NCBI RefSeq assembly: GCF_004801295.1
Contig: NZ_SSOC01000001.1
Span: 372,001-436,000 of the forward strand
Origin: Pseudothauera nasutitermitis
Lineage (GTDB): Bacteria > Pseudomonadota > Gammaproteobacteria > Burkholderiales > Rhodocyclaceae
Direction: 5' to 3'
Length of the DNA stretch: 64,000 nucleotides
Below, one piece after another: positions 1 to 64,000 of the stretch. The notes under the pieces were generated by a model. The model saw only the letters and a program-made list of their open reading frames with translations. It was not told where the DNA came from and ran no database searches. The position numbers and the translations under genes were made by a program. The stretch's first letter is position 1. Each line of letters begins with the position of its first letter.

Positions 1-15
1 GTGATGGGTGCACAT
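1..15 (-). CDS. Start of the gene after nosY (possibly nosL), truncated by window edge
   Basis: Only five codons (Met-Cys-Thr-His-His) lie inside the window. They follow a good ribosome binding site (AGGAG at 24-28, 8 nt spacing) and start 35 nt past the nosY stop, so a co-transcribed gene is likely. In many nos clusters this place is held by nosL, the copper chaperone lipoprotein, but five residues cannot identify the product. Confidence 0.35.
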
Positions 16-50
16 GGGTTTTCTCCTGAAGATGCCGGCTGCGGGCCGGT

Positions 51-866
51 CTATTTTCCGAAGCGCCAACTGGCGATGCCCAGCGGCGCGGCGATCCAGC
101 CGAGCATGACCAGGGCCAGCAGCCAGGGCTCGGCGAGCGAAGGGGGGAGCACCGTGGCCAGCCCGTACAGCGTGCGCACGTCTTCCAGACTGAAGATGTT
201 GAGGATGCGGAACACGTCGGCCGGATTGAGCAGCAGCAGCCAGGGGAAAAGGTCGCCGCCGTACTGCCCGCCGGTGACCACCAGGGCGCCCAGCAGCAGC
301 AGGTCGAACACCAGCACGAAGAAGAACCACAGGGCGATGGCCAGCCCCGAGGCGCGCGTGCGGTCGGCGGCGAATACCGACAGCATCACCGCCAGGCTGA
401 GGAAGGCCATGCCCAGCAGCACCGAGGAAGCCATGAAGCCGAAGTAGTGGAACAGGGCGTTGAGATCCAGTTGCGCGGCCAGCACTATCGCCACCAGGCC
501 GAAGCCGGCCACGGTGGAAAAGGCCAGCGCGCCGGCCAGACCGAGGTATTTGCCCAGGATCAGCTCGAAGCGGGTGATCGGCATGGACAGCAGCAGGTCC
601 AGCGAGCCGCGTTCGCGCTCGCCGACGATGGCGTCGAAGCCCAGCAGCAGGGCGATCAGCGGGATCAGGTAGATCACCAGGCTGACCAGGCTGGCGATGG
701 TGACCTCGATGGAGCGGAAGCCCACCGCGCCCTGCTGGGCGGCGCCGAAATAGGCGATGACCAGCGCGAACACGGTGAACACCAGCGCTACCGCCAGCAC
801 CCAGCGGTTGCGGATGCGGTCCCAGAATTCCTTGCCGGCGATGGTGGCGACTTGCGAGATTTCCAT
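51..866 (-). CDS. nosY: NosY, ABC permease for NosZ copper-centre maturation
   Basis: Predicted 271-residue integral membrane protein, the permease of the NosDFY complex that supports assembly of the CuZ copper-sulfur centre of nitrous oxide reductase. The N-terminus starts with a helix-breaking basic stretch (KEFWDRIRNRW) and then about six hydrophobic segments, as in ABC-2 type permeases. The motif GERERGSLDLLLSMPITR lies between the second and third segments and is typical of NosY. The start at 866 lies 19 nt after the nosF stop. Transcribed with nosF and nosD. Confidence 0.95.
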   Translation of the reverse strand: MEISQVATIAGKEFWDRIRNRWVLAVALVFTVFALVIAYFGAAQQGAVGFRSIEVTIASLVSLVIYLIPLIALLLGFDAIVGERERGSLDLLLSMPITRFELILGKYLGLAGALAFSTVAGFGLVAIVLAAQLDLNALFHYFGFMASSVLLGMAFLSLAVMLSVFAADRTRASGLAIALWFFFVLVFDLLLLGALVVTGGQYGGDLFPWLLLLNPADVFRILNIFSLEDVRTLYGLATVLPPSLAEPWLLALVMLGWIAAPLGIASWRFGK

Positions 867-885
867 GGTCGTGTCTGCCCCTTCG

Positions 886-1854
886 TCAGTCCGAGAAACC
901 GAAGAACACGTCTTCCAGCGACGGTTCACGCACATGCAGGTCCAGCACCCGCCCGCCCAGGGTGGCCAGCGCGGCGAACACCGCCATCTTGGCTTCGCGC
1001 CGCACCTGCACCGCCACGCGGCCGTCGTGCGCCTCGATGGCGACCACCGGCAGGCTGCCCAGCGCGTCGCGCACCGCGGTGAAGTCGGCCTCGGCCACCC
1101 GCAGGTCGAACCACAGCGGCAGGTCCATCTCTTCACGCAGCGCCTGTACCGTGCCCAGTGCCTGCACCTTGCCCGAGGCCATGATCGCCAGGCGGTCCAC
1201 GCGCTCCTGGATCTCGGCCAGGATGTGCGAGGTGATCACCGCGGTCACCCCTTCGGCGCGCAGGCCGCGCAGGATCACGTAGAACTCGCGGATGGCCTCC
1301 GGGTCCAGGCCGGTGGTGGGTTCGTCGAGGAAGAGGATCTGCGGCCGGCCCAGCAGGGCCTGCGCGAAACCCAGGCGCTGGCGCATGCCCTTGGAGTATT
1401 CGCGCACCCGGCGCGCGGCGGCATGGGCCAGGCCGACGCGCTCCAGCACCGCGCCGCAGTCCGCAGCCGGCGCGTTCTTCAGCTTGGCGAAGAAGTGCAG
1501 CGTCTCCAGCCCGGTGAGGTTGTCGTAGAGCACGACGTTTTCCGGCAGGTAGCCGATCCTGCGCCGCACGGCGCGGAAGCCGCCGCCGCTCACCGGCGCG
1601 CCGTCGATGGTGATCTCGCCCGCGCTGGACGGGATCAGGCCCAGCAGCATCTTGAACAGCGTGCTCTTGCCCGCGCCGTTGTGGCCGATCAGGCCGAACA
1701 GTTCGCCGCGCTGCACGGCGAGATCCACGCCGTCCACCGCGCGTACCGCGCCGTAGTGCTTGGCGGCGCCGCGCACGCGGATCACCGCTTCGCCGGGCGC
1801 ATCGGGGGCACCGCCGGCGAGGGGCTCAGCGGCTGCCTGGATAGTGCTTTCCAC
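886..1854 (-). CDS. nosF: NosF, ABC ATPase for NosZ maturation
   Basis: Predicted 322-residue cytoplasmic ATPase that powers NosDFY. It shows a Walker A motif (GHNGAGKST), the ABC signature YSKGMRQRLGFAQALLG and a Walker B motif (ILFLDEPTTGLDPE), followed by a C-terminal extension as in copper-processing ABC ATPases. I chose the GTG at 1854 because GGAGAG lies 6 nt upstream; this start overlaps the nosD 3' end by 29 nt and indicates translational coupling. A longer reading exists from 1920 but lacks a ribosome binding site. Confidence 0.95.
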   Translation of the reverse strand: MESTIQAAAEPLAGGAPDAPGEAVIRVRGAAKHYGAVRAVDGVDLAVQRGELFGLIGHNGAGKSTLFKMLLGLIPSSAGEITIDGAPVSGGGFRAVRRRIGYLPENVVLYDNLTGLETLHFFAKLKNAPAADCGAVLERVGLAHAAARRVREYSKGMRQRLGFAQALLGRPQILFLDEPTTGLDPEAIREFYVILRGLRAEGVTAVITSHILAEIQERVDRLAIMASGKVQALGTVQALREEMDLPLWFDLRVAEADFTAVRDALGSLPVVAIEAHDGRVAVQVRREAKMAVFAALATLGGRVLDLHVREPSLEDVFFGFSD

Positions 1855-3118
1855 GCCAGTCTCTCCAGTTCTCGTTCTTGGGCTGCATGCGCGGGTTCGG
1901 GTCGACCACGCTGGGGGCACGCAGCAGGGGGAATTGCTGGCCTACAAGACGCAGCGTCTGCACCGCCGGGCTGGCGAGCAGTAGTTTCATCAAGGGGTGG
2001 CGCCAGGACAGGCGGTCCACCAGATCGTTGGCTTCGTAAGGCACGTCGCCCAGGCCGTCGCCGTTGCGGTCCCAGCCCAGGTAGTTGCTCCAGTGGTTGC
2101 CGGCTTCTTCGCCCCACACCATGTCGCGCGCGCCCACGTAGCGCACCTGTTCGCGGTTGCCGACGAAATCGTTGAGTTCGATCTCGTTGTTCTTGGAGCC
2201 GGCCCACAGGTGCACGCCGACGATGTTGTCGGTGACCAGATTGCCGCGCAGGGTGTTGTATTCGGCATCGTAGATGAAGAAGCCGCGCGAGTTGCCGGCC
2301 ACCACGTTGTTCTCCACCACCGCATCCTGGATGGTGCGCAGCATGATGCCGTGGTCGGAGTTGGCCCACACCCGATTGTTGCGCACCATCTGGTCGCGCA
2401 CTTCCATCAGCGCCAGGCCGCCGCGGTTCATCCACACGTCGTTGTCCTCCCACAGATTGCGGTAGGAATTCATGTAGTGGGTGCCGTAGCGGCTGTGGTG
2501 CAGGCGGTTGCCGCGGAACACCGCATCGTGGCTCACATCCACGTACAGCGCGTCGCGCACGAAGCTCACGTTGTTGCCGATGACCTGCACGCGCCGGGTG
2601 TTGTAGAGCTGGATGCCGTTGCCGCGCATCGGCGAGCGGTATTCGCGCTTTCCCGTGATCAGGTTGCCCTCGATCCGCACGTCGTTGGCCTGTTCCACCC
2701 ACAGACCGAACAGGCTGTAGGTGATGTCGCAGTTGCGGATCACCGCGCGGTGCGAGCCGGGCCAGATGTAGATGCCGGCGTTCTGCTCGCGCAGGCTGTC
2801 GCCGGAGTCGGAGACGATCAGCCCTTCGAGGGTGACGTCTTCGGCGGTGACGCGGATCACGTCGCCCTTGAGCCCGCCGCTGATGGTGGGGCGATCCACG
2901 CCACGCAGGGTCAGCGGCTTGTCGATGCGCAGGTTTTCCGCGTAGCGGGCGCGCTGCACCTCGACCACGTCGCCGGCGCCGGCCGCGTCGATGGCGGCCT
3001 GGATGGATTCGCCCGGACGCACCGTCCACACCGTGGCCGCGCCCGCGGGCAGGGCGAGCAGGGCGGCGAGCAGGGCGCAGGCGCGGAGCAGGGCGGAGCG
3101 GTCCGGAAACTGGCGCAT
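1826..3118 (-). CDS. nosD: NosD, periplasmic copper-processing protein
   Basis: Predicted 430-residue periplasmic beta-helix protein of the NosDFY complex, involved in building the CuZ centre of NosZ. A Sec signal peptide is visible at residues 1-28 (hydrophobic ALLRACALLAALLALPAGAA). The body has repeated CASH/parallel beta-helix turns rich in Asn and Asp (for example EGNLITGKREY, VIGNNVSFV, VRNNRVWANSDHG). The start at 3118 gives the signal peptide; the frame stays open to 3463 but those residues overlap the neighbouring gene and look noncoding. Confidence 0.95.
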   Translation of the reverse strand: MRQFPDRSALLRACALLAALLALPAGAATVWTVRPGESIQAAIDAAGAGDVVEVQRARYAENLRIDKPLTLRGVDRPTISGGLKGDVIRVTAEDVTLEGLIVSDSGDSLREQNAGIYIWPGSHRAVIRNCDITYSLFGLWVEQANDVRIEGNLITGKREYRSPMRGNGIQLYNTRRVQVIGNNVSFVRDALYVDVSHDAVFRGNRLHHSRYGTHYMNSYRNLWEDNDVWMNRGGLALMEVRDQMVRNNRVWANSDHGIMLRTIQDAVVENNVVAGNSRGFFIYDAEYNTLRGNLVTDNIVGVHLWAGSKNNEIELNDFVGNREQVRYVGARDMVWGEEAGNHWSNYLGWDRNGDGLGDVPYEANDLVDRLSWRHPLMKLLLASPAVQTLRLVGQQFPLLRAPSVVDPNPRMQPKNENWRDWRGKHYPGSR

Positions 3119-3132
3119 CGGCACGACCGTCC

Positions 3133-3558
3133 TTACAGCACCAGCAGGCCGGTGGACTTGAGCGCGATGAACAGGGCCGCGCCGATCAGCAGGTTCTTGA
3201 AGCCGACGTAGCACAGCATGTCCATCAGCGTGGCCCTGCGGTAGCGCCGGCCCCACCACGGGCCTTCCTTGACGTAGGGTTTGGAGCCCAGGCGCACCAC
3301 CACCTCGAACACGCTCCAGCCGAACCACCAGCCGATGATGGCGCCGGCTTCCAGACGGCCCAGCGCGGCCAGCACCCACATCAGCGTGGCGCCGGCGGCC
3401 AGCGCCAGGCCGGCGGCCTGAAGCGCGCGCTGGCCGGCGAAACCACGGCGGCTCCACGGCCACAGGTGGTCCCAGATTTCGGCGGCGATCAGGCCCAGGG
3501 TGCCGTGGCCGGCGTAGGGCGGTTCGACCGGGTCGGTGGGCATCGTCGGGTTGACCAT
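3133..3558 (-). CDS. Unknown three-helix membrane protein inside the nos operon
   Basis: A 141-residue protein between nosR and nosD, 16 nt from nosR and 14 nt from nosD. I do not recognise the family. The first 30 residues are polar (MVNPTMPTDPVEPPYAGHG), then three hydrophobic segments follow at about residues 46-68, 70-88 and 112-140. A conserved-looking loop KPYVKEGPWWGRRYRRATLMDM lies between the second and third. The start has a strong ribosome binding site (AGGAG, 6 nt spacing). Its place in the operon suggests a role in N2O reductase maturation or electron supply, which is inference only. Confidence 0.8.
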   Translation of the reverse strand: MVNPTMPTDPVEPPYAGHGTLGLIAAEIWDHLWPWSRRGFAGQRALQAAGLALAAGATLMWVLAALGRLEAGAIIGWWFGWSVFEVVVRLGSKPYVKEGPWWGRRYRRATLMDMLCYVGFKNLLIGAALFIALKSTGLLVL

Positions 3559-3574
3559 GGGGTTCTCCTTGTCC

Positions 3575-5770
3575 TCAGGCGGCGGCGGGCTTGGCGGCCG
3601 GCACCGGCTTGATGGGAATATAGTAGCCGTCCGCGCCGATCGGCGTCAGCGGCAGGCCGGCCTTGGTGCGCCGCTTGCGCTCCTGGGCCAGCGGCGGGCA
3701 GGCGTGATCGTCGGTGTACAGCACCATGCAGTCCAGGCACAACATGCATTCGCGCGGGTCGATGCGGCCGTCCTTGTCGATCGCCAGCGAACCGCAGCCC
3801 TTTGCACAGGCCTTGCAACTGTCGCACTCCTGTTTGCGCTTCAGGCCGAACCAGCGGAAGGTGGTGGGCATGGCCAGCGCGGCGCCGAGGGGACAGAGGT
3901 ATTTGCAGAATGGCCGTTCGATGAAGATCGACAGGCCCAGCAGGCTGGCGGCGAACAGCGTGTAGGGCCAGCTGCGGTTGAACAGCCCCACCAGGAAGGT
4001 GGTCTTGAACGGTTCCACCTCCGCCAGCATCTCGGCCAGCGTCATGGAGAACACCGACACCGCCAGCAGGCCGAAGAACACCGCGTACTTGATCCACTTC
4101 AGGCGGTCGTGCAGGGCCTGGGGCAGCTTGAACTGGTAGCGCTTCAGGCCGATCGCGCCGCCGACCTTGTAGAGCAGCTCGGAGAGCGAGCCGAACGGGC
4201 ACAGCCAGCCGCAGAACAGCCCGCGCCCCCACAGGAAGACGGTGACGATGATGAAGATCCAGAACAGGAAGATGAACGGATCGGTGAGGAACAGCTCCCA
4301 GGTCCATTGGAACAGCAGGGCGTGGAACCAGGTGAGCACCTGGGTGATGGAGGGCTGGGCCATCAGATGGAAGCCCACGTAGCCGATGCTGATCACCCAG
4401 GCGGTGTACTTGAAGGCGTTCACCGGCCACTTGTTCTTGTGCGTGGAAGCACGCGTAAGGCGGTCGCGCTGGGCATACACCGCGGCCACCGCCACCAGCA
4501 GCACGGCGAACAGGCCGATTTCCAGCGCGCGCGTCTGCCAGACGCGCAGCCATACCGGGGTGGGCTTCTTGATCGCCGGACGGCCGCCTTCCAGGTAGTG
4601 GGCGGGAATCCAGAATTCGGTGTCGAAGTTGGCGAAGCTGCGCTGGCCGGTGGCGCGGTCGACGCGGTTGCCGAGGAACACGAACTTCCACGGATAGGCG
4701 GCGGAGAAGCTCGCGCTCTGGTGTTCCGGGCGGATGATGAAGATGGCTGATTCATCGTAGGCTGGCGCGCCGGCGGCGGCCAGGCCGTACAGGTTGCGGT
4801 AATCCAGGTCGCGGAAGGTGAAGGTGTCGGAACCCTGGCGCACCTGCACGCGGTCGTACAGGCCGCCGCGCACGAAACCGGAGCCCTTGAAGGATTCGCG
4901 CCCGCCGCTGCGGAGGACGAACAGGGCGTGCTCGTCCTCGCGCAGCTGGGTCATCAGGTTGCGCCAGGCGGTTTCGCCGAGAAGTGTGCGTCCCACGTCC
5001 GGCTGGTTGAGGTAGCCGAACCACAGGTCGATGAAGGGCGCTCCGCCGTCGCGGGGCAGGCCCACCTGTTCCGGACGCACGGTGAGGCGCTTCACGCTGC
5101 CTTCCTTGACCAGCGCGCCCCAGTCGAGCGCCGCGCCGGTTTCCTTGAGGCGCGCCGGCTCGCGCACCACGGGCTCCAGGATGCCGACCTGGCGGGCCAC
5201 CGCGCCGCCGGAGGCCATCATCACCTGGTTCTGCGCGATCACCGTGACCGTGGCCCCGGAGATGGCGTCCAGGCCGATCACGTCCTCGCCCGGGCGGGTG
5301 CGGCCCACTTCGATGTTGGCGCCGACGAATTTGCCCAGGTATTGCTCGTTGAACTTCACCATCGCCGATTCGGGGATGCCCAGCAGCAGGATGGGTTCGG
5401 AGTGCTTGAGGATCTTCACCCCGGCGAAGTGGCCCTGCGGGCCCATGCCGATCAGGGTGACCACCGGCTTGCCCGAGTAGGCGGGAATGTCGGTGATGTC
5501 GGTGGACAGCATGACGTAGCCCACCAGTTCGCGCCGGCCATCGCGCTGGGCGTAGCCTTCCACGTAGAACGGCCGGCCCTTGCGTTCGCTGAATTCGGTG
5601 GCGCCGGGCAGCACTTCGCTACAGGGCGCGTAGCTGCACAGATCGGGCGCGGTGTTGATTTCGTCCGGCAGCCGGGCGTTGTAGGCGTCGGCCAGGGCCG
5701 TAGGGACCAGCAGGGCCAGTGAAACTGCGCCGAGCAGATTGCGCAGGAAGGCCGGTATTGTCGTTTTCAT
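3575..5770 (-). CDS. nosR: NosR, membrane FMN and iron-sulfur protein for N2O reduction
   Basis: Predicted 731-residue polytopic membrane protein needed for nosZ expression and for electron delivery to NosZ. It has a signal peptide (1-28), a periplasmic FMN-binding domain with the flavinylation motif DAISGAT (about 168-174), then transmembrane helices from about 410. Two CxxxCP motifs follow (CGWLCP at 520 and CKYLCP at 622), and a cytoplasmic ferredoxin-like domain with CDSCKACAKGC and CMLCLDC (649-681). Length matches the family, about 720. It lies downstream of nosZ with a terminator between them, so it may also have its own promoter. Confidence 0.96.
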   Translation of the reverse strand: MKTTIPAFLRNLLGAVSLALLVPTALADAYNARLPDEINTAPDLCSYAPCSEVLPGATEFSERKGRPFYVEGYAQRDGRRELVGYVMLSTDITDIPAYSGKPVVTLIGMGPQGHFAGVKILKHSEPILLLGIPESAMVKFNEQYLGKFVGANIEVGRTRPGEDVIGLDAISGATVTVIAQNQVMMASGGAVARQVGILEPVVREPARLKETGAALDWGALVKEGSVKRLTVRPEQVGLPRDGGAPFIDLWFGYLNQPDVGRTLLGETAWRNLMTQLREDEHALFVLRSGGRESFKGSGFVRGGLYDRVQVRQGSDTFTFRDLDYRNLYGLAAAGAPAYDESAIFIIRPEHQSASFSAAYPWKFVFLGNRVDRATGQRSFANFDTEFWIPAHYLEGGRPAIKKPTPVWLRVWQTRALEIGLFAVLLVAVAAVYAQRDRLTRASTHKNKWPVNAFKYTAWVISIGYVGFHLMAQPSITQVLTWFHALLFQWTWELFLTDPFIFLFWIFIIVTVFLWGRGLFCGWLCPFGSLSELLYKVGGAIGLKRYQFKLPQALHDRLKWIKYAVFFGLLAVSVFSMTLAEMLAEVEPFKTTFLVGLFNRSWPYTLFAASLLGLSIFIERPFCKYLCPLGAALAMPTTFRWFGLKRKQECDSCKACAKGCGSLAIDKDGRIDPRECMLCLDCMVLYTDDHACPPLAQERKRRTKAGLPLTPIGADGYYIPIKPVPAAKPAAA

Positions 5771-5890
5771 GTTCTCTGGAGGGGCGCTGCGGAGTTGTGC
5801 ATGGTTGCGGCCACTCTAGAAGCGGATGCTTAAGTTGTACTTGTTCCGTATCAATTCACCTGGATGGCCTTTGTGGTCGGGCGCGCAGGC

Positions 5891-5918
5891 AAAAAAACGA
5901 GGGGCACGCGGCCCCTCG
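5891..5918 (-). terminator. Rho-independent terminator after nosZ
   Basis: An 8-bp perfect stem (CGAGGGGC / GCCCCTCG, 5898-5918, 5-nt loop) is followed on the minus strand by seven T residues (5891-5897). It sits between nosZ and nosR and should uncouple most nosZ transcripts from the rest of the cluster. Confidence 0.85.
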
Positions 5919-5939
5919 AAGAGATCACCCGATCGACCC

Positions 5940-5984
5940 GCTCCTGGCAGGAGCGGTTTGCACGGAGCGAGGCGCGAACCTCGC
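5940..5984. repeat. Two small inverted repeats downstream of nosZ (REP-like)
   Basis: Two adjacent hairpins occupy the nosZ-nosR spacer: GCTCCTGGCAGGAGC (5940-5954) and GCGAGG-N6-CCTCGC (5967-5984). The sequence around the first resembles repetitive extragenic palindromes of proteobacteria. I see no second copy in this window, so repeat status is unproven. Confidence 0.4.
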
Positions 5985-6023
5985 CCCAGTGCGCGGTGAC
6001 GCAGTCGGAATATCGTTGTCGGC

Positions 6024-7982
6024 TCAGGCCTCGACGATCATCCGGCCGCGCATTTCCAGGTGCAGCGCGTGGCAGAAGTGGGTGCAGTAGTACCAGTACA
6101 CACCCGGCTTATCGACCTTGAAGGTCACCGACGCGGTTTCCTGCGGATTGACGATGAAGTTGATGTTGTGGTTCGGGATGGCGAAGCCGTGGGTGAGGTC
6201 CTCGATCTTGTCCAGGTTGGTCAGGATGATGGTGACCTCGTCACCGCGCTTGACCGTGAATTCGCGCGGATCGAAGGCCGGCGCCAGCGAGGTGATCTTC
6301 ACGGTGACCTTGTTGCCGTTGCGGGTCACGCCAGCTTCCTTCGGATCCTTGACGGCCAGCGGGAACTCGTCGAGCGAGTAGACCTGCTTCGGATTCAGCA
6401 GCTCACGCTTGAAGATGATGAAGTCGTGCGGCTCCGGGCGTACCGGGTGGTCGGCCACCAGCTTCATCTTGTCGCCGGAGATGTCGACGATCTGCTCGGT
6501 TTCGGCGTGCAGCGGGCCGACCGGCAGGAAGCGGTCCTTGGAGAACTTGCAACCCACCATCAGCCACTTGCCGTCGGCGGCCACGGTTTCCGACTGCGAG
6601 GCGTTGGTGTGGCCCGGCTGGTAATGCACGTCCAGGCGGTCGACCACATACTGTGCGGAGGTGTCGCCACTGTGGAACTTGATGGCCGCGTCGATGTTCC
6701 ACTTGACCATCTGGCTGTCCAGGAACAGCGTGGTGTAGGCGTTGCCACGACCGTCGAAGGCGGTGTGCAGGGGCCCCAGACCCAGTTCGACCTCGGCGAC
6801 GATGGCCTGGTCGATGTCGGCCAGCTTGCCGTCGAACCAGTCGAGCACCTTGGCCAGTTCGATCACCGTGGCAGTGGGCGACAGCTTGCCGGCGCAGATG
6901 AAGTACTTGCCGTCCGGGCTGGCGTTCACGCCGTGCGGGTTCTTCGGCACCGAAACGTAGCCCACCAGTGCGGTGGCGGGGTCGGCGTTGGTGGCCTTGG
7001 TGCCGTCGACCACGGGCACCTTGGAGTCGCCGTAGGTGGTGAACTTGCCGTCCTTGACCGCCTGCTCGATGCGCGCGATGTTGAAGAAGATGCACGAGTC
7101 GCGCTCGGCCGACATCATGCCTTCATAGTGGTGGCCGCCTTCGGTGTTGTACTGGTTGGACGCCGCCAGCTTGCCGTCGTAGGAGGTGGCAACCAGGTCG
7201 CAGTTGCCGTCGATCAGCACCTGCCAGCGCACTTCCATGGTTTCCGCATCGACGCAGGAGAACAGCGCGCGGTACTTCTCGGTGTTTTCCGTGTCGCGCC
7301 CGTCGTTGGGCAGCGGGGTGTGGAACTCGGCGCCGCAGAACACGCGGGTGGTGTAGTTGATCGCCGGGTCCACCGGGTCGCGCTTGTCCGGGAAGATGCC
7401 GTGGAAGCCCTGCACATTGGGCAGTTGGGTGATCTTGTCGCAGATGAAGTAGTCGAGGCGGATACGCGCGATGCGGCTGTTGATCTTGTCGTTGATCCAG
7501 GCGTAGCGGCCGTCGTAGTTGCCGTCCTTGTAGGAGGCGTGGGTGTGGTGGGTATCCGCCACGGTGTAGCGCAGGCTGCCATCCGGCTTGGTGCCCATGA
7601 TGGCCTTGGATTCGTTGGTGTGGCCCCAGCCCACCAGCGCGTCCGGCACGAAGCACGGCACGCGGTGCAGTTCGCGTCCGGAGGGCAGGCCCAGCACGCG
7701 GAAGTCGCCGGTGTGGCCGCCGGACCACAGGCCGTAGTAGGTGTCCAGTTCGCCCGGTTCGAGGTGGTACTTGCCGGCAGCGCCGGCGCTGGCCGCAGCG
7801 GCGGCCCGCGGAGCGGCGGCCGGAGCCGCGGCGGCGGGGGCCGCTGCCTGCTCCTGTTTGCAAGCCGACAGGCCCACGGACAGGCCGGCGCCGGCCAGGC
7901 CGGCGAAGGCCGCGGTGTTCAGGAATTTGCGACGGCCCTGATCGGGTTGGGCGTCGAGCGTTGTGGTTTGGTCTTGGCTCAT
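6024..7982 (-). CDS. nosZ: NosZ, nitrous oxide reductase (clade I, Tat-exported)
   Basis: Predicted 652-residue periplasmic multicopper enzyme reducing N2O to N2, the last step of denitrification. A twin-arginine signal (QGRRKFLNTAAFAG, RR at 17-18) marks it as clade I. The beta-propeller begins near residue 71, with the CuZ-type histidine cluster DTHHTH at 143-148. The C-terminal cupredoxin domain carries the CuA ligands C633, C637, H641 and M644. Two oddities: a lipobox-like LSAC places Cys41 at the end of the signal peptide, followed by a long Ala/Pro linker; and residue 635 is His where Pseudomonas stutzeri has a Trp CuA ligand. Start at 7982 has AAGGGAG 10 nt upstream. Confidence 0.98.
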   Translation of the reverse strand: MSQDQTTTLDAQPDQGRRKFLNTAAFAGLAGAGLSVGLSACKQEQAAAPAAAAPAAAPRAAAAASAGAAGKYHLEPGELDTYYGLWSGGHTGDFRVLGLPSGRELHRVPCFVPDALVGWGHTNESKAIMGTKPDGSLRYTVADTHHTHASYKDGNYDGRYAWINDKINSRIARIRLDYFICDKITQLPNVQGFHGIFPDKRDPVDPAINYTTRVFCGAEFHTPLPNDGRDTENTEKYRALFSCVDAETMEVRWQVLIDGNCDLVATSYDGKLAASNQYNTEGGHHYEGMMSAERDSCIFFNIARIEQAVKDGKFTTYGDSKVPVVDGTKATNADPATALVGYVSVPKNPHGVNASPDGKYFICAGKLSPTATVIELAKVLDWFDGKLADIDQAIVAEVELGLGPLHTAFDGRGNAYTTLFLDSQMVKWNIDAAIKFHSGDTSAQYVVDRLDVHYQPGHTNASQSETVAADGKWLMVGCKFSKDRFLPVGPLHAETEQIVDISGDKMKLVADHPVRPEPHDFIIFKRELLNPKQVYSLDEFPLAVKDPKEAGVTRNGNKVTVKITSLAPAFDPREFTVKRGDEVTIILTNLDKIEDLTHGFAIPNHNINFIVNPQETASVTFKVDKPGVYWYYCTHFCHALHLEMRGRMIVEA

Positions 7983-8064
7983 GGTGGTGCGGCTCCCTTC
8001 AACAAGAGGTGATCGGTGATCGGCCCTGCGCGGCCCGTGTCCACGCGTGCGTCGTTTTGACGCT

Positions 8065-8079
8065 GCGACGATTTGTCGC
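8065..8079. promoter_or_regulatory. RegA-like binding palindrome upstream of nosZ
   Basis: GCGACGATTTGTCGC is a perfect 5+5 palindrome with a 5-nt spacer. It fits the GCGNC-N5-GNCGC form reported for RegA/PrrA/RegR sites. It lies 83-97 nt upstream of nosZ, just after the predicted transcription start, and close to the regBA genes. The role (activation of regBA, or modulation of nosZ) is inferred. Confidence 0.5.
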
Positions 8080-8085
8080 ACTCGC

Positions 8086-8128
8086 ACTGTAGGGGAGGCG
8101 CAGCCGGACTCACCTTGATTTAGGACAA
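8086..8128 (-). promoter_or_regulatory. nosZ promoter with FNR/DNR-like box
   Basis: TTGAT-TTAG-GACAA at 8115-8128 matches 8 of 10 positions of the FNR/DNR consensus TTGAT-N4-ATCAA. A -10 hexamer TACAGT lies at 8086-8091 on the minus strand. The box centre (8121.5) is 41.5 nt from a start at about 8080, the class II FNR distance. This supports anaerobic activation of nosZ. Confidence 0.6.
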
Positions 8129-8188
8129 AAACGAAAATTTCTTTGGAATGCGCGCCATGCTGTCCCGCGCGCGTGATAATCCCGGCTC

Positions 8189-9460
8189 ATGAAAACCTTC
8201 CCGGACACGGAAAGCACCGCGCAGCCGCTGGGGCGCGTGCAGTTCGCGCGGCTGGTGCAGCTGCGCTGGCTGTCGGTCGGCTGCATGGCGCTCGCGGCAT
8301 TCGCGCTGCCGCCGCTGCTGGGGATCGAACTGCCGCAGGCGCATCTGTTGGCGGTTGCGCTGGTACTGGCCGCGGCGAATCTGTTCAGCATCGCCTGGGC
8401 GGCGTATCGTCCGGCCCATGGCGCGCCGGTCCTGTTCGGCCAGCTCGCGGCCGACCTGGCCGGCTGGAGCGTCTTCCTGTATTTCAGCGGCGGCGCCACC
8501 AATCCGCTGATCTCCCTGCTGCTGCCGCTGGTGGCCATCGGCGCGGCCATCCTGCCGGCCGCCCTGGGCTGGCTGCTGGCGGCACTGGCGGTGGCGGCCT
8601 ATTCGCTGCTGTGGCACCTCAACCGGCCGGTGGCCTTCCACAACCATGCGGACGCGATGCACTGGCATCTGGCCGGCATGGGGTTCACCTTCGCCCTGTC
8701 CACCGTCGTGGTGGTGTGGTTCGTGGCGCGCGCAACCGCCGCGCTGCGCCGGCGCGAACGCGAACTCGCGGCGGCGCGCGAGGCGCGCGCGCGCGACGAA
8801 CGCATCGTCGCCCTGGGCAATCTGGCGGCAAGCGCCGCGCACAAACTGGGCACGCCGCTGGGCACCCTGCGCATCCTGATCGACGAGCTCGAGCGCAGCC
8901 AGCCCGCGGGCGCGCCGGCGCGGGAAGATCTGGCGCTGATGCGCGAACAGGTGGAGCACTGCAAGCAGATTCTGGGCGGGCTCACCGCCGACGCCGGTGC
9001 GCTGCGCGCCGAGGGCGGTGCGGCGATGCCGGCGGAGGACTGGGTGGGCGGGGTCGTGCGGCGCTGGCAGGCCCTGCGTCCGCACGTGACCGCGCGCCTG
9101 CACTGCGATGGCGATCTGGCCCATACCCGGATCGTGGCCGATGCCACGCTGGGCGAAGCCCTGCACACGCTGATCGACAATGCCGCCAATGCGGATCCGC
9201 AGGCGGTGGAGATCGACGCGCGCCTGCGCGCGGGCGTGCTGCAGATCGAAGTGAAGGACCGCGGCCCCGGCATTCCACCGCCCTTGCTGGCGACGCTGGG
9301 CCACGCCCCGGTGGCGCCCGGCGCGGACGGCCTGGGCATCGGCCTGTTTCTCGCCCGCGCGACGCTGGCGCGGCTGGGCGGCGACCTGGCACTGGGCGCG
9401 CGCGAGGGCGGTGGTACGATCGCGCGGCTGACTGTTCCGCTGGAAAGCATCCGCGCATGA
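8189..9460 (+). CDS. regB: RegB/PrrB/ActS-family redox sensor histidine kinase
   Basis: A 423-residue membrane sensor kinase. Six hydrophobic segments fill residues 25-190, with the quinone-site heptapeptide GGATNPL at 101-107 (family consensus GGxxNPF). The phospho-acceptor is His218, and Cys258 lies exactly 40 residues later, the same spacing as His225 and redox-active Cys265 of Rhodobacter RegB. The ATPase domain has DNAANADP, DRGPGIP and GLGIGLFLARA. The H-box reads HKLGTPL rather than HELGTPL, a change of the acidic residue that normally assists phosphorylation. The stop overlaps the regA start (ATGA). It is divergent from nosZ. Confidence 0.92.
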   Translation: MKTFPDTESTAQPLGRVQFARLVQLRWLSVGCMALAAFALPPLLGIELPQAHLLAVALVLAAANLFSIAWAAYRPAHGAPVLFGQLAADLAGWSVFLYFSGGATNPLISLLLPLVAIGAAILPAALGWLLAALAVAAYSLLWHLNRPVAFHNHADAMHWHLAGMGFTFALSTVVVVWFVARATAALRRRERELAAAREARARDERIVALGNLAASAAHKLGTPLGTLRILIDELERSQPAGAPAREDLALMREQVEHCKQILGGLTADAGALRAEGGAAMPAEDWVGGVVRRWQALRPHVTARLHCDGDLAHTRIVADATLGEALHTLIDNAANADPQAVEIDARLRAGVLQIEVKDRGPGIPPPLLATLGHAPVAPGADGLGIGLFLARATLARLGGDLALGAREGGGTIARLTVPLESIRA

Positions 9461-10026
9461 ACGCATCCCATGCCGCCGAGCCCCATCCCGGCGCATCCCA
9501 TCCCCATCTGCTCGTGGTCGATGACGATCCGGTGTTCAACCGCGTACTGTCGCGCGCGCTGGCGCAGCGCGGCTTCACGGTGTTCAGCGCGCACAACCAG
9601 GAGCAGGCCCTGTTGCTGGCCGACGCGCAGGAGCCGGAATTCGTCGTGCTGGATCTGAACCTGGACGGCGAGTCCGGGCTGAAACTCATTGCGCCGCTGC
9701 TGGGCATCAACCCCAATGCACGCATCCTGGTGCTGACCGGCTATGCCAGCATCGCCACCGCGGTCAACGCGGTCAAGCTCGGCGCGGTGCAGTACCTCGC
9801 CAAGCCGGCCGACGTGGAAACCCTGATCAAGGCCCTGCAGGCGGACGAACTGGCGATCGACGATGCAATCGGCAGCCAGCCGCTATCGGTGGATCAGGTG
9901 GAGTGGGAGCACATCCAGCGCGTGCTGGCGGAGCACGATGGCAACATCTCGGCCACCGCGCGGGCGCTCAAGATGCACCGGCGCACGCTGCAGCGCAAGT
10001 TGGCCCGTCCGCCGGGACTGCCCTGA
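9457..10026 (+). CDS. regA: RegA/PrrA/ActR-family response regulator
   Basis: A 189-residue response regulator. The receiver domain shows the acidic pocket VVDDD (20-24), phospho-acceptor Asp66 in VVLDLNLDGESG, the LTGY switch residue and the conserved Lys in LAKPAD. A proline-poor linker leads to a short Fis-type helix-turn-helix ending in KMHRRTLQRKLARP, nearly invariant in RegA proteins. The start overlaps the regB stop by 4 nt. As a global redox regulator it probably acts on nosZ and other respiratory genes. Confidence 0.95.
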   Translation: MNASHAAEPHPGASHPHLLVVDDDPVFNRVLSRALAQRGFTVFSAHNQEQALLLADAQEPEFVVLDLNLDGESGLKLIAPLLGINPNARILVLTGYASIATAVNAVKLGAVQYLAKPADVETLIKALQADELAIDDAIGSQPLSVDQVEWEHIQRVLAEHDGNISATARALKMHRRTLQRKLARPPGLP

Positions 10027-10047
10027 TCTTTTCCAGGAAGCGGGGCC

Positions 10048-10085
10048 AAAGAAAAAGCCAACCCGGAAGGATTGGCTTTTTCTTT
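10048..10085. terminator. Bidirectional terminator between regA and tRNA-Asn
   Basis: A 14-bp perfect inverted repeat (AAAGAAAAAGCCAA / TTGGCTTTTTCTTT, 10-nt loop) with A- and T-rich outer arms can end transcription from both sides. Its minus-strand side ends only 2 nt from the encoded CCA of the tRNA gene. Confidence 0.85.
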
Positions 10086-10087
10086 TC

Positions 10088-10163
10088 TGGCTCCCCGACC
10101 TGGGCTCGAACCAGGGACCTACGGATTAACAGTCCGGCGCTCTACCGACTGAGCTATCGGGGA
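10088..10163 (-). tRNA. tRNA-Asn (GTT)
   Basis: A 76-nt cloverleaf including encoded CCA. The acceptor arms are TCCCCGA/TCGGGGA with G discriminator, the anticodon loop is CTGTTAA (anticodon GTT), and the T arm contains GGTTCGAGCC. It is the second gene of a tandem pair on the minus strand. Confidence 0.97.
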
Positions 10164-10215
10164 ATAAACGAATTGTGTGCTGCATGTTCCCTGGCGGGCC
10201 ACGGAACGGAATTCC

Positions 10216-10291
10216 TGGCTCCTCGACCTGGGCTCGAACCAGGGACCTACGGATTAACAGTCCGGCGCTCTACCGACTGAGCTATCGAGGA
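10216..10291 (-). tRNA. tRNA-Asn (GTT), second copy
   Basis: A 76-nt cloverleaf including CCA, identical to the other copy except for one compensated acceptor pair (TCCTCGA/TCGAGGA in place of TCCCCGA/TCGGGGA). The anticodon is GTT. It is closest to the promoter and separated by 52 nt from the downstream copy. Confidence 0.97.
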
Positions 10292-10303
10292 ACAGAGCCG
10301 CGC

Positions 10304-10332
10304 ATTCTAGGTGGCGAACGGCGGTTCGTCAA
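10304..10332 (-). promoter_or_regulatory. Sigma-70 promoter of the tRNA-Asn pair
   Basis: On the minus strand TTGACG (10327-10332), a 17-nt spacer, then TAGAAT (10304-10309); both hexamers match 5 of 6. The predicted start is about 6 nt before the tRNA. The -35 overlaps the T tail of the preceding terminator. Confidence 0.8.
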
Positions 10333-10364
10333 TAAACCGGCGGCAATTTTTCGCCTGCCGCCGG
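10331..10364 (-). terminator. Terminator of the aminotransferase gene
   Basis: A 9-bp stem (CCGGCGGCA / TGCCGCCGG, 10337-10364) with a 10-nt loop is followed by TTTATT on the minus strand, 12 nt after the stop codon. Confidence 0.75.
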
Positions 10365-10375
10365 GGTGGCGGAGA

Positions 10376-11584
10376 TCAACCCTTGGTGACCGCGGCGATG
10401 GCCTGGGCCACGTAGCCGATGTTCTTCGAGTTCAGCGCGGCCAGGCAGATGCGGCCGGTGGACACGGCGTAGATGCCGAACTCGGCGCGCAGGCGCTCCA
10501 CCTGGGCGGCCGACAGGCCGGTGTAGGAGAACATGCCACGCTGCTTGGCGACGAAGGAGAAATCCTGCGTGGCGCCGGCGGCCTTCAGCTGATCCACCAG
10601 GCCGGTGCGCATGGCACGGATGCGGTCGCGCATGCCGGCCAGTTCGGTTTCCCATTCCTGGCGCAGTTCGGCGGAGTTGAGCACGGCCGCGACCACGGCG
10701 CCGCCGTGGATCGGCGGGTTGGAGTAGTTGGTGCGGATGACGCGCTTGACCTGCGACAGCACGCGGGCGGATTCGTCCTTGCCGGCGGTGACGATGGTCA
10801 GCGCGCCGACGCGCTCGCCGTACAGCGAGAAGCTCTTCGAGAACGAACTGGAGACGAAGAACTGCAGGCCGCTGGCCGAGAACGCGCGCACCGCCACGGC
10901 ATCCGCGTCGATGCCGTCGGCGAAGCCCTGGTAGGCCATGTCGAGGAAGGGCACCAGGCCGCGCGCGCGGCAGGCGTCCACCACCTCGTTCCATTGGGCG
11001 TCGGAAAGGTCGGCGCCGGTGGGGTTGTGGCAGCAGGCGTGCAGCACGATGATGGAGCCGGCCGGGGCGGCTTCCAGGCTGGTCTTCATGCCGGTGAAGT
11101 TCACCCCGCGGGTGGCCGCGTCGTAGTAGGCGTAGGTATCCACCGGGAAGCCGGCGGATTCGAACAGCGCGCGGTGGTTTTCCCAGCTCGGGTCGGAGAT
11201 GTACACCGTGGCGCCGGGCAGCAGGCGCTTCAGGTAGTCGGCGCCGACCTTCAGCGCACCGGTGCCGCCGAGGGCTTCGACGGTGACCACCTGGGCGTTG
11301 GCGATGAGGGCGGAATCCTTGCCGAACAGCAGGTTCTGCACCGCGCCGTTGTAGGCCGCCGGGCCTTCGATGGGCTGGTAGCCGCGCGGCGGCTGGGCTT
11401 CCAGGCGGGCCTTTTCGGCGGCGCGCACGGCGCCCAGCAGCGGAATCTTGCCGTTGTCGTCGTAGTACACGCCGACGCCGAGGTTGACCTTTTCGCTGCG
11501 GGTATCGGCGTTGAAGGCTTCGTTGAGACCGAGGATCGGGTCACGGGGCGCCATTTCGACGGCGGCGAAGATCGAGGCGGACAT
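10376..11584 (-). CDS. tyrB: Aromatic-amino-acid/aspartate aminotransferase
   Basis: A 402-residue class I PLP-dependent aminotransferase moving amino groups between aspartate or aromatic amino acids and 2-oxoglutarate. The PLP lysine lies in [16 protein letters not shown], the [10 protein letters not shown] segment contacts the cofactor phosphate region, and the C-terminal arm has SRIC-like [10 protein letters not shown] (substrate-carboxylate Arg). Length is close to the 397 of E. coli TyrB and AspC. Start at 11584 has GGAG 5 nt upstream. It is divergent from uvrB. TyrB versus AspC specificity cannot be settled from sequence. Confidence 0.93.
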
Positions 11585-11726
11585 GTGGGCTCCAGTCGTT
11601 GGGGAAGGGCGCGCCGCGGGGCGGTCGGCAGGCCGTGCCGTGACGCGCGAAATGGTCAATAATCGACGTTTGGCGTGGCGTCCTGCGAGGCGCCGCGGCC
11701 ACCCGAAACGAAGCGGAAATTCTAGC

Positions 11727-13790
11727 ATGACGAGTCCTGCGGCCAGCGCGCGCGTGATCACTTACGAAGGCAGTCCGTTCCGCCTGCATCAGCCGTTTCC
11801 GCCCGCCGGCGATCAGCCCACGGCCATCGAGCAACTGGTGGAAGGCATCGGCGACGGGCTGATGTTCCAGACCCTGCTGGGGGTGACCGGCTCCGGCAAG
11901 ACCTACACCATGGCCAATGTCATCGCGCGCTGCGGGCGCCCGGCGCTGGTGCTGGCGCCCAACAAGACGCTGGCCGCGCAGCTGTATTCGGAGTTCAAGG
12001 AGTTCCTGCCCGAGAACGCGGTGGAGTATTTCGTTTCCTACTACGACTACTATCAGCCCGAGGCCTACGTGCCCTCGCGCGATCTGTTCATCGAGAAGGA
12101 TTCCAGCATCAACGAGCACATCGAGCAGATGCGCCTGTCGGCCACAAAGAGTCTGATGGAGCGCCGCGACGTGGTGATCGTGGCCACCGTGTCGTGCATC
12201 TACGGCATCGGCGACCCGGTGGACTACCACAGCATGGTGCTGCACCTGCGCGAGGGCGAGCGCATTGCCCACCGCGACCTGATCGCCCGCCTGGTGGCGA
12301 TGCAGTACACCCGCTCGGACATGGATTTCCGCCGCGGCACCTTCCGCGTGCGCGGCGACGTGGTGGACGTGTTCCCCTCGGAAAACGCGGAACTCGCCGT
12401 GCGCATCGAGATGTTCGACGACGAGATCGAGCACCTCACCCTGTTCGACCCGCTCACCGGCCACCTCAAGCAGAAGATGGTGCGCTTCACCGTGTATCCG
12501 TCCAGCCACTACGTGACGCCGCGCGCCACGGTGCTGAAGGCCATCGAGGCGATCAAGGAGGAGCTGAACGAACGGGTGAAGTTCTTCCAGCGCGAGAACA
12601 AGCTGGTGGAGGCGCAGCGCATCGAGCAGCGCACCCGTTTCGACCTGGAGATGCTCAACGAGATGGGCTTCTGCAAGGGCATCGAGAACTACTCCCGCCA
12701 CTTGTCCGGGCGCGGGCAGGGCGAGGCGCCGCCCACGCTGATCGACTATCTGCCGTCGGATGCGCTGCTGTTCGTGGACGAATCGCACGTCACCGTGCCG
12801 CAGGTCGGCGGCATGTACAAGGGCGACCGCTCGCGCAAGGACAACCTGGTGGAATACGGCTTCCGCCTGCCCTCGGCGCTGGACAACCGGCCGCTCAAGT
12901 TCGACGAGTTCGAGCGCCTGATGCCGCAGACCATCTTCGTCTCCGCCACGCCGGCGGCCTACGAGGAAGCGCACCAGGGCCAGGTGGTGGAGCAGGTGGT
13001 GCGCCCCACCGGGCTGATCGACCCGGTGGTGGCGGTGCGCCCGGCGATCACCCAGGTGGACGATCTGCTCGGCGAGATCCGCCGCCGCGTGGCGGCCGAG
13101 GAGCGCGTGCTGGTCACCGTGCTGACCAAGCGCATGGCCGAGGACCTCACCGACTACCTGGGCGAGAACGGCGTGCGCGTGCGCTACCTGCACTCGGACA
13201 TCGACACCGTGGAGCGCGTGGAGATCATCCGCGACCTGCGCCTGGGCGAGTTCGACGTGCTGGTGGGCATCAACCTGCTGCGCGAGGGCCTGGACATCCC
13301 GGAGGTGTCGCTGGTGGCCATCCTGGACGCGGACAAGGAAGGCTTCCTGCGTTCCGTGCGTTCGCTGATCCAGACCATCGGCCGCGCCGCGCGCCACATC
13401 CACGGCACCGCCATCCTGTATGCCGACCGGATCACCGATTCGATGAAGGCGGCGATCGGCGAAACCGAGCGCCGCCGGCAGAAACAGATCGATTTCAACG
13501 CGGCCCACGGCATCGTGCCGAAGACGGTCACCAAGCGCATCAAGGACATCATCGACGGCGTCTACAGCACGGCGGAAGGCAATGCGCGCGATGCGCTGCG
13601 GGTGGCCGAGGACAGTGCCGATTACGAAGTCATGGATGAAAAAGGGCTGGCCAAGGCCATCAAGAAGCTGGAAAAGGCCATGCAGGAACACGCCCGCAAC
13701 CTGGAATTCGAAAAAGCGGCGGCCGCGCGCGACGAGTTGTTCCGTCTGCGCCAGCGAGCCTTCGGCGCGGACCGCCACGACGAAGCGTGA
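11727..13790 (+). CDS. uvrB: UvrB, excision nuclease subunit B
   Basis: A 687-residue damage-verifying helicase of nucleotide excision repair. Walker A is [10 protein letters not shown] (about 51-60), the beta-hairpin carries [15 protein letters not shown], helicase motif II is FVDESH and motif VI is QTIGRAARH. The C-terminal UVR domain ([21 protein letters not shown]) binds UvrC, which is also encoded in this window. I chose the ATG at 11727; the longer frame runs into the divergent aminotransferase leader. No LexA box is visible upstream. Confidence 0.98.
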
Positions 13791-13831
13791 CCCGGAGACG
13801 GGCTCTGACAGAGAGGGAGGAAGCCGTACGC

Positions 13832-14302
13832 ATGAAGCGCATCTTGTTCGTTTGCACCGGGAATATCTGCCGCTCGCCCACCGCCGAAGGCGTGGCGCGC
13901 GCCTTCATCGAGCGTGAGGGCCTGGGCGGCGAGGTGGAGGTGGATTCCGCCGGCCTGAGCGGCTATCACGTCGGCGAGGCGCCCGATCCGCGCAGCCGCA
14001 AGGCCGCGCTGAAGCGCGGCTACGATCTTGCCGGATTGAGCGCGCGTCGCCTGGAAGTGGTCGATTTCCAGCGTTTCGATGTGCTGCTGGCGATGGACCA
14101 GGAGCATCTCGAATCCATGCTGGAAATGTGCCCGCCGGTCTACCAGCCCAAGGTGGCGCTGTTTCTCGACTACGCGCACGGCACGCAAGGCGAGGAGGTG
14201 GCCGACCCCTACTACGGCGGGGACGCGGGCTTCGAGGCGGTGCTCGATCTGTGCGAGGCGGGTGTGCGCGGCATCCTGGAGAAGCTCGGCCTGCCGCGCT
14301 GA
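13832..14302 (+). CDS. Low-molecular-weight protein tyrosine phosphatase
   Basis: A 156-residue cytoplasmic phosphatase. The P-loop CTGNICRSP (Cys8, Arg14) is at the N-terminus and the general acid is in DPYYGG near the C-terminus, the full catalytic set of the family. It lies 41 nt after uvrB, possibly co-transcribed. The start follows GGGAGG with 11 nt spacing; an upstream in-frame ATG overlaps uvrB but has no family-like sequence. Such enzymes dephosphorylate tyrosine kinases of capsule export, but no kinase gene is nearby. Confidence 0.93.
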   Translation: MKRILFVCTGNICRSPTAEGVARAFIEREGLGGEVEVDSAGLSGYHVGEAPDPRSRKAALKRGYDLAGLSARRLEVVDFQRFDVLLAMDQEHLESMLEMCPPVYQPKVALFLDYAHGTQGEEVADPYYGGDAGFEAVLDLCEAGVRGILEKLGLPR

Positions 14303-14329
14303 GGGCGCTGCCGGCGCGTTCGGTGCTGG

Positions 14330-15463
14330 CTACTCGTCGAACAGGCGCAACTGGCGCGCATCCGCCGCAGGCGGGCGGAAGCGCGTGGTGTCGAACACCG
14401 GCATGGCGCGTGCATGCAGGCCCAGGCGGGCGCAGGCGCGTTGCAGGCGCTGGCGGTAGAGATCGGCGAACACGCCTTGGCCGCGCATGCGGTGGCCGAA
14501 GCGCGCGTCGTTGAGGCGGCCGCCGCGTGTCTGCGCAATCAGGCTCAGCACGTGGCGCGCGCGTCCCGGGTAGTGGCGCACCAGCCAGTCGGCGAACAGT
14601 TCGCGCAGCTCGTGCGGCAGGCGCAGCAGCACGTAGCCGGCCGTGCGCGCACCATGCGCCTGCGCGGCTTCCAGCACGCTTTCCAGTTCATGGTCGTTGA
14701 GCGCCGGGATCAGCGGCGCGCACAGCACGCCCACCGGAATGCCGGCCCGCGCTAGCCGCGCCATCGCCGCCAGCCGGCGTGCCGGCCGCGCCGCGCGCGG
14801 CTCCATGCGGCGCGCCAGTTCGTCGTCCAGCGTGGTCACCGAGAACATCACCTGGGCCAGCCCGTCGCGCGCCAGATCGGCGAGCAGGTCCACATCGCGC
14901 TCGATCAGCGCGGACTTGGTGATGACGTGCACCGGATGGCGGGTGGCGGCGAGCACTTCGAGGATCTGCCGGGTGATGCCCAGGCGGCGCTCCACGGGCT
15001 GGTAGGCGTCGGTGTTCACGCCCAGCGCGATGGGCGCGCAGCGGTAGCCGGGGCGGGCCAGTTCGGCGCGCAGCAGGCGGGCGGCATCGGGCTTCCAGCT
15101 CAGCCGGGTCTCGAAATCCAGGCCCGGCGAGAGGCCCAGGTAGGCATGCGTGGGACGCGCGAAGCAGTAGCTGCAGCCGTGCTCGCAGCCCCGATAGGGG
15201 TTGATCGAGCGGTCGAAGGGAATGTCCGGCGAGTGGTTGTAGGACAGCACGCTACGCGCACGGTCGATTTCCAGCACGGTGGCCGGGTTGCAGCCGTCTT
15301 CGCCATCGTCGCAATCGGCGCCCGCGATGCCGTGCGCGGCCAGAGCCTCTTCCGCATCGTGGATGCGCGTCCAGGCCGCGTAGCGGCTGTCGGGCGACAG
15401 CGTGCTGCCGCGTCCGCGCGGTACTGGCGTGAAAGAGGCGGGGGGCGGTTCGGGCATGGCCAT
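14330..15463 (-). CDS. Radical SAM protein, PA0069 family, LexA-controlled
   Basis: A 377-residue protein of the radical SAM PA0069 family. The cluster motif is CEHGCSYC (CxxxCxxC) near residue 92, preceded by NPYRGC, and the protein ends in a typical RQLRLFDE tail. Proteins of this group are distantly related to spore photoproduct lyase, but the substrate is unknown. A near-consensus LexA box sits 7-26 nt before the start, so it should be induced by DNA damage. The mRNA leader would then be very short; Met3 at 15457 is an alternative start. It is convergent with the phosphatase gene. Confidence 0.9.
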   Translation of the reverse strand: MAMPEPPPASFTPVPRGRGSTLSPDSRYAAWTRIHDAEEALAAHGIAGADCDDGEDGCNPATVLEIDRARSVLSYNHSPDIPFDRSINPYRGCEHGCSYCFARPTHAYLGLSPGLDFETRLSWKPDAARLLRAELARPGYRCAPIALGVNTDAYQPVERRLGITRQILEVLAATRHPVHVITKSALIERDVDLLADLARDGLAQVMFSVTTLDDELARRMEPRAARPARRLAAMARLARAGIPVGVLCAPLIPALNDHELESVLEAAQAHGARTAGYVLLRLPHELRELFADWLVRHYPGRARHVLSLIAQTRGGRLNDARFGHRMRGQGVFADLYRQRLQRACARLGLHARAMPVFDTTRFRPPAADARQLRLFDE

Positions 15464-15469
15464 ACTTTG

Positions 15470-15489
15470 AACTGTTCAAAAATACAGTT
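15470..15489. promoter_or_regulatory. LexA (SOS) box
   Basis: AACTGTTCAAAAATACAGTT holds CTGT-N8-ACAG exactly, the gamma/betaproteobacterial LexA consensus. It lies inside a larger 14+14 bp perfect inverted repeat (15461-15498) that reaches the start codon of the radical SAM gene, giving a tight repressor-over-promoter arrangement. Confidence 0.82.
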
Positions 15490-15539
15490 CAAAGTATGAT
15501 CCGTAAGACACGCGGGCTCAAGAGCCGCCGGCGGGTGTT

Positions 15540-15971
15540 TCAGCCCTGCGTGCCGGGCGGAGCGTAGAGCGCGAACACTTCCGCGCCGGTGAGATCGCGC
15601 GTGGCATTGGCAAAGCGGTACCAGACGGGTTTGTCGTCGATGAAGATCTGGCTGTCGAACAGCCACGGCTGTCCGCCATCCACCAGTCCCACCGGCACGG
15701 CGTAATGGCTGCCGTCGCGCAGGCGGTAGAACAGGTGGGTGCCGCAGGTCTTGCAGAAACCGCGTTCCGCCCAGTCGGAGGAAGGATAGACGGCGAGCTG
15801 CGCTTCGCCTTCGATGCGCGGTGCACCCACGCATTCGAAGGCGAACATCGGCCCGCCCGACCATCTGCGGCAGATGCCGCAGTGGCAGGCGCCGACTTCA
15901 TGGCTGGCCGCCGTGGCGGCGATGCGTACCGCGCCGCACAGGCAGCGGCCGTCGAGTTCGAAGGTATCCAT
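15540..15971 (-). CDS. GFA/CENP-V family zinc protein
   Basis: A 143-residue protein of the glutathione-dependent formaldehyde-activating (GFA)/CENP-V fold. The zinc ligands are visible: CLCG, CHCGICRRWSGG and CKTCGTHLFYR. Members often have no proven formaldehyde activity, so the substrate is unknown. The start at 15971 has a very strong ribosome binding site (AGGAGG, 6 nt spacing). It is followed by the SOS-controlled radical SAM gene, with the LexA box between them. Confidence 0.9.
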   Translation of the reverse strand: MDTFELDGRCLCGAVRIAATAASHEVGACHCGICRRWSGGPMFAFECVGAPRIEGEAQLAVYPSSDWAERGFCKTCGTHLFYRLRDGSHYAVPVGLVDGGQPWLFDSQIFIDDKPVWYRFANATRDLTGAEVFALYAPPGTQG

Positions 15972-16106
15972 GGGGCTCCTCCTGATGCGTGCCCGGTAGG
16001 CGAGGTGCCGGGCGGGAATGCAGATCCGGATTTCCTGGCAGGCCCTGGCAGCACCACTGCTGTGGGCGCGGATGTATGCAGTATAGGCGGTACCCCGGAG
16101 CGGGCC

Positions 16107-16152
16107 GAAAAGCGAACGGGCCGCCATGCCCGAGGACATGGCGGCCCGTTCG
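16107..16152 (-). terminator. Rho-independent terminator of rne
   Basis: A 16-bp perfect stem (CGAACGGGCCGCCATG / CATGGCGGCCCGTTCG, 16113-16152, 8-nt loop) is followed on the minus strand by CTTTTC. It begins 22 nt after the rne stop. Confidence 0.8.
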
Positions 16153-16174
16153 TGCGTCTGCACGCGGTAGTGGA

Positions 16175-19171
16175 TCAATCCTTGCGGACGGTTTCCACCT
16201 GCTGCAGCGGTTCGTCAGGCAGCGGCTGCACCGGCTTCGGCCGGCGGCCCAGCGGCTGCTGAGCGGGCGGCTCGACCTGGCCGACGGTGTCGGCGAGCTT
16301 GTCGCGGCTGGTCTCGATCATCACCAGGCCGCTCTGCTCCAGGGGGTCGCCGAGGTCGATCGGCGCGGCCGGCGAGTGCGACGGCGCCACATCGGCCGCC
16401 ACCGGTTCGGCGATCAGCACCGGCGCCGCTTCCACTGCGGCGGGCTGGACGATTTCCTCGGCAGGCGCGGGCTCGGCGGCAACGGCCAGCGCCACTTCGG
16501 CCACGGCGGGGGTTTCTTCCGCCGTACCGGCAGCCGCTTCCGCGACCACGGCTTCGGCCGTTTCCACGCCGTTCATCAGGGCGGGGGAGGCTTCCTCCGC
16601 CGTCACCGGCGCGGCGTCTTGCGCGGCGTCGCTGAGAGCCGGTTCGGCGGCCTCGTCCACGACCGGGGCCGGGACGTCGTCGATCGGCAGTTCGCCTTGT
16701 TGAGGCGCTTCCGTGCGAGCGGCCGGCTGGGCGGCTTCCTGCTCCGTGTCCGCTGCGGGCTGCGCGGCGTCCGCGAGGACCACCGGCAGCGGAGCCGGTG
16801 CGCTGTCCTCGGCCGGGGCGATGGTTTCCACCGCGCCGACCGGCACCGGTGCGGGGGCTTCGCTCTGCACGCCGCCTTCTTCCGCTGCTTCGCTGGCGCC
16901 TTCGGCGGCGATCACGTCGGTCGCGCCTTGCTCGCCATTGGCGCGACGGTCGCGGCGGCCGCGGCTGCGGCGGCGGCGCTTCTCGGTGCCGCCTTCCTCG
17001 CCGGCGGCCTGGGTGTCCGGCACGCTGTCGGCATTGCCTTCGATCGCTGCCGGCGCGACGAGCGCGGCGGTGGCGAGCTCGACGGCCGGCGTTTCGGCGG
17101 CCTTGTCGGTGGTGGCGGCTTCGGCGTTGTTGCGCGGACTGTTGCGGCCACGGCCGTTGCGGCCACGGCCGCCTTCGGCGCGCTCGGCCCGCTGCTCGGT
17201 GCGTTCAGGACGTTCGGTGCGCTCCGTCCGCTCGGCGCGTTGCGGCTTCTCGCGTTCCGCGGTCTGTTCGGTCTTGTCGGCGCGGCTGCGGCTGTTGCCG
17301 CCTTCCTCGCGTTCGCCGCGGGCGTTCTGGCCCTGGCCGTCACGCCGGTTGCGGCTGCCTTCGCGGCGCGTATCGCCGCGGCCGCGGCCACGGCTGTCGC
17401 GCTTCTGCGCGCCAGTGCCGGCGGCGGCAGGTTGCGCGGCCGGGGCGCTGGCCGGGCGTTCGCCGCGCAGCCAGCCCATGAGGCGGGCGAACAGGCCGCT
17501 GCCCTGGGGCTTGGCGGCCGGCGCGGCGGGTGCCGCCGGCTTGCTTTCGGCGATGGGGGCGGGTTGTTCGGGGGAGATGCCCTTGACTGCGGCTTCCGGG
17601 CGGGCCGGCTTGCCTTCGCCGTTCTTGGCCGGCAGGCGCAGGTCGGCTTCGGCCGGCTTGGCGGCCATCTGGTAGCTCGCCAGCGCGATGTCTTCCAGGT
17701 TGAGCTGGTCGTGGCGCAGGCGGATGATCTCGTGCTGCGGCGTTTCCAGGTGGCGGTTGGGCACGATGATGAGCTGGATCTTGTGGCGCATCTCGATGCG
17801 CGCGATGTCCACCCGCTTCTCGTTGAGCAGGAAGGTGCCCACGTCCACCGGCACCTGCAGGTGCACCGCGCCGGTGTTCTCCTTCATTGCTTCCTCTTCG
17901 AGGATGCGCAGGATGTGCAGCGCCGAGGATTCGGTGCTGCGGATATGGCCGGTGCCGTTGCAGCGCGGGCAGGGGATGTAGCTGGTCTCGGCGAGCGCCG
18001 GGCGCAGGCGCTGGCGCGACAGTTCGAGCAGGCCGAAGCGGCTGATCTTGCCGGTCTGCACGCGGGCGCGGTCGTGGCGCAGGGCGTCGCGCAGGCGGTT
18101 CTCCACCTCGCGCTGGTTCTTCTGCGACTCCATGTCGATGAAGTCGATGACGATCAGGCCGCCCAGGTCGCGCAGGCGCAGCTGGCGGGCGATCTCGTCG
18201 GCCGCTTCCAGGTTGGTGCGGAAGGCGGTTTCCTCGATGTCGGCGCCCTTGGTGGCGCGTCCGGAGTTCACGTCGATGGACACCAGCGCCTCGGTGTGGT
18301 CGATGACCACCGCGCCGCCGGAAGGCAGGTTGACCTGGCGGGAGTAGGCCGATTCGATCTGGTGTTCGATCTGGAAGCGCGAGAACAACGGCACGTCGTC
18401 GTTGTAGCGCTTCACGCGGTTGACGTTGTTGGGCATGACGTGGGCCATGAACTGGCGGGCCTGTTCATGCACGTCGTCGGTGTCGATGAGGATTTCGCCG
18501 ATGTCCGGCTGGAAGTAGTCGCGGATGGCGCGGATCACCAGGCTGCCTTCCTGGTAGATCAGGAAGGCGCCGGTCTGCTCCTGCGCGGCGCCGTCGATGG
18601 CGCGCCACAGCTGCAGCAGGTAGTTGAGGTCCCACTGCAGTTCCTCGGCGCTGCGCCCGATGGCCGCGGTGCGCGCGATCAGGCTCATGCCGGCGGGCAC
18701 TTCGAGCTGGTCCATGACTTCGCGCAGTTCGGCGCGCTCGTCACCCTCGACGCGGCGCGAAACACCGCCGCCGCGCGGGTTGTTGGGCATCAGCACCAGA
18801 TAGCGGCCGGCCAGGGAAATGTAGGTGGTCAGCGCGGCGCCCTTGTTGCCGCGTTCGTCCTTCTCGACCTGGACGATGAGCTCCTGGCCTTCGCGCAGGG
18901 CTTCCTTGATGCTCGATTTGCCGTCTGCGCCGGGCTGATAGTAGGCGCGGGCGATTTCCTTGAACGGCAGGAAGCCGTGGCGCTCGGCGCCGTAATCGAC
19001 GAAGGCGGCTTCGAGGCTGGGCTCGAGGCGGGTGATGACCGCCTTGTAGATGTTGCTCTTGCGTTGTTCCTTGGCGGCCGATTCGATATCGAGGTCGATC
19101 AGTTTCTGACCATCCACGATTGCGACGCGCAGTTCCTCGGCCTGCGTCGCATTGAAAAGCATGCGCTTCAT
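16175..19171 (-). CDS. rne: Ribonuclease E
   Basis: A 998-residue endoribonuclease that starts mRNA decay and processes rRNA and tRNA, probably as scaffold of the degradosome at the inner membrane. The N-terminus [21 protein letters not shown] matches RNase E, followed by the S1 domain (about 38-120), the catalytic core with DFIDM, and the zinc-link CPRCNG. Residues after about 520 are low-complexity: first Pro/Ala, then an Arg/Gly-rich RNA-binding part ([16 protein letters not shown]), then a long Ala/Glu-rich acidic tail. It is monocistronic with its own terminator and divergent from rluC. Confidence 0.97.
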
Positions 19172-19579
19172 TTTTGATCGTTCTCCCGCGAAGCATTCCA
19201 CGGGCAGGACGAACGGCGCGCACCATCGCGCTTACGGGTTCAGGAGCGGTTGGGTAGGGCTTCTTTCATCCGTTGTTGTCTGGCTTTGATGGGTCGGCTG
19301 GTCGATGTCTCTTGTTCTCACGGGCGCAGCCGGTTCCGGCGCACCGCGCGGGAACCGTTGATTCCTGCGTGGAAGTGACGCGTCAAGGTCCAGCGGTCAG
19401 GCTGGAGTGTGTCGAAGATTGCGGTTTGCGTTACCATCGACGCCTTTTTTGGGCGGCGATGTCGCGCTTCGGTCGTCCGGGAGCTCACCTCTGGGGGCTC
19501 GTCGCCGTCCTGCCGTCCGCGCATTCGCAGCGGGGGAGTCGGCGCAACCGGACCGTACCGAGCGGCAAGTATATTCGGG
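19172..19579. other. Intergenic region between divergent rne and rluC
   Basis: This 408-nt stretch contains no convincing gene. It should hold the rne promoter and a long rne 5' leader; in E. coli such a leader mediates autoregulation. A weak candidate rne promoter on the minus strand is TTGACG near 19390 with AATCAA 17 nt later. A TATATT element at 19570-19575 is too close to the rluC start to be its -10 unless the mRNA is leaderless. Confidence 0.5.
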
Positions 19580-20539
19580 ATGACGATGCAAGGTAAAGCA
19601 ATCGCGGTACGCCATGAACGGATCGACGAGGCGGCGGCCGGCCAGCGCATCGACAACTGGCTGATGCGCATCGCCAAGGGCGTGCCCAAGAGTCATGTGT
19701 ACCGCATTCTGCGCGGGGGCGAGGTGCGCGTGAACGGGCGCCGGGTGCGCCAGACCTATCGCCTGCAAGAGGGCGACGAGGTGCGCATTCCGCCGATCCG
19801 CATCGCCGAGCGCGAGGTCGATACGCCCGCGCCGGCCGGCAAGCCGCTGCCGGTGGCCTGGGAGGACGATGCGCTGGTGGTCATCGACAAGCCGGCCGGC
19901 AAGGCCGTGCATGGCGGCAGCGGCGTCAGCCACGGGGTCATCGAGCAGTTGCGCAGCCAGCGCCCGCAGGCGCGCATGCTGGAGCTGGCGCACCGCCTGG
20001 ACCGCGAGACCTCGGGCCTGCTGATCGTCGCCAAGAAGCGCTCCGCGCTCACCGCGCTGCACGACATGCTGCGTGCGGGCAGCATGGAAAAGCGCTATCT
20101 CGCGCTGGTGCCGGGGCGCTGGAGCAATCCGCTGCAACATATCAAGGCGCCGCTGTTCAAATATCTAACCGCCGACGGCGAGCGCCGCGTACGCGTCAGC
20201 GCCGAGGGCAAGCCGGCGCACAGCGTGGTGCGCCTGGTGCGGCGCTGGAAGCGCTTCTCGCTGGTCGAGGTGGAACTGAAGACCGGGCGTACGCACCAGA
20301 TTCGTGTGCACCTTGCCCACCTGGGTTTTGCGCTGGCCGGCGACGACAAATATGGCGATTTCGCGCTCAACAAGGCGCTGGAGGGCGAAGGCCTGAAACG
20401 CATGTTCCTGCATGCCGCCAGCCTGCGTTTCCGCCATCCGTTGACGGGCGAGGAACTGGCGCTGCAATCGCCGCTGCCGGAAGACCTGCAGCGTTTCATC
20501 GATCATCTGGATGCCGAGGACGAACCCGAACATGGCTGA
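19580..20539 (+). CDS. rluC: RluC, 23S rRNA pseudouridine synthase
   Basis: A 319-residue enzyme, same length as E. coli RluC, which makes pseudouridines 955, 2504 and 2580 in 23S rRNA. An S4 RNA-binding domain is at about 20-85 (GQRIDNWLMRIAKGVPKSHVYRILRGGEVRVNG). The catalytic motif HRLDRETSGLLI carries the nucleophilic Asp near residue 140, and KTGRTHQIRVHL follows. The ribosome binding site is weak; ATG at 19586 is an alternative start. It is divergent from rne, as in many proteobacteria. Confidence 0.95.
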   Translation: MTMQGKAIAVRHERIDEAAAGQRIDNWLMRIAKGVPKSHVYRILRGGEVRVNGRRVRQTYRLQEGDEVRIPPIRIAEREVDTPAPAGKPLPVAWEDDALVVIDKPAGKAVHGGSGVSHGVIEQLRSQRPQARMLELAHRLDRETSGLLIVAKKRSALTALHDMLRAGSMEKRYLALVPGRWSNPLQHIKAPLFKYLTADGERRVRVSAEGKPAHSVVRLVRRWKRFSLVEVELKTGRTHQIRVHLAHLGFALAGDDKYGDFALNKALEGEGLKRMFLHAASLRFRHPLTGEELALQSPLPEDLQRFIDHLDAEDEPEHG

Positions 20540-21218
20540 GCCTGCAGCGAACGCCGCGCAATCGGTGCGGGGTTTCGATCTGATCGTTTTCGACTGGGAC
20601 GGCACGCTGCTCGATTCGGCGGCGGCGATCGTCTCGTCGATCCTTGCCGCCTGCCGCGATCTCGGCCTGCCGGAGCCACCGGAATCGCGCGCCCGCCACG
20701 TGATCGGCCTGGGGCTGGGCGATGCCCTGCGTCATGCGGTTCCCGAACTGGCAGAGCGCGATTATCCGCGCATGGTGGAGCGCTATCGTCACCATTACCT
20801 GTCGCGTGACCACGAACTCACCCTGTTCCCCGGCGCTTTCGCGATGATCGAGGCGCTTGCCGCGCGCGGGCGCATGCTCGCGGTGGCCACCGGCAAGAGC
20901 CGGGTGGGGCTCGACCGCGCACTCGATCATTCCGGGCTGGGGCCGTTCTTCCACGCCACGCGCTGCGCGGACGAGTGTTTTTCCAAGCCCCATCCGGCGA
21001 TGCTGGAGCAGTTGATGGACGAACTGGGCGTACTGCGCGAGCGGGTGCTGATGGTGGGGGATACCACCCACGATCTGTTGATGGCGAAGAATGCCGGGGT
21101 GGCCGGGCTGGCGGTGAGCTTCGGTGCGCATCCGCGCGAGGTGCTGGAGGCCGAGGCGCCGCTGGCCTGCCTGGATACGCCGCAGGCGCTGTCCGCATGG
21201 CTGCACGCGAACGCCTGA
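20532..21218 (+). CDS. HAD-superfamily phosphatase, phosphoglycolate phosphatase-like
   Basis: A 228-residue hydrolase with all HAD motifs: DWDGTLLDS (nucleophile and acid Asp) at about 20, ATGKS near the middle, the Lys in FSKPHP and GDTTHDLLMAKNAG. The cap domain matches Gph-type enzymes. It starts 8 nt inside the end of rluC, so the two are co-translated. The substrate is unknown; homologues beside rluC are generic phosphoglycolate phosphatase-like proteins. Confidence 0.9.
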   Translation: MAEPAANAAQSVRGFDLIVFDWDGTLLDSAAAIVSSILAACRDLGLPEPPESRARHVIGLGLGDALRHAVPELAERDYPRMVERYRHHYLSRDHELTLFPGAFAMIEALAARGRMLAVATGKSRVGLDRALDHSGLGPFFHATRCADECFSKPHPAMLEQLMDELGVLRERVLMVGDTTHDLLMAKNAGVAGLAVSFGAHPREVLEAEAPLACLDTPQALSAWLHANA

Positions 21219-21547
21219 TCTGCGCCTCGGCCGATCTGGCCGACGGCGGTGGCGGGGTACGCTTCGAGGTCACCCGCTGGGGCGAGGCGCGCGCGGCGTT
21301 CGCGGTGCGCTACGGCGGCAAGGTGCACGCCTATCTGAACAGCTGTGCGCACGTACCGGTGGAGCTCGATCTGCTGCCCGGGCATTTTTTCGACCTCACC
21401 GGGCACTACCTGGTGTGCGCCGCGCATGGCGCACATTACCGCGCCGGCGACGGTTTCTGCGAGATGGGGCCGTGCAAGGGCAGGAGTCTGCGCGCGCTGG
21501 AGATCGTCGAGCGCGACGGACAGGTGTTCATCGTCGAAGAAGGCTGA
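21197..21547 (+). CDS. Rieske [2Fe-2S] domain protein
   Basis: A 116-residue soluble ferredoxin-like protein. The cluster ligands are CAHVP (CxH) and CAAHGAHY (CxxH), 31 residues apart in a standard Rieske fold, with a final GPCKG loop. The start overlaps the HAD gene by 22 nt, so it is the third gene of a rluC operon. The redox partner is unknown. Confidence 0.88.
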   Translation: MAARERLICASADLADGGGGVRFEVTRWGEARAAFAVRYGGKVHAYLNSCAHVPVELDLLPGHFFDLTGHYLVCAAHGAHYRAGDGFCEMGPCKGRSLRALEIVERDGQVFIVEEG

Positions 21548-22264
21548 TCAGGCCAACAGCAGGAACAACGCTGGGCGGCGGGCCAGTTCCGGGCGCGGCG
21601 CGCGGCGCCATTCGGCGACCGGCTGGCTGCGCACCCATTCCTGCGCGGTGGTCAGTTCGCGGGCGATGCACAGCCGGGTTTCGGCGCGGCACACGCGCAG
21701 CAGCGCGTCCAGCATGCGTTCGTTGCGGTAGGGCGTCTCGATGAAGATCTGCGTGCGCTGCTGGCGGCGCGATTCCTCTTCCAGCGCGCGCAGGCGGGCG
21801 TCGCGCTCGGCGTCGCCCACCGGCAGGTAGCCGTGGAAGGCGAAACTCTGTCCGTTGAGGCCGGAAGCCATCAGCGCGAGCAGGATGGAAGAGGGGCCGA
21901 CCAGCGGCACCACGCGGATGCCCAGCGCGTGCGCGCGCGCCACCAGGCGGGCGCCGGGGTCGGCCACCGCCGGGCAGCCGGCTTCCGACATCAGGCCGAT
22001 GTCGTGCCCGGCCAGCGCCGGGGCGAGCAGGGCATCGAGCGCGGCGGGGCTTTCCTCGCGCGGCAGTTCGCGGATGTCGGTGTCGCGCAGGGCGCCGGGG
22101 TAGTCGAGCAGCTTCAGTTGGGCGCGCGCGGTCTTGGCGTTCTCGACGACGAAATGCTGCAGGCCAGCCGCCACCGTCTGGGCCTGCGCGGGCAGGAAGT
22201 GCTGCCAGGGTACGTCGCCCAGGCTGACCGGAACCAGATACAGCGTGCCGCGCGGCGTACTCAC
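21548..22264 (-). CDS. Tetrapyrrole-methylase-family SAM methyltransferase (RsmI-like)
   Basis: A 238-residue methyltransferase related to RsmI, the 16S rRNA C1402 2'-O-methyltransferase, but shorter and with differences at the N-terminus (GTLYLVPVSLGDVPW). The MSEAGCPAVADPGARLV and VPLVGPSSILLALMASGLNG motifs are those of the SAM-binding fold. Its GTG start overlaps the maf stop by 4 nt, so the two are translated together. This RsmI paralogue is common beside maf in betaproteobacteria; its target is not known. Confidence 0.88.
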   Translation of the reverse strand: MSTPRGTLYLVPVSLGDVPWQHFLPAQAQTVAAGLQHFVVENAKTARAQLKLLDYPGALRDTDIRELPREESPAALDALLAPALAGHDIGLMSEAGCPAVADPGARLVARAHALGIRVVPLVGPSSILLALMASGLNGQSFAFHGYLPVGDAERDARLRALEEESRRQQRTQIFIETPYRNERMLDALLRVCRAETRLCIARELTTAQEWVRSQPVAEWRRAPRPELARRPALFLLLA

Positions 22265-22836
22265 GGCAGCTCCACGCCTTCGGCGCGCAGCATGCGGGCG
22301 AGTTCGATCAGCGGCAGGCCGACCAGCGCGGTGGGGTCGTCGCCGGACAGGGCTTCGAGCAGGGTGATGCCCAGCCCCTCGGACTTGGCGCTGCCGGCGC
22401 AGTCGAGCGGGCGCTCCTTGTCCACATAGCGCACGATTTCCGCATCGGAGAGCGCGCGGAAGCGCACGGTGGTCGGCACCGCGCCCTGCTGCACGCGGCC
22501 ATTGGCCGTATTGAGCAGGGCCAGCGCGGTATGGAAGACCACCGACTGGCCGCGCATGCGCTGCAACTGTGCAACGGCGCGCTCCACGGTACCGGGCTTG
22601 CCGAACACCTCATCGCCCAGGTGGGCGACCTGGTCGCTGCCGATCACCAGGGCGTCCGGGTGGCGCGCGGCGACCGCGCGGGCCTTGGCGAGCGCGAGGC
22701 GTTCGGCGGTGGCTGGCGGAGCCTCGCCCGGCAGCGCGGTTTCGTCGACCTCCGGCCGATCGGTCTCGAAAGGCAGGCCGAAGCGTTCGAGGAGCATGCG
22801 GCGGTAAGCCGAGGTGGAGGCGAGGACGATCTTCAT
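22261..22836 (-). CDS. maf: Maf-family nucleotide pyrophosphatase (YceF type)
   Basis: A 191-residue Maf/Ham1-fold house-cleaning enzyme. It has STSAYRRMLLERFGLPF at the N-terminus, RPEVDE, GSDQV with the catalytic Asp, and the SAKSEGLGITLLEALSGDDPTALVGLPL C-terminal motif. Placement beside yceD-rpmF-plsX matches E. coli yceF, which prefers 7-methyl-GTP. I chose ATG at 22836 because MKIVLAST aligns with family starts. It is divergent from yceD. Confidence 0.93.
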   Translation of the reverse strand: MKIVLASTSAYRRMLLERFGLPFETDRPEVDETALPGEAPPATAERLALAKARAVAARHPDALVIGSDQVAHLGDEVFGKPGTVERAVAQLQRMRGQSVVFHTALALLNTANGRVQQGAVPTTVRFRALSDAEIVRYVDKERPLDCAGSAKSEGLGITLLEALSGDDPTALVGLPLIELARMLRAEGVELP

Positions 22837-22889
22837 CGGGAGGCGCGGAAAGGGGCCGCACGGGCGCTTGCACCGGTGCGATGCCATCT

Positions 22890-22918
22890 TTGACAGGGGA
22901 AGCCGAAAATAATATCAT
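22890..22918 (+). promoter_or_regulatory. Strong sigma-70 promoter of yceD-rpmF
   Basis: TTGACA (22890-22895, perfect), 17-nt spacer, TATCAT (22913-22918, 5 of 6). The expected transcription start is near 22925, only about 3 nt before the yceD start codon at 22928, so the mRNA may be almost leaderless. Confidence 0.85.
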
Positions 22919-22927
22919 GCGCCCCTT

Positions 22928-23440
22928 ATGTCGCAACAAGGCTCCGATCCGGTCAGGCTGGCCGATCCCATCCGTTTTGCGCGGGATGCCCGCGTGGTGC
23001 GCGGGAACGTGGCGGTGGCCGGTCTCGGGCGGCTCGCGGATCAACTCACCGACGGCACCGGCACGGTGGCGTGGGAAGTGGTCGGCGAGGTCGGCGAGGA
23101 CCGCAAGGCGCGCCTGCTGCTGACGGCGTCCGGTGCGTTGCGCCTGCGCTGCCAGCGTTGCCTGGGCGCGCTGGAGTGGCCGCTGTCGCTGTCGACCACG
23201 CTGCTGCTGGTGCCGGTCGGGCAACCGATTCCGGAGGAAGAGCTGGAAGACGACGAGCAGGACGCCATCGAGGCCGTGGCCGACATGGACGTGGTGGCGC
23301 TGGTCGAGGAAGAGATTCTGCTCGCCCTGCCGATCGCCCCGCGACACGATGATTGTGAGGTTCCGCGCCCGGAAAGCGCGGACGAGAAGAAATCGCCCTT
23401 CGCGGCGCTGGCGGGTCTGAAGATCCCCACGCAGCGCTGA
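22928..23440 (+). CDS. yceD: YceD (DUF177), 23S rRNA accumulation protein
   Basis: A 170-residue protein of the DUF177/YceD family, required for normal 23S rRNA accumulation in bacteria and plants. The zinc-like CQRCLGALEW motif is at about 75-84 and an acidic stretch with EEEILLALPIAPRHDD follows. The N-terminus DPIRFARDARVVRG aligns with other family members, so the start is right even though a consensus promoter lies directly before it. It is co-transcribed with rpmF, 29 nt downstream. Confidence 0.92.
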   Translation: MSQQGSDPVRLADPIRFARDARVVRGNVAVAGLGRLADQLTDGTGTVAWEVVGEVGEDRKARLLLTASGALRLRCQRCLGALEWPLSLSTTLLLVPVGQPIPEEELEDDEQDAIEAVADMDVVALVEEEILLALPIAPRHDDCEVPRPESADEKKSPFAALAGLKIPTQR

Positions 23441-23469
23441 TGGGCACGATATTGTCTTAGGAGCATTTC

Positions 23470-23649
23470 ATGGCCGTTCAGCAAAACAAGAAGTCCCCGT
23501 CCAAGCGTGGCATGCACCGTGCGCACGACTTCCTGACCACCCCGCCGCTGGCCGTCGAAGCCACCACCGGCGAGGTGCACCTGCGTCACCACATCAGCCC
23601 GAACGGTTTCTACCGCGGCAAGAAGGTCGTCAAGGTCAAGGGCGAATAA
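23470..23649 (+). CDS. rpmF: Ribosomal protein L32
   Basis: A 59-residue basic ribosomal protein of the large subunit. The sequence begins [20 protein letters not shown], the usual L32 N-terminus, and has [15 protein letters not shown] near the end. The cysteines that bind zinc in some L32 proteins are absent, a zinc-independent form. The ribosome binding site is TTAGGAG, 7 nt from the start. It sits between yceD and plsX, with a terminator after it. Confidence 0.97.
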
Positions 23650-23670
23650 GCCCCGTCCTCGGACTCAAGG

Positions 23671-23706
23671 CGGCGCAGCGCCCCGGGCGCATGCGCCGTT
23701 TTTTCG
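23671..23706 (+). terminator. Terminator/attenuator between rpmF and plsX
   Basis: A GC-rich stem (CGGCGCAGCGCC / GGCGC-A-TGCGCCG, 3-nt loop, one bulged A) is followed by six T residues at 23699-23704. Transcription into the plsX-fab genes may rely on partial read-through or a further promoter. Confidence 0.8.
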
Positions 23707-23741
23707 TTCTGATTCCCCGTTTCATTCCACGCGAGTAGCCG

Positions 23742-24755
23742 ATGAGTGTCACCGTTGCGATCGACTGCATGGGTGGCGATCACGGTCCGTCCGTGACCGT
23801 TCCGGCCGCGCTGGCCTTTCTGCGCAGCCACGCCGCCGCCCGTATCGTCCTGGTCGGTCAGCCCGAGGTGCTCGGTCCGGCGCTGGGCAAGGCCGCCACC
23901 GAATTTGGCGAGCGCCTGCGCATCCATCCCGCCTCCCAGGTGGTGGGCATGGATGAATCGCCGACCATCGCCATGAAGAACAAGAAAGACTCGTCGATGC
24001 GGGTCGCCATCAACCTGGTGAAGGCGGGCGAGGCCCAGGCGGCGGTGTCCGCCGGCAACACCGGCGCGCTGATGGCGATCTCGCGCTTCGTGCTGAAGAC
24101 CCTGCCGGGTATCGACCGTCCGGCCATCGCCACCGTGCTGCCGTCGAAGAACGAGCGTGTGTACATGCTCGATCTGGGCGCCAACGTCGATTGCACGGCC
24201 GAGCATCTGCTGCAGTTCGGCATCATGGGCGCGCAGCTGGTCGCCGCCGTGGAGCATGTCGAGCGTCCGCGCGTCGGCCTGCTCAACATCGGCGAAGAAG
24301 AGATCAAAGGCAACGAGGTGGTGCGCGAAGCCTTCGCGTTGCTGCGCGCCAGCGATCTGAATTTCTGTGGCAACGTGGAGAACATCTACGACGGTTCGGC
24401 CGACGTGGTGGTGTGCGACGGCTTCGTCGGCAACGTGGCGTTGAAGACCACCGAGGGCCTGGTGCAGATGCTCACCGCCTTCCTCAGGCAGGAATTCTCG
24501 CGCGGCGTCTTCACCAAGCTGATGGCGCTGGCCGCGTTGCCGGTGCTGAAGTCATTCAAGAAGCGCGTCGATCACCGGCGCTACAACGGCGCGGCCCTGC
24601 TCGGCCTGCGCGGTGTGGTGGTGAAGAGCCACGGCTCCGCCGATGCCTACGGCTTCGAACACGCCATCCATCGCGCCGCCGAGGCGGCGGCCAACCGGCT
24701 CATCGAGCGCATCAGCGACCGCATGGCGGCGATGGCACAAGGGGAGGCAGCATGA
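23742..24755 (+). CDS. plsX: PlsX, phosphate acyltransferase
   Basis: A 337-residue enzyme making acyl phosphate from acyl-ACP for phospholipid synthesis. The N-terminus [22 protein letters not shown] and the motif [14 protein letters not shown] are diagnostic. It ends with an ATGA overlap with fabH, starting the fatty acid block plsX-fabH-fabD-fabG-acpP-fabF that is conserved in proteobacteria. Confidence 0.97.
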
Positions 24756-25717
24756 TCTACGCACGCATCGCGGGTACCGGCAGCTATCTGCCCGGTGATC
24801 CGGTCAGCAATGATGATCTGGTCGCACGCGGGGTGGATACCTCGGACGAGTGGATCGTCGGGCGCACCGGCATCCGCAGCCGCCATCTGGCGCCGGCCGG
24901 CGTGAATGCCAGCGACCTGGCCCAGGTGGCCGCCGAGCGCGCCATCGAGGCGGCCGGCTGCATGGCGGACGACATCGATCTGCTCATCGTCGCCACGTCC
25001 ACGCCGGATTACGTGTTCCCCAGCACTGCCGCGCTGCTGCAGGCCAAGCTGGGCATGCGCAGCGGCGGCGCGGCGTTCGACGTGCAGGCGGTGTGCAGCG
25101 GCTTCGTGTATGCGTTGAGCATTGCCGAGAAGTTCATCCGTTCGGGCAGCCACAAGCGCGCGCTGGTGGTCGGCGCCGAAGTGTTCTCGCGCATCCTCGA
25201 CTGGTCGGATCGCGGCACCTGCGTGCTGTTCGGCGACGGCGCCGGCGCCGTGGTGCTGGAAGCCAGCCCCGCGCCGGGCATCCGTGCCAGCGCGCTGCAT
25301 GCGGACGGCAGCCACCATGCCATCCTGTGCGTGCCGGGCAACGTGGCCGGCGGCGTGGTCACCGGCGATCCCTTTCTGCGCATGGACGGGCAGGCGGTGT
25401 TCAAGTTCGCCGTCAAGGTGCTCGGCGACGTGGCCCTCGAGGTGCTCGAACAGGCCGGCGCCGTGCCGGCCCAGATCGACTGGCTGATTCCCCACCAGGC
25501 CAACATCCGCATCATCCAGGCCACCGCGAAGCGGCTGGGGCTGTCGATGGAGCGTGTGATCACCACCGTCGATGTGCACGGCAATACCTCGGCGGCCTCG
25601 GTGCCGCTGGCGCTCGATCTGGCGGTGCGCGACGGCCGCATCCGCCCGGGCCACCGCATCGTCCTCGAGGGCGTGGGCGGCGGCTTCACCTGGGGCGCGG
25701 TGCTGCTCGATTTCTGA
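24752..25717 (+). CDS. fabH: FabH, 3-oxoacyl-ACP synthase III
   Basis: A 321-residue condensing enzyme that starts fatty acid synthesis from acetyl-CoA and malonyl-ACP. The catalytic triad is present: Cys in [11 protein letters not shown], His in IPHQANIRI and Asn in [13 protein letters not shown]. The start overlaps the plsX stop by 4 nt (ATGA) with GGGGAGG just before it. Confidence 0.97.
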
Positions 25718-25774
25718 TCCAACGCATTGTGAACGCGGCCGTGCCCGTGGCGCGGTCCACACGTGGGAGGCACG

Positions 25775-26707
25775 ATGAGTTTTGCTCTGGTTTTCCCGGG
25801 ACAGGGTTCCCAGTCCGTCGGCATGATGGCCGGCTACGGCGACAGCGCGGTGATCCGCGACACCTTCGCGGAGGCCTCCGAGGCGCTCGGCGAGGATCTG
25901 TGGCAGATGGTCGATGAAGGCCCGGCCGAGCGTCTGGCGCTCACCGTCAATACCCAGCCGCTGATGCTGACCGCCGGGGTGGCGGCCTGGCGCGCCTGGC
26001 AGGCCGCCGGCGGTCCGCTGCCGGCTGTGGTCGCCGGGCACAGCCTGGGCGAGTATTCCGCGCTGGTCGCCGCCGGCGCGCTGGCCTTCGCCGATGCCGT
26101 GCCACTGGTGCGCTTCCGCGCGCAGGCCATGCAGGAGGCGGTGCCGGCCGGCGAGGGCGCGATGGCCGCGCTGCTCGGCCTGGAGGCCGACGCGGTGCGC
26201 GAGGCCTGTGCCGAGGCCGCGCAGGGCGAGGTGGTGGAAGCCGCCAACCTGAACGCGCCGGGGCAGATCGTCATCGCCGGCGCCAAGGCGGCGGTGGAGC
26301 GCGCAGTGGAGGTCGCCAAGGCCAGGGGCGCCAAGCGCGCCGTGCTGCTGCCGGTGTCCGCGCCCTTCCATTGCGCGTTGATGAAGCCGGCCGCCGAACG
26401 CCTGGCCGAGCGCCTGGCCGGCGTGGCGATCGCGCAGCCCCGCATCGCGGTGCTCAACAACGTGGATGTGGCGGTGTACGACGAACCTGCGAAGATTCGC
26501 GACGCGCTGGTGCGCCAGGCCTTCTCGCCGGTGCGCTGGATCGAGAGCGTGCAGGAGATGGGCCGGCGCGGCCTGTCGCACGTCATCGAGTGCGGCCCGG
26601 GCAAGGTGCTGGCGGGCATGACCAAGCGCATCGCCAAGGAAGTCGAAGGCGGTTCGGCACACGATGCCGCCAGTCTGGAACAGGCCGTCGCGGCCGTGAA
26701 GGGGTAA
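25775..26707 (+). CDS. fabD: FabD, malonyl-CoA:ACP transacylase
   Basis: A 310-residue acyltransferase that loads malonate on ACP. The N-terminus FALVFPGQGSQSVGM and the nucleophile elbow GHSLGEYSAL are diagnostic, with the catalytic His in SAPFHCALM. I chose ATG at 25775, which has GGGAGG 4 nt upstream, over the GTG at 25763. It lies 57 nt after fabH and 4 nt before fabG. Confidence 0.97.
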   Translation: MSFALVFPGQGSQSVGMMAGYGDSAVIRDTFAEASEALGEDLWQMVDEGPAERLALTVNTQPLMLTAGVAAWRAWQAAGGPLPAVVAGHSLGEYSALVAAGALAFADAVPLVRFRAQAMQEAVPAGEGAMAALLGLEADAVREACAEAAQGEVVEAANLNAPGQIVIAGAKAAVERAVEVAKARGAKRAVLLPVSAPFHCALMKPAAERLAERLAGVAIAQPRIAVLNNVDVAVYDEPAKIRDALVRQAFSPVRWIESVQEMGRRGLSHVIECGPGKVLAGMTKRIAKEVEGGSAHDAASLEQAVAAVKG

Positions 26708-26711
26708 GCGC

Positions 26712-27467
26712 ATGAGCAATGTGTTCAGTCTGCAAGGGCAGGTCGCCCTGGTCACCGGCGCCTCACGCGGCATCGGCCGCGCGGTGCTGCTGGAACTCGG
26801 GCGCCTGGGCGCCACCGTGGTGGGCACCGCCACGTCGGCGGCGGGCGCCGCCGACATCGGCAAGGCCATCGCCGACGCCGGCCTGCAGGGCGCCGGGCTG
26901 GCGCTCGACGTCACCGATGCGGCGGCCTGCGAGGCCGTGGTGGGCGACATCGAAAAGCGCTTCGGCGCCGTGGGCGTGCTGGTGAACAATGCCGGCATCA
27001 CCCGCGACAATCTCGCCATGCGCATGAAGGACGAGGAGTGGGACGCGGTCATCGATACCAACCTGAAGGCCGTGTTCCGCATGAGCCGCCTGGTGATGCG
27101 CGGCATGATGAAGGCGCGCAACGGGCGTATCGTGAACATCACTTCGGTGGTCGGCAGCGCCGGCAACCCGGGCCAGGCCAACTACGCCGCCGCCAAGGCC
27201 GGCGTGGCCGGCATGAGCCGCGCGCTGGCGCGCGAGCTGGGCAGCCGCAACATCACGGTGAACTGTGTGGCCCCCGGTTTCATCGATACGGACATGACCC
27301 GCGCCCTGCCGGACGCCGCGCGCGACGCGCTGCTCGGCAACATCGCGCTGGGTCGTCTGGGCAAGCCGGAAGAGATCGCTGGCGCGGTCGCCTTCCTGGT
27401 TTCGCCGGCGGCGGCCTACGTCACCGGCACGACGCTGCACGTCAATGGCGGTATGTACATGTCGTGA
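26712..27467 (+). CDS. fabG: FabG, 3-oxoacyl-ACP reductase
   Basis: A 251-residue short-chain dehydrogenase that reduces 3-oxoacyl-ACP with NADPH. It has the cofactor motif TGASRGIG, NNAGITRDN, the Ser in NITSVVGSAG and the YAAAKAG catalytic Tyr-Lys pair, and ends in TGTTLHVNGGMYMS as in classical FabG. Its length of about 250 is typical. Confidence 0.97.
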   Translation: MSNVFSLQGQVALVTGASRGIGRAVLLELGRLGATVVGTATSAAGAADIGKAIADAGLQGAGLALDVTDAAACEAVVGDIEKRFGAVGVLVNNAGITRDNLAMRMKDEEWDAVIDTNLKAVFRMSRLVMRGMMKARNGRIVNITSVVGSAGNPGQANYAAAKAGVAGMSRALARELGSRNITVNCVAPGFIDTDMTRALPDAARDALLGNIALGRLGKPEEIAGAVAFLVSPAAAYVTGTTLHVNGGMYMS

Positions 27468-27499
27468 GCGCGGCTCGCGATAGCGGTTCCGGTGCTTTT

Positions 27500-27508
27500 T
27501 GGTAGAAT
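27500..27508 (+). promoter_or_regulatory. Extended -10 promoter of acpP
   Basis: TGG followed directly by TAGAAT (27503-27508, 5 of 6) forms an extended -10. No good -35 hexamer is visible. It lies in the fabG-acpP spacer and would give acpP its own high expression, with a leader of about 45 nt. Confidence 0.55.
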
Positions 27509-27559
27509 ACGCCGGCTTTTTTTTCTTATACCCCCATCTTTCAGGGAAGGAGTTTTTTC

Positions 27560-27799
27560 ATGGAGAACATCGAACAGCGCGTCCGCAAGATCGTCGCTGA
27601 GCAACTTGGCGTGAACGAATCGGAGATCAAGAACGAGTCTTCGTTCGTGGACGATCTGGGCGCGGATTCGCTGGACACCGTGGAACTGGTCATGGCGCTG
27701 GAAGAAGAGTTCGAGTGCGAGATCCCGGACGAGGAAGCCGAGAAGATCACCACCGTCCAGCAGGCGATCGACTACGTCAACGCCCACCTCAAGCAGTAA
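27560..27799 (+). CDS. acpP: Acyl carrier protein
   Basis: A 79-residue acidic carrier of growing acyl chains. The phosphopantetheine attachment site is Ser37 in [10 protein letters not shown]. The modifying enzyme AcpS is encoded in the same window at 52 kb. The strong GGAAGGAG ribosome binding site and a private promoter fit the high abundance of ACP. A hairpin follows the gene before fabF. Confidence 0.98.
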
Positions 27800-27821
27800 G
27801 CATTCGCTTGTCTTCCAGCCG

Positions 27822-27842
27822 GGCCCCGCACGCGCGGGGTCC
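27822..27842 (+). terminator. Hairpin between acpP and fabF (attenuator-like)
   Basis: A GC-rich stem (CCCCGC / GCGGGG with flanking GG/CC) is followed only by a weak T-rich tail (GGTGCTTTGC), so partial termination is more likely than a full stop. Confidence 0.5.
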
Positions 27843-27886
27843 GGTGCTTTGCATTTCCTCCGCCTCGTTTCCTTACGGAGTCGCCT

Positions 27887-29125
27887 GTGTCGCGTCGTAG
27901 AGTCGTCGTTACCGGTCTGGGTGCCATCTCGCCGGTCGGCAATAGCGTTCCCGAAGCCTGGGAAAACCTGATTGCCGGGAAAAGCGGCATCGCCCCGATC
28001 ACCCGTTTCGATGCCAGCGCCTTCCCGGTGCGCATCGCCGGCGAAGTCAAGGGCTTCGACGTTGCCGAATACCTCTCGCCCAAGGAGGCCCGCCGCATGG
28101 ATGTGTTCATCCATTACGGCATGGCCGCCGGCATCCAGGCCATCCGCGATTCGGGCATCGAGGTCACCGAGGCCAACGCCGACCGCATCGGCGTGAACAT
28201 CGGTTCGGGCATCGGCGGCCTGCCGATGATCGAGGAAACCCACGACGATTACCTGAACGGCGGTCCGCGCAAGATTTCGCCGTTCTTCATTCCCGGCACC
28301 ATCATCAACATGATCTCGGGCAACCTGTCGATCATGTTCGGCCTGAAGGGCCCCAACATCGCCGTGGTCACCGCGTGTACCACCGGCCTGCACGCCATCG
28401 GCACCAGCGCGCGCATGATCGAGTACGGCGATGCCGACGTGATGGTGTGCGGCGGGGCGGAATCCACCGTCACCCACCTGGCCATCGGTGGCTTCTCCTC
28501 GGCCAAGGCGCTGTCCACCCGCAACGACGATCCGGCCACCGCCAGCCGTCCGTGGGACAAGGAACGCGACGGCTTCGTGCTGGGCGAGGGCGCCGGCGTG
28601 CTGGTGCTGGAGGAGTACGAGCACGCGGTCAAGCGCGGCGCGAAGATCTACGCCGAACTGGCCGGCTTCGGCATGAGCGGCGACGCCTATCACATGACCG
28701 CGCCGGATACCGACGGCCCGCGCCGCAGCATGGTCAATGCCATGAAGAACGCCGGCGTGAATGCGGACCAGGTGCACTACCTGAACGCCCACGGCACCTC
28801 CACGCCGCTGGGCGACAAGAACGAAACCGAGGCGATCAAGCTCGCCTTCGGCGCCGATGTGGCGAAGAAGCTGGTGGTCAACTCCACCAAGTCGATGACC
28901 GGCCACCTGCTGGGTGGCGCGGGCGGCCTGGAGTCGGTGTTCACCGTGCTCGCGGTGCACAACCAGATTTCCCCGCCGACCATCAATCTCTTCGAGCAGG
29001 ATCCGGAGTGCGATCTGGATTACTGCGCCAACGTGGCGCGCGAAATGCGCATCGACGTCGCGCTGAAGAACAACTTCGGCTTCGGCGGCACCAACGGCAC
29101 GCTGGTCTTCCGCCGGCTGAGCTGA
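27887..29125 (+). CDS. fabF: FabF, 3-oxoacyl-ACP synthase II
   Basis: A 412-residue elongation condensing enzyme of fatty acid synthesis. The active-site Cys is in [12 protein letters not shown], with the two His residues in [11 protein letters not shown] and [10 protein letters not shown]. It starts with GTG, preceded by ACGGAG at 6 nt. It is the last gene of the conserved fab block. Confidence 0.97.
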
Positions 29126-29135
29126 CGGGCGGCGG

Positions 29136-29567
29136 GTGGCGGCGCGTTATCCGCTCCACCTGCCCCTGCGTTCCTCGCGCCACCTGGTGGCGCTGAGCGG
29201 CGCGGTCCACCTGGCGGCCGCGCTGGCTTTCCTGTTTTCCTCGCTGCCCTGGCCGGCCCGGCTGGCCGGCGTGCTGCTCATCCTGGCGAGCGTGTTCCGG
29301 CATGCCCGGCGCTGGCGCCATCCGCTGCAGCAGGTACTGGTGCTGCGTGCCGATGGCCTGCTCGATGTGGACGGCGAGGTCGTTGCGCTGGAGGCGGGCA
29401 GTACCGATTTCGGCTGGGCGATCTGGCTGCACTGGCGCGCCGCCGCGGGCAGACGCCAAAGCCTGATGCTGCTGCCCGATGCGCTGCCGTCCGGACGATG
29501 GCGGCCGCTGCGCATCTGGCTGCGCCACCGCGCCCGGGCAGATGGCGGAAGGGCGGACGAGCGCTGA
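29136..29567 (+). CDS. Hypothetical membrane protein, YgfX/CptA-like
   Basis: A 143-residue protein 10 nt after fabF, starting with GTG. Two hydrophobic segments (about 18-54) are followed by a soluble part rich in Arg and Trp (DFGWAIWLHWRAAAGRR...WRPLRIWLRHR). This layout resembles the YgfX family, but similarity is loose. It is probably expressed with fabF, and its role is unknown. Confidence 0.7.
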   Translation: MAARYPLHLPLRSSRHLVALSGAVHLAAALAFLFSSLPWPARLAGVLLILASVFRHARRWRHPLQQVLVLRADGLLDVDGEVVALEAGSTDFGWAIWLHWRAAAGRRQSLMLLPDALPSGRWRPLRIWLRHRARADGGRADER

Positions 29568-29579
29568 ACGCGCGCGTGT

Positions 29580-30557
29580 TCAACTCTCCATCTGCAGCCG
29601 CCAGGGCGACAGATGCTGCCAGAGCAGCTTGCGCCGCTCATCGACGGCCTGCAGCAGGGATTTCTCCAGGCGTGCCAGCAGCACCGAGCGCGGCGTGGCA
29701 ACGTGGCGCAGCATGCTGAGCTGGAACGGGATGCCGTTTTCCAGGCGCAGCAGCAGAACCTTGCGCGGATTCAGGCCGGCGGCGGTGAACGAATCGACGA
29801 AGGCGTAACCCAGGCCATGTTCCACCAGCGTGCCGGCCAGCGCATAGGTCTGCACGCTCAGCGAATGGCGCAGCGGCCAGCCGTGCGCGCCCAGCGTGGC
29901 GGCCAGGCGCTCGCCGAGCGCGGTGGCCTCGGACAGGCCGATGTAGGGCTGTTCTCCCCATTGTGCATACCAGCGTGTCGAAGGCACGGGGCCGTCGCCG
30001 GTGAACAGGCCGGCCATGGCCGCTTCCCAGGCGCGCGGAACGGCCAGCAGCATCTCGCCGCCGGCCAGCGGCGCGCTCATCAGGGCCACGTGGGCGCCGG
30101 GTTCGATGACCACGCCCACATCGACGTCGAAGGCCAGCAGGTGGTCCTCGATTTCCGGGGTATGGCTGGCCCACAGATCCAGCACGATCTCCGGCGTCGA
30201 TTCACGCATGCTGGTCAGCGCGCTGGGGAGCAGGGTGACCGCCAGCGAAGGGGTGACCGCCAGACGCAGCAGGCCGGAAGTACCGCGCCGCAGATTGCCC
30301 GCGAGCGCGTCGACGCGCTCGATCTCCCGCCAGGCGCGACCGACCTGGGCGAACAGGGTATGGGCCTCCGGGGTGGGCGTCAGCCGTCCACGCCCGCGCT
30401 CGAACAGCGGAAAACCCAGCGAAGCCTCGGCATGCCGCAGCACGCGGGAGACCACCGGCTGGGACACGTGCAGCATGCGTGCCGCCTCGCTGACCGAGCC
30501 GGCGATCATCACCGCGCGGAAGATTTCGATCTGGCGCAGCCGCAAGAGAGCCTCCAT
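29580..30557 (-). CDS. LysR-family transcriptional regulator
   Basis: A 325-residue regulator. The N-terminal winged helix (8-66: RQIEIFRAVMIAGSVSEA...VSQPVVSRVLRHAEASLGFPLFERGRG) binds DNA, and the remainder is a substrate-binding fold. The HTH is close to regulators of amino acid and opine catabolism such as OccR/NocR. It is divergent from the D-amino acid dehydrogenase, whose promoter region holds a small palindrome, so it probably controls dadA. Confidence 0.92.
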   Translation of the reverse strand: MEALLRLRQIEIFRAVMIAGSVSEAARMLHVSQPVVSRVLRHAEASLGFPLFERGRGRLTPTPEAHTLFAQVGRAWREIERVDALAGNLRRGTSGLLRLAVTPSLAVTLLPSALTSMRESTPEIVLDLWASHTPEIEDHLLAFDVDVGVVIEPGAHVALMSAPLAGGEMLLAVPRAWEAAMAGLFTGDGPVPSTRWYAQWGEQPYIGLSEATALGERLAATLGAHGWPLRHSLSVQTYALAGTLVEHGLGYAFVDSFTAAGLNPRKVLLLRLENGIPFQLSMLRHVATPRSVLLARLEKSLLQAVDERRKLLWQHLSPWRLQMES

Positions 30558-30571
30558 TCATCCATGTCTTG

Positions 30572-30627
30572 AAGGCATACCTTACCGCAGGATCTGCACG
30601 CTGTCCTTGTAACGCTCCCGCTATATT
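30572..30627 (+). promoter_or_regulatory. Shared regulatory region of lysR and dadA
   Basis: A short near-palindrome AAGG-CATA-CCTT (30572-30583) could be the LysR binding site. A -10 element TATATT (30622-30627) lies 45 nt before the dadA start but has no good -35, as expected for an activator-dependent promoter. Confidence 0.4.
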
Positions 30628-30671
30628 CGATTCTCGGGTCGCCTTTCGGCGACACAGCGTGTGGAGACATC

Positions 30672-31970
30672 GTGCGTATTGCGGTCATTGGAGCGGGAAT
30701 CGTCGGTCTGGCCAGTGCCTGGGCGTTGCGCGAGGATGGGCACGAGGTGGTGGTGATCGACCGCCATGCCCAGACCGGCATGGAAACCAGCCATGCCAAC
30801 GGCGGGCAGTTGAGCTACCGCTACATCGCCCCGCTGGCCGATCCGGACATCCTCGCCAAGATTCCCGCGTGGCTGATGCGGCGCGATGCGCCGGTGCGCT
30901 TCCGCCCGTGCTTCGATCCCCGGCAATGGCAGTGGCTGCTGAGTTTTCTCAAGGCCTGCAACCAGAACGACAAGCTGCGCTCGGTCGGCAACCTGCTGCC
31001 GCTTTCGCTGTACAGCCAGTCGCTGGTGCATGCCATGGTCGAAAGACATGGGCTGGATTTCGATTTCGTGCGCAACGGCAAGCTGGTGGTGCACCGCGAT
31101 CCGGCGACCTTCGCCGCCGCGCGCCGGCTGATCGCCTCCTCGGCGGATCTGGCCTCGGAGCAGCGTGCGCTCGATGCCGACGAGTGCGTGGCGCTGGAGC
31201 CCGCGCTGGCCCGCCTGCGCCCGCATCTGCAGGGCGGCATCCATACCGCCAGCGAGGACGCCGGGGACTGCCTGAAGCTGTGCCGCGAACTGGAAACGCG
31301 CCTGTGCGAGGGCGAGCGCCCGGCCGAGTTCGTGCTGGGCGATGAGGCCACCGCGCTGGAAGCGGGCGATGGCCGCGTGCGTGCGGTGCTGCTGCGCGAG
31401 CGCGGGCGGCTGGCGGTGGATCAGCTGGTGATCGCCGCCGGGGCCAGCGCGCCGGCGCTGCTGGCCCCGCTGGGCGTGCGCCTGCCGATCTATCCGGTGA
31501 AGGGCTACAGCATCAGCGTGGCGCTGGGCGAGCAGGGCGCCGCGGCGGCTCCACGGGTCAGCGTCACCGATTTCCAGCGCAAGATCGTCTATGCGCCGCT
31601 GGCCCACCAGCTGCGCGTGGCGGGCATGGCCGACATCGTCGGCGCGGATGCCTCGGTGCAGCCCGATCGCGTCGCCACGCTGATCCGGGAAACGCGCGAG
31701 GCCTTTGGCGACTGGGTGGCCGATGCGCAGATCTCCACCTGGGCCGGCCTGCGTCCGGCGACGCCCACCGGGCGGCCGATCATCGACCGGGCCGGCGCCG
31801 TGAACCTGTGGATCAACGTGGGCCACGGCGCCCTGGGCTTCACCCTGGCGATGGGCAGTGGGGGGCTGCTGGCCGATCTGCTCGCCGGCCGTCATACCGC
31901 GGTGCCCCATGAAGGTTTCCTGCTGGCCAACGCGACGCCGCAAGGTTGGCGCAAACCGTTACGTGCTTAG
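30672..31970 (+). CDS. dadA: D-amino acid dehydrogenase (DadA family)
   Basis: A 432-residue FAD enzyme that oxidatively deaminates D-amino acids and passes electrons to the respiratory chain at the inner membrane. The N-terminus [17 protein letters not shown] binds FAD, and [22 protein letters not shown] is a DadA hallmark; [16 protein letters not shown] and [21 protein letters not shown] complete the fold. GTG start with GGAG 5 nt upstream. No alanine racemase (dadX) lies nearby. The LysR gene upstream probably regulates it. Confidence 0.93.
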
Positions 31971-31988
31971 CAGGGGAAATGAGAAATA

Positions 31989-32018
31989 TTGAGCACAATT
32001 TGATTTCAACCGTATTAG
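31989..32018 (+). promoter_or_regulatory. Candidate promoter of the TRAP transporter genes
   Basis: TTGAGC (31989-31994), 18-nt spacer, TATTAG (32013-32018), each 4 of 6. The region is markedly AT-rich compared with its surroundings and carries a small inverted repeat (GTTTG / CAAAC, 32018-32035) that could be an operator. Confidence 0.45.
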
Positions 32019-32092
32019 TTTGTTTCAATGCAAACCTTTCACCCCGCCAATTCCGGCGGAACGCCCTGTGCATCACCCTTGGAGGACGTAGC

Positions 32093-33061
32093 ATGAAAAA
32101 ACTGACCGCCATCGCCGCAGCCTGCGCGACCGTCGCCGCGCTGGGAGCCGCTCCGGCCCATGCGCAACAGAAATTCGTGACCATCGGTACCGGTGGGGTC
32201 ACCGGGGTGTACTACGCCGCCGGTGGCGCGATCTGCCGCCTGATCAACATGAACCGCGCGGAACATGGCATCCGCTGCTCCGTCGAGAGCACCGGCGGTT
32301 CGGTCTACAACCTGAACACCATCCGCGCCGGCGAACTGGATTTCGGCGTGGCGCAGTCCGACTGGCAGTACCACGCGTACAACGGCTCCAGTTCCTTCGC
32401 CAATGCCGGCGCCTACCCTGACCTGCGTGCGGTGATGTCGCTGCACCCGGAGCCGTTCACCGTGCTGGCGCGCAAGGAAGTCGGTGCCAAGTCCTTCGAC
32501 GATCTGAAGGGCAAGCGTTTCAACATCGGCAATCCGGGCTCGGGCACGCGCGCGTCGATGGAGGAGCTGCTGGGCGCGCTGGGCTGGAAGACTTCGGACT
32601 TCTCCCTGGCCTCCGAGCTGAAGGCCGACGAGCACGGCGCCGCGCTGTGCGACAACAAGATCGACGGTTTCTTCTACGGCGTGGGCCACCCCTCGGCCAA
32701 CATCCAGGATCCGACCACCACCTGCGGCGCGCAGCTGGTGCCGCTGACCGGTCCGGCGGTCGACAAGCTGGTCGATGGCGCGCCGTACTATGCCAAGGTC
32801 GAGATTCCCGGCGGTCTGTACAACAACAACCCCAACCCGACCCCGACCTATGGCGTCGCGGCCACCTTCGTGACCTCCGCCAAGGTGCCGGACGAAGTGG
32901 TCTACACCATGGTCAAGGCCGTGTTCGAGAACTTCGAGGACTTCAAGCGCCTGCACCCGGCGTTCGCCAACCTGAAGCCCGAAGAGATGGTGAAGAACGG
33001 GCTGAGCGCGCCGCTGCACGAAGGCGCCATCCGCTACTACAAGGAAAAGGGCTGGCTGTAA
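32093..33061 (+). CDS. TAXI-family TRAP transporter substrate-binding protein
   Basis: A 322-residue periplasmic binding protein. A Sec signal peptide is at 1-25 (cleavage after AHAQ), followed by the TAXI motif [17 protein letters not shown]. It captures the substrate for the fused TRAP permease encoded next. A ribosome binding site GGAGG lies 7 nt before the start. TAXI proteins often bind glutamate or other organic acids; the substrate here is unknown, but the downstream CoA genes suggest a carboxylic acid. Confidence 0.93.
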
Positions 33062-33071
33062 GCAAGCCGCG

Positions 33072-33102
33072 GGGCGCCGGAACCTGACAGGTTCCGGCGC
33101 CC
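33072..33102 (+). terminator. Long palindrome between TRAP binding-protein and permease genes
   Basis: A 15+15 bp perfect inverted repeat with a single-base centre (GGGCGCCGGAACCTG-A-mirror) is followed by the T-rich CTTTCATTT. It probably acts as a partial terminator or 3' stabiliser, so that more binding protein than permease is made. Confidence 0.65.
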
Positions 33103-33225
33103 GCTTTCATTTCTCCGGGCACATGGGCACGCCATTCCGTGCCGTGCCCGGACGGTTCTCCGCTCCGGCTATCGCCGGATGCGGCGGAGCCGGCGGATTC
33201 CAGGCCTTTTTCAGGAGACGGCTGC

Positions 33226-35829
33226 ATGTCGAACCCGACCCCAACCCCCCATGCGATGACCGATGAAGAGCTGAAACGGATGATTGCCGAAGCCGATACC
33301 GGCGGACGCAGGCCGATCGGCTGGGCCGCCGGGGTGCTTTCCTTCGCCGCGCTGGCATGGTCCCTGTTCCAGCTCTGGTTCGCCTCGCCGCTGCCGTTCT
33401 CGTTCGGCTTCTTCATCCTCAACGATACCGAGGCCCGTGCCCTGCATCTGGCGCTGGCCGTCTTCCTGGGTTATCTGGCCTATCCCGCCTTCAAGCGCTC
33501 GCCGCGCGCCTACATCCCCGTGATCGACTGGGTGCTGGCCGCCGCCGGGGCATTCTGTGCGGCCTACCTGTACCTGTTCTACCGCGAACTTTCCACGCGT
33601 CCCGGCCTGCCGACGCAGATGGATCTGATCGTCGCCATTGCCGGGATCACCCTGCTGCTCGAGGTCACCCGCCGCGTGCTCGGCCTGCCGATGGTGATCC
33701 TCGCCATCGTGTTCATCGGCTACATCTTCCTCGGCCCCTACATGCCGGAGATGATCGCCCACCGCGGGGCGTCGCTGAACAAGGGGATGAGCCACCTGTG
33801 GCTGTCCACCGAGGGCGTGTTCGGCGTGGCGCTGGGCGTGTCCACCAGCTTCATCTTCCTGTTCGTGCTGTTCGGCGCGTTGCTGGAGACGGCCGGCGCC
33901 GGCAACTACTTCATCAAGGCCGCCATCTCCATGCTCGGCCACATGCACGGCGGTCCGGCCAAGGCCTCGGTGGTGGCCTCGGCGACCACCGGGCTGATTT
34001 CCGGCTCGTCGATCGCCAACGTGGTGACCACCGGCACCTTCACCATCCCGCTGATGAAGCGCGTGGGCTACAAGCCCACCAAGGCGGCGGCCATCGAGGT
34101 GGCCGCGTCGGTGGACGGGCAGATCATGCCGCCGGTGATGGGCGCGGCGGCCTTCCTGATGGTGGAATACGTCGGCATCACCTACAACGAGGTCATCAAG
34201 CACGCCTTCCTGCCGGCGATCATCTCCTATACCGCGCTGTTCTATCTGGTGCACCTGGAGGCCATGAAGGCCAACATCCGCGGCTTGCCCCGGCGCAACA
34301 TCGCACCGGCCAGCAAGCGGCTGATCTCGTTCGGGCTCACCGTGAGCGGCCTGATCATCCTCGCCGGGCTGGTGTATTACGGCCTGGGCTGGATCAAGGA
34401 TCTGACTGGAGAAGCCTCCACCCTGGTGGTTTCCGTGTTGATGCTGATCGCCTATGTGGCGCTGGTGCGCTATTCTGCCCAGCAGCCCGAACTGCACATG
34501 GACGACCCGAACAAGCCGCTCACCGAACTGCCGGAAACCGGCCCGACACTGAAGACCGGGCTGTATTTCCTGCTGCCGGTGGTCGCGCTGATCTGGAACC
34601 TGATGGTCGAGGAACTTTCGCCCGGCCTGTCGGCGTTCTGGGCCACCGTGTTCATGATCTTCATCCTGGTCACCCAGCGTCCGCTGCAGGCCTTCTTCCG
34701 CGGCCAGGGCAATCTGCCTGCGGCGACCATGCGCGGCCTCGGCGATCTGTACCATGGCCTGGTCAACGGCGCGCGCAACATGATCGGCATCGGCATCGCC
34801 ACGGCCGCCGCGGGCATCATCGTGGGCACGGTGACGCTGACCGGCGTCGGCCTGGTGCTCACCGAGTTCGTCGAACTGGTCTCCGGCGGCAACCTGATGA
34901 TCATGCTGTTCATGGTGGCCTTCATCTGCCTGATCCTCGGCCTGGGGCTGCCCACCACCGCCAACTACATCATCGTGTCCACGCTGATGGCGCCGGTGGT
35001 GGTTGAGGTGGGCGCGCAGAACGGCCTGCTGGTGCCGCTGATCGCGGTGCACATGTTCGTGTTCTATTTCGGCCTGATGGCCGACGCCACGCCGCCGGTG
35101 GGTCTGGCCGCCTATGCGGCGGCCGGCATCGCGCGCTGCGATCCGATCGTCGCCGGGGCGCAGGCCTTCCTGTACTCCATCCGTACCGCGATCCTGCCGT
35201 TCATGTTCATCTTCAACACCCAGTTGCTGATGATCGGCATCGACTCGTGGTGGATTTTCGTCCTCACCGTGTCGAGCGCCATCCTCGCCAACCTGATGTT
35301 CGCGGCGGCCACGCAGGGCTGGTTCTTCACGCGCAACCGCGCCTGGGAAGGCGTGGCGCTGCTGCTCATCACCTTCAGCCTGTTCCGCCCCGGCTTCTGG
35401 ATGGATATGCTCTATCCACCGTATGAACAAGTGCCGGTCAGCGAGTTGACGCGCGTGGTCGAACAGGCGCCCGACAATGCCAGCCTGCGGGTGTTCATCG
35501 AAGGCATCAGCATTGAGGGCAAGGACATTTCCAAGGGCGTGCTGCTGCCGCTGGGTCCGCAGGGCAGCTTGCAGGAGCGCCTGAACCACGCCGGGGTGAT
35601 GGTCAGCTCGTTCGGCGGCCAGGTGTCCGTGGTGTCGGTGCGCTTCGGCAGCCAGGCCGCGAAGCTGGGCGTGGAGCAGGGCCTCGACATCGCCTATATC
35701 GAACTGCCGACCGACCGGCCGCGCGACGAGTGGATGTTCATCCCGCCGCTGCTGCTGCTCGGCCTGATCGCCTGGCTGCAGCTGCGCCGCCGCGCGCTGC
35801 ATCCGGTGCATCAGCCGATGGCCACCTAG
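33226..35829 (+). CDS. TRAP transporter, fused small and large permease (4TM-12TM)
   Basis: An 867-residue inner-membrane permease combining the small (DctQ-like) and large (DctM-like) subunits in one chain, the form paired with TAXI binding proteins. The first four helices end near residue 190. The DctM part follows, with SVVASATTGLISGSSIANVVTTGTFTIPLMK and LPTTANYIIVSTLMAP. A C-terminal domain of about 190 residues (DUF3394-like) is added with a final helix. It has AGGAG 8 nt before ATG 33226. Transport is Na+/H+ driven in this family. Confidence 0.95.
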   Translation: MSNPTPTPHAMTDEELKRMIAEADTGGRRPIGWAAGVLSFAALAWSLFQLWFASPLPFSFGFFILNDTEARALHLALAVFLGYLAYPAFKRSPRAYIPVIDWVLAAAGAFCAAYLYLFYRELSTRPGLPTQMDLIVAIAGITLLLEVTRRVLGLPMVILAIVFIGYIFLGPYMPEMIAHRGASLNKGMSHLWLSTEGVFGVALGVSTSFIFLFVLFGALLETAGAGNYFIKAAISMLGHMHGGPAKASVVASATTGLISGSSIANVVTTGTFTIPLMKRVGYKPTKAAAIEVAASVDGQIMPPVMGAAAFLMVEYVGITYNEVIKHAFLPAIISYTALFYLVHLEAMKANIRGLPRRNIAPASKRLISFGLTVSGLIILAGLVYYGLGWIKDLTGEASTLVVSVLMLIAYVALVRYSAQQPELHMDDPNKPLTELPETGPTLKTGLYFLLPVVALIWNLMVEELSPGLSAFWATVFMIFILVTQRPLQAFFRGQGNLPAATMRGLGDLYHGLVNGARNMIGIGIATAAAGIIVGTVTLTGVGLVLTEFVELVSGGNLMIMLFMVAFICLILGLGLPTTANYIIVSTLMAPVVVEVGAQNGLLVPLIAVHMFVFYFGLMADATPPVGLAAYAAAGIARCDPIVAGAQAFLYSIRTAILPFMFIFNTQLLMIGIDSWWIFVLTVSSAILANLMFAAATQGWFFTRNRAWEGVALLLITFSLFRPGFWMDMLYPPYEQVPVSELTRVVEQAPDNASLRVFIEGISIEGKDISKGVLLPLGPQGSLQERLNHAGVMVSSFGGQVSVVSVRFGSQAAKLGVEQGLDIAYIELPTDRPRDEWMFIPPLLLLGLIAWLQLRRRALHPVHQPMAT

Positions 35830-35863
35830 ACCGAAGGTTCAAACCGCCGCACGGGGGATGCGC

Positions 35864-36646
35864 ATGGCTTACGAAACGATTGTGTATGAGCGCCGCGAGG
35901 GTATCGCGGAAATCCGCCTGAACCGGCCGCAGCGGCTCAACGCGGTCACCGAGCAACTGTATGCGGAGCTGCAGGAGGCGTTGGCCGAGGCGGAAGCCGA
36001 CGGCGATGCGCGCGTGGTGCTGCTCACCGGCGAGGGCCGGGCCTTCTGCGTGGGCGCCGATCTGAAGGCGCACAAGGAGGGGCGCACCGCTTACGACCGC
36101 CGGCAGTACCTGCACGGCGAGCAGAAGGTGTGCCGCCGCCTGCAGCAACTGTCCAAGCCGGTGGTGGCCGCGGTGAATGGCTACGCGCTGGGCGCCGGCG
36201 CGGAAATGGCGGTGGCCTCCGACTTCATCGTCATGGCCGCCGGTGCGCGCATCGGTTTTCCCGAGATCGGCATCGGCAGCTTCCTGGGCGGCGGGGTGAC
36301 CTGGCTGCTGCCGCGCCTGGTCGGCCTGGCCAAGGCGCGCGAACTGGTGTTTCTCGGTGAGCGCATCGACGGCGCCGAGGCCGTGCGCATCGGCCTGGCC
36401 AATCGGGTGTTGCCGGACGAGGGCTTCCTGGACGCGGCGCGCGAGTTCGCCGCCGCCATCGCCGGCAAGGCGCCGTTTTCCATGCAACTGGCCAAGGAGC
36501 AGCTCAACTTCGCCGCCGAACGTACCTTCGACGCGGCGCTGAGCGCGGAACTGGAAGGCATGACCTTCGTCAGCACCACGCAGGACTGGCAGGAAGGCGT
36601 GGACGCCTTCGCCGAAAAGAGATCACCCGTTTTCAAGGGACGCTGA
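35864..36646 (+). CDS. Enoyl-CoA hydratase/isomerase (crotonase) family protein
   Basis: A 260-residue crotonase-fold enzyme. It has the oxyanion motif GRAFCVGADLK, then NGYALGAGAEMAVASDF. Both catalytic Glu positions of crotonase look filled (FPEIGIG and KARELVFLG), so hydration of an enoyl-CoA is likely. I chose ATG 35864 over the in-frame ATG at 35858 because the G-rich binding site is better spaced. It lies 34 nt after the TRAP permease and 2 nt before the CoA synthetase. Confidence 0.9.
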   Translation: MAYETIVYERREGIAEIRLNRPQRLNAVTEQLYAELQEALAEAEADGDARVVLLTGEGRAFCVGADLKAHKEGRTAYDRRQYLHGEQKVCRRLQQLSKPVVAAVNGYALGAGAEMAVASDFIVMAAGARIGFPEIGIGSFLGGGVTWLLPRLVGLAKARELVFLGERIDGAEAVRIGLANRVLPDEGFLDAAREFAAAIAGKAPFSMQLAKEQLNFAAERTFDAALSAELEGMTFVSTTQDWQEGVDAFAEKRSPVFKGR

Positions 36647-36648
36647 AC

Positions 36649-38844
36649 ATGAACCGCATAACCATCGCCGAAGCGGCCGCGACCGTGCACGGCGAGCGCA
36701 GCCCGCTGCACGACTTCCTTTCCCCCGATTCCATCGCCATCATCGGCGCCTCGGCCGACCCCACCAAGCGCGGCTACAAAGCCATGGTAGGGCTGATCAA
36801 GGGGCATTACGCAGGCGCCATCTACCCGGTGCATCCCAAGCTCGCCGAAGTGCTCGGCGTGCGCGCCTACCCGTCGCTGGATGCGCTGCCCGGCCCGGTG
36901 GATCTGGCGCTGATCTGTACGCCGGCGGCCACCGTGCCCGGCATCCTCGAGGAATGCGGGCGCAAGGGGGTCAAGGGCGCCATCGTGCTGGCCAGCGGTT
37001 TCAAGGAAACCGGCGAGGAGGGCGCCCGCCTGGAGCGCGCCGTGCTGGAAGCCGCCCGTGCCGGCGGCGTGCGGGTGATCGGTCCGAACACCTCGGGCAT
37101 GTTCAACCTGCACAAGAAGGTCAATCTGCTCGACCTGGCCAATGTGAAGGCGGGCGACATCGGCTTCATCTCGCAGTCCGGCAACATGCTGCTGTCGCTG
37201 GTGCTGGAGGCCGAACACAACGGCCACGTCGGCTTTTCCACCTACGTCGGTCCGGGCAACCAGACCGACATCGGCTTCAACGATTACCTGCGCTACCTGG
37301 GCGAGGATCCGCGCACGCGCGTGGCCACGCTGTACGTGGAAGGCTTCCGCGACGGGCGCCGCTTTCTCAGGGTGGCGCGCGAAACCACGTTGAAGAAACC
37401 CGTGGTGGTGTACAAATCCGGCGCCACCGAGGAAGGCCGCAAGGCCGCCAGTTCGCACACCGGTGCGCTGGCCGGCAGCTATGCGATGACCGTCGATCTG
37501 CTGCGCCAGATGGGCGTCAGCGTGGTGGAGGATTCCGACGAAATCCTGCCGGTAGCCGAAGGCCTGGCGCTGCTGCAGCAGGCGCGCGGCAAGCGCGTCG
37601 CGGTGGTGTCCGACGGCGGCGGGCAGGCCACCATCGCTTCCGACCGTCTCGCCGAGGCCGGGCTGACGCTTGCGCCGCTGAGCGAGGAAACCCGCCGCCG
37701 CCTGGCGGAAATCCTGCTGCCGCAGGCCTCGCTGGTGAACCCGGTGGACGTCGCCGGCAGCAGCGACGCCAATCCGGCCCTGCTGGCCGATTGTCTGCGC
37801 ATCGTCGCCGAGGATGAAAACGTCGACAGTGTGTTCTTGGTCGGCATGTTCGGCGGCTACTACACGCGCTTCGCGGAAAACCTGCTGGGCGGCGAGATGC
37901 GCGGCGCCGAAGCGATGATCGAACTGGCGCGCGCCACCGACAAGCCGCTGGTGATCTACAGCCTGTACGCGCCGGTGAAACCGCCCGCGCTGCGCCGCCT
38001 GCACGAGGCCGGGCTGCCGGTGTACGCCTCCATCGAGCACGCCGTGCGCGTGCTGGCGGCCCTGGGCGAGCGCGGCATCCATCTGGCCACGCGCGGCCAG
38101 TCGGAACCCGCCGCCGCGCCTGAGCCGGATGCCGCCGTGCTGGCCGCGTTCACCGCCGCGGGCGAGCAGGGGCGTGACCTGTTCGAGTACGAGGCGCGCG
38201 CGCTGCTGCGCGCGCACGGCGTCGCGGTGGCCGAGGAACGCGTGGCGCGCGGCGCCGACGAACTGGCCGGCATCGCGGCCCACTTCGGCGAACAGGCGCT
38301 GGCGATGAAGGTGGTGTCGCGCGACATTCTGCACAAGTCGGACGCGGGCGGCGTCAAGCTCGGCCTGCGCGGCGAGGCCGAACTGCGCACGGCCTACGAC
38401 GCCATCCTCAGCTCGTGCCGCGCCTACGCGCCGCAGGCCGACATCGAAGGCGTGCTGCTCACGCCGATGGCCCGCAAGGGCGTGGAAATCATCATCGGCG
38501 TCAGCCGCGACCCGATCTTCGGGCCGGTGCTGATGTTCGGCCTGGGCGGCATCTTCGTCGAGGTGCTGGAAGACGTGGCCTTCCGCTCCATCCCGTTGTC
38601 GCGCCACGATGCGCGCTCGATGGTCGACCAGATCAAGGCGCGGCGCATCCTCGACGGCGTACGCGGCCAGGTGCCGGTGGATACCGAGGCGCTGGTCGAT
38701 CTGTTGCTCAAGGTTTCGGGCATCGTTTCCGCCTATCCGCAGATCGCCGAACTCGACCTCAACCCGGTGATGGCCTACGAGGACGGCTATGCGGTGGTCG
38801 ACGCGCGCGTCATCGTCGATGCCGGCGAGGAGGGCAAGTCATGA
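36649..38844 (+). CDS. ADP-forming acyl-CoA synthetase (alpha-beta fusion)
   Basis: A 731-residue NDP-forming acyl-CoA ligase. The N-terminal CoA-binding part (SIAIIGASADPTKRGYKAM) is followed by the succinyl-CoA synthetase alpha-like domain with the phosphohistidine motif SSHTGALAGS (about 265-275). A C-terminal ATP-grasp domain starts near 510 (EYEARALLRAHGVAV...AMKVVSRDILHKSDAGGV). It activates a carboxylic acid with CoA at the cost of ATP to ADP. The preceding transporter and flanking crotonases suggest activation of an imported acid; acetate is not assured. Confidence 0.92.
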   Translation: MNRITIAEAAATVHGERSPLHDFLSPDSIAIIGASADPTKRGYKAMVGLIKGHYAGAIYPVHPKLAEVLGVRAYPSLDALPGPVDLALICTPAATVPGILEECGRKGVKGAIVLASGFKETGEEGARLERAVLEAARAGGVRVIGPNTSGMFNLHKKVNLLDLANVKAGDIGFISQSGNMLLSLVLEAEHNGHVGFSTYVGPGNQTDIGFNDYLRYLGEDPRTRVATLYVEGFRDGRRFLRVARETTLKKPVVVYKSGATEEGRKAASSHTGALAGSYAMTVDLLRQMGVSVVEDSDEILPVAEGLALLQQARGKRVAVVSDGGGQATIASDRLAEAGLTLAPLSEETRRRLAEILLPQASLVNPVDVAGSSDANPALLADCLRIVAEDENVDSVFLVGMFGGYYTRFAENLLGGEMRGAEAMIELARATDKPLVIYSLYAPVKPPALRRLHEAGLPVYASIEHAVRVLAALGERGIHLATRGQSEPAAAPEPDAAVLAAFTAAGEQGRDLFEYEARALLRAHGVAVAEERVARGADELAGIAAHFGEQALAMKVVSRDILHKSDAGGVKLGLRGEAELRTAYDAILSSCRAYAPQADIEGVLLTPMARKGVEIIIGVSRDPIFGPVLMFGLGGIFVEVLEDVAFRSIPLSRHDARSMVDQIKARRILDGVRGQVPVDTEALVDLLLKVSGIVSAYPQIAELDLNPVMAYEDGYAVVDARVIVDAGEEGKS

Positions 38845-39653
38845 ACACGCAAGCATTGCCGAAGCTGATCGACGCGCGCCTGGAGGTGGCGGAGCGTGTC
38901 GCCACGCTCACCTTCGACCGCCACGACGTGCGCAACGCGCTCACCGGCACGCAGCTGGTCGACGATCTGCTGGCCGTCGCTGAATGGATCAACCGCGAGG
39001 CCGCCGAGGTTTCCGTGCTGGTGCTCACCGGCGCCGGCTCGGCGTTCAGCGCCGGCGGCAACGTCAAGGACATGGCCGCGCGCGGCGGCGACTTCGCCGG
39101 CGACGTGGCCGAGGTCGCCCAGCGCTACCGCACCGGCATCCAGCGCATGCCGCTGGCCCTGCAAGGCATCGAGGTGCCGGTGATCGCCGCGGTCAACGGG
39201 CCGGCCATCGGCGCGGGCTTCGATCTGGCCAACATGGCCGATCTGCGCATCGCCTCGACCAACGCACGCTTCGGCGAGACCTTCCTGAACCTGGGGATCA
39301 TTCCCGGCGACGGCGGCGCGTGGTTCCTGCAGCGCCTGATCGGCTACCAGCGCGCCTTCGAGCTGACCCTGAGCGGGCGCATCGTCGATGCCGGGGAAGC
39401 CCGCCAACTGGGCATCGTGCTGGAAGTGGTGGAACCGGCGCAGTTGATGCCGCGCACGCTGGAAATCGCCGCGCGCATCGCCGAACAGCCACCCAAGGCC
39501 ACCCGGCTGACCAAACGCCTGATGAAGATGGCGCAGCGCATGGAGCTGAAGGATTTCCTCGATCTGTGCGCCTGCTTCCAGGGCATGTGCCACAACGAGG
39601 GCGAGCACCTCGACGCGGTCAACAAGATGCTGGCCGCGATGGCCAAACGCTGA
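38841..39653 (+). CDS. Enoyl-CoA hydratase/isomerase family protein, second copy
   Basis: A 270-residue crotonase-family protein, start overlapping the synthetase stop (ATGA). It shows GSAFSAGGNVKDM and NGPAIGAGFDLANMADLR. Unlike its neighbour it lacks the first catalytic Glu: the segment is FGETFLNLG, where crotonase has Glu just before ILLG; the second (RAFELTLSG) is kept. It may therefore perform another crotonase-type reaction such as isomerisation, lyase or hydrolysis. Confidence 0.9.
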   Translation: MNTQALPKLIDARLEVAERVATLTFDRHDVRNALTGTQLVDDLLAVAEWINREAAEVSVLVLTGAGSAFSAGGNVKDMAARGGDFAGDVAEVAQRYRTGIQRMPLALQGIEVPVIAAVNGPAIGAGFDLANMADLRIASTNARFGETFLNLGIIPGDGGAWFLQRLIGYQRAFELTLSGRIVDAGEARQLGIVLEVVEPAQLMPRTLEIAARIAEQPPKATRLTKRLMKMAQRMELKDFLDLCACFQGMCHNEGEHLDAVNKMLAAMAKR

Positions 39654-39678
39654 CCGGCGTGTTTGGAATGCCGGAATG

Positions 39679-39707
39679 AAAACGGGGCCTCAGGCCCCGT
39701 TTTTCTT
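39679..39707. terminator. Bidirectional terminator between crotonase gene and nadB
   Basis: A 12-bp perfect stem (AAAACGGGGCCT / AGGCCCCGTTTT, 1-nt centre) has A- and T-runs on its two sides, serving the convergent genes on both strands. Confidence 0.85.
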
Positions 39708-39724
39708 TGGATGGCGCGCCGTGT

Positions 39725-41320
39725 TCAGGCCCGCTTGCCGCGCGGCGGGCGCAGCACCGTGTCGCGCGCGCGCGGCAGCAGATCCGGATAATCGCGCGAA
39801 TGGTGCAGGCCGCGGCTTTCCCTGCGGCGCAGCGCGCAGCGCACGATCAGGTCGGCGGTGACCACGAGATTGCGCAACTCGATCAGATCGTTGCCGATGC
39901 GGAAGTGCGAGTAGAACTCGTGGATCTCGCGTTCCAGCAGGCGGATGCGATGCTGGGCGCGGCGCAGGCGCTTGTTGGTGCGCACGATGCCCACGTAGTC
40001 CCACATGGCGCGGCGCAGTTCCGCCCAGTTGTGCGAGATCACCACTTCCTCGTCGGCGTCGGTGACCCGGCTTTCGTCCCACTCGGGCAGGGTCGGCGCC
40101 GCGCCGCGCGGCTTGGCGAGGATGTCCCTGGCGGCGGCCTCGCCGAACACCAGGCATTCGAGCAGCGAATTGCTTGCCAGCCGGTTGGCGCCGTGCAGGC
40201 CGGTGCACGCCGATTCGCCCACCGCGTAGAGATTGGCGACGTCGGTGCGCGCGGCCAGGTCGACCACGATGCCGCCGCAGGTGTAGTGCGCCGCCGGCAC
40301 CACCGGGATCGGCGAACGGGTGATGTCGATGCCCAGCTCCAGGCAGCGCGCGTGGATGTTGGGGAAGTGCCCGCGCAGCCAGTCGGCCGGCTTGTGGCTG
40401 ATGTCCAGATACACGCAGTCGAGGCCGCGCTTCTTCATCTCGAAGTCGATGGCGCGCGCCACCACGTCGCGCGGGGCGAGTTCGGCGCGCTCGTCGTGCT
40501 CGGGCATGAAGCGCGTGCCGTCGGGCAGCTTGAGCAGGCCGCCTTCGCCGCGCACGGCCTCGGAGATCAGGAAGGACTTGGCCTGCGGGTGGTACAGGCA
40601 GGTCGGGTGGAACTGGATGAATTCCATGTTCGCCACCCGGCAGCCGGCGCGCCAGGCCATGGCGATGCCGTCGCCGGTGGCGACGTCCGGGTTGGTGGTG
40701 TACAGATACACCTTGCCGGCGCCGCCGGTGGCCAGCACCGTGTTGCGCGCGCCGAAGGTGAGCACCTGATTGCGCTCGATGTCGAACACGTAGGCGCCCA
40801 GGCAGCCCGCGCCGGGCTGGCCGATCTTGTCGCCGACGAGCAGATCGACGGCGATGTGGTTCTCGAAGATGGTGATGCCCGGATGGGCCACGACCTGCTC
40901 GGTGAGCGTGGCCTGCACGGCCGCGCCGGTGGCGTCGGCGGCGTGGATGATGCGCCGGTGCGAGTGGCCGCCCTCGCGGGTGAGGTGGTAGCCCAGCGCC
41001 GACTGGTCCTCGCGGGTGAAGGGCACGCCGCGGCCGATCAGCCAGTCGATGGCGGCGCGGCCGTTCTCCACCACGAAGCGGGTGGCGCGCGCGTCGCACA
41101 GGCCGGCACCGGCGGTGAAAGTGTCCTGGATGTGCGCCTCGATGCTGTCGGTGTTGTCGAGCACGGCGGCGATGCCGCCCTGGGCCCAGGCGCTGGCGCT
41201 GTCGGCCAGGCTGCGTTTGGTCACCAGTGCCACCCGCTGGCCGCTTTCGGCCAGGCGCAGCGCGAGGGATTGCCCGGCGGTGCCGCTGCCGAGAATCAGG
41301 ACGTCGAATTGGTGGATCAA
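39725..41320 (-). CDS. nadB: NadB, L-aspartate oxidase
   Basis: A 531-residue FAD enzyme making iminoaspartate, the first step of NAD synthesis. It has the dinucleotide motif [25 protein letters not shown], and [18 protein letters not shown] near the C-terminal third. The best family-like start is the TTG at 41320 ([13 protein letters not shown]); no clear ribosome binding site is visible, and an in-frame ATG at 41407 exists but adds 29 residues not seen in the family. It is divergent from rpoE. NadA and NadC are not in this window. Confidence 0.92.
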
Positions 41321-41425
41321 GATCGGAGGACCGGTTGCGGGCTGGGGTTGCCCGGGGAAATATAGCACGGCGCACGCCCGGGGCCCGAAGGGAACGGTAT
41401 TTCGCACAATCCCGCGTCGGCATCT

Positions 41426-41452
41426 GAACTATTTATTTACACCCGTGTCTTT
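41426..41452 (+). promoter_or_regulatory. Sigma-E/AlgU-type autoregulatory promoter of rpoE
   Basis: GAACTA (41426-41431), 16-nt spacer, TCTTT (41448-41452) resembles the AlgU/RpoE consensus GAACTT-N16-TCTGA (5 of 6 and 3 of 5). It fits self-activation of the rpoE operon. Confidence 0.6.
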
Positions 41453-41468
41453 CGCTTAGGCCGTGGTT

Positions 41469-41498
41469 TTGCCGCGCGGATGGGCGGTCGCTTATACT
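41469..41498 (+). promoter_or_regulatory. Sigma-70 promoter of rpoE
   Basis: TTGCCG (41469-41474, 4 of 6), 18-nt spacer, TATACT (41493-41498, 5 of 6). It would give basal rpoE expression with a leader of about 36 nt. Confidence 0.55.
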
Positions 41499-41540
41499 TC
41501 GGCGGTTTGATCCCCGAACGTATAAAAAAACGACCTGCCC

Positions 41541-42140
41541 ATGAGCGATCGCGAAATCGATCAGTTGCTTGTCGAGCGTGTGCAACGCGGCGACAAACAA
41601 GCCTTCGGCCTGCTGGTGTCCAAGTACCAGCGCAAGCTGCACAGGCTGTTGTCGCGGCTGATCCGCGACCCGGCCGAGGTGGAAGACGTGGCGCAGGAAA
41701 CCTTCATCAAGGCCTACCGCGCCCTGGGTTCGTTTCGTGGCGATAGTGCGTTCTACACATGGCTGTATCGCATCGGCATCAATACGGCGAAGAATTTCCT
41801 GGTGTCGCAGGGGCGGCGGGCGCCGACGTCCACCGAGTTCGACTCCGAGGAGGCCGAGACCTTCGAGGAAGGCGATCAACTGCGCGACATCAACACGCCC
41901 GAACGCCTGCTGATGACGCGCCAGATCGGCGAAACGGTGGAAGAGGCGATGTCCGCGCTGCCCGAGGAACTGCGCACGGCGATCATCCTGCGCGAGATCG
42001 AGGGGCTGAGCTACGAGGAGATCGCCGGCATCATGGACTGTCCCATCGGGACGGTGCGCTCGCGGATTTTCCGGGCGCGCGAGGCAATTGCGGAAAGACT
42101 GCGGCCGTTGCTCGATACGGCACCTGACAAACGTTGGTAG
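41541..42140 (+). CDS. rpoE: RpoE/AlgU, extracytoplasmic stress sigma factor
   Basis: A 199-residue ECF sigma factor. Region 2 (YQRKLHRLLSRLIRDPAEVEDVAQETFIKAYRALG) and region 4 (LPEELRTAIILREIEGLSYEEIAGIMDCPIGTVRSRIFRARE) match RpoE/AlgU. It directs the response to envelope damage and starts the operon rpoE-rseA-rseB-rseC-degP-glutaredoxin. Two promoters precede it, one of them apparently sigma-E dependent. Confidence 0.97.
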   Translation: MSDREIDQLLVERVQRGDKQAFGLLVSKYQRKLHRLLSRLIRDPAEVEDVAQETFIKAYRALGSFRGDSAFYTWLYRIGINTAKNFLVSQGRRAPTSTEFDSEEAETFEEGDQLRDINTPERLLMTRQIGETVEEAMSALPEELRTAIILREIEGLSYEEIAGIMDCPIGTVRSRIFRAREAIAERLRPLLDTAPDKRW

Positions 42141-42152
42141 TGGGTGGTACTC

Positions 42153-42740
42153 ATGAAGGACAAATTGTCGACCCTGCTCGATGGCGGCCTGGACGAACCG
42201 GCGATGAACGCCATGTTCGATACCTTGCGGCGCGATCCGTCCGCGCGCGAGGACTGGAACACCTACTGCCTGATCGGTGACGTGCTGCGCGGCGAGCACG
42301 GTGGCCCGGAGGGGTTCGTCGACCGCGTGATGGCCGTGATCGAGGACGAGCCGGTGGTCTTCGTGCCGGCACTGGCGGCCTCCGCCGAGCGCCGCCGCGG
42401 TCTGTGGCAGTCGATGATGCCGCTGGCCGCCTCGGTGATGGGGGTGACGGCGGTCGGCTGGGTGGCCTACACGCTGTCCGCGCAGGATGCCGCCGTGCGT
42501 CCGGAGGTCGCGGTGGTGACCGTGCCGGGCGCGTCGTCGTCGGCGGTGCTGCCGGTGGCGCAGGCTGCCGAACGCAGCGCGCCCAATGTGGTCGAGTTCC
42601 GCGCGGCGCCGCAGGCGCTGAACGATCCGCATCGCGAATATGTCTTCGTCCATCAGGCAATGTCCGGCGGCGGGCCGATTCCGGGGGCTGTGCAGTACGT
42701 GCGCAGCGTCTCCGACGTTCGCGCGGAAGGCGGCCGATGA
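42153..42740 (+). CDS. rseA: RseA/MucA-like anti-sigma factor
   Basis: A 195-residue single-pass membrane protein. The cytoplasmic N-terminus MKDKLSTLLDGGLDEPAMNAMFDTLRRDPSAREDWNTYCLIGDVLRG is the RseA/MucA sigma-binding domain, a transmembrane helix lies at about 88-107, and the rest is periplasmic. It holds RpoE inactive at the membrane until stress-induced cleavage. ATG 42153 has GGGTGG 5 nt upstream. It lies 12 nt after rpoE and its stop overlaps rseB by 4 nt. Confidence 0.93.
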   Translation: MKDKLSTLLDGGLDEPAMNAMFDTLRRDPSAREDWNTYCLIGDVLRGEHGGPEGFVDRVMAVIEDEPVVFVPALAASAERRRGLWQSMMPLAASVMGVTAVGWVAYTLSAQDAAVRPEVAVVTVPGASSSAVLPVAQAAERSAPNVVEFRAAPQALNDPHREYVFVHQAMSGGGPIPGAVQYVRSVSDVRAEGGR

Positions 42741-43708
42741 AGGGTTTCGCCGCTGTTGTCTGTCTGGCCGCCGCGTTTGTCGCGCCCGTCCCGGCGGCGC
42801 ATGCCGAGCCTCCGGGCGATCCGTTGTCCTGGCTGGGGCGCATCGCCTCGGCGTCCCGGCAGCTGAACTATTCCGGCACCTTCATCTACCAGACCGGCCG
42901 CCAGTCCGAGACTTCGCGCATCGCGCATATGGTCGATGCCAGCGGCGAGCACGAACGCCTGGAGGTACTCGACGGCAGCCCGCGCGAGGTCATCCGCTCG
43001 AACAGCGAGGTGCGCTGCGTGCTGCCCGAGCAGAAGGTGGTGATCATCGACGAGTCCGCCGACCGGCGCGCGTTCCCGGCGCGTATTCCGGCCTCGTTCT
43101 CCGGGCTCGCCGAGCACTACCGCATCAGCAAGGGCAAGGTCGGCCGCGTGGCCGGCTACGAGACTCAGTTGATCGTCCTCGAACCGCGCGACGAACTGCG
43201 CTACGGCCATCTGTTCTGGGCCGAACTGCAGTCCGGCCTGCTGCTCAAGGCACGCATGGTCGACGAAGGCGGCGAGATGATCGAGCAGTTCACCTTCAGC
43301 GAAGTGAAGATCGGCAGCGTGGACCGCGAGTCGCTGTCGCCGCGCTACCGCAAGGATGGCGACTGGCGCGTGGTCAACACGCGCGGCAGCGAGGTGCGCA
43401 AGGAAGACGCCGGCTGGGTGCTCGCCGAGGCGCTGCCCGGTTTCACCCTCAGTTCGGTGGTGCGCCGCCCGCTCGGTGCAGGGCGCGGAGAGGTGGTGCA
43501 TATGGTGTTCAGCGACGGGCTGGCTTCGGTGTCGGTGTTCATCGAGCCGCTCGGCGGACATGAGCACGGCGTTGAAACCGGCGCGCAGGCGTCCGGCTCC
43601 ATCAACATCTACAAGCGCCCGGTCAACGGCCATCTGGTCACCGCGCTGGGCGAGGTGCCCCGGTTGGCCGTGCAGCGCCTCGGCGACGCCATCCGGCCCG
43701 CCCCATGA
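42737..43708 (+). CDS. rseB: RseB/MucB, periplasmic regulator of RseA
   Basis: A 323-residue periplasmic protein with a signal peptide (1-24, ending PAAHA). It has the MucB/RseB domain (NYSGTFIYQTGRQSETSRIAHM, HERLEVLDGSPREVIR) and the C-terminal part (LPGFTLSSVVRRP). It shields RseA from the DegS protease and senses lipoprotein and LPS defects in other bacteria. The start overlaps the rseA stop (ATGA). Confidence 0.95.
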   Translation: MKGFAAVVCLAAAFVAPVPAAHAEPPGDPLSWLGRIASASRQLNYSGTFIYQTGRQSETSRIAHMVDASGEHERLEVLDGSPREVIRSNSEVRCVLPEQKVVIIDESADRRAFPARIPASFSGLAEHYRISKGKVGRVAGYETQLIVLEPRDELRYGHLFWAELQSGLLLKARMVDEGGEMIEQFTFSEVKIGSVDRESLSPRYRKDGDWRVVNTRGSEVRKEDAGWVLAEALPGFTLSSVVRRPLGAGRGEVVHMVFSDGLASVSVFIEPLGGHEHGVETGAQASGSINIYKRPVNGHLVTALGEVPRLAVQRLGDAIRPAP

Positions 43709-44169
43709 TCGAGGCACGCGCCCGGGTGCTGCGCGTCGACGGCGAGCAGGCCTGGCTGTGCATCGACGAGCAAGCGGGTGGCTGCGGGCGCTGCGATGAA
43801 CCGGGCGGTTGCCGCTCGGTGAAGATTTCCACCCTGTTCCGTTCCCCACAGCAGACCTTCCGCGTCCGCAACGAAATCGGCGCGCAGCCGGGCGATGCCG
43901 TGCGCGTGTGCATGGAAGACGGCGCGCCGCTGCGTGCGGCGCTGGTCAGCTACGGGCTGGGCGCGTTGCTGGCGGTGCTCGGCGCGGCTCTGGGAAGCGC
44001 CCTGGTCGGCGGCGACCCGGCCACCCTGGCCGGCGCGCTGGGCGGTCTGTTGGCTGCGCTGGGGCTGAACCGGATGCTGGCGCGCAGCCGGCGTTGGCGC
44101 GGTGGCCTGCGGATGAGCGTGTTGCCGGCGGGCGCCTGCGCGCACCGGCACGATGAGGCGGTTCGATGA
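43705..44169 (+). CDS. rseC: RseC/MucC-like membrane protein
   Basis: A 154-residue protein of the RseC/MucC family. The N-terminal cytoplasmic part carries a Cys cluster (GGCGRCDEPGGC), and two transmembrane helices follow (about 78-98 and 104-122). In Rhodobacter and E. coli relatives it is linked to electron transfer and SoxR reduction or to the sigma-E response. It overlaps rseB (ATGA) and degP by 4 nt. Confidence 0.9.
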   Translation: MIEARARVLRVDGEQAWLCIDEQAGGCGRCDEPGGCRSVKISTLFRSPQQTFRVRNEIGAQPGDAVRVCMEDGAPLRAALVSYGLGALLAVLGAALGSALVGGDPATLAGALGGLLAALGLNRMLARSRRWRGGLRMSVLPAGACAHRHDEAVR

Positions 44170-45608
44170 ATTCCTTTCCCGTCGTGTGGACGGCGCGCGG
44201 CCTGCGTTTGCTGCGCATGCTGGTGGTGGCCTACGGCGCCTTGGCCTGGAGCGGCGTGTCGTCGGCGGCCGATCTGCCGGACTTCACCGCTTTGGTGGAA
44301 CGCCAGGCCGCTGCGGTGGTGAACATCAGCACCACCCAGGCGGTGCACAGCGGCCTGCCGTCGCTGCCCGGCTTCAGCGAAGCCGATCCGATGTTCGATT
44401 TCTTCCGGCGCTTCATCCCCGGCCATCCGCGTATTCCGCGCGCCGATCCCGAGGGGCGCTCGCTGGGCTCCGGTTTTCTGATCAGCGCCGACGGCTACAT
44501 CCTGACCAACGCCCACGTGGTGGATGGCGCGGACGAGATTCTCGTGCGCCTGGTCGACAAGCGCGAGCTGCCCGCGCGCCTGATCGGCGCCGATCCGCGC
44601 AGCGACGTGGCACTGCTGAAGATCGACGCGCAGGGCCTGCCCCATGTGGTGCTCGGCGATCCAGACCGTCTGAAGGTGGGCGAATGGGTGGTGGCCATCG
44701 GTTCGCCGTTCGGCTTCGACCATTCGGTGACCGCCGGCATCGTCAGCGCCAAGGGGCGTACGCTGCCCGACGAGAATTTCGTGCCCTTCATCCAGACCGA
44801 CGTGGCGATCAATCCGGGCAATTCCGGCGGGCCGCTGTTCAACCTGCGCGGCGAGGTGGTCGGCATCAATTCGCAGATCTACAGTCGCACCGGCGGCTTC
44901 ATGGGCCTGTCGTTCTCCATTCCGATCGACGTGGCGATGGCGGTGCAGGCCGAACTGCGCGAGGCCGGCCGGGTGCGGCGCGGGCGCATCGGCGTGGCCA
45001 TCCAGGAAGTCTCCCGGGAATTGGCCGAGAGCTTCGGCCTGCCGCGCGCGGCGGGAGCGCTGGTCAGCTCGGTGGAGCCGGGCGGGCCGGCCGCCGCCGC
45101 GGGCGTGGAGCAGGGCGATGTGATCGTGCGTTTCGGGGGCAGGGCGGTGGAGTCGTCCGCCGATCTGCCGCGCATCGTCGCGGCCATCCGGCCGGGGGAA
45201 CGCGTGGAGCTGGAAGTGGTGCGCGGCGGAAAGCCGCGCACGCTCAGCGTGGTGCTCGGCGAATGGCAGGATGACGAGGCCGTGCCGCAGGCCCGCCGGG
45301 AACAGCGCCCGCGCGGCCAGCCCAACCGCATCGGCCTGGTGGTTTCCCAGCCCAGCGCGGCGCAGCGCCGCGAGCGGGGGCTGGAGCACGGCCTGCTCGT
45401 CGAGCGCGCGCAGGGGCCGGCGGCGCGTGCCGAGATCCAGCCCGGTGATGTGATCCTCGCCGTGGTCAGCGGCGGACGGCAGACGCCGCTGCGTACGCTG
45501 GAGGAGTTCAACCGCGCGGTCGGCGGTCTGAAGGACGGCCAGAGCGTGACGCTGCTGGTGCGCCGGGGCGACGGCGCTTCCTACGTCAGCCTGAGGGCCG
45601 GCGAATGA
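44166..45608 (+). CDS. degP: DegP/MucD-type periplasmic serine protease
   Basis: A 480-residue HtrA protease-chaperone. The signal peptide is at about 1-35. The catalytic triad is present: His in LTNAHVV, Asp in DPRSDVALLKI and Ser in NPGNSGGPL. Two PDZ domains follow (about 255-340 and 385-475). As in Pseudomonas mucD it is the terminal effector of the sigma-E operon, removing misfolded envelope proteins. Confidence 0.96.
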   Translation: MNSFPVVWTARGLRLLRMLVVAYGALAWSGVSSAADLPDFTALVERQAAAVVNISTTQAVHSGLPSLPGFSEADPMFDFFRRFIPGHPRIPRADPEGRSLGSGFLISADGYILTNAHVVDGADEILVRLVDKRELPARLIGADPRSDVALLKIDAQGLPHVVLGDPDRLKVGEWVVAIGSPFGFDHSVTAGIVSAKGRTLPDENFVPFIQTDVAINPGNSGGPLFNLRGEVVGINSQIYSRTGGFMGLSFSIPIDVAMAVQAELREAGRVRRGRIGVAIQEVSRELAESFGLPRAAGALVSSVEPGGPAAAAGVEQGDVIVRFGGRAVESSADLPRIVAAIRPGERVELEVVRGGKPRTLSVVLGEWQDDEAVPQARREQRPRGQPNRIGLVVSQPSAAQRRERGLEHGLLVERAQGPAARAEIQPGDVILAVVSGGRQTPLRTLEEFNRAVGGLKDGQSVTLLVRRGDGASYVSLRAGE

Positions 45609-45874
45609 GCGGCGGGATGCGTGAATTCACGGTGATGAGCCGGGAATGGTGCCACCTCTGCCACGATCTGGTGGCGCAGCTCGAGCCGATCGCCGCCGAA
45701 TACGGCTGGAGCGTGAAGGTGGTCGATGTGGACCAGCACCCGGAACTGGAGGCGCGCTGGGACGAACTGGTGCCGGTGCTGCTGGCGGGCGACGTGGAAC
45801 TGTGCCATTACCATCTCGACGAGCTTGCCGTCCGTGCCCACTGTGCGGGTTTTCCGCTAGAATCCAGCCTTTAG
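45605..45874 (+). CDS. Glutaredoxin-like protein
   Basis: An 89-residue thioredoxin-fold protein of the DUF836/glutaredoxin-like group with the redox motif CHLC (Cys16, Cys19). The short sequence matches VVDVDQHPELEARWDELVPVL of that family. Its start overlaps the degP stop by 4 nt, making it the last gene of the sigma-E operon. Confidence 0.88.
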   Translation: MSGGMREFTVMSREWCHLCHDLVAQLEPIAAEYGWSVKVVDVDQHPELEARWDELVPVLLAGDVELCHYHLDELAVRAHCAGFPLESSL

Positions 45875-45910
45875 CCCGCAGCGGGTGCCGCGCGGGCGTC
45901 CATTCCAACA

Positions 45911-45931
45911 GGGTGCCGCAAGGCGCCCTTT
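45911..45931 (+). terminator. Hairpin with GCAA tetraloop before lepA
   Basis: GGGTGCC-GCAA-GGCGCCC (45911-45928; 7 bp including one G-U pair) is followed by TTT. It ends only 15 nt before the lepA start, so it could be a weak terminator of the sigma-E operon or a structured lepA leader that hides the start. Confidence 0.45.
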
Positions 45932-45943
45932 CTGTTGTCATCC

Positions 45944-47746
45944 ATGCAGCAACATATCCGAAATTTCTCCATCATCGCCCACATCGACCACGGCAAGTCC
46001 ACGCTGGCCGATCGCCTGATCCAGTATTGCGGCGGCCTGTCCGACCGCGAGATGGAAGCCCAGGTGCTCGACTCCATGGACCTGGAGCGCGAGCGCGGCA
46101 TTACCATCAAGGCGCAGACCGCCGCGCTGCAGTACAAGGCGCGCGACGGGCAGGTGTACAACCTGAACCTGATCGACACCCCGGGGCACGTGGACTTCTC
46201 CTACGAGGTGAGCCGCTCGCTGGCCGCCTGCGAGGGCGCGCTGCTGGTGGTGGACGCCTCGCAGGGCGTCGAGGCGCAGACCGTGGCCAACTGCTACACC
46301 GCGCTCGACCAGGACGTCGAGGTGGTGCCGGTGCTCAACAAGATCGACCTGCCGGCCGCCGACCCCGACAACGCCCGTGCCGAGATTGAGGACGTGATCG
46401 GCGTCGATGCCTCCGAGGGCATCCTGTGCTCGGCCAAGACCGGCCTGGGCATCGAGGAGGTGCTGGAGGCCATCGTGCATCGCATGCCGCCCCCCAAGGG
46501 CGACGCCGCCGCGCCGCTGAAGGCGCTGATCATCGACTCGTGGTTCGACAACTACGTGGGCGTGGTGATGCTGGTGCGCGTGGTCGACGGCGTGCTGCGC
46601 CCCAAGGACAAGATCCGCTTCATGTCCTCCGGCGCCCAGTACCTGTGCGAACAGGTCGGCGTGTTCACGCCGAAGTCGGTGGCGCGCGAGGAACTGGCCG
46701 CCGGCGGGGTGGGCTTCATCATCGCCGGCATCAAGGAGCTGGAGGCCGCCAAGGTCGGCGACACCATCACCCTGGCCAGCCGCCCGGCCGCCGAGCCCTT
46801 ACCCGGCTTCAAGGAAATCAAGCCGCAGGTGTTCGCCGGGCTGTATCCGGTGGAATCCTCCGAATACGACCAGTTGCGCGACTCGCTCGAAAAGCTGCGC
46901 CTCAACGACGCCTCGCTGCAGTTCGAGCCGGAAGTCTCGCAGGCGCTGGGCTTCGGCTTCCGTTGCGGCTTCCTCGGCCTGCTACACATGGACATCGTGC
47001 AGGAACGTCTGGAGCGCGAATTCGACATGGATCTGATCACCACCGCGCCGACGGTGGTGTATGAGGTGGTGTTGAACAGCGGCGAGGTCATCCACGTGGA
47101 AAACCCCGCCAAGCTGCCGGAAGTGGGCAAGTACCAGGAGATCCGCGAACCCATCATCACCGCCACCATCTTCATGCCGCAGGAGTACGTGGGGCCGGTG
47201 ATCACGCTGTGCAACCAGAAGCGCGGCGTGCAGGTGGACATGCGCTACCACGGCCGCCAGGTGCAGTTGATCCACGAACTGCCGATGAACGAAGTGGTGA
47301 TGGATTTCTTCGACAAGCTGAAATCCGTGTCGCGCGGCTACGCCTCGCTCGACTACGAATTCAAGGAGTACCGCCCGGCCGATCTGGTCAAGCTCGACAT
47401 GATGGTCGGCGGCGAGAAGGTCGATGCCCTGTCGGTGATCGTGCACCGCGCCAGCGCGCAGTACCGCGGGCGCGAGCTGGCCGCCAAGCTGCGCGGGCTG
47501 ATCCCGCGCCAGATGTTCGACGTGGCGGTGCAGGCGGCCATCGGCTCGCACATCATCGCGCGCGAGACCATCAAGGCGCTGCGCAAGAACGTGCTGGCCA
47601 AGTGCTACGGCGGCGACATCACCCGCAAGAAGAAACTGCTGGAGAAGCAGAAGGAAGGCAAGAAGCGCATGAAGCAGGTGGGCAACGTGGAAATTCCGCA
47701 GGAAGCCTTCCTGGCCGTGTTGCGCGTCGAGGATGGTGGCAAGTAG
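45944..47746 (+). CDS. lepA: LepA (EF4), ribosome-dependent translation GTPase
   Basis: A 600-residue GTPase, one residue longer than E. coli LepA. It has the P-loop AHIDHGKST (about 12-20), DTPGHVDF and NKIDLPAA, and the LepA-specific C-terminal domain ending in the Lys-rich tail [34 protein letters not shown] chose ATG 45944 because [17 protein letters not shown] aligns with the family; no ribosome binding site is evident and an in-frame TTG lies at 45935. It is followed by lepB, as in E. coli. Confidence 0.96.
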
Positions 47747-47782
47747 TAGCGGCGCGCCCCGCCGCGATTCGATGGAGACCGC

Positions 47783-48571
47783 GTGAATTTCGCCCTGATT
47801 CTGTTCCTGTTGCTGGTGATCACCGCCGTGCTGTGGGCGGCCGACCGTTTCTATGCGCGCAAGCGCCGTGCGCCCGATGAGCCGGCGCCCTGGTGGGTGG
47901 AGTACGGCGCGAGCTTCTTCCCGGTGATCCTGATCGTGTTCGTGCTGCGCTCCTTCCTGGTCGAGCCGTTCAAGATTCCCTCCGGATCGATGATCCCGAC
48001 CCTGCTGGTCGGCGATTTCATCCTGGTCAACAAATGGACCTACGGCATCCGCCTGCCGGTGATCAACCAGAAGATCATCCCGGTGGGCGACCCGCAGCGC
48101 GGCGACGTGATGGTGTTCCGCTTCCCGTCCGATCCGTCGGTGGATTACATCAAGCGCGTGGTCGGCCTGCCGGGCGACCGCGTGGAGTACCTCAACAAGC
48201 GCCTGAGCATCAACGGCGAGGCGGTGGCGCTGCGCGCCGAGGGCGAATTCCTGCATACCGACCGGCTGTACTACTCGCCGCGCTACGTCGAGCAGCTCGG
48301 CAAGCAGGAGCACGCCGTGCTGATCGAGGACGATGCGCCGCCCTATGTCAGTCAGGTGGTGGATTTCCCGTTCCGCGAGAACTGCACCTATACTAGCGCC
48401 GGCGTGCGCTGCGTGGTGCCGCAGGACCATTACTTCGTCATGGGCGACAACCGTGACGGCAGCTACGACAGCCGCTCCTGGGGTTTCGTGCCGGACGAGA
48501 ACATCGTCGGCCGGGCCTTCTTCATCTGGTTCAATTTCAACGACATGAAGCGCATCGGCAGCTTCCACTGA
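47783..48571 (+). CDS. lepB: Signal peptidase I
   Basis: A 262-residue inner-membrane protease that removes Sec and Tat signal peptides. Two transmembrane segments come first, then the catalytic Ser in PSGSMIPT and Lys in YIKRVVGLPGD, and the box E motif GDNRDGSYDSR. GTG start with GGAGA 4 nt upstream. It is paired with lepA, as in most proteobacteria. A second signal peptidase gene lies at 59 kb. Confidence 0.96.
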   Translation: MNFALILFLLLVITAVLWAADRFYARKRRAPDEPAPWWVEYGASFFPVILIVFVLRSFLVEPFKIPSGSMIPTLLVGDFILVNKWTYGIRLPVINQKIIPVGDPQRGDVMVFRFPSDPSVDYIKRVVGLPGDRVEYLNKRLSINGEAVALRAEGEFLHTDRLYYSPRYVEQLGKQEHAVLIEDDAPPYVSQVVDFPFRENCTYTSAGVRCVVPQDHYFVMGDNRDGSYDSRSWGFVPDENIVGRAFFIWFNFNDMKRIGSFH

Positions 48572-48585
48572 CGGAGAGCCCGCAC

Positions 48586-48945
48586 ATGAAGCGCAAGCAA
48601 GCCGGCCTCAGCCTGATCAGCGTGCTGATCCTCGGCGCCGTTCTGGCCTTTCTCCTGTTGCTCGGTTTCCGTACCGTGCCGGCGGTCACCGAGTACTACG
48701 CCATCCAGCGCATCCTGCCGCAGCTCGCCAGCGAGGGCGACAACGGTTCGTCGATCACCGAAATCCGCCGCAGCTTCGAACGCCGCGCGCAGATCGACGA
48801 CATCCGTTCGGTCACTGGCACCGACCTGCGCATCGCCAAGCAAGGCGGCAGGACAGTCATCGATGTGGCCTATTCGCGCGTCGTGCCGGTGGCCGGCAAC
48901 GTCAGTCTGCTGCTGGATTTCAACGCCTCCAGCGCGAAGCGTTGA
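48586..48945 (+). CDS. DUF4845 membrane protein
   Basis: A 119-residue protein with a class III-like N-terminal helix ([27 protein letters not shown]), as in type IV pilin-like proteins, and a short periplasmic tail. The DUF4845 family is found between lepB and rnc in many beta- and gammaproteobacteria. The function is unknown. Confidence 0.9.
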
Positions 48946-48950
48946 GCGGC

Positions 48951-49622
48951 ATGCAGCTGGCGCGCCTGCAACGCGGGCTGGGCCACCCGTTCGCCGACGC
49001 CGCGCTGCTGCGCCAGGCGCTCACCCACCGCAGCTACGGCCAGCCCAACAACGAACGGCTGGAATTCCTCGGCGACAGCATCCTCAACGCCGTGGTGTCG
49101 ATGGCGCTGTTCGAACGCTACGGCGAACTGCGCGAGGGGGAGCTGTCGCGCCTGCGCGCCTCGCTGGTGCGCCAGGAGGCGCTGCACCGCATCGCGTTGA
49201 AACTCGAACTGGGCGACTGCCTGCTGCTCGGCGAGGGCGAATTGAAGTCCGGCGGCGCGCGCCGCCCGTCCATCCTCGCCGACGCGCTGGAGGCGCTGTT
49301 CGCCGCGGTGTTCCTCGATGCCGGTTTTCCCGCCGCCAAGGCGGTCATCGATGGCCTGTACCAGCCGGCACTCGAAGAGCTCGACCCGCGCGCACCCACC
49401 AAGGATCCCAAGACCGCCCTGCAGGAATGGCTGCAGGGCCGCAAGTACAAACCGCCGCGCTACGAGATGGTCAAAGTGCTGGGCGAGGCCCACGCGCAGG
49501 AATTCGAAGTGGCCTGCGTGATCGACGCGCCGGCCCTGCGCACCGTCGGGCGCGGCCCCAGCCGGCGTTTCGCCGAACAGCAATCGGCCGAGCTCGCGCT
49601 GGCTCAACTGAGAACGAAATGA
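48951..49622 (+). CDS. rnc: Ribonuclease III
   Basis: A 223-residue double-strand-specific endoribonuclease that processes rRNA precursors and some mRNAs. The catalytic signature is [13 protein letters not shown] (about 38-50), with a second acidic motif [13 protein letters not shown], and the dsRNA-binding domain starts near residue 153. I chose ATG 48951; a TTG at 48942 that overlaps the previous stop is also possible. It overlaps era by 4 nt. Confidence 0.96.
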
Positions 49623-50536
49623 ACGCATCCGCTCCCACTCCGCCGGCCGGGGAAGAGTCCTTCCGCACTGGCTTCGTCGCCATTGTCGGGCGCCCCAACG
49701 TCGGCAAGTCCACGCTGCTCAACCGCCTGATCGGGCAGAAGATCAGCATCGTCTCCAGCAAGGCGCAGACCACCCGCCACCGCGTCACCGGCATCCGCAG
49801 CGACGCCGGCGCGCAGTTCGTCTTCGTCGATACGCCGGGTTTCCAGACCCAGCACCGCAACGCGCTCAACCGTTCGATGAACCGTACCGTCACCCAGGTG
49901 CTCAGCGACGTCGACCTGGTTTTCCTGGTGGTCGAGGCCGGGCGCTACGGCGAGGACGACCGCAAGGTGGTCGAGGTACTGCCCGAGGGCGCGCGCGTGG
50001 TGCTGGTGATCAACAAGGTCGACCGCCTGGCCGACAAGCGCATGCTGCTGCCCTTCATCGAGCAGATGAGCGCGGCCTATCCTTTCGCCGAGATCGTTCC
50101 GCTGTCCGCCGAGCGCGGCACCAACGTGGACGAACTGGTGCGCGCCGCCACGCCGCTGCTGCCCACCGGTGCGCCGATGTACGACGAGGACGAGATCACC
50201 GACCGCAGCGAGCGTTTCCTGGCCTCCGAATTCCTGCGCGAGAAGCTCTTCCGTCTGCTCGGCGACGAACTGCCCTACGGCATGGCGGTGGAAATCGAGA
50301 AGTTCGAGACCGAGGGCCGGCTGCGCCGCATCCACGCCGCGGTCATCGTCGACAAGCCCGGCCACAAGGGCATCGTCATCGGCAAGGGCGGCGAGCGCCT
50401 CAAGCGCATCGCCTCCGAGGCGCGCGTGGAACTGGAAAAGCTCTTCGACGGCAAGGTCTTCCTGGAAGTCTGGGTCAAGGTGAAGAGCGGCTGGGCCGAC
50501 GACGAGCGCGCCCTGAAGAGCCTGGGCTACGAATAA
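49619..50536 (+). CDS. era: Era, GTPase for 30S ribosome assembly
   Basis: A 305-residue GTPase that binds 16S rRNA near its 3' end. It has the P-loop GRPNVGKST (about 23-31), DTPGF and NKVD, and a C-terminal KH domain ([28 protein letters not shown]). The start overlaps the rnc stop by 4 nt (ATGA), matching the classic rnc-era-recO operon. Confidence 0.97.
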
Positions 50537-50554
50537 GCCAGCGGGCGGCACGGC

Positions 50555-51286
50555 GTGGCCACCAAGCAGCGCATCCTCGAGCAGCCTGCCTATGTGCTGC
50601 ACACCTATCCCTGGCGCGAAACTAGCCTGATCGCCGAGGTGTTCTCGCGCGACCACGGCCGCGTGGCGCTGGTCGCCAAGGGCGCGCGGCGCCCGCATTC
50701 CGCCTTCCGTGGCGTGCTGATGGCTTTCCAGCCCCTGCTGGTGGATTGGTCCGGCGGCGGCGAGGTGAAGACCCTGGTGCGCGCCGAATGGCAGGGCGGC
50801 CAGCCCTTGCTCACCGGCCGCGCGCTGCTCTGTGGCTACTACCTCAACGAACTGCTGGTGCGCCTGACCGCGCGCGAAGACGCCCATGCCGCGCTGTTCG
50901 CCGACTATGCGCAAGCGTTGCGCGAACTGGCCGCCGGCGCACCGCTCACCGCGCTGCTGCGCCGCTTCGAACTGGCCCTGTTGAATGAGCTGGGCTATGG
51001 CGCGGGGTTGGAACTGGAAGCCGACAGCGGCGCGGCGGTGCGGCCCGAGCATCACTACCTCTATATAATCGAGCGCGGTCCGGTGCCGCTGGCCGGCGAC
51101 ATGCTGCCCGACGACGGCACGCCGGTGATCAGCGGGCGCAGCCTGCTGGCGATGGCGCGGGGCGACTTTTCCGCCGCCGAAACCCTGGCGCAGAGCAAGG
51201 CCGTGCTGCGCGCCGTCATCAACCACTACCTGGGCGGCCAGCCGCTGCAGTCGCGCCGGGTGCTCAAGGAGTTGCAGGAACTGTGA
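50555..51286 (+). CDS. recO: RecO, DNA repair protein
   Basis: A 243-residue RecFOR pathway protein that loads RecA. It has an N-terminal OB fold ([38 protein letters not shown]) and a helical C-terminal part. The zinc-binding Cys pairs of some RecO proteins are absent, as in many Gram-negatives. GTG start, 18 nt after era; the stop overlaps pdxJ by 4 nt. Confidence 0.94.
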
Positions 51287-52041
51287 GCGCTGCCATTGAA
51301 CTCGGCGTCAATATCGACCACGTCGCCACGCTGCGCCAGGCGCGCCGCACCTGGGAACCGGACCCGGTGTGGGCGGCCGTGGAAGCCCACCTGGGCGGCG
51401 CGGACGGTATCACCATCCACCTGCGCGAGGACCGCCGCCACATCCACGACGAGGACGTGCGCCGCCTGCGCGAGCTCACCCAGGTCAAGCTCAACCTGGA
51501 AATGGCCGCCACCGCCGAGATGGTGGACATCGCCTGCCGGGTGAAACCGGAAATGGCCATGCTGGTGCCCGAAGGCCGCCTGGAAGTGACTACCGAGGGG
51601 GGCTTGGACATCCTCGCCAACGAGGCCGCGCTGAAGGACCGCGTGGCGCGCCTGGCCGATGCCGGTATCGTCAGCAGCGTGTTCATCGATGCCGAGCCGG
51701 CGCAGATCGAAGCCGCTGAGCGCATCGGCGCACGCGTCTGCGAAGTGCACACCGGCCCCTACGCGCACGCCTTCCACGCCGCCGGGCGCGACGTGGACGC
51801 GCCGGCGGTGGTTGCCGAGCTGCGCCGCGTCGCCGTGGCCGGCGAGGCCATCCGCGCGCTGGGCATGCGCTTCAACGCCGGTCATGCGCTCAACTACTAC
51901 AACGTGCAGCCCATCGCCCGGCTGGCCGGCGTGCGCGAACTGCACATCGGCCACTCCATCGTCAGCCGTGCGGTGTTCGTCGGCCTGCGCGCGGCGGTCG
52001 CCGAGATGAAGCGGCTGATGCGCGAGGCCGCCGGCCGCTGA
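51283..52041 (+). CDS. pdxJ: PdxJ, pyridoxine 5'-phosphate synthase
   Basis: A 252-residue TIM-barrel enzyme that condenses 1-deoxyxylulose phosphate with aminoacetone phosphate to form vitamin B6. The hallmark [16 protein letters not shown] is at the N-terminus, followed by [13 protein letters not shown], and [10 protein letters not shown] near the end. GTG start in a GTGA overlap with recO, the usual operon order before acpS. Confidence 0.97.
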
Positions 52042-52054
52042 AGGCGGGCAGGGC

Positions 52055-52432
52055 ATGATCCACGGCATCGGCACCGACATCGTGCGCATCGAGCGCGTGC
52101 GCGCCGCGCTGGAACGCCACGGCGCGCGCTTCGCCGAGCGCATCCTGGCCGAGGGCGAGCGCGTCGCGTGGGCGGCCAGCCGCGATCCCGCGCGCTTCCT
52201 CGCCAAGCGTTTCGCCGCCAAGGAAGCCTTCGGCAAGGCGCTGGGCACCGGTATCGCGGTGCCCGCCACGCTGCACGCCATCGCGGTGGGGCACGACGCG
52301 CTGGGCAAGCCGGTGTATGAGTACGACGGGCGCCTGGCCGCGCATATGGCCGAACACGGCCTCAACGCCCACCTCAGCCTGTCCGACGAGGACGAGCACG
52401 TGGTGGCCTTCGCGGTGATCGAACGCACATGA
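52055..52432 (+). CDS. acpS: AcpS, holo-ACP synthase
   Basis: A 125-residue phosphopantetheinyl transferase that activates the acyl carrier protein encoded at 27.6 kb. The two signature motifs are present: IHGIGTDIVRIERV and FLAKRFAAKEAFGKALG. It lies 13 nt after pdxJ and overlaps nagZ by 4 nt. Confidence 0.96.
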   Translation: MIHGIGTDIVRIERVRAALERHGARFAERILAEGERVAWAASRDPARFLAKRFAAKEAFGKALGTGIAVPATLHAIAVGHDALGKPVYEYDGRLAAHMAEHGLNAHLSLSDEDEHVVAFAVIERT

Positions 52433-53529
52433 ACATGCCCGCCAGCGCCCTGGGCCCGGTGATGCTCGACGTCGCCGGCACCGCGCTCACCGACGAGGAG
52501 CGAGAGCGCCTGCGCGACCCGCTGGTCGGCGGGGTGATTCTGTTCGCGCGCAACTACACCGATTCCGAACAGATCGCCGCGCTCACCGCCGACATCCGCG
52601 CCGTGCGCGCGCTGCCGCCGCTGATCGCCGTGGACCACGAAGGCGGGCGCGTGCAGCGTTTCCGCGACCACGGCTTCACCCGCCTGCCGGCCATGCGCAC
52701 GCTGGGCGCGCTGTGGGCGGAGGATTCGCTGGCCGCGCTGGAAGCCGCGCGCGATACCGGCTACGTGCTGGCCGCCGAACTGCTCGCCCACGGCGTGGAT
52801 CTGAGCTTCGCGCCCGTGCTCGATCTGGACTACGGCTGCAGCCGGGCCATCGGCAACCGCGCCTTCCACCGCGACCCGACGGTCACCGCCGCGCTGGCCC
52901 AGGCGCTGGTGGCCGGCATGGCCGAGGCGGGCATGAAGAGCGTGGGCAAGCATTTCCCCGGGCACGGCTTCGTGGAGGCCGATTCCCACGTCGATATCCC
53001 GGTGGATGAACGCCTCTTCGACGACATCTGGGCGCAGGACATCGCGCCCTATCGCCACCGCCTGGGCCGCCAGCTTGGCGGGGTGATGCCGGCGCATGTC
53101 ATCTATCCGGCGGTCGATCCGCACCCGGCGGGTTTCTCGCGCTTCTGGCTGCAGGAGGTGCTGCGCGGGCGGCTGGGCTTTGACGGCGCGATCTTCAGCG
53201 ACGACCTGAACATGGAAGGCGCGCTGGTGGCCGGCGACATCCTCGGCCGCGCGCGCGCCGCCTTCGAGGCCGGCTGCGACATGGTGCTGGTGTGCAACCG
53301 CCCCGATCTGGCCGCCGAACTGCTCGACCGCTGGGCGCCGGAAGCCGACCCGGACGGCCAGCGCCGCATCGCCGCGCTGCGCGGCCAGCCGCGCCACGCC
53401 GATCCCTTCGCGCTGGAACTGGCGCCGCGCTACGCCGCCGCGCGCACGGCCGTGCAAGCGCTGGCCGAGCGCGATGCCGTCGCACCGATGCTGGCGGCCG
53501 GGACCAGCGGCGACGCGCCGGCAGGCTGA
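52429..53529 (+). CDS. nagZ: NagZ, beta-N-acetylhexosaminidase
   Basis: A 366-residue cytoplasmic glycosidase (GH3) that removes GlcNAc from muropeptides in cell-wall recycling. The GH3 motif KHFPGHGFVEADSH (catalytic His near the end) and the Asp nucleophile in FSDDLNMEGA are present, with DHEGGRVQRF upstream. Length is slightly more than the 341 of E. coli. It overlaps acpS by 4 nt. Confidence 0.95.
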   Translation: MNMPASALGPVMLDVAGTALTDEERERLRDPLVGGVILFARNYTDSEQIAALTADIRAVRALPPLIAVDHEGGRVQRFRDHGFTRLPAMRTLGALWAEDSLAALEAARDTGYVLAAELLAHGVDLSFAPVLDLDYGCSRAIGNRAFHRDPTVTAALAQALVAGMAEAGMKSVGKHFPGHGFVEADSHVDIPVDERLFDDIWAQDIAPYRHRLGRQLGGVMPAHVIYPAVDPHPAGFSRFWLQEVLRGRLGFDGAIFSDDLNMEGALVAGDILGRARAAFEAGCDMVLVCNRPDLAAELLDRWAPEADPDGQRRIAALRGQPRHADPFALELAPRYAAARTAVQALAERDAVAPMLAAGTSGDAPAG

Positions 53530-53539
53530 GGAGGCGCCT

Positions 53540-55378
53540 GTGAGCGACGCCGCCGCGCCCGACCCGCGCAAACCCGTAGCGGCCTTCGACGCGCGCGCCT
53601 TCCTGCGCACGGTGCCGGAGGAGCCCGGCGTCTACCGCATGATCGGTGCGGAAGACCGCGTGCTCTACGTCGGCAAGGCCAAGAACCTCAAGCGCCGCGT
53701 TTCCAGCTACTTCCAGAAGACGCTGTCCAGCCCGCGCATCGCCATGATGGTGGCGCAGGTGCTGCGCGTGGACGTGACCCCGACGCGTTCCGAGGCCGAG
53801 GCGCTGCTGCTGGAGAACAACCTCATCAAGAGCCTGGCGCCGCGCTACAACATCCTGTTCCGCGACGACAAGTCCTACCCCTACATCGAACTTTCCGGCG
53901 ACGAATTCCCGCGCCTGGCCTACCACCGTGGTGCCTTCGCCAAGGGCGCGCGCTATTTCGGGCCGTTCCCCAATTCCTGGGCGGTGCGCGAGAGCATCCA
54001 CCTGCTGCAGAAGACCTTCCAGCTGCGCACCTGCGAGAACTCGGTATTCCAGAACCGCTCGCGGCCCTGTCTACTGTACCAGATCAAACGCTGCAGCGGG
54101 CCCTGCGTGGAGCTGGTGGACCGCGAACGCTACGCCGCCGACGTGAAACTGGCCGCGCGTTTCCTGGACGGGCGTGCCAGCGAGGTGGTCGATGATCTGT
54201 CCGCGCGCATGCAGGCTGCCGCCGAGCGTCTGGATTTCGAAGAGGCCGCCGCCTGCCGCGACCAGGTGCGCGCCCTGCAGGCGGTGCTGCACCGCCAGTT
54301 CGTCGACAGCCGCAAGGACGAGGACGTGGATATCATCGCGGCAGTGGAAGAGCAGGGCATGGCCTGCGTGAACATCGCCATGGTGCGCGGCGGCCGCCAT
54401 CTGGGCGATCGTCCGCAGTTCCCTGGCAATGCCGCCGGATGCAGTGCCGAGGACGCGCTGCTGGCCTTCGTCGAACAGCATTACGCGGTGCATGCCATGC
54501 CCGCGCGTCTGCTGGTGGAAGCGCCCTCGGCCGCGCTGCGCGAGGTGCTCGCCGAGCTGTCCGACACGCCCTGCGCGCTGGCCGCGCCGCGCTTCGCCGC
54601 CGAGAAGGCATGGATGGAGATGGCCCGCAAGAACGCCGGGCTGGCCATCCTGGCGCGCGCGCGCGATACCGGGCGGGCCGAACAGCGCCTGGAAGCGCTG
54701 CGCGAGGCGCTCGATCTGCCGGATCCGCCGCGCCGCATCGAATGCTTCGACATCAGCCACACCATGGGCGAGGCCACCGTGGCCTCCTGCGTGGTGTGCG
54801 TGGATGGGCAGATGAAGAACTCGGAGTACCGGCGCTACAACATCACCGGTATCACCGGCGGCGACGACTTCGCCGCCATGCGCCAGGTGCTGGAGCGGCG
54901 CTACGGCAAGGTGGCGGCGGGCGAGGGCCTGTGCCCGGACCTGATCCTGATCGACGGTGGCAAGGGGCAGGTGAGCGCCGCGCGCGCCATCCTCGCCGAG
55001 GTGGGGCTGGAATCGGTGGCAATGATCGGCGTGGCCAAGGGCGAAGGGCGCAAGCCGGGGCTGGAATCGCTGATCTTCCCGGATGGCCGCGAACCCCTGC
55101 ATCTGGAGCCGGATGCGCCCGCGCTCCATCTGATCCAGGAAATCCGCGACGAGGCGCACCGCTTCGCCATCACCGGGCACCGCGCGCGGCGCGCCAAGGC
55201 GCGCATCGGCTCGCGGCTGGAGGACATTCCCGGCGTCGGCCCGTCGCGGCGGCGCAACCTGCTGGCCGCCTTCGGCGGACTGGATGGCGTGCGCACGGCC
55301 ACCGTGGAAGACCTGTGCCGCGTCGAGGGCATCAACGCGGCGCTGGCCCAGCGCATCCACGACCAGCTGCGCGGCTGA
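53540..55378 (+). CDS. uvrC: UvrC, excision nuclease subunit C
   Basis: A 612-residue dual-incision nuclease of nucleotide excision repair. The N-terminal GIY-YIG domain (PGVYRMIGAEDRVLYVGKAKNLKRRV) makes the 3' cut. The UVR domain (about 205-240) binds UvrB, the RNase H-like domain has CFDISHTMGE and DGGKGQ, and the C-terminal helix-hairpin-helix repeats end in IPGVGPSRRRNLLAAFG. GTG at 53540 has GAGGAGG 5 nt before it. It is downstream of nagZ; convergent with the next gene. Confidence 0.97.
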   Translation: MSDAAAPDPRKPVAAFDARAFLRTVPEEPGVYRMIGAEDRVLYVGKAKNLKRRVSSYFQKTLSSPRIAMMVAQVLRVDVTPTRSEAEALLLENNLIKSLAPRYNILFRDDKSYPYIELSGDEFPRLAYHRGAFAKGARYFGPFPNSWAVRESIHLLQKTFQLRTCENSVFQNRSRPCLLYQIKRCSGPCVELVDRERYAADVKLAARFLDGRASEVVDDLSARMQAAAERLDFEEAAACRDQVRALQAVLHRQFVDSRKDEDVDIIAAVEEQGMACVNIAMVRGGRHLGDRPQFPGNAAGCSAEDALLAFVEQHYAVHAMPARLLVEAPSAALREVLAELSDTPCALAAPRFAAEKAWMEMARKNAGLAILARARDTGRAEQRLEALREALDLPDPPRRIECFDISHTMGEATVASCVVCVDGQMKNSEYRRYNITGITGGDDFAAMRQVLERRYGKVAAGEGLCPDLILIDGGKGQVSAARAILAEVGLESVAMIGVAKGEGRKPGLESLIFPDGREPLHLEPDAPALHLIQEIRDEAHRFAITGHRARRAKARIGSRLEDIPGVGPSRRRNLLAAFGGLDGVRTATVEDLCRVEGINAALAQRIHDQLRG

Positions 55379-55397
55379 GCGCCGCGCATCCCACCTT

Positions 55398-57059
55398 TTA
55401 TTCGCGTGTGCGGTCGAGGTCGCCGATGGTGGCCTTGAGGCGGCGTATTTCCGCTTCCGGCCAGTTCTCCGGCGCGCTCACCGCCAGCCAGCCGTCGATG
55501 TAGTGCTCGGTGGCGTAGGCGTGACCGTAGCCGATGGGCGCATGGTCGGCGGCGGCGATATCCACGGCGAGCTGCAGCATGGTCACCACCGGAAACCAGC
55601 GCAGGCTGGGCGAGACGTCCGATCCGCGCGGACCGGACAGCCATTCCGGCTCGCGCAGGAAGGCCAGCGGGTCGAAGAAGGTGATCGGGTCGCTGGCGTA
55701 CTGCAGATAGACGATGCGCAGTGGCCCCCAGGGCGCGTCGAAATCTTCCAGCGCGCCCGCCTGGTTGGCGAAGCGGATCAGCGCGCCGTCGCGGAAGCGC
55801 GGCAGCCAGGCGGGGGAGCCGGCGTTGCGGTGCGCGATGATCCACTGCCAGTTGGTGCTGCGGAACGGCGGCCCGCTCCACAGCGCGCCGTGCAGCGGAT
55901 CGCCGACGATGTCCCAGGCGTCCGCCGAACGCTGCGAGTTCAGCGCGCCCAGGCTCAGGCCCTGCAGGTACAGGCGCGGGCGCCGGTCGGCCGGCAGGGT
56001 CTGCCAGTGGCCATAGACGCGCTGGAACAGGGCGCGCGCGGTATCCGCGCCGTAGTCGGGCTGGGCGAGCAGCGACAGCCAGCTGGGCAGGTAGGAGTAC
56101 TGCACGGCCACGCTGGCCACGTCGCCGCGGTGCAGGTATTCCACGCTGTCGATGGCGCCGGGATCGACCCAGCCGGTGCCGGTGGGCGTGACGATGACCA
56201 GCACCTTGCGCTCGAAGCCGCCGGCGCGGCGTAGTTCGTCGAAGGCCAGTTCCACGCGTTCCTCGATGGTTTCGGCCGAGTTCAGCCCGGCATACACGCG
56301 CAGCGGCCGGCGCACCGGCTGGTCGGCGAAGCGCGCCAGCTCCTCGGGCGTGGGCGTGGCGGCGACGAAACGCCGGCCCTGGCGGCCGAGATCCTTCCAG
56401 GCGATCAGCGATTCGGCGCTGCCAGTGAACAGCGGATCGGCGGGAGCAGCCACGTCGTCCTCGATCAGCGCATCGAGCTGGCTGAACGAGACATCGAAGG
56501 TGTTCAGGACGAAGCGCGCGAACACCCCGTCGACCAGCGACCAGAACAGCAGAAAGGCCACCAGCAGGCCGGCCGCCGCCGAGATGCGGCGCGGCACCAA
56601 GCGGTTCAGCCAGCCCGACACCAGCCGCGCGCAGAGGCCGAACAGGCGGGCCACGGCGAGCAGCAGGGCGAACACCCCGGTGGCGATCAGGCCCACGGAG
56701 AGCGGCCGGCTGCTGTCCACCGGCGGCAGTTCCATCAAGGCGCGCAACGAGTTCTGCCAGGCCGAGGCCTGCAGCAGGAAGGCGACCGCCACGCCCAGGC
56801 AGATCAGCCCCAGCACGCCTTTCAGCACCCAGCGCGAGCGCCCGTGCGCCACCGGCAGTTCCAGGTAATGCCAGATGCCGCGGCCGAGCACGCCGATGCC
56901 GTAGCCGGCGGCCAGCGCCATGCCGGACAGCAGCCCCTGCATCACGAAAGGGCGCGGCACCAGGCTGGGCGTCAGCGACATGGCGAAGAACAGGGTGCCG
57001 AGGATCAGCCCGACCGGGGAGAGCGAGCGCAGCAGGCGTTCGAGCAGGGGTGGCAGCAT
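55398..57059 (-). CDS. Membrane alpha/beta-hydrolase (Abhydrolase_9-like), unknown function
   Basis: A 553-residue protein with about five transmembrane segments in residues 15-195 and a C-terminal hydrolase domain. The nucleophile elbow GLSLGALNSQRS (Ser near residue 348) lies in a fold resembling the PF10081/PF15420 family. YIDGWLAV near the end is typical. It is probably an inner-membrane hydrolase with a periplasmic or cytoplasmic catalytic side, of unknown substrate. It is divergent from pgsA and convergent with uvrC. Confidence 0.82.
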   Translation of the reverse strand: MLPPLLERLLRSLSPVGLILGTLFFAMSLTPSLVPRPFVMQGLLSGMALAAGYGIGVLGRGIWHYLELPVAHGRSRWVLKGVLGLICLGVAVAFLLQASAWQNSLRALMELPPVDSSRPLSVGLIATGVFALLLAVARLFGLCARLVSGWLNRLVPRRISAAAGLLVAFLLFWSLVDGVFARFVLNTFDVSFSQLDALIEDDVAAPADPLFTGSAESLIAWKDLGRQGRRFVAATPTPEELARFADQPVRRPLRVYAGLNSAETIEERVELAFDELRRAGGFERKVLVIVTPTGTGWVDPGAIDSVEYLHRGDVASVAVQYSYLPSWLSLLAQPDYGADTARALFQRVYGHWQTLPADRRPRLYLQGLSLGALNSQRSADAWDIVGDPLHGALWSGPPFRSTNWQWIIAHRNAGSPAWLPRFRDGALIRFANQAGALEDFDAPWGPLRIVYLQYASDPITFFDPLAFLREPEWLSGPRGSDVSPSLRWFPVVTMLQLAVDIAAADHAPIGYGHAYATEHYIDGWLAVSAPENWPEAEIRRLKATIGDLDRTRE

Positions 57060-57205
57060 CGGTTCAGCGCTGGCGGGCGTGCCAGCGTATTCGTCATGAA
57101 GGGGCCAGTATACGGGTGCCGGTGCCGGGCGCCGCCCACCGAATGCGGGGCCGGGGCGGCTATACTACGCTTCCGCTTCAACCTGCCGGCCCGAGGGCCC
57201 GTTCG

Positions 57206-57799
57206 ATGCCGCTGAACATCCCCAACACGCTGACCTGGGCGCGCATTGCGCTGATCCCGATCTTCGTCGGCGTGTTCTATCTCCCCGATCCCTGGCTGGG
57301 CGCCGCCGCGCGCAACCTGATCGCCACCTCCATCTTCGTGGTCGCCGCGGTCACCGACTGGTTCGACGGCTACCTGGCGCGCAGCCTGGGGCAGACCTCC
57401 GCCTTCGGCGCCTTCCTCGATCCGGTGGCCGACAAGCTGATGGTGGCCGCCGCGTTGATCCTGCTGGTCCAGCTCGGCCGCGCGGATGCGGTGATCGCGG
57501 TGATCATCATCGGCCGCGAGATCACCATTTCCGCGCTGCGCGAATGGATGGCCAAGGTGGGCAAGTCGGCCAGCGTCGCGGTGGCCTACGTAGGCAAGCT
57601 GAAGACCGCCGCGCAGATGACCGCCATCCCCATGTTGCTGTTCAACGCGCCCCTGCTCGGGCTGAACATGCGCGTGCTCGGTGAGTGGCTCATCTACGTC
57701 GCCGCCGCGCTCACGCTGTGGTCCATGGGCTACTATCTGCACCGCGCCATGCCGTTGCTGCGCATGCACGACGATGCGGGCGGCGGCGCGGCGGGGTAG
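57206..57799 (+). CDS. pgsA: PgsA, phosphatidylglycerophosphate synthase
   Basis: A 197-residue integral membrane enzyme of phosphatidylglycerol synthesis. The CDP-alcohol phosphotransferase motif DWFDGYLARSLGQTSAFGAFLDPVADK is complete (DGxxAR-x8-G-x3-D-x3-D). Slightly longer than E. coli (182) through a Gly/Ala-rich tail. A TATACT element at 57161-57166 may be its -10 but lacks a clear -35. Its stop codon is shared with the -35 of the tRNA-Gly promoter. Confidence 0.95.
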   Translation: MPLNIPNTLTWARIALIPIFVGVFYLPDPWLGAAARNLIATSIFVVAAVTDWFDGYLARSLGQTSAFGAFLDPVADKLMVAAALILLVQLGRADAVIAVIIIGREITISALREWMAKVGKSASVAVAYVGKLKTAAQMTAIPMLLFNAPLLGLNMRVLGEWLIYVAAALTLWSMGYYLHRAMPLLRMHDDAGGGAAG

Positions 57800-57826
57800 T
57801 TGACAGCAGCCGGCCGCCGTCTATAA
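57799..57826 (+). promoter_or_regulatory. Consensus sigma-70 promoter of tRNA-Gly/tRNA-Cys
   Basis: Perfect TTGACA (57799-57804) and perfect TATAAT (57821-57826) with a 16-nt spacer. The expected start is about 8 nt before tRNA-Gly. The -35 shares its first base with the pgsA stop codon. Confidence 0.93.
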
Positions 57827-57840
57827 TAGCGGCCTTTCCA

Positions 57841-57916
57841 GCGGGAATAGCTCAGTTGGTAGAGCGCAACCTTGCCAAGGTTGAGGTCGCGAGTTCGAGA
57901 CTCGTTTCCCGCTCCA
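57841..57916 (+). tRNA. tRNA-Gly (GCC)
   Basis: A 76-nt cloverleaf including encoded CCA. The acceptor is GCGGGAA/TTCCCGC with T discriminator and the anticodon loop CTTGCCAAG gives GCC. It lies downstream of a consensus promoter and upstream of tRNA-Cys, the usual pgsA-Gly-Cys order in betaproteobacteria. Confidence 0.97.
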
Positions 57917-57991
57917 GCATTCAAAAACCCTGCAGAATTGCGGGGTTGGCGCAGACCGATAAAGATTTCGGAATGGCCATTCAGTACAACG

Positions 57992-58065
57992 GCGCGATGG
58001 CAGAGTGGTTATGCAGCGGCCTGCAAAGCCGTGTACCCCGGTTCGATTCCGAGTCGCGCCTCCAG
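57992..58065 (+). tRNA. tRNA-Cys (GCA)
   Basis: A 74-nt cloverleaf including encoded CCA. The acceptor is GGCGCGA/TCGCGCC and the anticodon loop CTGCAAA gives GCA. It is co-transcribed with tRNA-Gly; the 75-nt spacer holds a 9-bp hairpin (57926-57947) that may be a processing signal. No leucine tRNA follows. Confidence 0.97.
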
Positions 58066-58085
58066 TAAAAAAACGAAAATTCATA

Positions 58086-58105
58086 CCCGCTTCGGCGGGT
58101 TTTTT
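58086..58105 (+). terminator. Terminator of the tRNA-Gly/tRNA-Cys unit
   Basis: A stem CCCGC / GCGGG with the stable TTCG tetraloop (58086-58099) is followed by six T residues. Confidence 0.9.
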
Positions 58106-58156
58106 ATTGCCGAAAAACCGCTTTGAAGTGGTCCGAAGGCATGCGCGCACGGCTCC

Positions 58157-58699
58157 TTAGACACCGGGCGGCAGCTTCGAGGCCATCATGGTTCGCCGGT
58201 CGAATTTGCGGCCGTCCACGATGAACGTTCCATCTCCCACGGCGTGAACGGTCCGGCGCTCCCGGCGTTCCGGATCGATGTGGGCCGCCACCGCTTCCAG
58301 CACGACGATGCCGTGACGATCGATGATGTCGGCAACCGTGCATTCGATGTTGGCCAGGCACTCCTTGATGAGTGGTGCCTTGACGGACTTGCCCGGCATC
58401 GCCGTCAGGCCGAACCTGGAAAACTTGTCGGTATCGCGCCCGGAGCATGTGCCGATGCCCACCACCGTATCCAGCAGGTCTACCGTGGGGATGGCGAGCA
58501 CGCATTCACGCCGCTTGCTCAGCGCCGCGAACGAATGGTTCCACGCGCCCGTGGTGATCGCGAACACCGGGGTGAAATCCATGACCATGGTCCACGAGAT
58601 GGTCATGATGTTGGGCACATGCCCGTCATGGGTGGTCACCAGCACCACCGGGCCTGGTTCGATCAGCGTGAAGGCCTTGGATAGTTCCAGTGTTTGCAT
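58157..58699 (-). CDS. Flavin reductase-like FMN-binding protein
   Basis: A 180-residue protein of the flavin reductase-like (split-barrel) family. The segment GPVVLVTTHDGHVPNIMTISWTMVMDFTPVFAITTG is the FMN-binding region and GTCSGRDTDKFSRFGLT follows. Such proteins work as FMN reductases or as oxidoreductases of unknown substrate. The start at 58699 has GGAGG 7-8 nt upstream. It is not obviously linked in operon to the neighbours. Confidence 0.87.
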   Translation of the reverse strand: MQTLELSKAFTLIEPGPVVLVTTHDGHVPNIMTISWTMVMDFTPVFAITTGAWNHSFAALSKRRECVLAIPTVDLLDTVVGIGTCSGRDTDKFSRFGLTAMPGKSVKAPLIKECLANIECTVADIIDRHGIVVLEAVAAHIDPERRERRTVHAVGDGTFIVDGRKFDRRTMMASKLPPGV

Positions 58700-58890
58700 G
58701 TCGGCACCTCCGGTAACGTGGGCAGCGCTCATCGATTCTCCATGGTAGGCCTTTGCGGGCAATGCTGGGCGCCGCGCGCTCCCCGCCCGGTGCTGCGCAC
58801 CGGATGCCGTGGTGTTCGATGAGGGCCAGACGCACCGTGGACACGCGGTTATTTAATCGCCGGCAGCTTTCCCGGCAGCCCGGTCCGGCC

Positions 58891-59805
58891 CTACGGAACG
58901 ATGCGCACGACCTTGCCGACGATGTGGTCGGCGGGGACGAAGCCGAAGACCCGGCTGTCGTAGCTGGCGTCGCGGTTGTCGCCCAGCATGAAGTAATGGC
59001 CGTCGGGAATCCGGCAGGTGATGCCCTGAGCCGTGTAGGCGCATTGTCCCTGGAAGGGGAAGGTCTGGCGGAGGGCGGCGAACGCCGGCGGCGTGTCTTC
59101 GCGGATCAGCACGGTGTATTCGGTGCCGTCCAGCGATTCGCGGTAGGCCGGGATGCGTGTGGCGGTCCGCATGTCCAGATGGTCGGCGACCCGCTGGTGG
59201 GAGATTGGCGTGCCGTTGATGGTCAGTTCCTTGTCCTGGTAGGCCACCGTGTCCCCGGGCAGGCCGACCAGCCGTTTGACGTACTGGATGCTGCGATCCG
59301 CGGGGAATTCGAAGACCACCACGTCGCCGCGCTTCAGCGGCGCGGAGGCGGCGGGGCCGGGCAGGCGGATGCCGTAGGCGCCGTAGTGCCCGTAGCCCCA
59401 TTTCTGCACGATCAGGTAGGCCTGGATCGGGATGGCGGGCTGCATGGAGCCGGAAGCCGCGCGAAACGGCTCGAAGAGATAGGCACGCAGCACCAGGACG
59501 AGCAGCAGCAGGGTGCACAGCGCGCCGAGTAGTCCATACCAGCGGCTGTAGGCCGGACGGCTCCTGTCCTTGGGGTAGTTCGCGGCCGCGCGGTAGGCAT
59601 GGATGGCGCACACGGCCGCGAGGATGAGCGCGAGCATGCCGTCCACGCCCGATCCGCGCAGGTAGAGTTCCCCGGTGAATACGATGGCCAGGCTCAGCAG
59701 GAAATAGATGCCCGCCCAGCGGGCCTGCCCGACATACAGCATCGACAGGGGTTGAGCGAGAACGCCTAACAGCGCGGCGATCCATTTGCGGGGCGGATTG
59801 GGCAT
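58891..59805 (-). CDS. lepB: Second signal peptidase I with N-terminal membrane extension
   Basis: A 304-residue S26A peptidase. Residues 1-110 form several hydrophobic segments (AALLGVLAQPLSMLYVGQARWAGIYFLLSL...), unlike the lepB at 47.8 kb. The catalytic Ser is in ASGSMQPAI, Lys in YVKRLVGLPGD, and box E reads GDNRDASYDSR. I chose ATG 59805; an upstream ATG at 59871 in frame would add 22 residues, and neither has a good ribosome binding site. A dedicated role for particular exported proteins is possible. It lies downstream of the HmuSTUV-like genes with a 161-nt gap. Confidence 0.88.
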   Translation of the reverse strand: MPNPPRKWIAALLGVLAQPLSMLYVGQARWAGIYFLLSLAIVFTGELYLRGSGVDGMLALILAAVCAIHAYRAAANYPKDRSRPAYSRWYGLLGALCTLLLLVLVLRAYLFEPFRAASGSMQPAIPIQAYLIVQKWGYGHYGAYGIRLPGPAASAPLKRGDVVVFEFPADRSIQYVKRLVGLPGDTVAYQDKELTINGTPISHQRVADHLDMRTATRIPAYRESLDGTEYTVLIREDTPPAFAALRQTFPFQGQCAYTAQGITCRIPDGHYFMLGDNRDASYDSRVFGFVPADHIVGKVVRIVP

Positions 59806-59966
59806 GGGCTGGCTTGGGAGCGGGTGGGGCGGGGCGATCCGCCGCGCCGGGCGTGCGGATGACCGATTCATGCACTGTAATGGATGAACGCGCGCGGTGT
59901 CCGTGCTGTCCGCCCGCCAGCGCCTATGCCATGCCCGGTGGCGGGCGCCTCGATCGCGCTGCCGGC

Positions 59967-60272
59967 TCAGCGCTCGGGCACGTAGATCATGCGCCCGTCG
60001 TCCAGGCGGTAGGTGATCCCCGCGCGCGAGCCCAGCCCTTCGCCGACTTCGCCGCTGGACTCGTAGCGCGTCAGTTCCTGGCCGTCCTTGATGGTGATGC
60101 GCATGTCGGCTTCCCCCGGGTTTTCGACCACGACGACCCTGTCCTGCGAGAAGGGGTTGAGCGGATTCTGGGCGATCACCACCATCAGCACGCCGATGAT
60201 GACCAGGAACAGGTCGATCAGGTTGACCACCGAGAGCATCGGGTCGTTGTCCTCTTCATCGAGAAAGCGCAT
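59967..60272 (-). CDS. DUF2149 protein, ExbD-like
   Basis: A 101-residue single-pass membrane protein. Asp20 lies at the start of the only transmembrane helix (NLIDLFLVIIGVLMVVI), like the proton-carrying Asp of ExbD/TolR, and the rest is a short periplasmic domain with IYVPER end. DUF2149 proteins occur next to MotA/TolQ/ExbB proteins and CobN-type chelatases. Its start shares one base with the stop of the ExbB-like gene, so the two are translated together. Confidence 0.85.
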   Translation of the reverse strand: MRFLDEEDNDPMLSVVNLIDLFLVIIGVLMVVIAQNPLNPFSQDRVVVVENPGEADMRITIKDGQELTRYESSGEVGEGLGSRAGITYRLDDGRMIYVPER

Positions 60273-60790
60273 CAGGCCGGCTTCCCTTCGCGCTGCCGCT
60301 CGACGTCGCGCAGATCCTGCAGCAGCCAGCGCCGGCGGATGGTCAGGATGAAGAAGCAGATGCTGGCCGCGAGCAGCGCGAGGATCACCGCCGAGAAGGC
60401 GGCCACCATGTTCCTGCCCACCGCCGAGGCGTCGTTGCTGCCCAGGGCCAGCAGTGCCGGGCCCATCGGGATCATGGTGGCGATCAGCCCCAGCATGGGG
60501 GCGGTGCGCGAGACGATGCGCAGCCACTCCAGCCGCCGCATGATCCACAGTTCCAGATCGTCGCTGGCGAGCAGCGCCTGCCCGCCCGCGCCGCCGTCCG
60601 GGGCCTGCCGCGCGTAGGCGAGCAGGGCGCGCGGGTGGGAAGGCCGCCGGCGCTGCCAGGCCTCGACGGCGAACGCGCCGAGCATCACCAGCGCATAGGC
60701 CAGCGCGGCGGCGATCAGCAGCATCACCGGGGCGAGGAAGACCCGCGAAACGGCATAGAGAAGGGTTTCGATTTCGGCAAGTACGGGCAT
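60272..60790 (-). CDS. MotA/TolQ/ExbB-like proton channel protein
   Basis: A 172-residue membrane protein. Three hydrophobic segments are visible (about 13-38, 80-104 and 120-150), with the conserved region RTAPMLGLIATMIPMGPALLALG in place of the TolQ/ExbB pore motif. It should form an ion channel with the DUF2149 protein. I chose ATG 60790, which has AGGGA 5 nt upstream; ATG 60823 overlaps the CobN gene stop (ATGA) and is an alternative that gives 183 residues. Confidence 0.87.
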   Translation of the reverse strand: MPVLAEIETLLYAVSRVFLAPVMLLIAAALAYALVMLGAFAVEAWQRRRPSHPRALLAYARQAPDGGAGGQALLASDDLELWIMRRLEWLRIVSRTAPMLGLIATMIPMGPALLALGSNDASAVGRNMVAAFSAVILALLAASICFFILTIRRRWLLQDLRDVERQREGKPA

Positions 60791-60819
60791 GGGGTTCCCT
60801 GGGTGGATCGGTTGGTCGG

Positions 60820-63800
60820 TCATCCCGCGGCGCGGCCGCCGGCGATGGCCTGGCGCAGGCCTCCGGCGCACAGCAGAAGCAGCATCGCGGCCAGCGCCCA
60901 GCGCTGCGGGGAATCGTCTGGCAGGGGTGTTTCCAGTGCTTCCAGGACTTGTCCCTGCACGGCTTCGCGGGCGCGCTCGGCGCTGTCTGCCGCGTCCGGG
61001 GTGTCGGAAGACACGGGCGCGGCCTCGGCGTCCGGGGCGGCCGCCGTGTCCAGGCCGAAGCCGCGCGCCAGATCGTCGATGAAGCGGCGCGTGGTTTCGG
61101 CGCCGGTGGCCACGCCGTGCTGCCGCGCCAGTTCCTGCCAGCGCTGCGCCAGCGCGCGCCGGGTGTCCGCGGAGGCGTCCCAGTAGCCCTTGCGGATGGC
61201 CTCGGCCATGCGTTCGAGGATCTGGGCCTGCGCCGTGGGGTTGTGCTGCTCGAACCATTCGCGCGTGCCCAGGGCGCGGGTGTCCGTCACGTAGGTGTCG
61301 AACAGCGCCTGCCACTGGTCGGCGCGTACCGTGGAGGTGTCCATGGCCTGCCAGCCGAACAGGTTGTTGGTGACGTTGAGCACCTGCAGCGTGCCGGCGT
61401 AGCCCTCCTGCTGCATGGCGGCGATCCATTGCGGGTTGAGGTAGCGGACGCGCATCTCGTCGGCGAGGAAGCGCGCCAGCCCGGTGGTCCTGACCTCGCG
61501 GCCGCGCAGGTCGGAGACCAGCAGCTGCGGCGCCTGGCCGTCCAGGTGCCGGATGGCCGCCGACAGGCCACCGAGGAATTCGAACGGATGATCGGTGGAC
61601 AGCACGCCATGCACGTTCGACGAGCGCGCCATGACCGCCGCCTGCGTGCCGCGCAGTTGCTCGGCCAGCAGATTGGCCCGCGCCGGCGCCTCGCCCCATC
61701 CACGGCTGCCGTAGGCGTGGCGGCTGCTGGCGAGGAATTGCCGCGCCAGCGCGTCATCGTCGTCCCATTCGGTGGAGCGCAGCGCCAGGTCGGGCACGCC
61801 GGTGCCGTATTCGCCCGGCGCGTTGCCGAAGATGCGGTAGCGCGCCGCCGCAGCGGCCTCGCCGGCCGGCATCCCCCGCTCGCGGAGGGCCGCGGCGATG
61901 CGGCGGTTGTTGGCGGCGACGGGGTTGCCGGGTTCGTCCAGTTCGGCCAGGCGCGCCAGCGCGTCGTCGAGCAGGCGCATGAAGCTGTCGAACTGGTCGC
62001 GATACACGCCGGTGACCTGCACCACCACGTCGCTGCGCGGACGGCCCAGCTCCCTGGCGGGAATGACCTCCAGCGCGGTGACGCGCCCGCCGGCGTCCCA
62101 GCGCGGGCGCAGGCCCAGGGCGTGGAGGATCTGCGCCTCGGTCACGCCCAGGTGGCGGATGGCCTCCGAAGACCACAGGCTGAAGGCGAGCTTTTGCGGC
62201 CAGGCGCCGGCGTGCTCGGCGCGGAAGGCGCTCACCAACTGCTCGTAGGCCACGGCGGCCGATTCGTAGGCGGCGCGCGCCGGAATCTTGTCAGCCTCGA
62301 AGGCGTAGAGGTTGCGCCCGCTTTCCACTTCCGGGTTGCGGATCGGATCGCCGCCGGCGCCCGGCGGCACGAAGCGGCCGGCCAGTCCGGCCAGCAGTGC
62401 CTCGTTCTCGCGGGTGTCGCGCAGGCGGCGATCCAGTTCGCGCGCGCGCTCGGTGAAGGCCGCCACACCGGGGGGCAGCAGGGCGGCAGCCTCGGGCGAC
62501 AGCATGGCGCGCACCGCGAGATAGGCCGGGTTGTCCGCCAGACTGGCGTGGTCCTCCACGAACAGTTCTTCCCGGTCGATGCCCAGCGCGGCGTAGAACG
62601 GCTCGCCGAGCTGCTGCACGATGGTGCTGGCGCGGTGTTCGGCGCCGGCCGGCTGGCCGAAGGTGTGCAGGCCCAGCGGCATGGCGCTGCGGGCCAGTTC
62701 GTGCAACTGGTCGTGCAGGGCTTGCAGGAAGCCGTTGAAATCCTGCTCGGCCTGTTGCGCCGTCCAGCCCAGATCCTCATGCAGATGGGCGGCGACGGCC
62801 GCTTCGCGGATGCGGGCGCTCACCTGTTCGCGCACCTGGCCGTCGTCGAGTTGCTGGTACTCGTGGATCAACTGGTGCAGGTCGCGCAACTGGTCGTACA
62901 GCCCGGCCGGGGCGAAGGGCGGCGTCTGGTGGCTGACGGTGACGGCGCGGCCGCGCCGCTTGGCCTGGATGGCCTCGCCGACGTTGTCCTGGATGTAGGG
63001 ATAGAACACCGGCAGGCTGCCCACCGCCAGCCAGGGGTAGTCGCTGGCGGCCAGCCCGCGGTCCTTGCCGGGCAGCCATTCCTGCGTGCCGTGGGTGCCC
63101 AGGTGGATCAGCGCATGCGCGCCGTAACGCTGCTGCAGATACAGATAGGCCGCCATGTAGAGGTGATCGGGCGCGCTGGCGGTGTCGTGGTAATGGGCGT
63201 GCGGCTCGGCGTGGCGCGGCATCTGCGGCATCACCAGCAGGTTGCCGATCCGCCAGTGGGGAATGACGAAGTAGCGCTGGCCGTCGATCTCGCGGATGGC
63301 CCGGTGGCCGGCGGGTGGCCCGGCGTGGCGCAGTTCGGCCCGGCGTGCGGGCGGCAGCGCGGCAAGCCAGCGTTCATAGTCGGCCAGCGGGTAGAGTCCG
63401 GCCTTGCCCTCGGCCAGCAGGGCGTCCAGCGTGACGCTGCCGTACAGCGCGCCCAGCATGCGCTGCCCGGCTTCGATGACCTGCTGCTCGTCGAGCGCTT
63501 CGCCCACCGCGTAGCCCTCGGCCGCCAGCGCGGCCTGGATAGAGACGATGCTGCGCGGAATGTTCAGGTTCGAGGCCCCCAGGTTCTTCTCGCCGACCGG
63601 GTAGTTCCAGAACATCAGCGCCAGTTTTTTGTCCGCCGGCGCGCGATGGCGCAGCGCCACCAGGCTTTGCAGCTTGGCGATCAACGCATCGGCCTGTTCG
63701 GGCAGCAGGTTTTCCACGCCCGCGGTGGCCGCGGACAGCACCAGCGGATCGCTGATGCCCCAGCCCTCCGGCCCGGCCAGGAACACGGCGGTAGTGCGCG

Positions 63801-64000
63801 GCGCCACGCCGCTCACGGCGGCGGGCCAGTCGGCGGCTGCGCCCTCGCGAAAGCGCAGGGCCTGGAGGACGGGCACGTCGAGCGCGAGGAAATCCCGGCT
63901 GCGCGCCGCGCCGTTCTGCATGTGGGACAGATTGACCAGCGCGTCCACCTGCCCGGCGCCGAGCACGGCCGCCAGGCCGTCCGGCGCGCTGCCATCGAAC
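60820..64000 (-). CDS. cobN: CobN-family chelatase, membrane-anchored (HmuS-like), 5' end cut by window
   Basis: At least 1060 residues of a CobN/BchH-type large chelatase subunit; the frame stays open to the window end so the N-terminus is missing. It has the typical LIHLGTHGTQEWLPGKDRGL and the late motifs SSNVHGVLSTDHPFEFLGGLSAAIRHLDG and VTNNLFGWQAMDTSTVRADQW. Unlike cobalamin CobN it ends in a Pro/Asp-rich linker and a C-terminal helix (WALAAMLLLLCAGGL) that would anchor it in the membrane. It is followed by ExbB-like and DUF2149 genes. CobS and CobT are not in the window, so B12 synthesis is not the obvious role. Confidence 0.88.
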   Translation of the reverse strand, partial: FDGSAPDGLAAVLGAGQVDALVNLSHMQNGAARSRDFLALDVPVLQALRFREGAAADWPAAVSGVAPRTTAVFLAGPEGWGISDPLVLSAATAGVENLLPEQADALIAKLQSLVALRHRAPADKKLALMFWNYPVGEKNLGASNLNIPRSIVSIQAALAAEGYAVGEALDEQQVIEAGQRMLGALYGSVTLDALLAEGKAGLYPLADYERWLAALPPARRAELRHAGPPAGHRAIREIDGQRYFVIPHWRIGNLLVMPQMPRHAEPHAHYHDTASAPDHLYMAAYLYLQQRYGAHALIHLGTHGTQEWLPGKDRGLAASDYPWLAVGSLPVFYPYIQDNVGEAIQAKRRGRAVTVSHQTPPFAPAGLYDQLRDLHQLIHEYQQLDDGQVREQVSARIREAAVAAHLHEDLGWTAQQAEQDFNGFLQALHDQLHELARSAMPLGLHTFGQPAGAEHRASTIVQQLGEPFYAALGIDREELFVEDHASLADNPAYLAVRAMLSPEAAALLPPGVAAFTERARELDRRLRDTRENEALLAGLAGRFVPPGAGGDPIRNPEVESGRNLYAFEADKIPARAAYESAAVAYEQLVSAFRAEHAGAWPQKLAFSLWSSEAIRHLGVTEAQILHALGLRPRWDAGGRVTALEVIPARELGRPRSDVVVQVTGVYRDQFDSFMRLLDDALARLAELDEPGNPVAANNRRIAAALRERGMPAGEAAAAARYRIFGNAPGEYGTGVPDLALRSTEWDDDDALARQFLASSRHAYGSRGWGEAPARANLLAEQLRGTQAAVMARSSNVHGVLSTDHPFEFLGGLSAAIRHLDGQAPQLLVSDLRGREVRTTGLARFLADEMRVRYLNPQWIAAMQQEGYAGTLQVLNVTNNLFGWQAMDTSTVRADQWQALFDTYVTDTRALGTREWFEQHNPTAQAQILERMAEAIRKGYWDASADTRRALAQRWQELARQHGVATGAETTRRFIDDLARGFGLDTAAAPDAEAAPVSSDTPDAADSAERAREAVQGQVLEALETPLPDDSPQRWALAAMLLLLCAGGLRQAIAGGRAAG

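Follow-up and report, generated by a model that had tools for sequence, protein, structure and literature searches.

The class I chelatases of the cytoplasm, CobN and ChlH/BchH, have AAA+ partners. They are described as soluble and cytoplasmic in the available text of a paper (PMC13227078). HmuS, encoded in the six-gene hmuYRSTUV operon of Bacteroidota, is a periplasmic, membrane-anchored chelatase that occurs with the ExbB-like HmuU and a further protein; in the accessible portion of the report on this enzyme, His538 is described as essential for haem turnover, and a Met-rich insertion in domain IV is the authors' criterion for HmuS (PMC12583661). In P. aeruginosa, PA1922-1925 has been published as Zur-regulated with its chemistry left unexplained and, as far as the available passages go, its promoter is bound by Zur and mutation of znuA raises its expression 45- to 147-fold (PMC4542158, PMC8531726, PMC11761036). 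Zinc-dependent binding of Zur is published, in the same passages, for PA1922 only, and they held neither a dechelatase reading of these genes nor a clade-wide link to Zur.

We analyzed a window of 64,000 nucleotides from Pseudothauera nasutitermitis; all window coordinates below are on the reverse strand. At its right-hand end lies part of an operon of four genes, encoding a receptor, a chelatase, an ExbB-like protein and a DUF2149 protein. The first-pass annotation had described the last three as a chelatase of the CobN family, bearing a C-terminal transmembrane helix and coupled to ExbB-like and DUF2149 proteins, and this overlapping trio was borne out. The CobN/HmuS-type chelatase (60820-64000, residues about 244-1302) runs on past the window edge to C1:436728 of the genome; the entire protein has 1302 aa, carries an N terminus that by inspection resembles a signal peptide, and matches CobN-Mg_chel (PF02514, E 2.3e-298, above the Pfam cut-off). 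It is followed by an ExbB/TolQ/MotA-like protein of 183 aa (60272-60823), assigned from a 27-row alignment and from MotA_ExbB (PF01618, E 4.2e-7, 30.2 bits vs a Pfam cut-off of 22.9), and by a DUF2149 protein of 101 aa (59967-60272; PF09919, E 4.1e-26, above the cut-off). A search upstream for a TonB-dependent receptor, which the annotation had advised, found a CirA-like one as the first gene of the operon, beyond the window edge (C1:436728-438704). From the coordinates, the overlaps are 1 base (receptor/CobN), 4 bases (CobN/ExbB) and 1 base (ExbB/DUF2149). Also outside the window, a Zur-like regulator gene (C1:438898-439299) comes before the receptor, and a candidate operator lies between the two (C1:438761-438775). 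By its published layout, as given in the accessible text, PA1922-PA1925 has a receptor, a CobN-like protein, an ExbB/ExbD-annotated protein and an uncharacterised protein in the same order.

The overall fold of the chelatase is that of CobN and ChlH/BchH, and VIA-align placed CobN nearer to it in fold than HmuS. In a tree of 111 rows, it fell into a proteobacterial clade of 68 rows, apart from HmuS, the B12 CobN and the BchH-like rows; a grouping with B12 CobN, which the annotation had named as evidence against its own reading, was not found. Since HmuS and B12 CobN are each represented by one long-branch row, the deepest forks of this tree are unsure. The tree omits L025-L028, L032, L122, L123, L148 and the second L080 protein, and proteins below 900 aa were not used. 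A membrane helix is predicted at about residues 1276-1294 (60847-60903) from the sequence, a helix in the model and clade-wide hydropathy, whereas the nine BchH-like rows and the genome's own CobN have no C-terminal membrane helix. The linker preceding it carries the motif VQGQVLE (residues 1257-1263, 60940-60960), found in a loose form in 64 of 68 clade rows.

The active site resembles that of HmuS. His546, in the HLGTH motif (residues 542-546, 63091-63105), corresponds to HmuS His538, and Asp1046-His1047-Pro-Phe-Glu1050 (61579-61593) to HmuS Asp1208, His1209 and Glu1212. The catalytic His546, His1047 and Glu1050 are kept in 99-100% of clade rows, and His269 (63922-63924), the counterpart of the HmuS neck haem ligand His254, in 96%; the named loci comprise the best 80 of 580 relatives, and the search patterns themselves include the [DH] active-site position. 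At these four positions, B12 CobN has His, Asp, Gln and Ala, and cytoplasmic CobN and ChlH/BchH differ from the window protein in the second active-site motif. For HmuS Met79, also of the neck haem site, no Met is conserved at 85% in the head region of the clade, the HmuS sequence used starting at residue 89. Two HxxxH motifs, with His618 and His622 (62863-62877) and with His672 and His676 (62701-62715), form the halves of a four-histidine cluster present in 62 of 68 clade rows, mostly as all or none. Six sister rows that have no operator also show the bis-His pair, and nine other rows have the four-histidine cluster but not this pair, so that neither alone marks zinc.

The candidate operator, TGTTATGTTATAACA, matches TGTTATNNNATAACA perfectly, as no other site in the 4.72 Mb genome does; it is a perfect palindrome situated 56 bases ahead of the receptor ATG. 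At two mismatches, sites show no genome-wide excess (10 vs 9 for a reversed control pattern). Across relatives, 40 of the 68 loci with a usable receptor start have an operator there, compared to a mean of 0.58 and a maximum of 3 in the Markov control; such a start is missing in 13 of 81 loci. With up to two mismatches allowed, 46 of the 65 clade loci that could be tested (3 of the 68 were too short) have an operator, vs 2 of 30 membrane-anchored relatives outside the clade and none of nine BchH-like loci; the window of this test, 1.65-3.3 kb before the chelatase, suits the receptor-chelatase order and is less fair to relatives ordered ExbB-DUF2149-chelatase. A matrix with held-out training passed 58 of the 65 clade loci and failed 7, at a threshold that is lenient because the control stretches lie mostly within genes. 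When the search was widened to 4.2 kb, with the threshold still that of 1.65 kb stretches, six of the 30 other relatives passed (L083, L081, L079, L078, L166, L167); with L083 outside the clade, the operator is not strictly clade-confined. In an Azospirillum plasmid relative, no site was found at up to three mismatches. The Zur-like protein scored 96.9 on the NCBIfam Zur model, under the cut-off of 167, and the genome holds a second Fur-like gene close to one resembling znuA, a locus at which no site with up to two mismatches was found. Zinc sensing by the operon's own regulator is putative given this score and the second Fur-like gene, and we regard zinc control of the operon as well supported by these sequence comparisons.

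From what the sequences themselves establish, namely the gene set, the operator and the link between operator and clade, the residues of the active site and the histidine cluster, we propose, at a probability of about one half, that this is a Zur-repressed zinc acquisition operon, in which a periplasmic dechelatase akin to HmuS takes zinc out of a complex that has been imported and probably contains a tetrapyrrole. In zinc shortage, the regulator, presumed to sense zinc and to bind the operator, would leave its site, and the receptor, the chelatase and the channel proteins would be made. Zinc would enter the periplasm through the receptor as a complex, most likely with a tetrapyrrole, and there the chelatase, anchored to the inner membrane via its C-terminal helix, would remove the zinc, rather than insert it, with its HmuS-type His/His/Glu site. 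Freed zinc may pass through the four-histidine site. The ExbB/DUF2149 pair could use the proton gradient to drive the chelatase cycle, replacing the ATP-driven AAA+ partners of the cytoplasmic chelatases, and the released zinc would then be imported by a Znu-type carrier.

The most probable alternative retains the zinc operon and changes the cargo to bare zinc or to a zinc chelate that is no tetrapyrrole, with the chelatase stripping or storing it in some other way or inserting zinc into a ring. Zur control is equally compatible with such a cargo, the four-histidine cluster could be a zinc store, and the receptor is closest to the colicin I receptor and catecholate siderophore receptors, with weak likeness to haem receptors; reviews, in their accessible parts, take PA1922-1925 as free zinc uptake. 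The near-invariant central-cavity residues described above are those of a tetrapyrrole-demetallating enzyme, which argues against this alternative, and we consider it unlikely.

Salvage of cobalt from corrinoids in zinc starvation, with the cobalt replacing zinc, appears more doubtful. It would account for a CobN relative under Zur control, and the available text on P. aeruginosa reports raised cobalt in a znuA mutant and repression of the Zur regulon by cobalt. Cobalamin riboswitches are present at 7 of 9 loci of a distant clade that shares the trio, and in L035-L041 an anchored CobN with the ExbB/DUF2149 trio stands under a B12 riboswitch in place of the Zur-type operator. The active-site motif of the window clade differs from that of the riboswitch clade, however, L035-L041 having Asn-Asp-x-Phe-Asp at the second motif, and none of the ten clade loci tested, out of 68, was found to have a cobalamin riboswitch (L003, L073, L074, L103, L104, L106, L111, L117, L128, L129).

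Removal of iron from haem, as in HmuS, is less probable again. The annotation had read the locus as a membrane module of the HmuS kind and not as B12 synthesis, which was supported, and had given it a haem or corrinoid cargo, against which the Zur-type operator and Zur-like gene preceding the operon, and the presence of such operators across most of the clade, now weigh. The gene trio, the catalytic residues and the neck histidine are common to both systems, and HmuS is the top Foldseek match, but control here is of the Zur type and not by iron, and the C-terminal anchor is found in the window protein only. HmuS lies outside the clade; its residues 714-933 correspond to only 52 residues of the window protein (722-773), the Met-rich insertion is absent, and no HmuY or HmuT gene is found in the operon. 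On the absence of this insertion and of the full hmu gene set, and on tree position, membership in HmuS was rejected. The role of an ordinary B12 cobaltochelatase is very improbable despite a score of 1714 bits on NCBIfam NF004644 'cobaltochelatase subunit CobN' (cut-off 1248) and a plasmid relative named cobN in RefSeq, and was rejected because a distinct CobN (TIGR02257, 1615 bits, cut-off 822, vs 518 for the window protein) is encoded elsewhere in the genome, downstream of a cobalamin riboswitch on contig C4 beside cobW, BtuR-family, periplasmic-binding and ChlI-like genes; the operon contains neither cobalamin genes, which had been named as a sign of B12 synthesis, nor genes for AAA+ partners, and the window protein has a signal and an anchor and is without the CobN Asp/Gln pair.

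A broader reading, to which we give rather less weight than to zinc acquisition, is that anchored CobN, ExbB and DUF2149 may form a general proton-driven periplasmic demetallating machine, acting on haem iron in HmuS, on zinc under Zur in the window clade and on a corrinoid or cobalt where B12 riboswitches are in control, with the ExbB/DUF2149 motor replacing AAA+ motors. The DUF2149 protein has one N-terminal membrane helix followed by a small domain, and Asp20 in this helix is invariant in a 43-row alignment; its model is of low confidence (pLDDT 66). Its profile match to ExbD-type proteins spans 16 helix columns at a probability of 23%, and Pfam gives DUF2149 alone. No solved relative was found for it (best E 0.2), nor for the ExbB-like alignment profile at E up to 1. 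In the accessible part of their report, the HmuS authors have HmuU and HmuV, the counterparts of ExbB and DUF2149, power the receptor and not the chelatase, which counts against a motor for the chelatase.

NCBIfam NF004644 and RefSeq label the clade proteins cobaltochelatase CobN; despite this label, the same proteins have a predicted membrane anchor, are tied to Zur-type operators and are equipped with a dechelatase-type active site. If the zinc reading is true, many proteobacteria, probably including P. aeruginosa, whose close genus-mate Pseudomonas delhiensis sits in the 68-row clade, could draw zinc from tetrapyrroles, a proposal that we did not find for such proteins in the accessible parts of the literature searched. 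The unexplained ExbB/DUF2149 partners would gain a testable role, and a single gene label would split into iron, zinc and B12-linked branches. Among neighbouring genes, whose sequences were judged by eye, no metallophore or tetrapyrrole synthesis or carrier pathway was recognised; LysR, ABC transporter, COG0523, sigma/FecR-like, Zur-like, periplasmic and dehydrogenase-type genes recur, the search for Zur-like genes having been seeded with the window's own regulator. COG0523-like genes were found near 11 of 68 clade loci, vs none of the 32 membrane-anchored loci outside the clade and none of the nine BchH-like loci.

Family searches confirmed the trio that the first-pass annotation had described, namely genes for a CobN-like chelatase, an ExbB-like protein and a DUF2149 protein; they lie on the minus strand from position 59967 past the right edge of the window. 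The window edge cuts the chelatase gene; in the contig beyond it the whole protein is 1302 aa long, with a signal-peptide-like N terminus and a C-terminal membrane helix, both judged by inspection and hydropathy. The upstream TonB-dependent receptor that had been suggested as a check is present directly before the chelatase. It is 658 aa long, its stop codon is overlapped by the chelatase start, and its nearest PDB match is the colicin I receptor. Across 81 loci (the window's own and the best 80 of 580 relatives), ExbB and DUF2149 genes follow the chelatase in 76, and four of the five exceptions run into a contig end. The DUF2149 protein has an invariant Asp in its membrane helix, at the place of the Asp of ExbD, to which its kinship is putative.

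Upstream of the receptor lies a gene for a 133 aa Fur-family protein (about C1:438901-439299), one of at least three Fur-family genes in the source genome; others are a Fur-like gene at C1:70639 and one near a znuA-like gene (G000:C6:299346-299714). Its best solved relatives are 7dh7 (a Fur-family regulator; E 1.2e-26) and 4mtd (E. coli-type Zur; E 7.4e-20). Its best NCBIfam match is Zur, with 96.9 bits, which is under the cut-off of 167.

Between the regulator and receptor genes, 56 bases ahead of the receptor ATG, sits TGTTATGTTATAACA. Nowhere else does the genome match TGTTATNNNATAACA perfectly, and one other place comes within one mismatch. At two mismatches the whole genome shows no enrichment (10 matches vs 9 for a reversed control pattern), and the 18 kb operon stretch holds 2 sites vs 0.04 in shuffles. 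Of the 81 loci, 68 have a usable receptor start, and 40 of these carry sites with at most two mismatches close to it (Markov control 0.58, maximum 3); site density is 1.21 per kb there vs 0.024 per kb elsewhere. The consensus of the 31 best sites, GAAATGTTATAATATAACATTTC, covers flanks left out of site selection and presumably equals the E. coli Zur consensus. When training and test loci were kept separate, 31/33 and 27/32 loci passed the 99% control threshold. Judged from sequence, the operon is probably zinc-controlled, with a probability of about 0.85.

The window protein was not placed with B12 CobN, a position that the first-pass annotation had treated as pointing to an ordinary cobaltochelatase. 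In a FastTree of 111 rows it falls in a 68-row clade (local support 98; 66 of the 68 at 100), outside which lie HmuS, the haem dechelatase of Bacteroidota, the genome's own B12 CobN and nine BchH-like rows. A mixture-model IQ-TREE of 39 rows agrees, its 19 clade rows forming a single group (98). Operators with at most two mismatches occur at 46/65 testable clade loci, 2/30 other membrane-anchored relatives and 0/9 BchH-like loci. A search with two motifs placed COG0523-like genes near 11/68 clade loci (1.26 Mb) and near none of the 32 other membrane-anchored loci (0.49 Mb) or the BchH-like ones. Nine loci have a Zur-like gene nearby: eight belong to the clade, and the ninth, L123, is a close relative left out of the tree. 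L083, a divergent relative, has lost both catalytic motifs, yet keeps the trio, receptor and a Zur-type site (score 17.8). Three clade loci from an Alcaligenaceae bacterium and Advenella (L103, L104, L106) have a Met-Thr-Gln neck vs the clade's His-Met-Gln; a search for the operator found none there, and they may mark a substrate switch.

The operon is real and informative, and its layout is already known from one species. Available excerpts describe the same layout in PA1922-1925 of P. aeruginosa, with a Zur-bound promoter and genes up 45- to 147-fold upon znuA mutation (PMC8531726, PMC4542158), and proteins that increase upon zinc depletion (PMC11761036). In the excerpted literature on that operon the CobN-like protein is read as serving B12 synthesis, cobalt uptake or free zinc uptake. 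Since NCBIfam NF004644, named cobaltochelatase subunit CobN, matches 14/14 membrane-anchored proteins tested (E <=0.001), the window protein exceeding its cut-off, the B12 annotation of the clade is probably wrong. No title or abstract opening among the matches listed was on zinc dechelation, subscription journals lying mostly outside the search, and both 'zinc' and 'Zur' are absent from the main text of the HmuS paper (PMC12583661).

In HmuS, haem is demetallated in a central cavity by an essential His538 opposite His1209, which Glu1212 holds; Met79 and His254 ligate a second haem (PMC12583661). At the His and Glu places the clade has His546 (100%), His1047 (99%), Glu1050 (99%) and His269 (96%), the corresponding residues in the B12 CobN of the genome being His, Asp, Gln and Ala, respectively. 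Glu585 and Asp1046 of the window protein align with HmuS Glu577 and Asp1208. The His1047/Glu1050 pair is not private to the clade, being found in six sister rows, all without His at 269. Unlike HmuS, the window protein has no Met-rich insertion. His618, His622, His672 and His676 occur together in 62/68 clade rows. Outside the clade (43 rows) the full set occurs in nine rows, a partial set in five and none of it in 29, so this cluster was mostly gained or lost as a unit. A model of residues 244-1302 (pLDDT 87) is nearest to HmuS by Foldseek vs M. tuberculosis CobN by VIA-align, so the predicted overall fold is not decisive. The earlier analogy with HmuS was right in form; its metal was probably wrong.

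We propose that the receptor would import a zinc complex into the periplasm, where the chelatase would demetallate it, its cycling driven with protons by ExbB/DUF2149, and that a Znu-type carrier would then take over the freed zinc; the source genome encodes ZnuA-family proteins. Cytoplasmic class I chelatases require AAA+ ATPases. ATP is absent from the periplasm, and this chelatase has the ExbB-like pair as its linked energy device. The alternative, taken for the HmuS counterparts by their authors in the excerpted text, is that the pair serves the receptor, not the chelatase (PMC12583661); since the genome has seven ExbD-family matches, the receptor need not rely on it. We would give the zinc mechanism as a whole even odds.

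Nine more distant loci, from nine genomes of the same class (L033-L041), carry membrane-anchored CobN, ExbB and DUF2149 genes, and in 7/9 a cobalamin riboswitch lies at the receptor or chelatase gene start. Their first motif is HLGRHS or HFGRHS vs HxGTHG, and they have Asn-Asp-x-Phe-Asp at the second active-site motif. With these riboswitch loci, one trio is found with haem (HmuS, published), Zur-type operators (here) and B12 control, with differing active sites, and chiefly for this reason we interpret it as a metal-retargeted module. At L080 (G515), a membrane-anchored relative forms a tandem with another CobN-family gene; the motifs of the latter look like those of B12 CobN. L034 has a TPP riboswitch (L034:11547-11677) at a receptor gene start downstream of the chelatase-ExbB-DUF2149 set.
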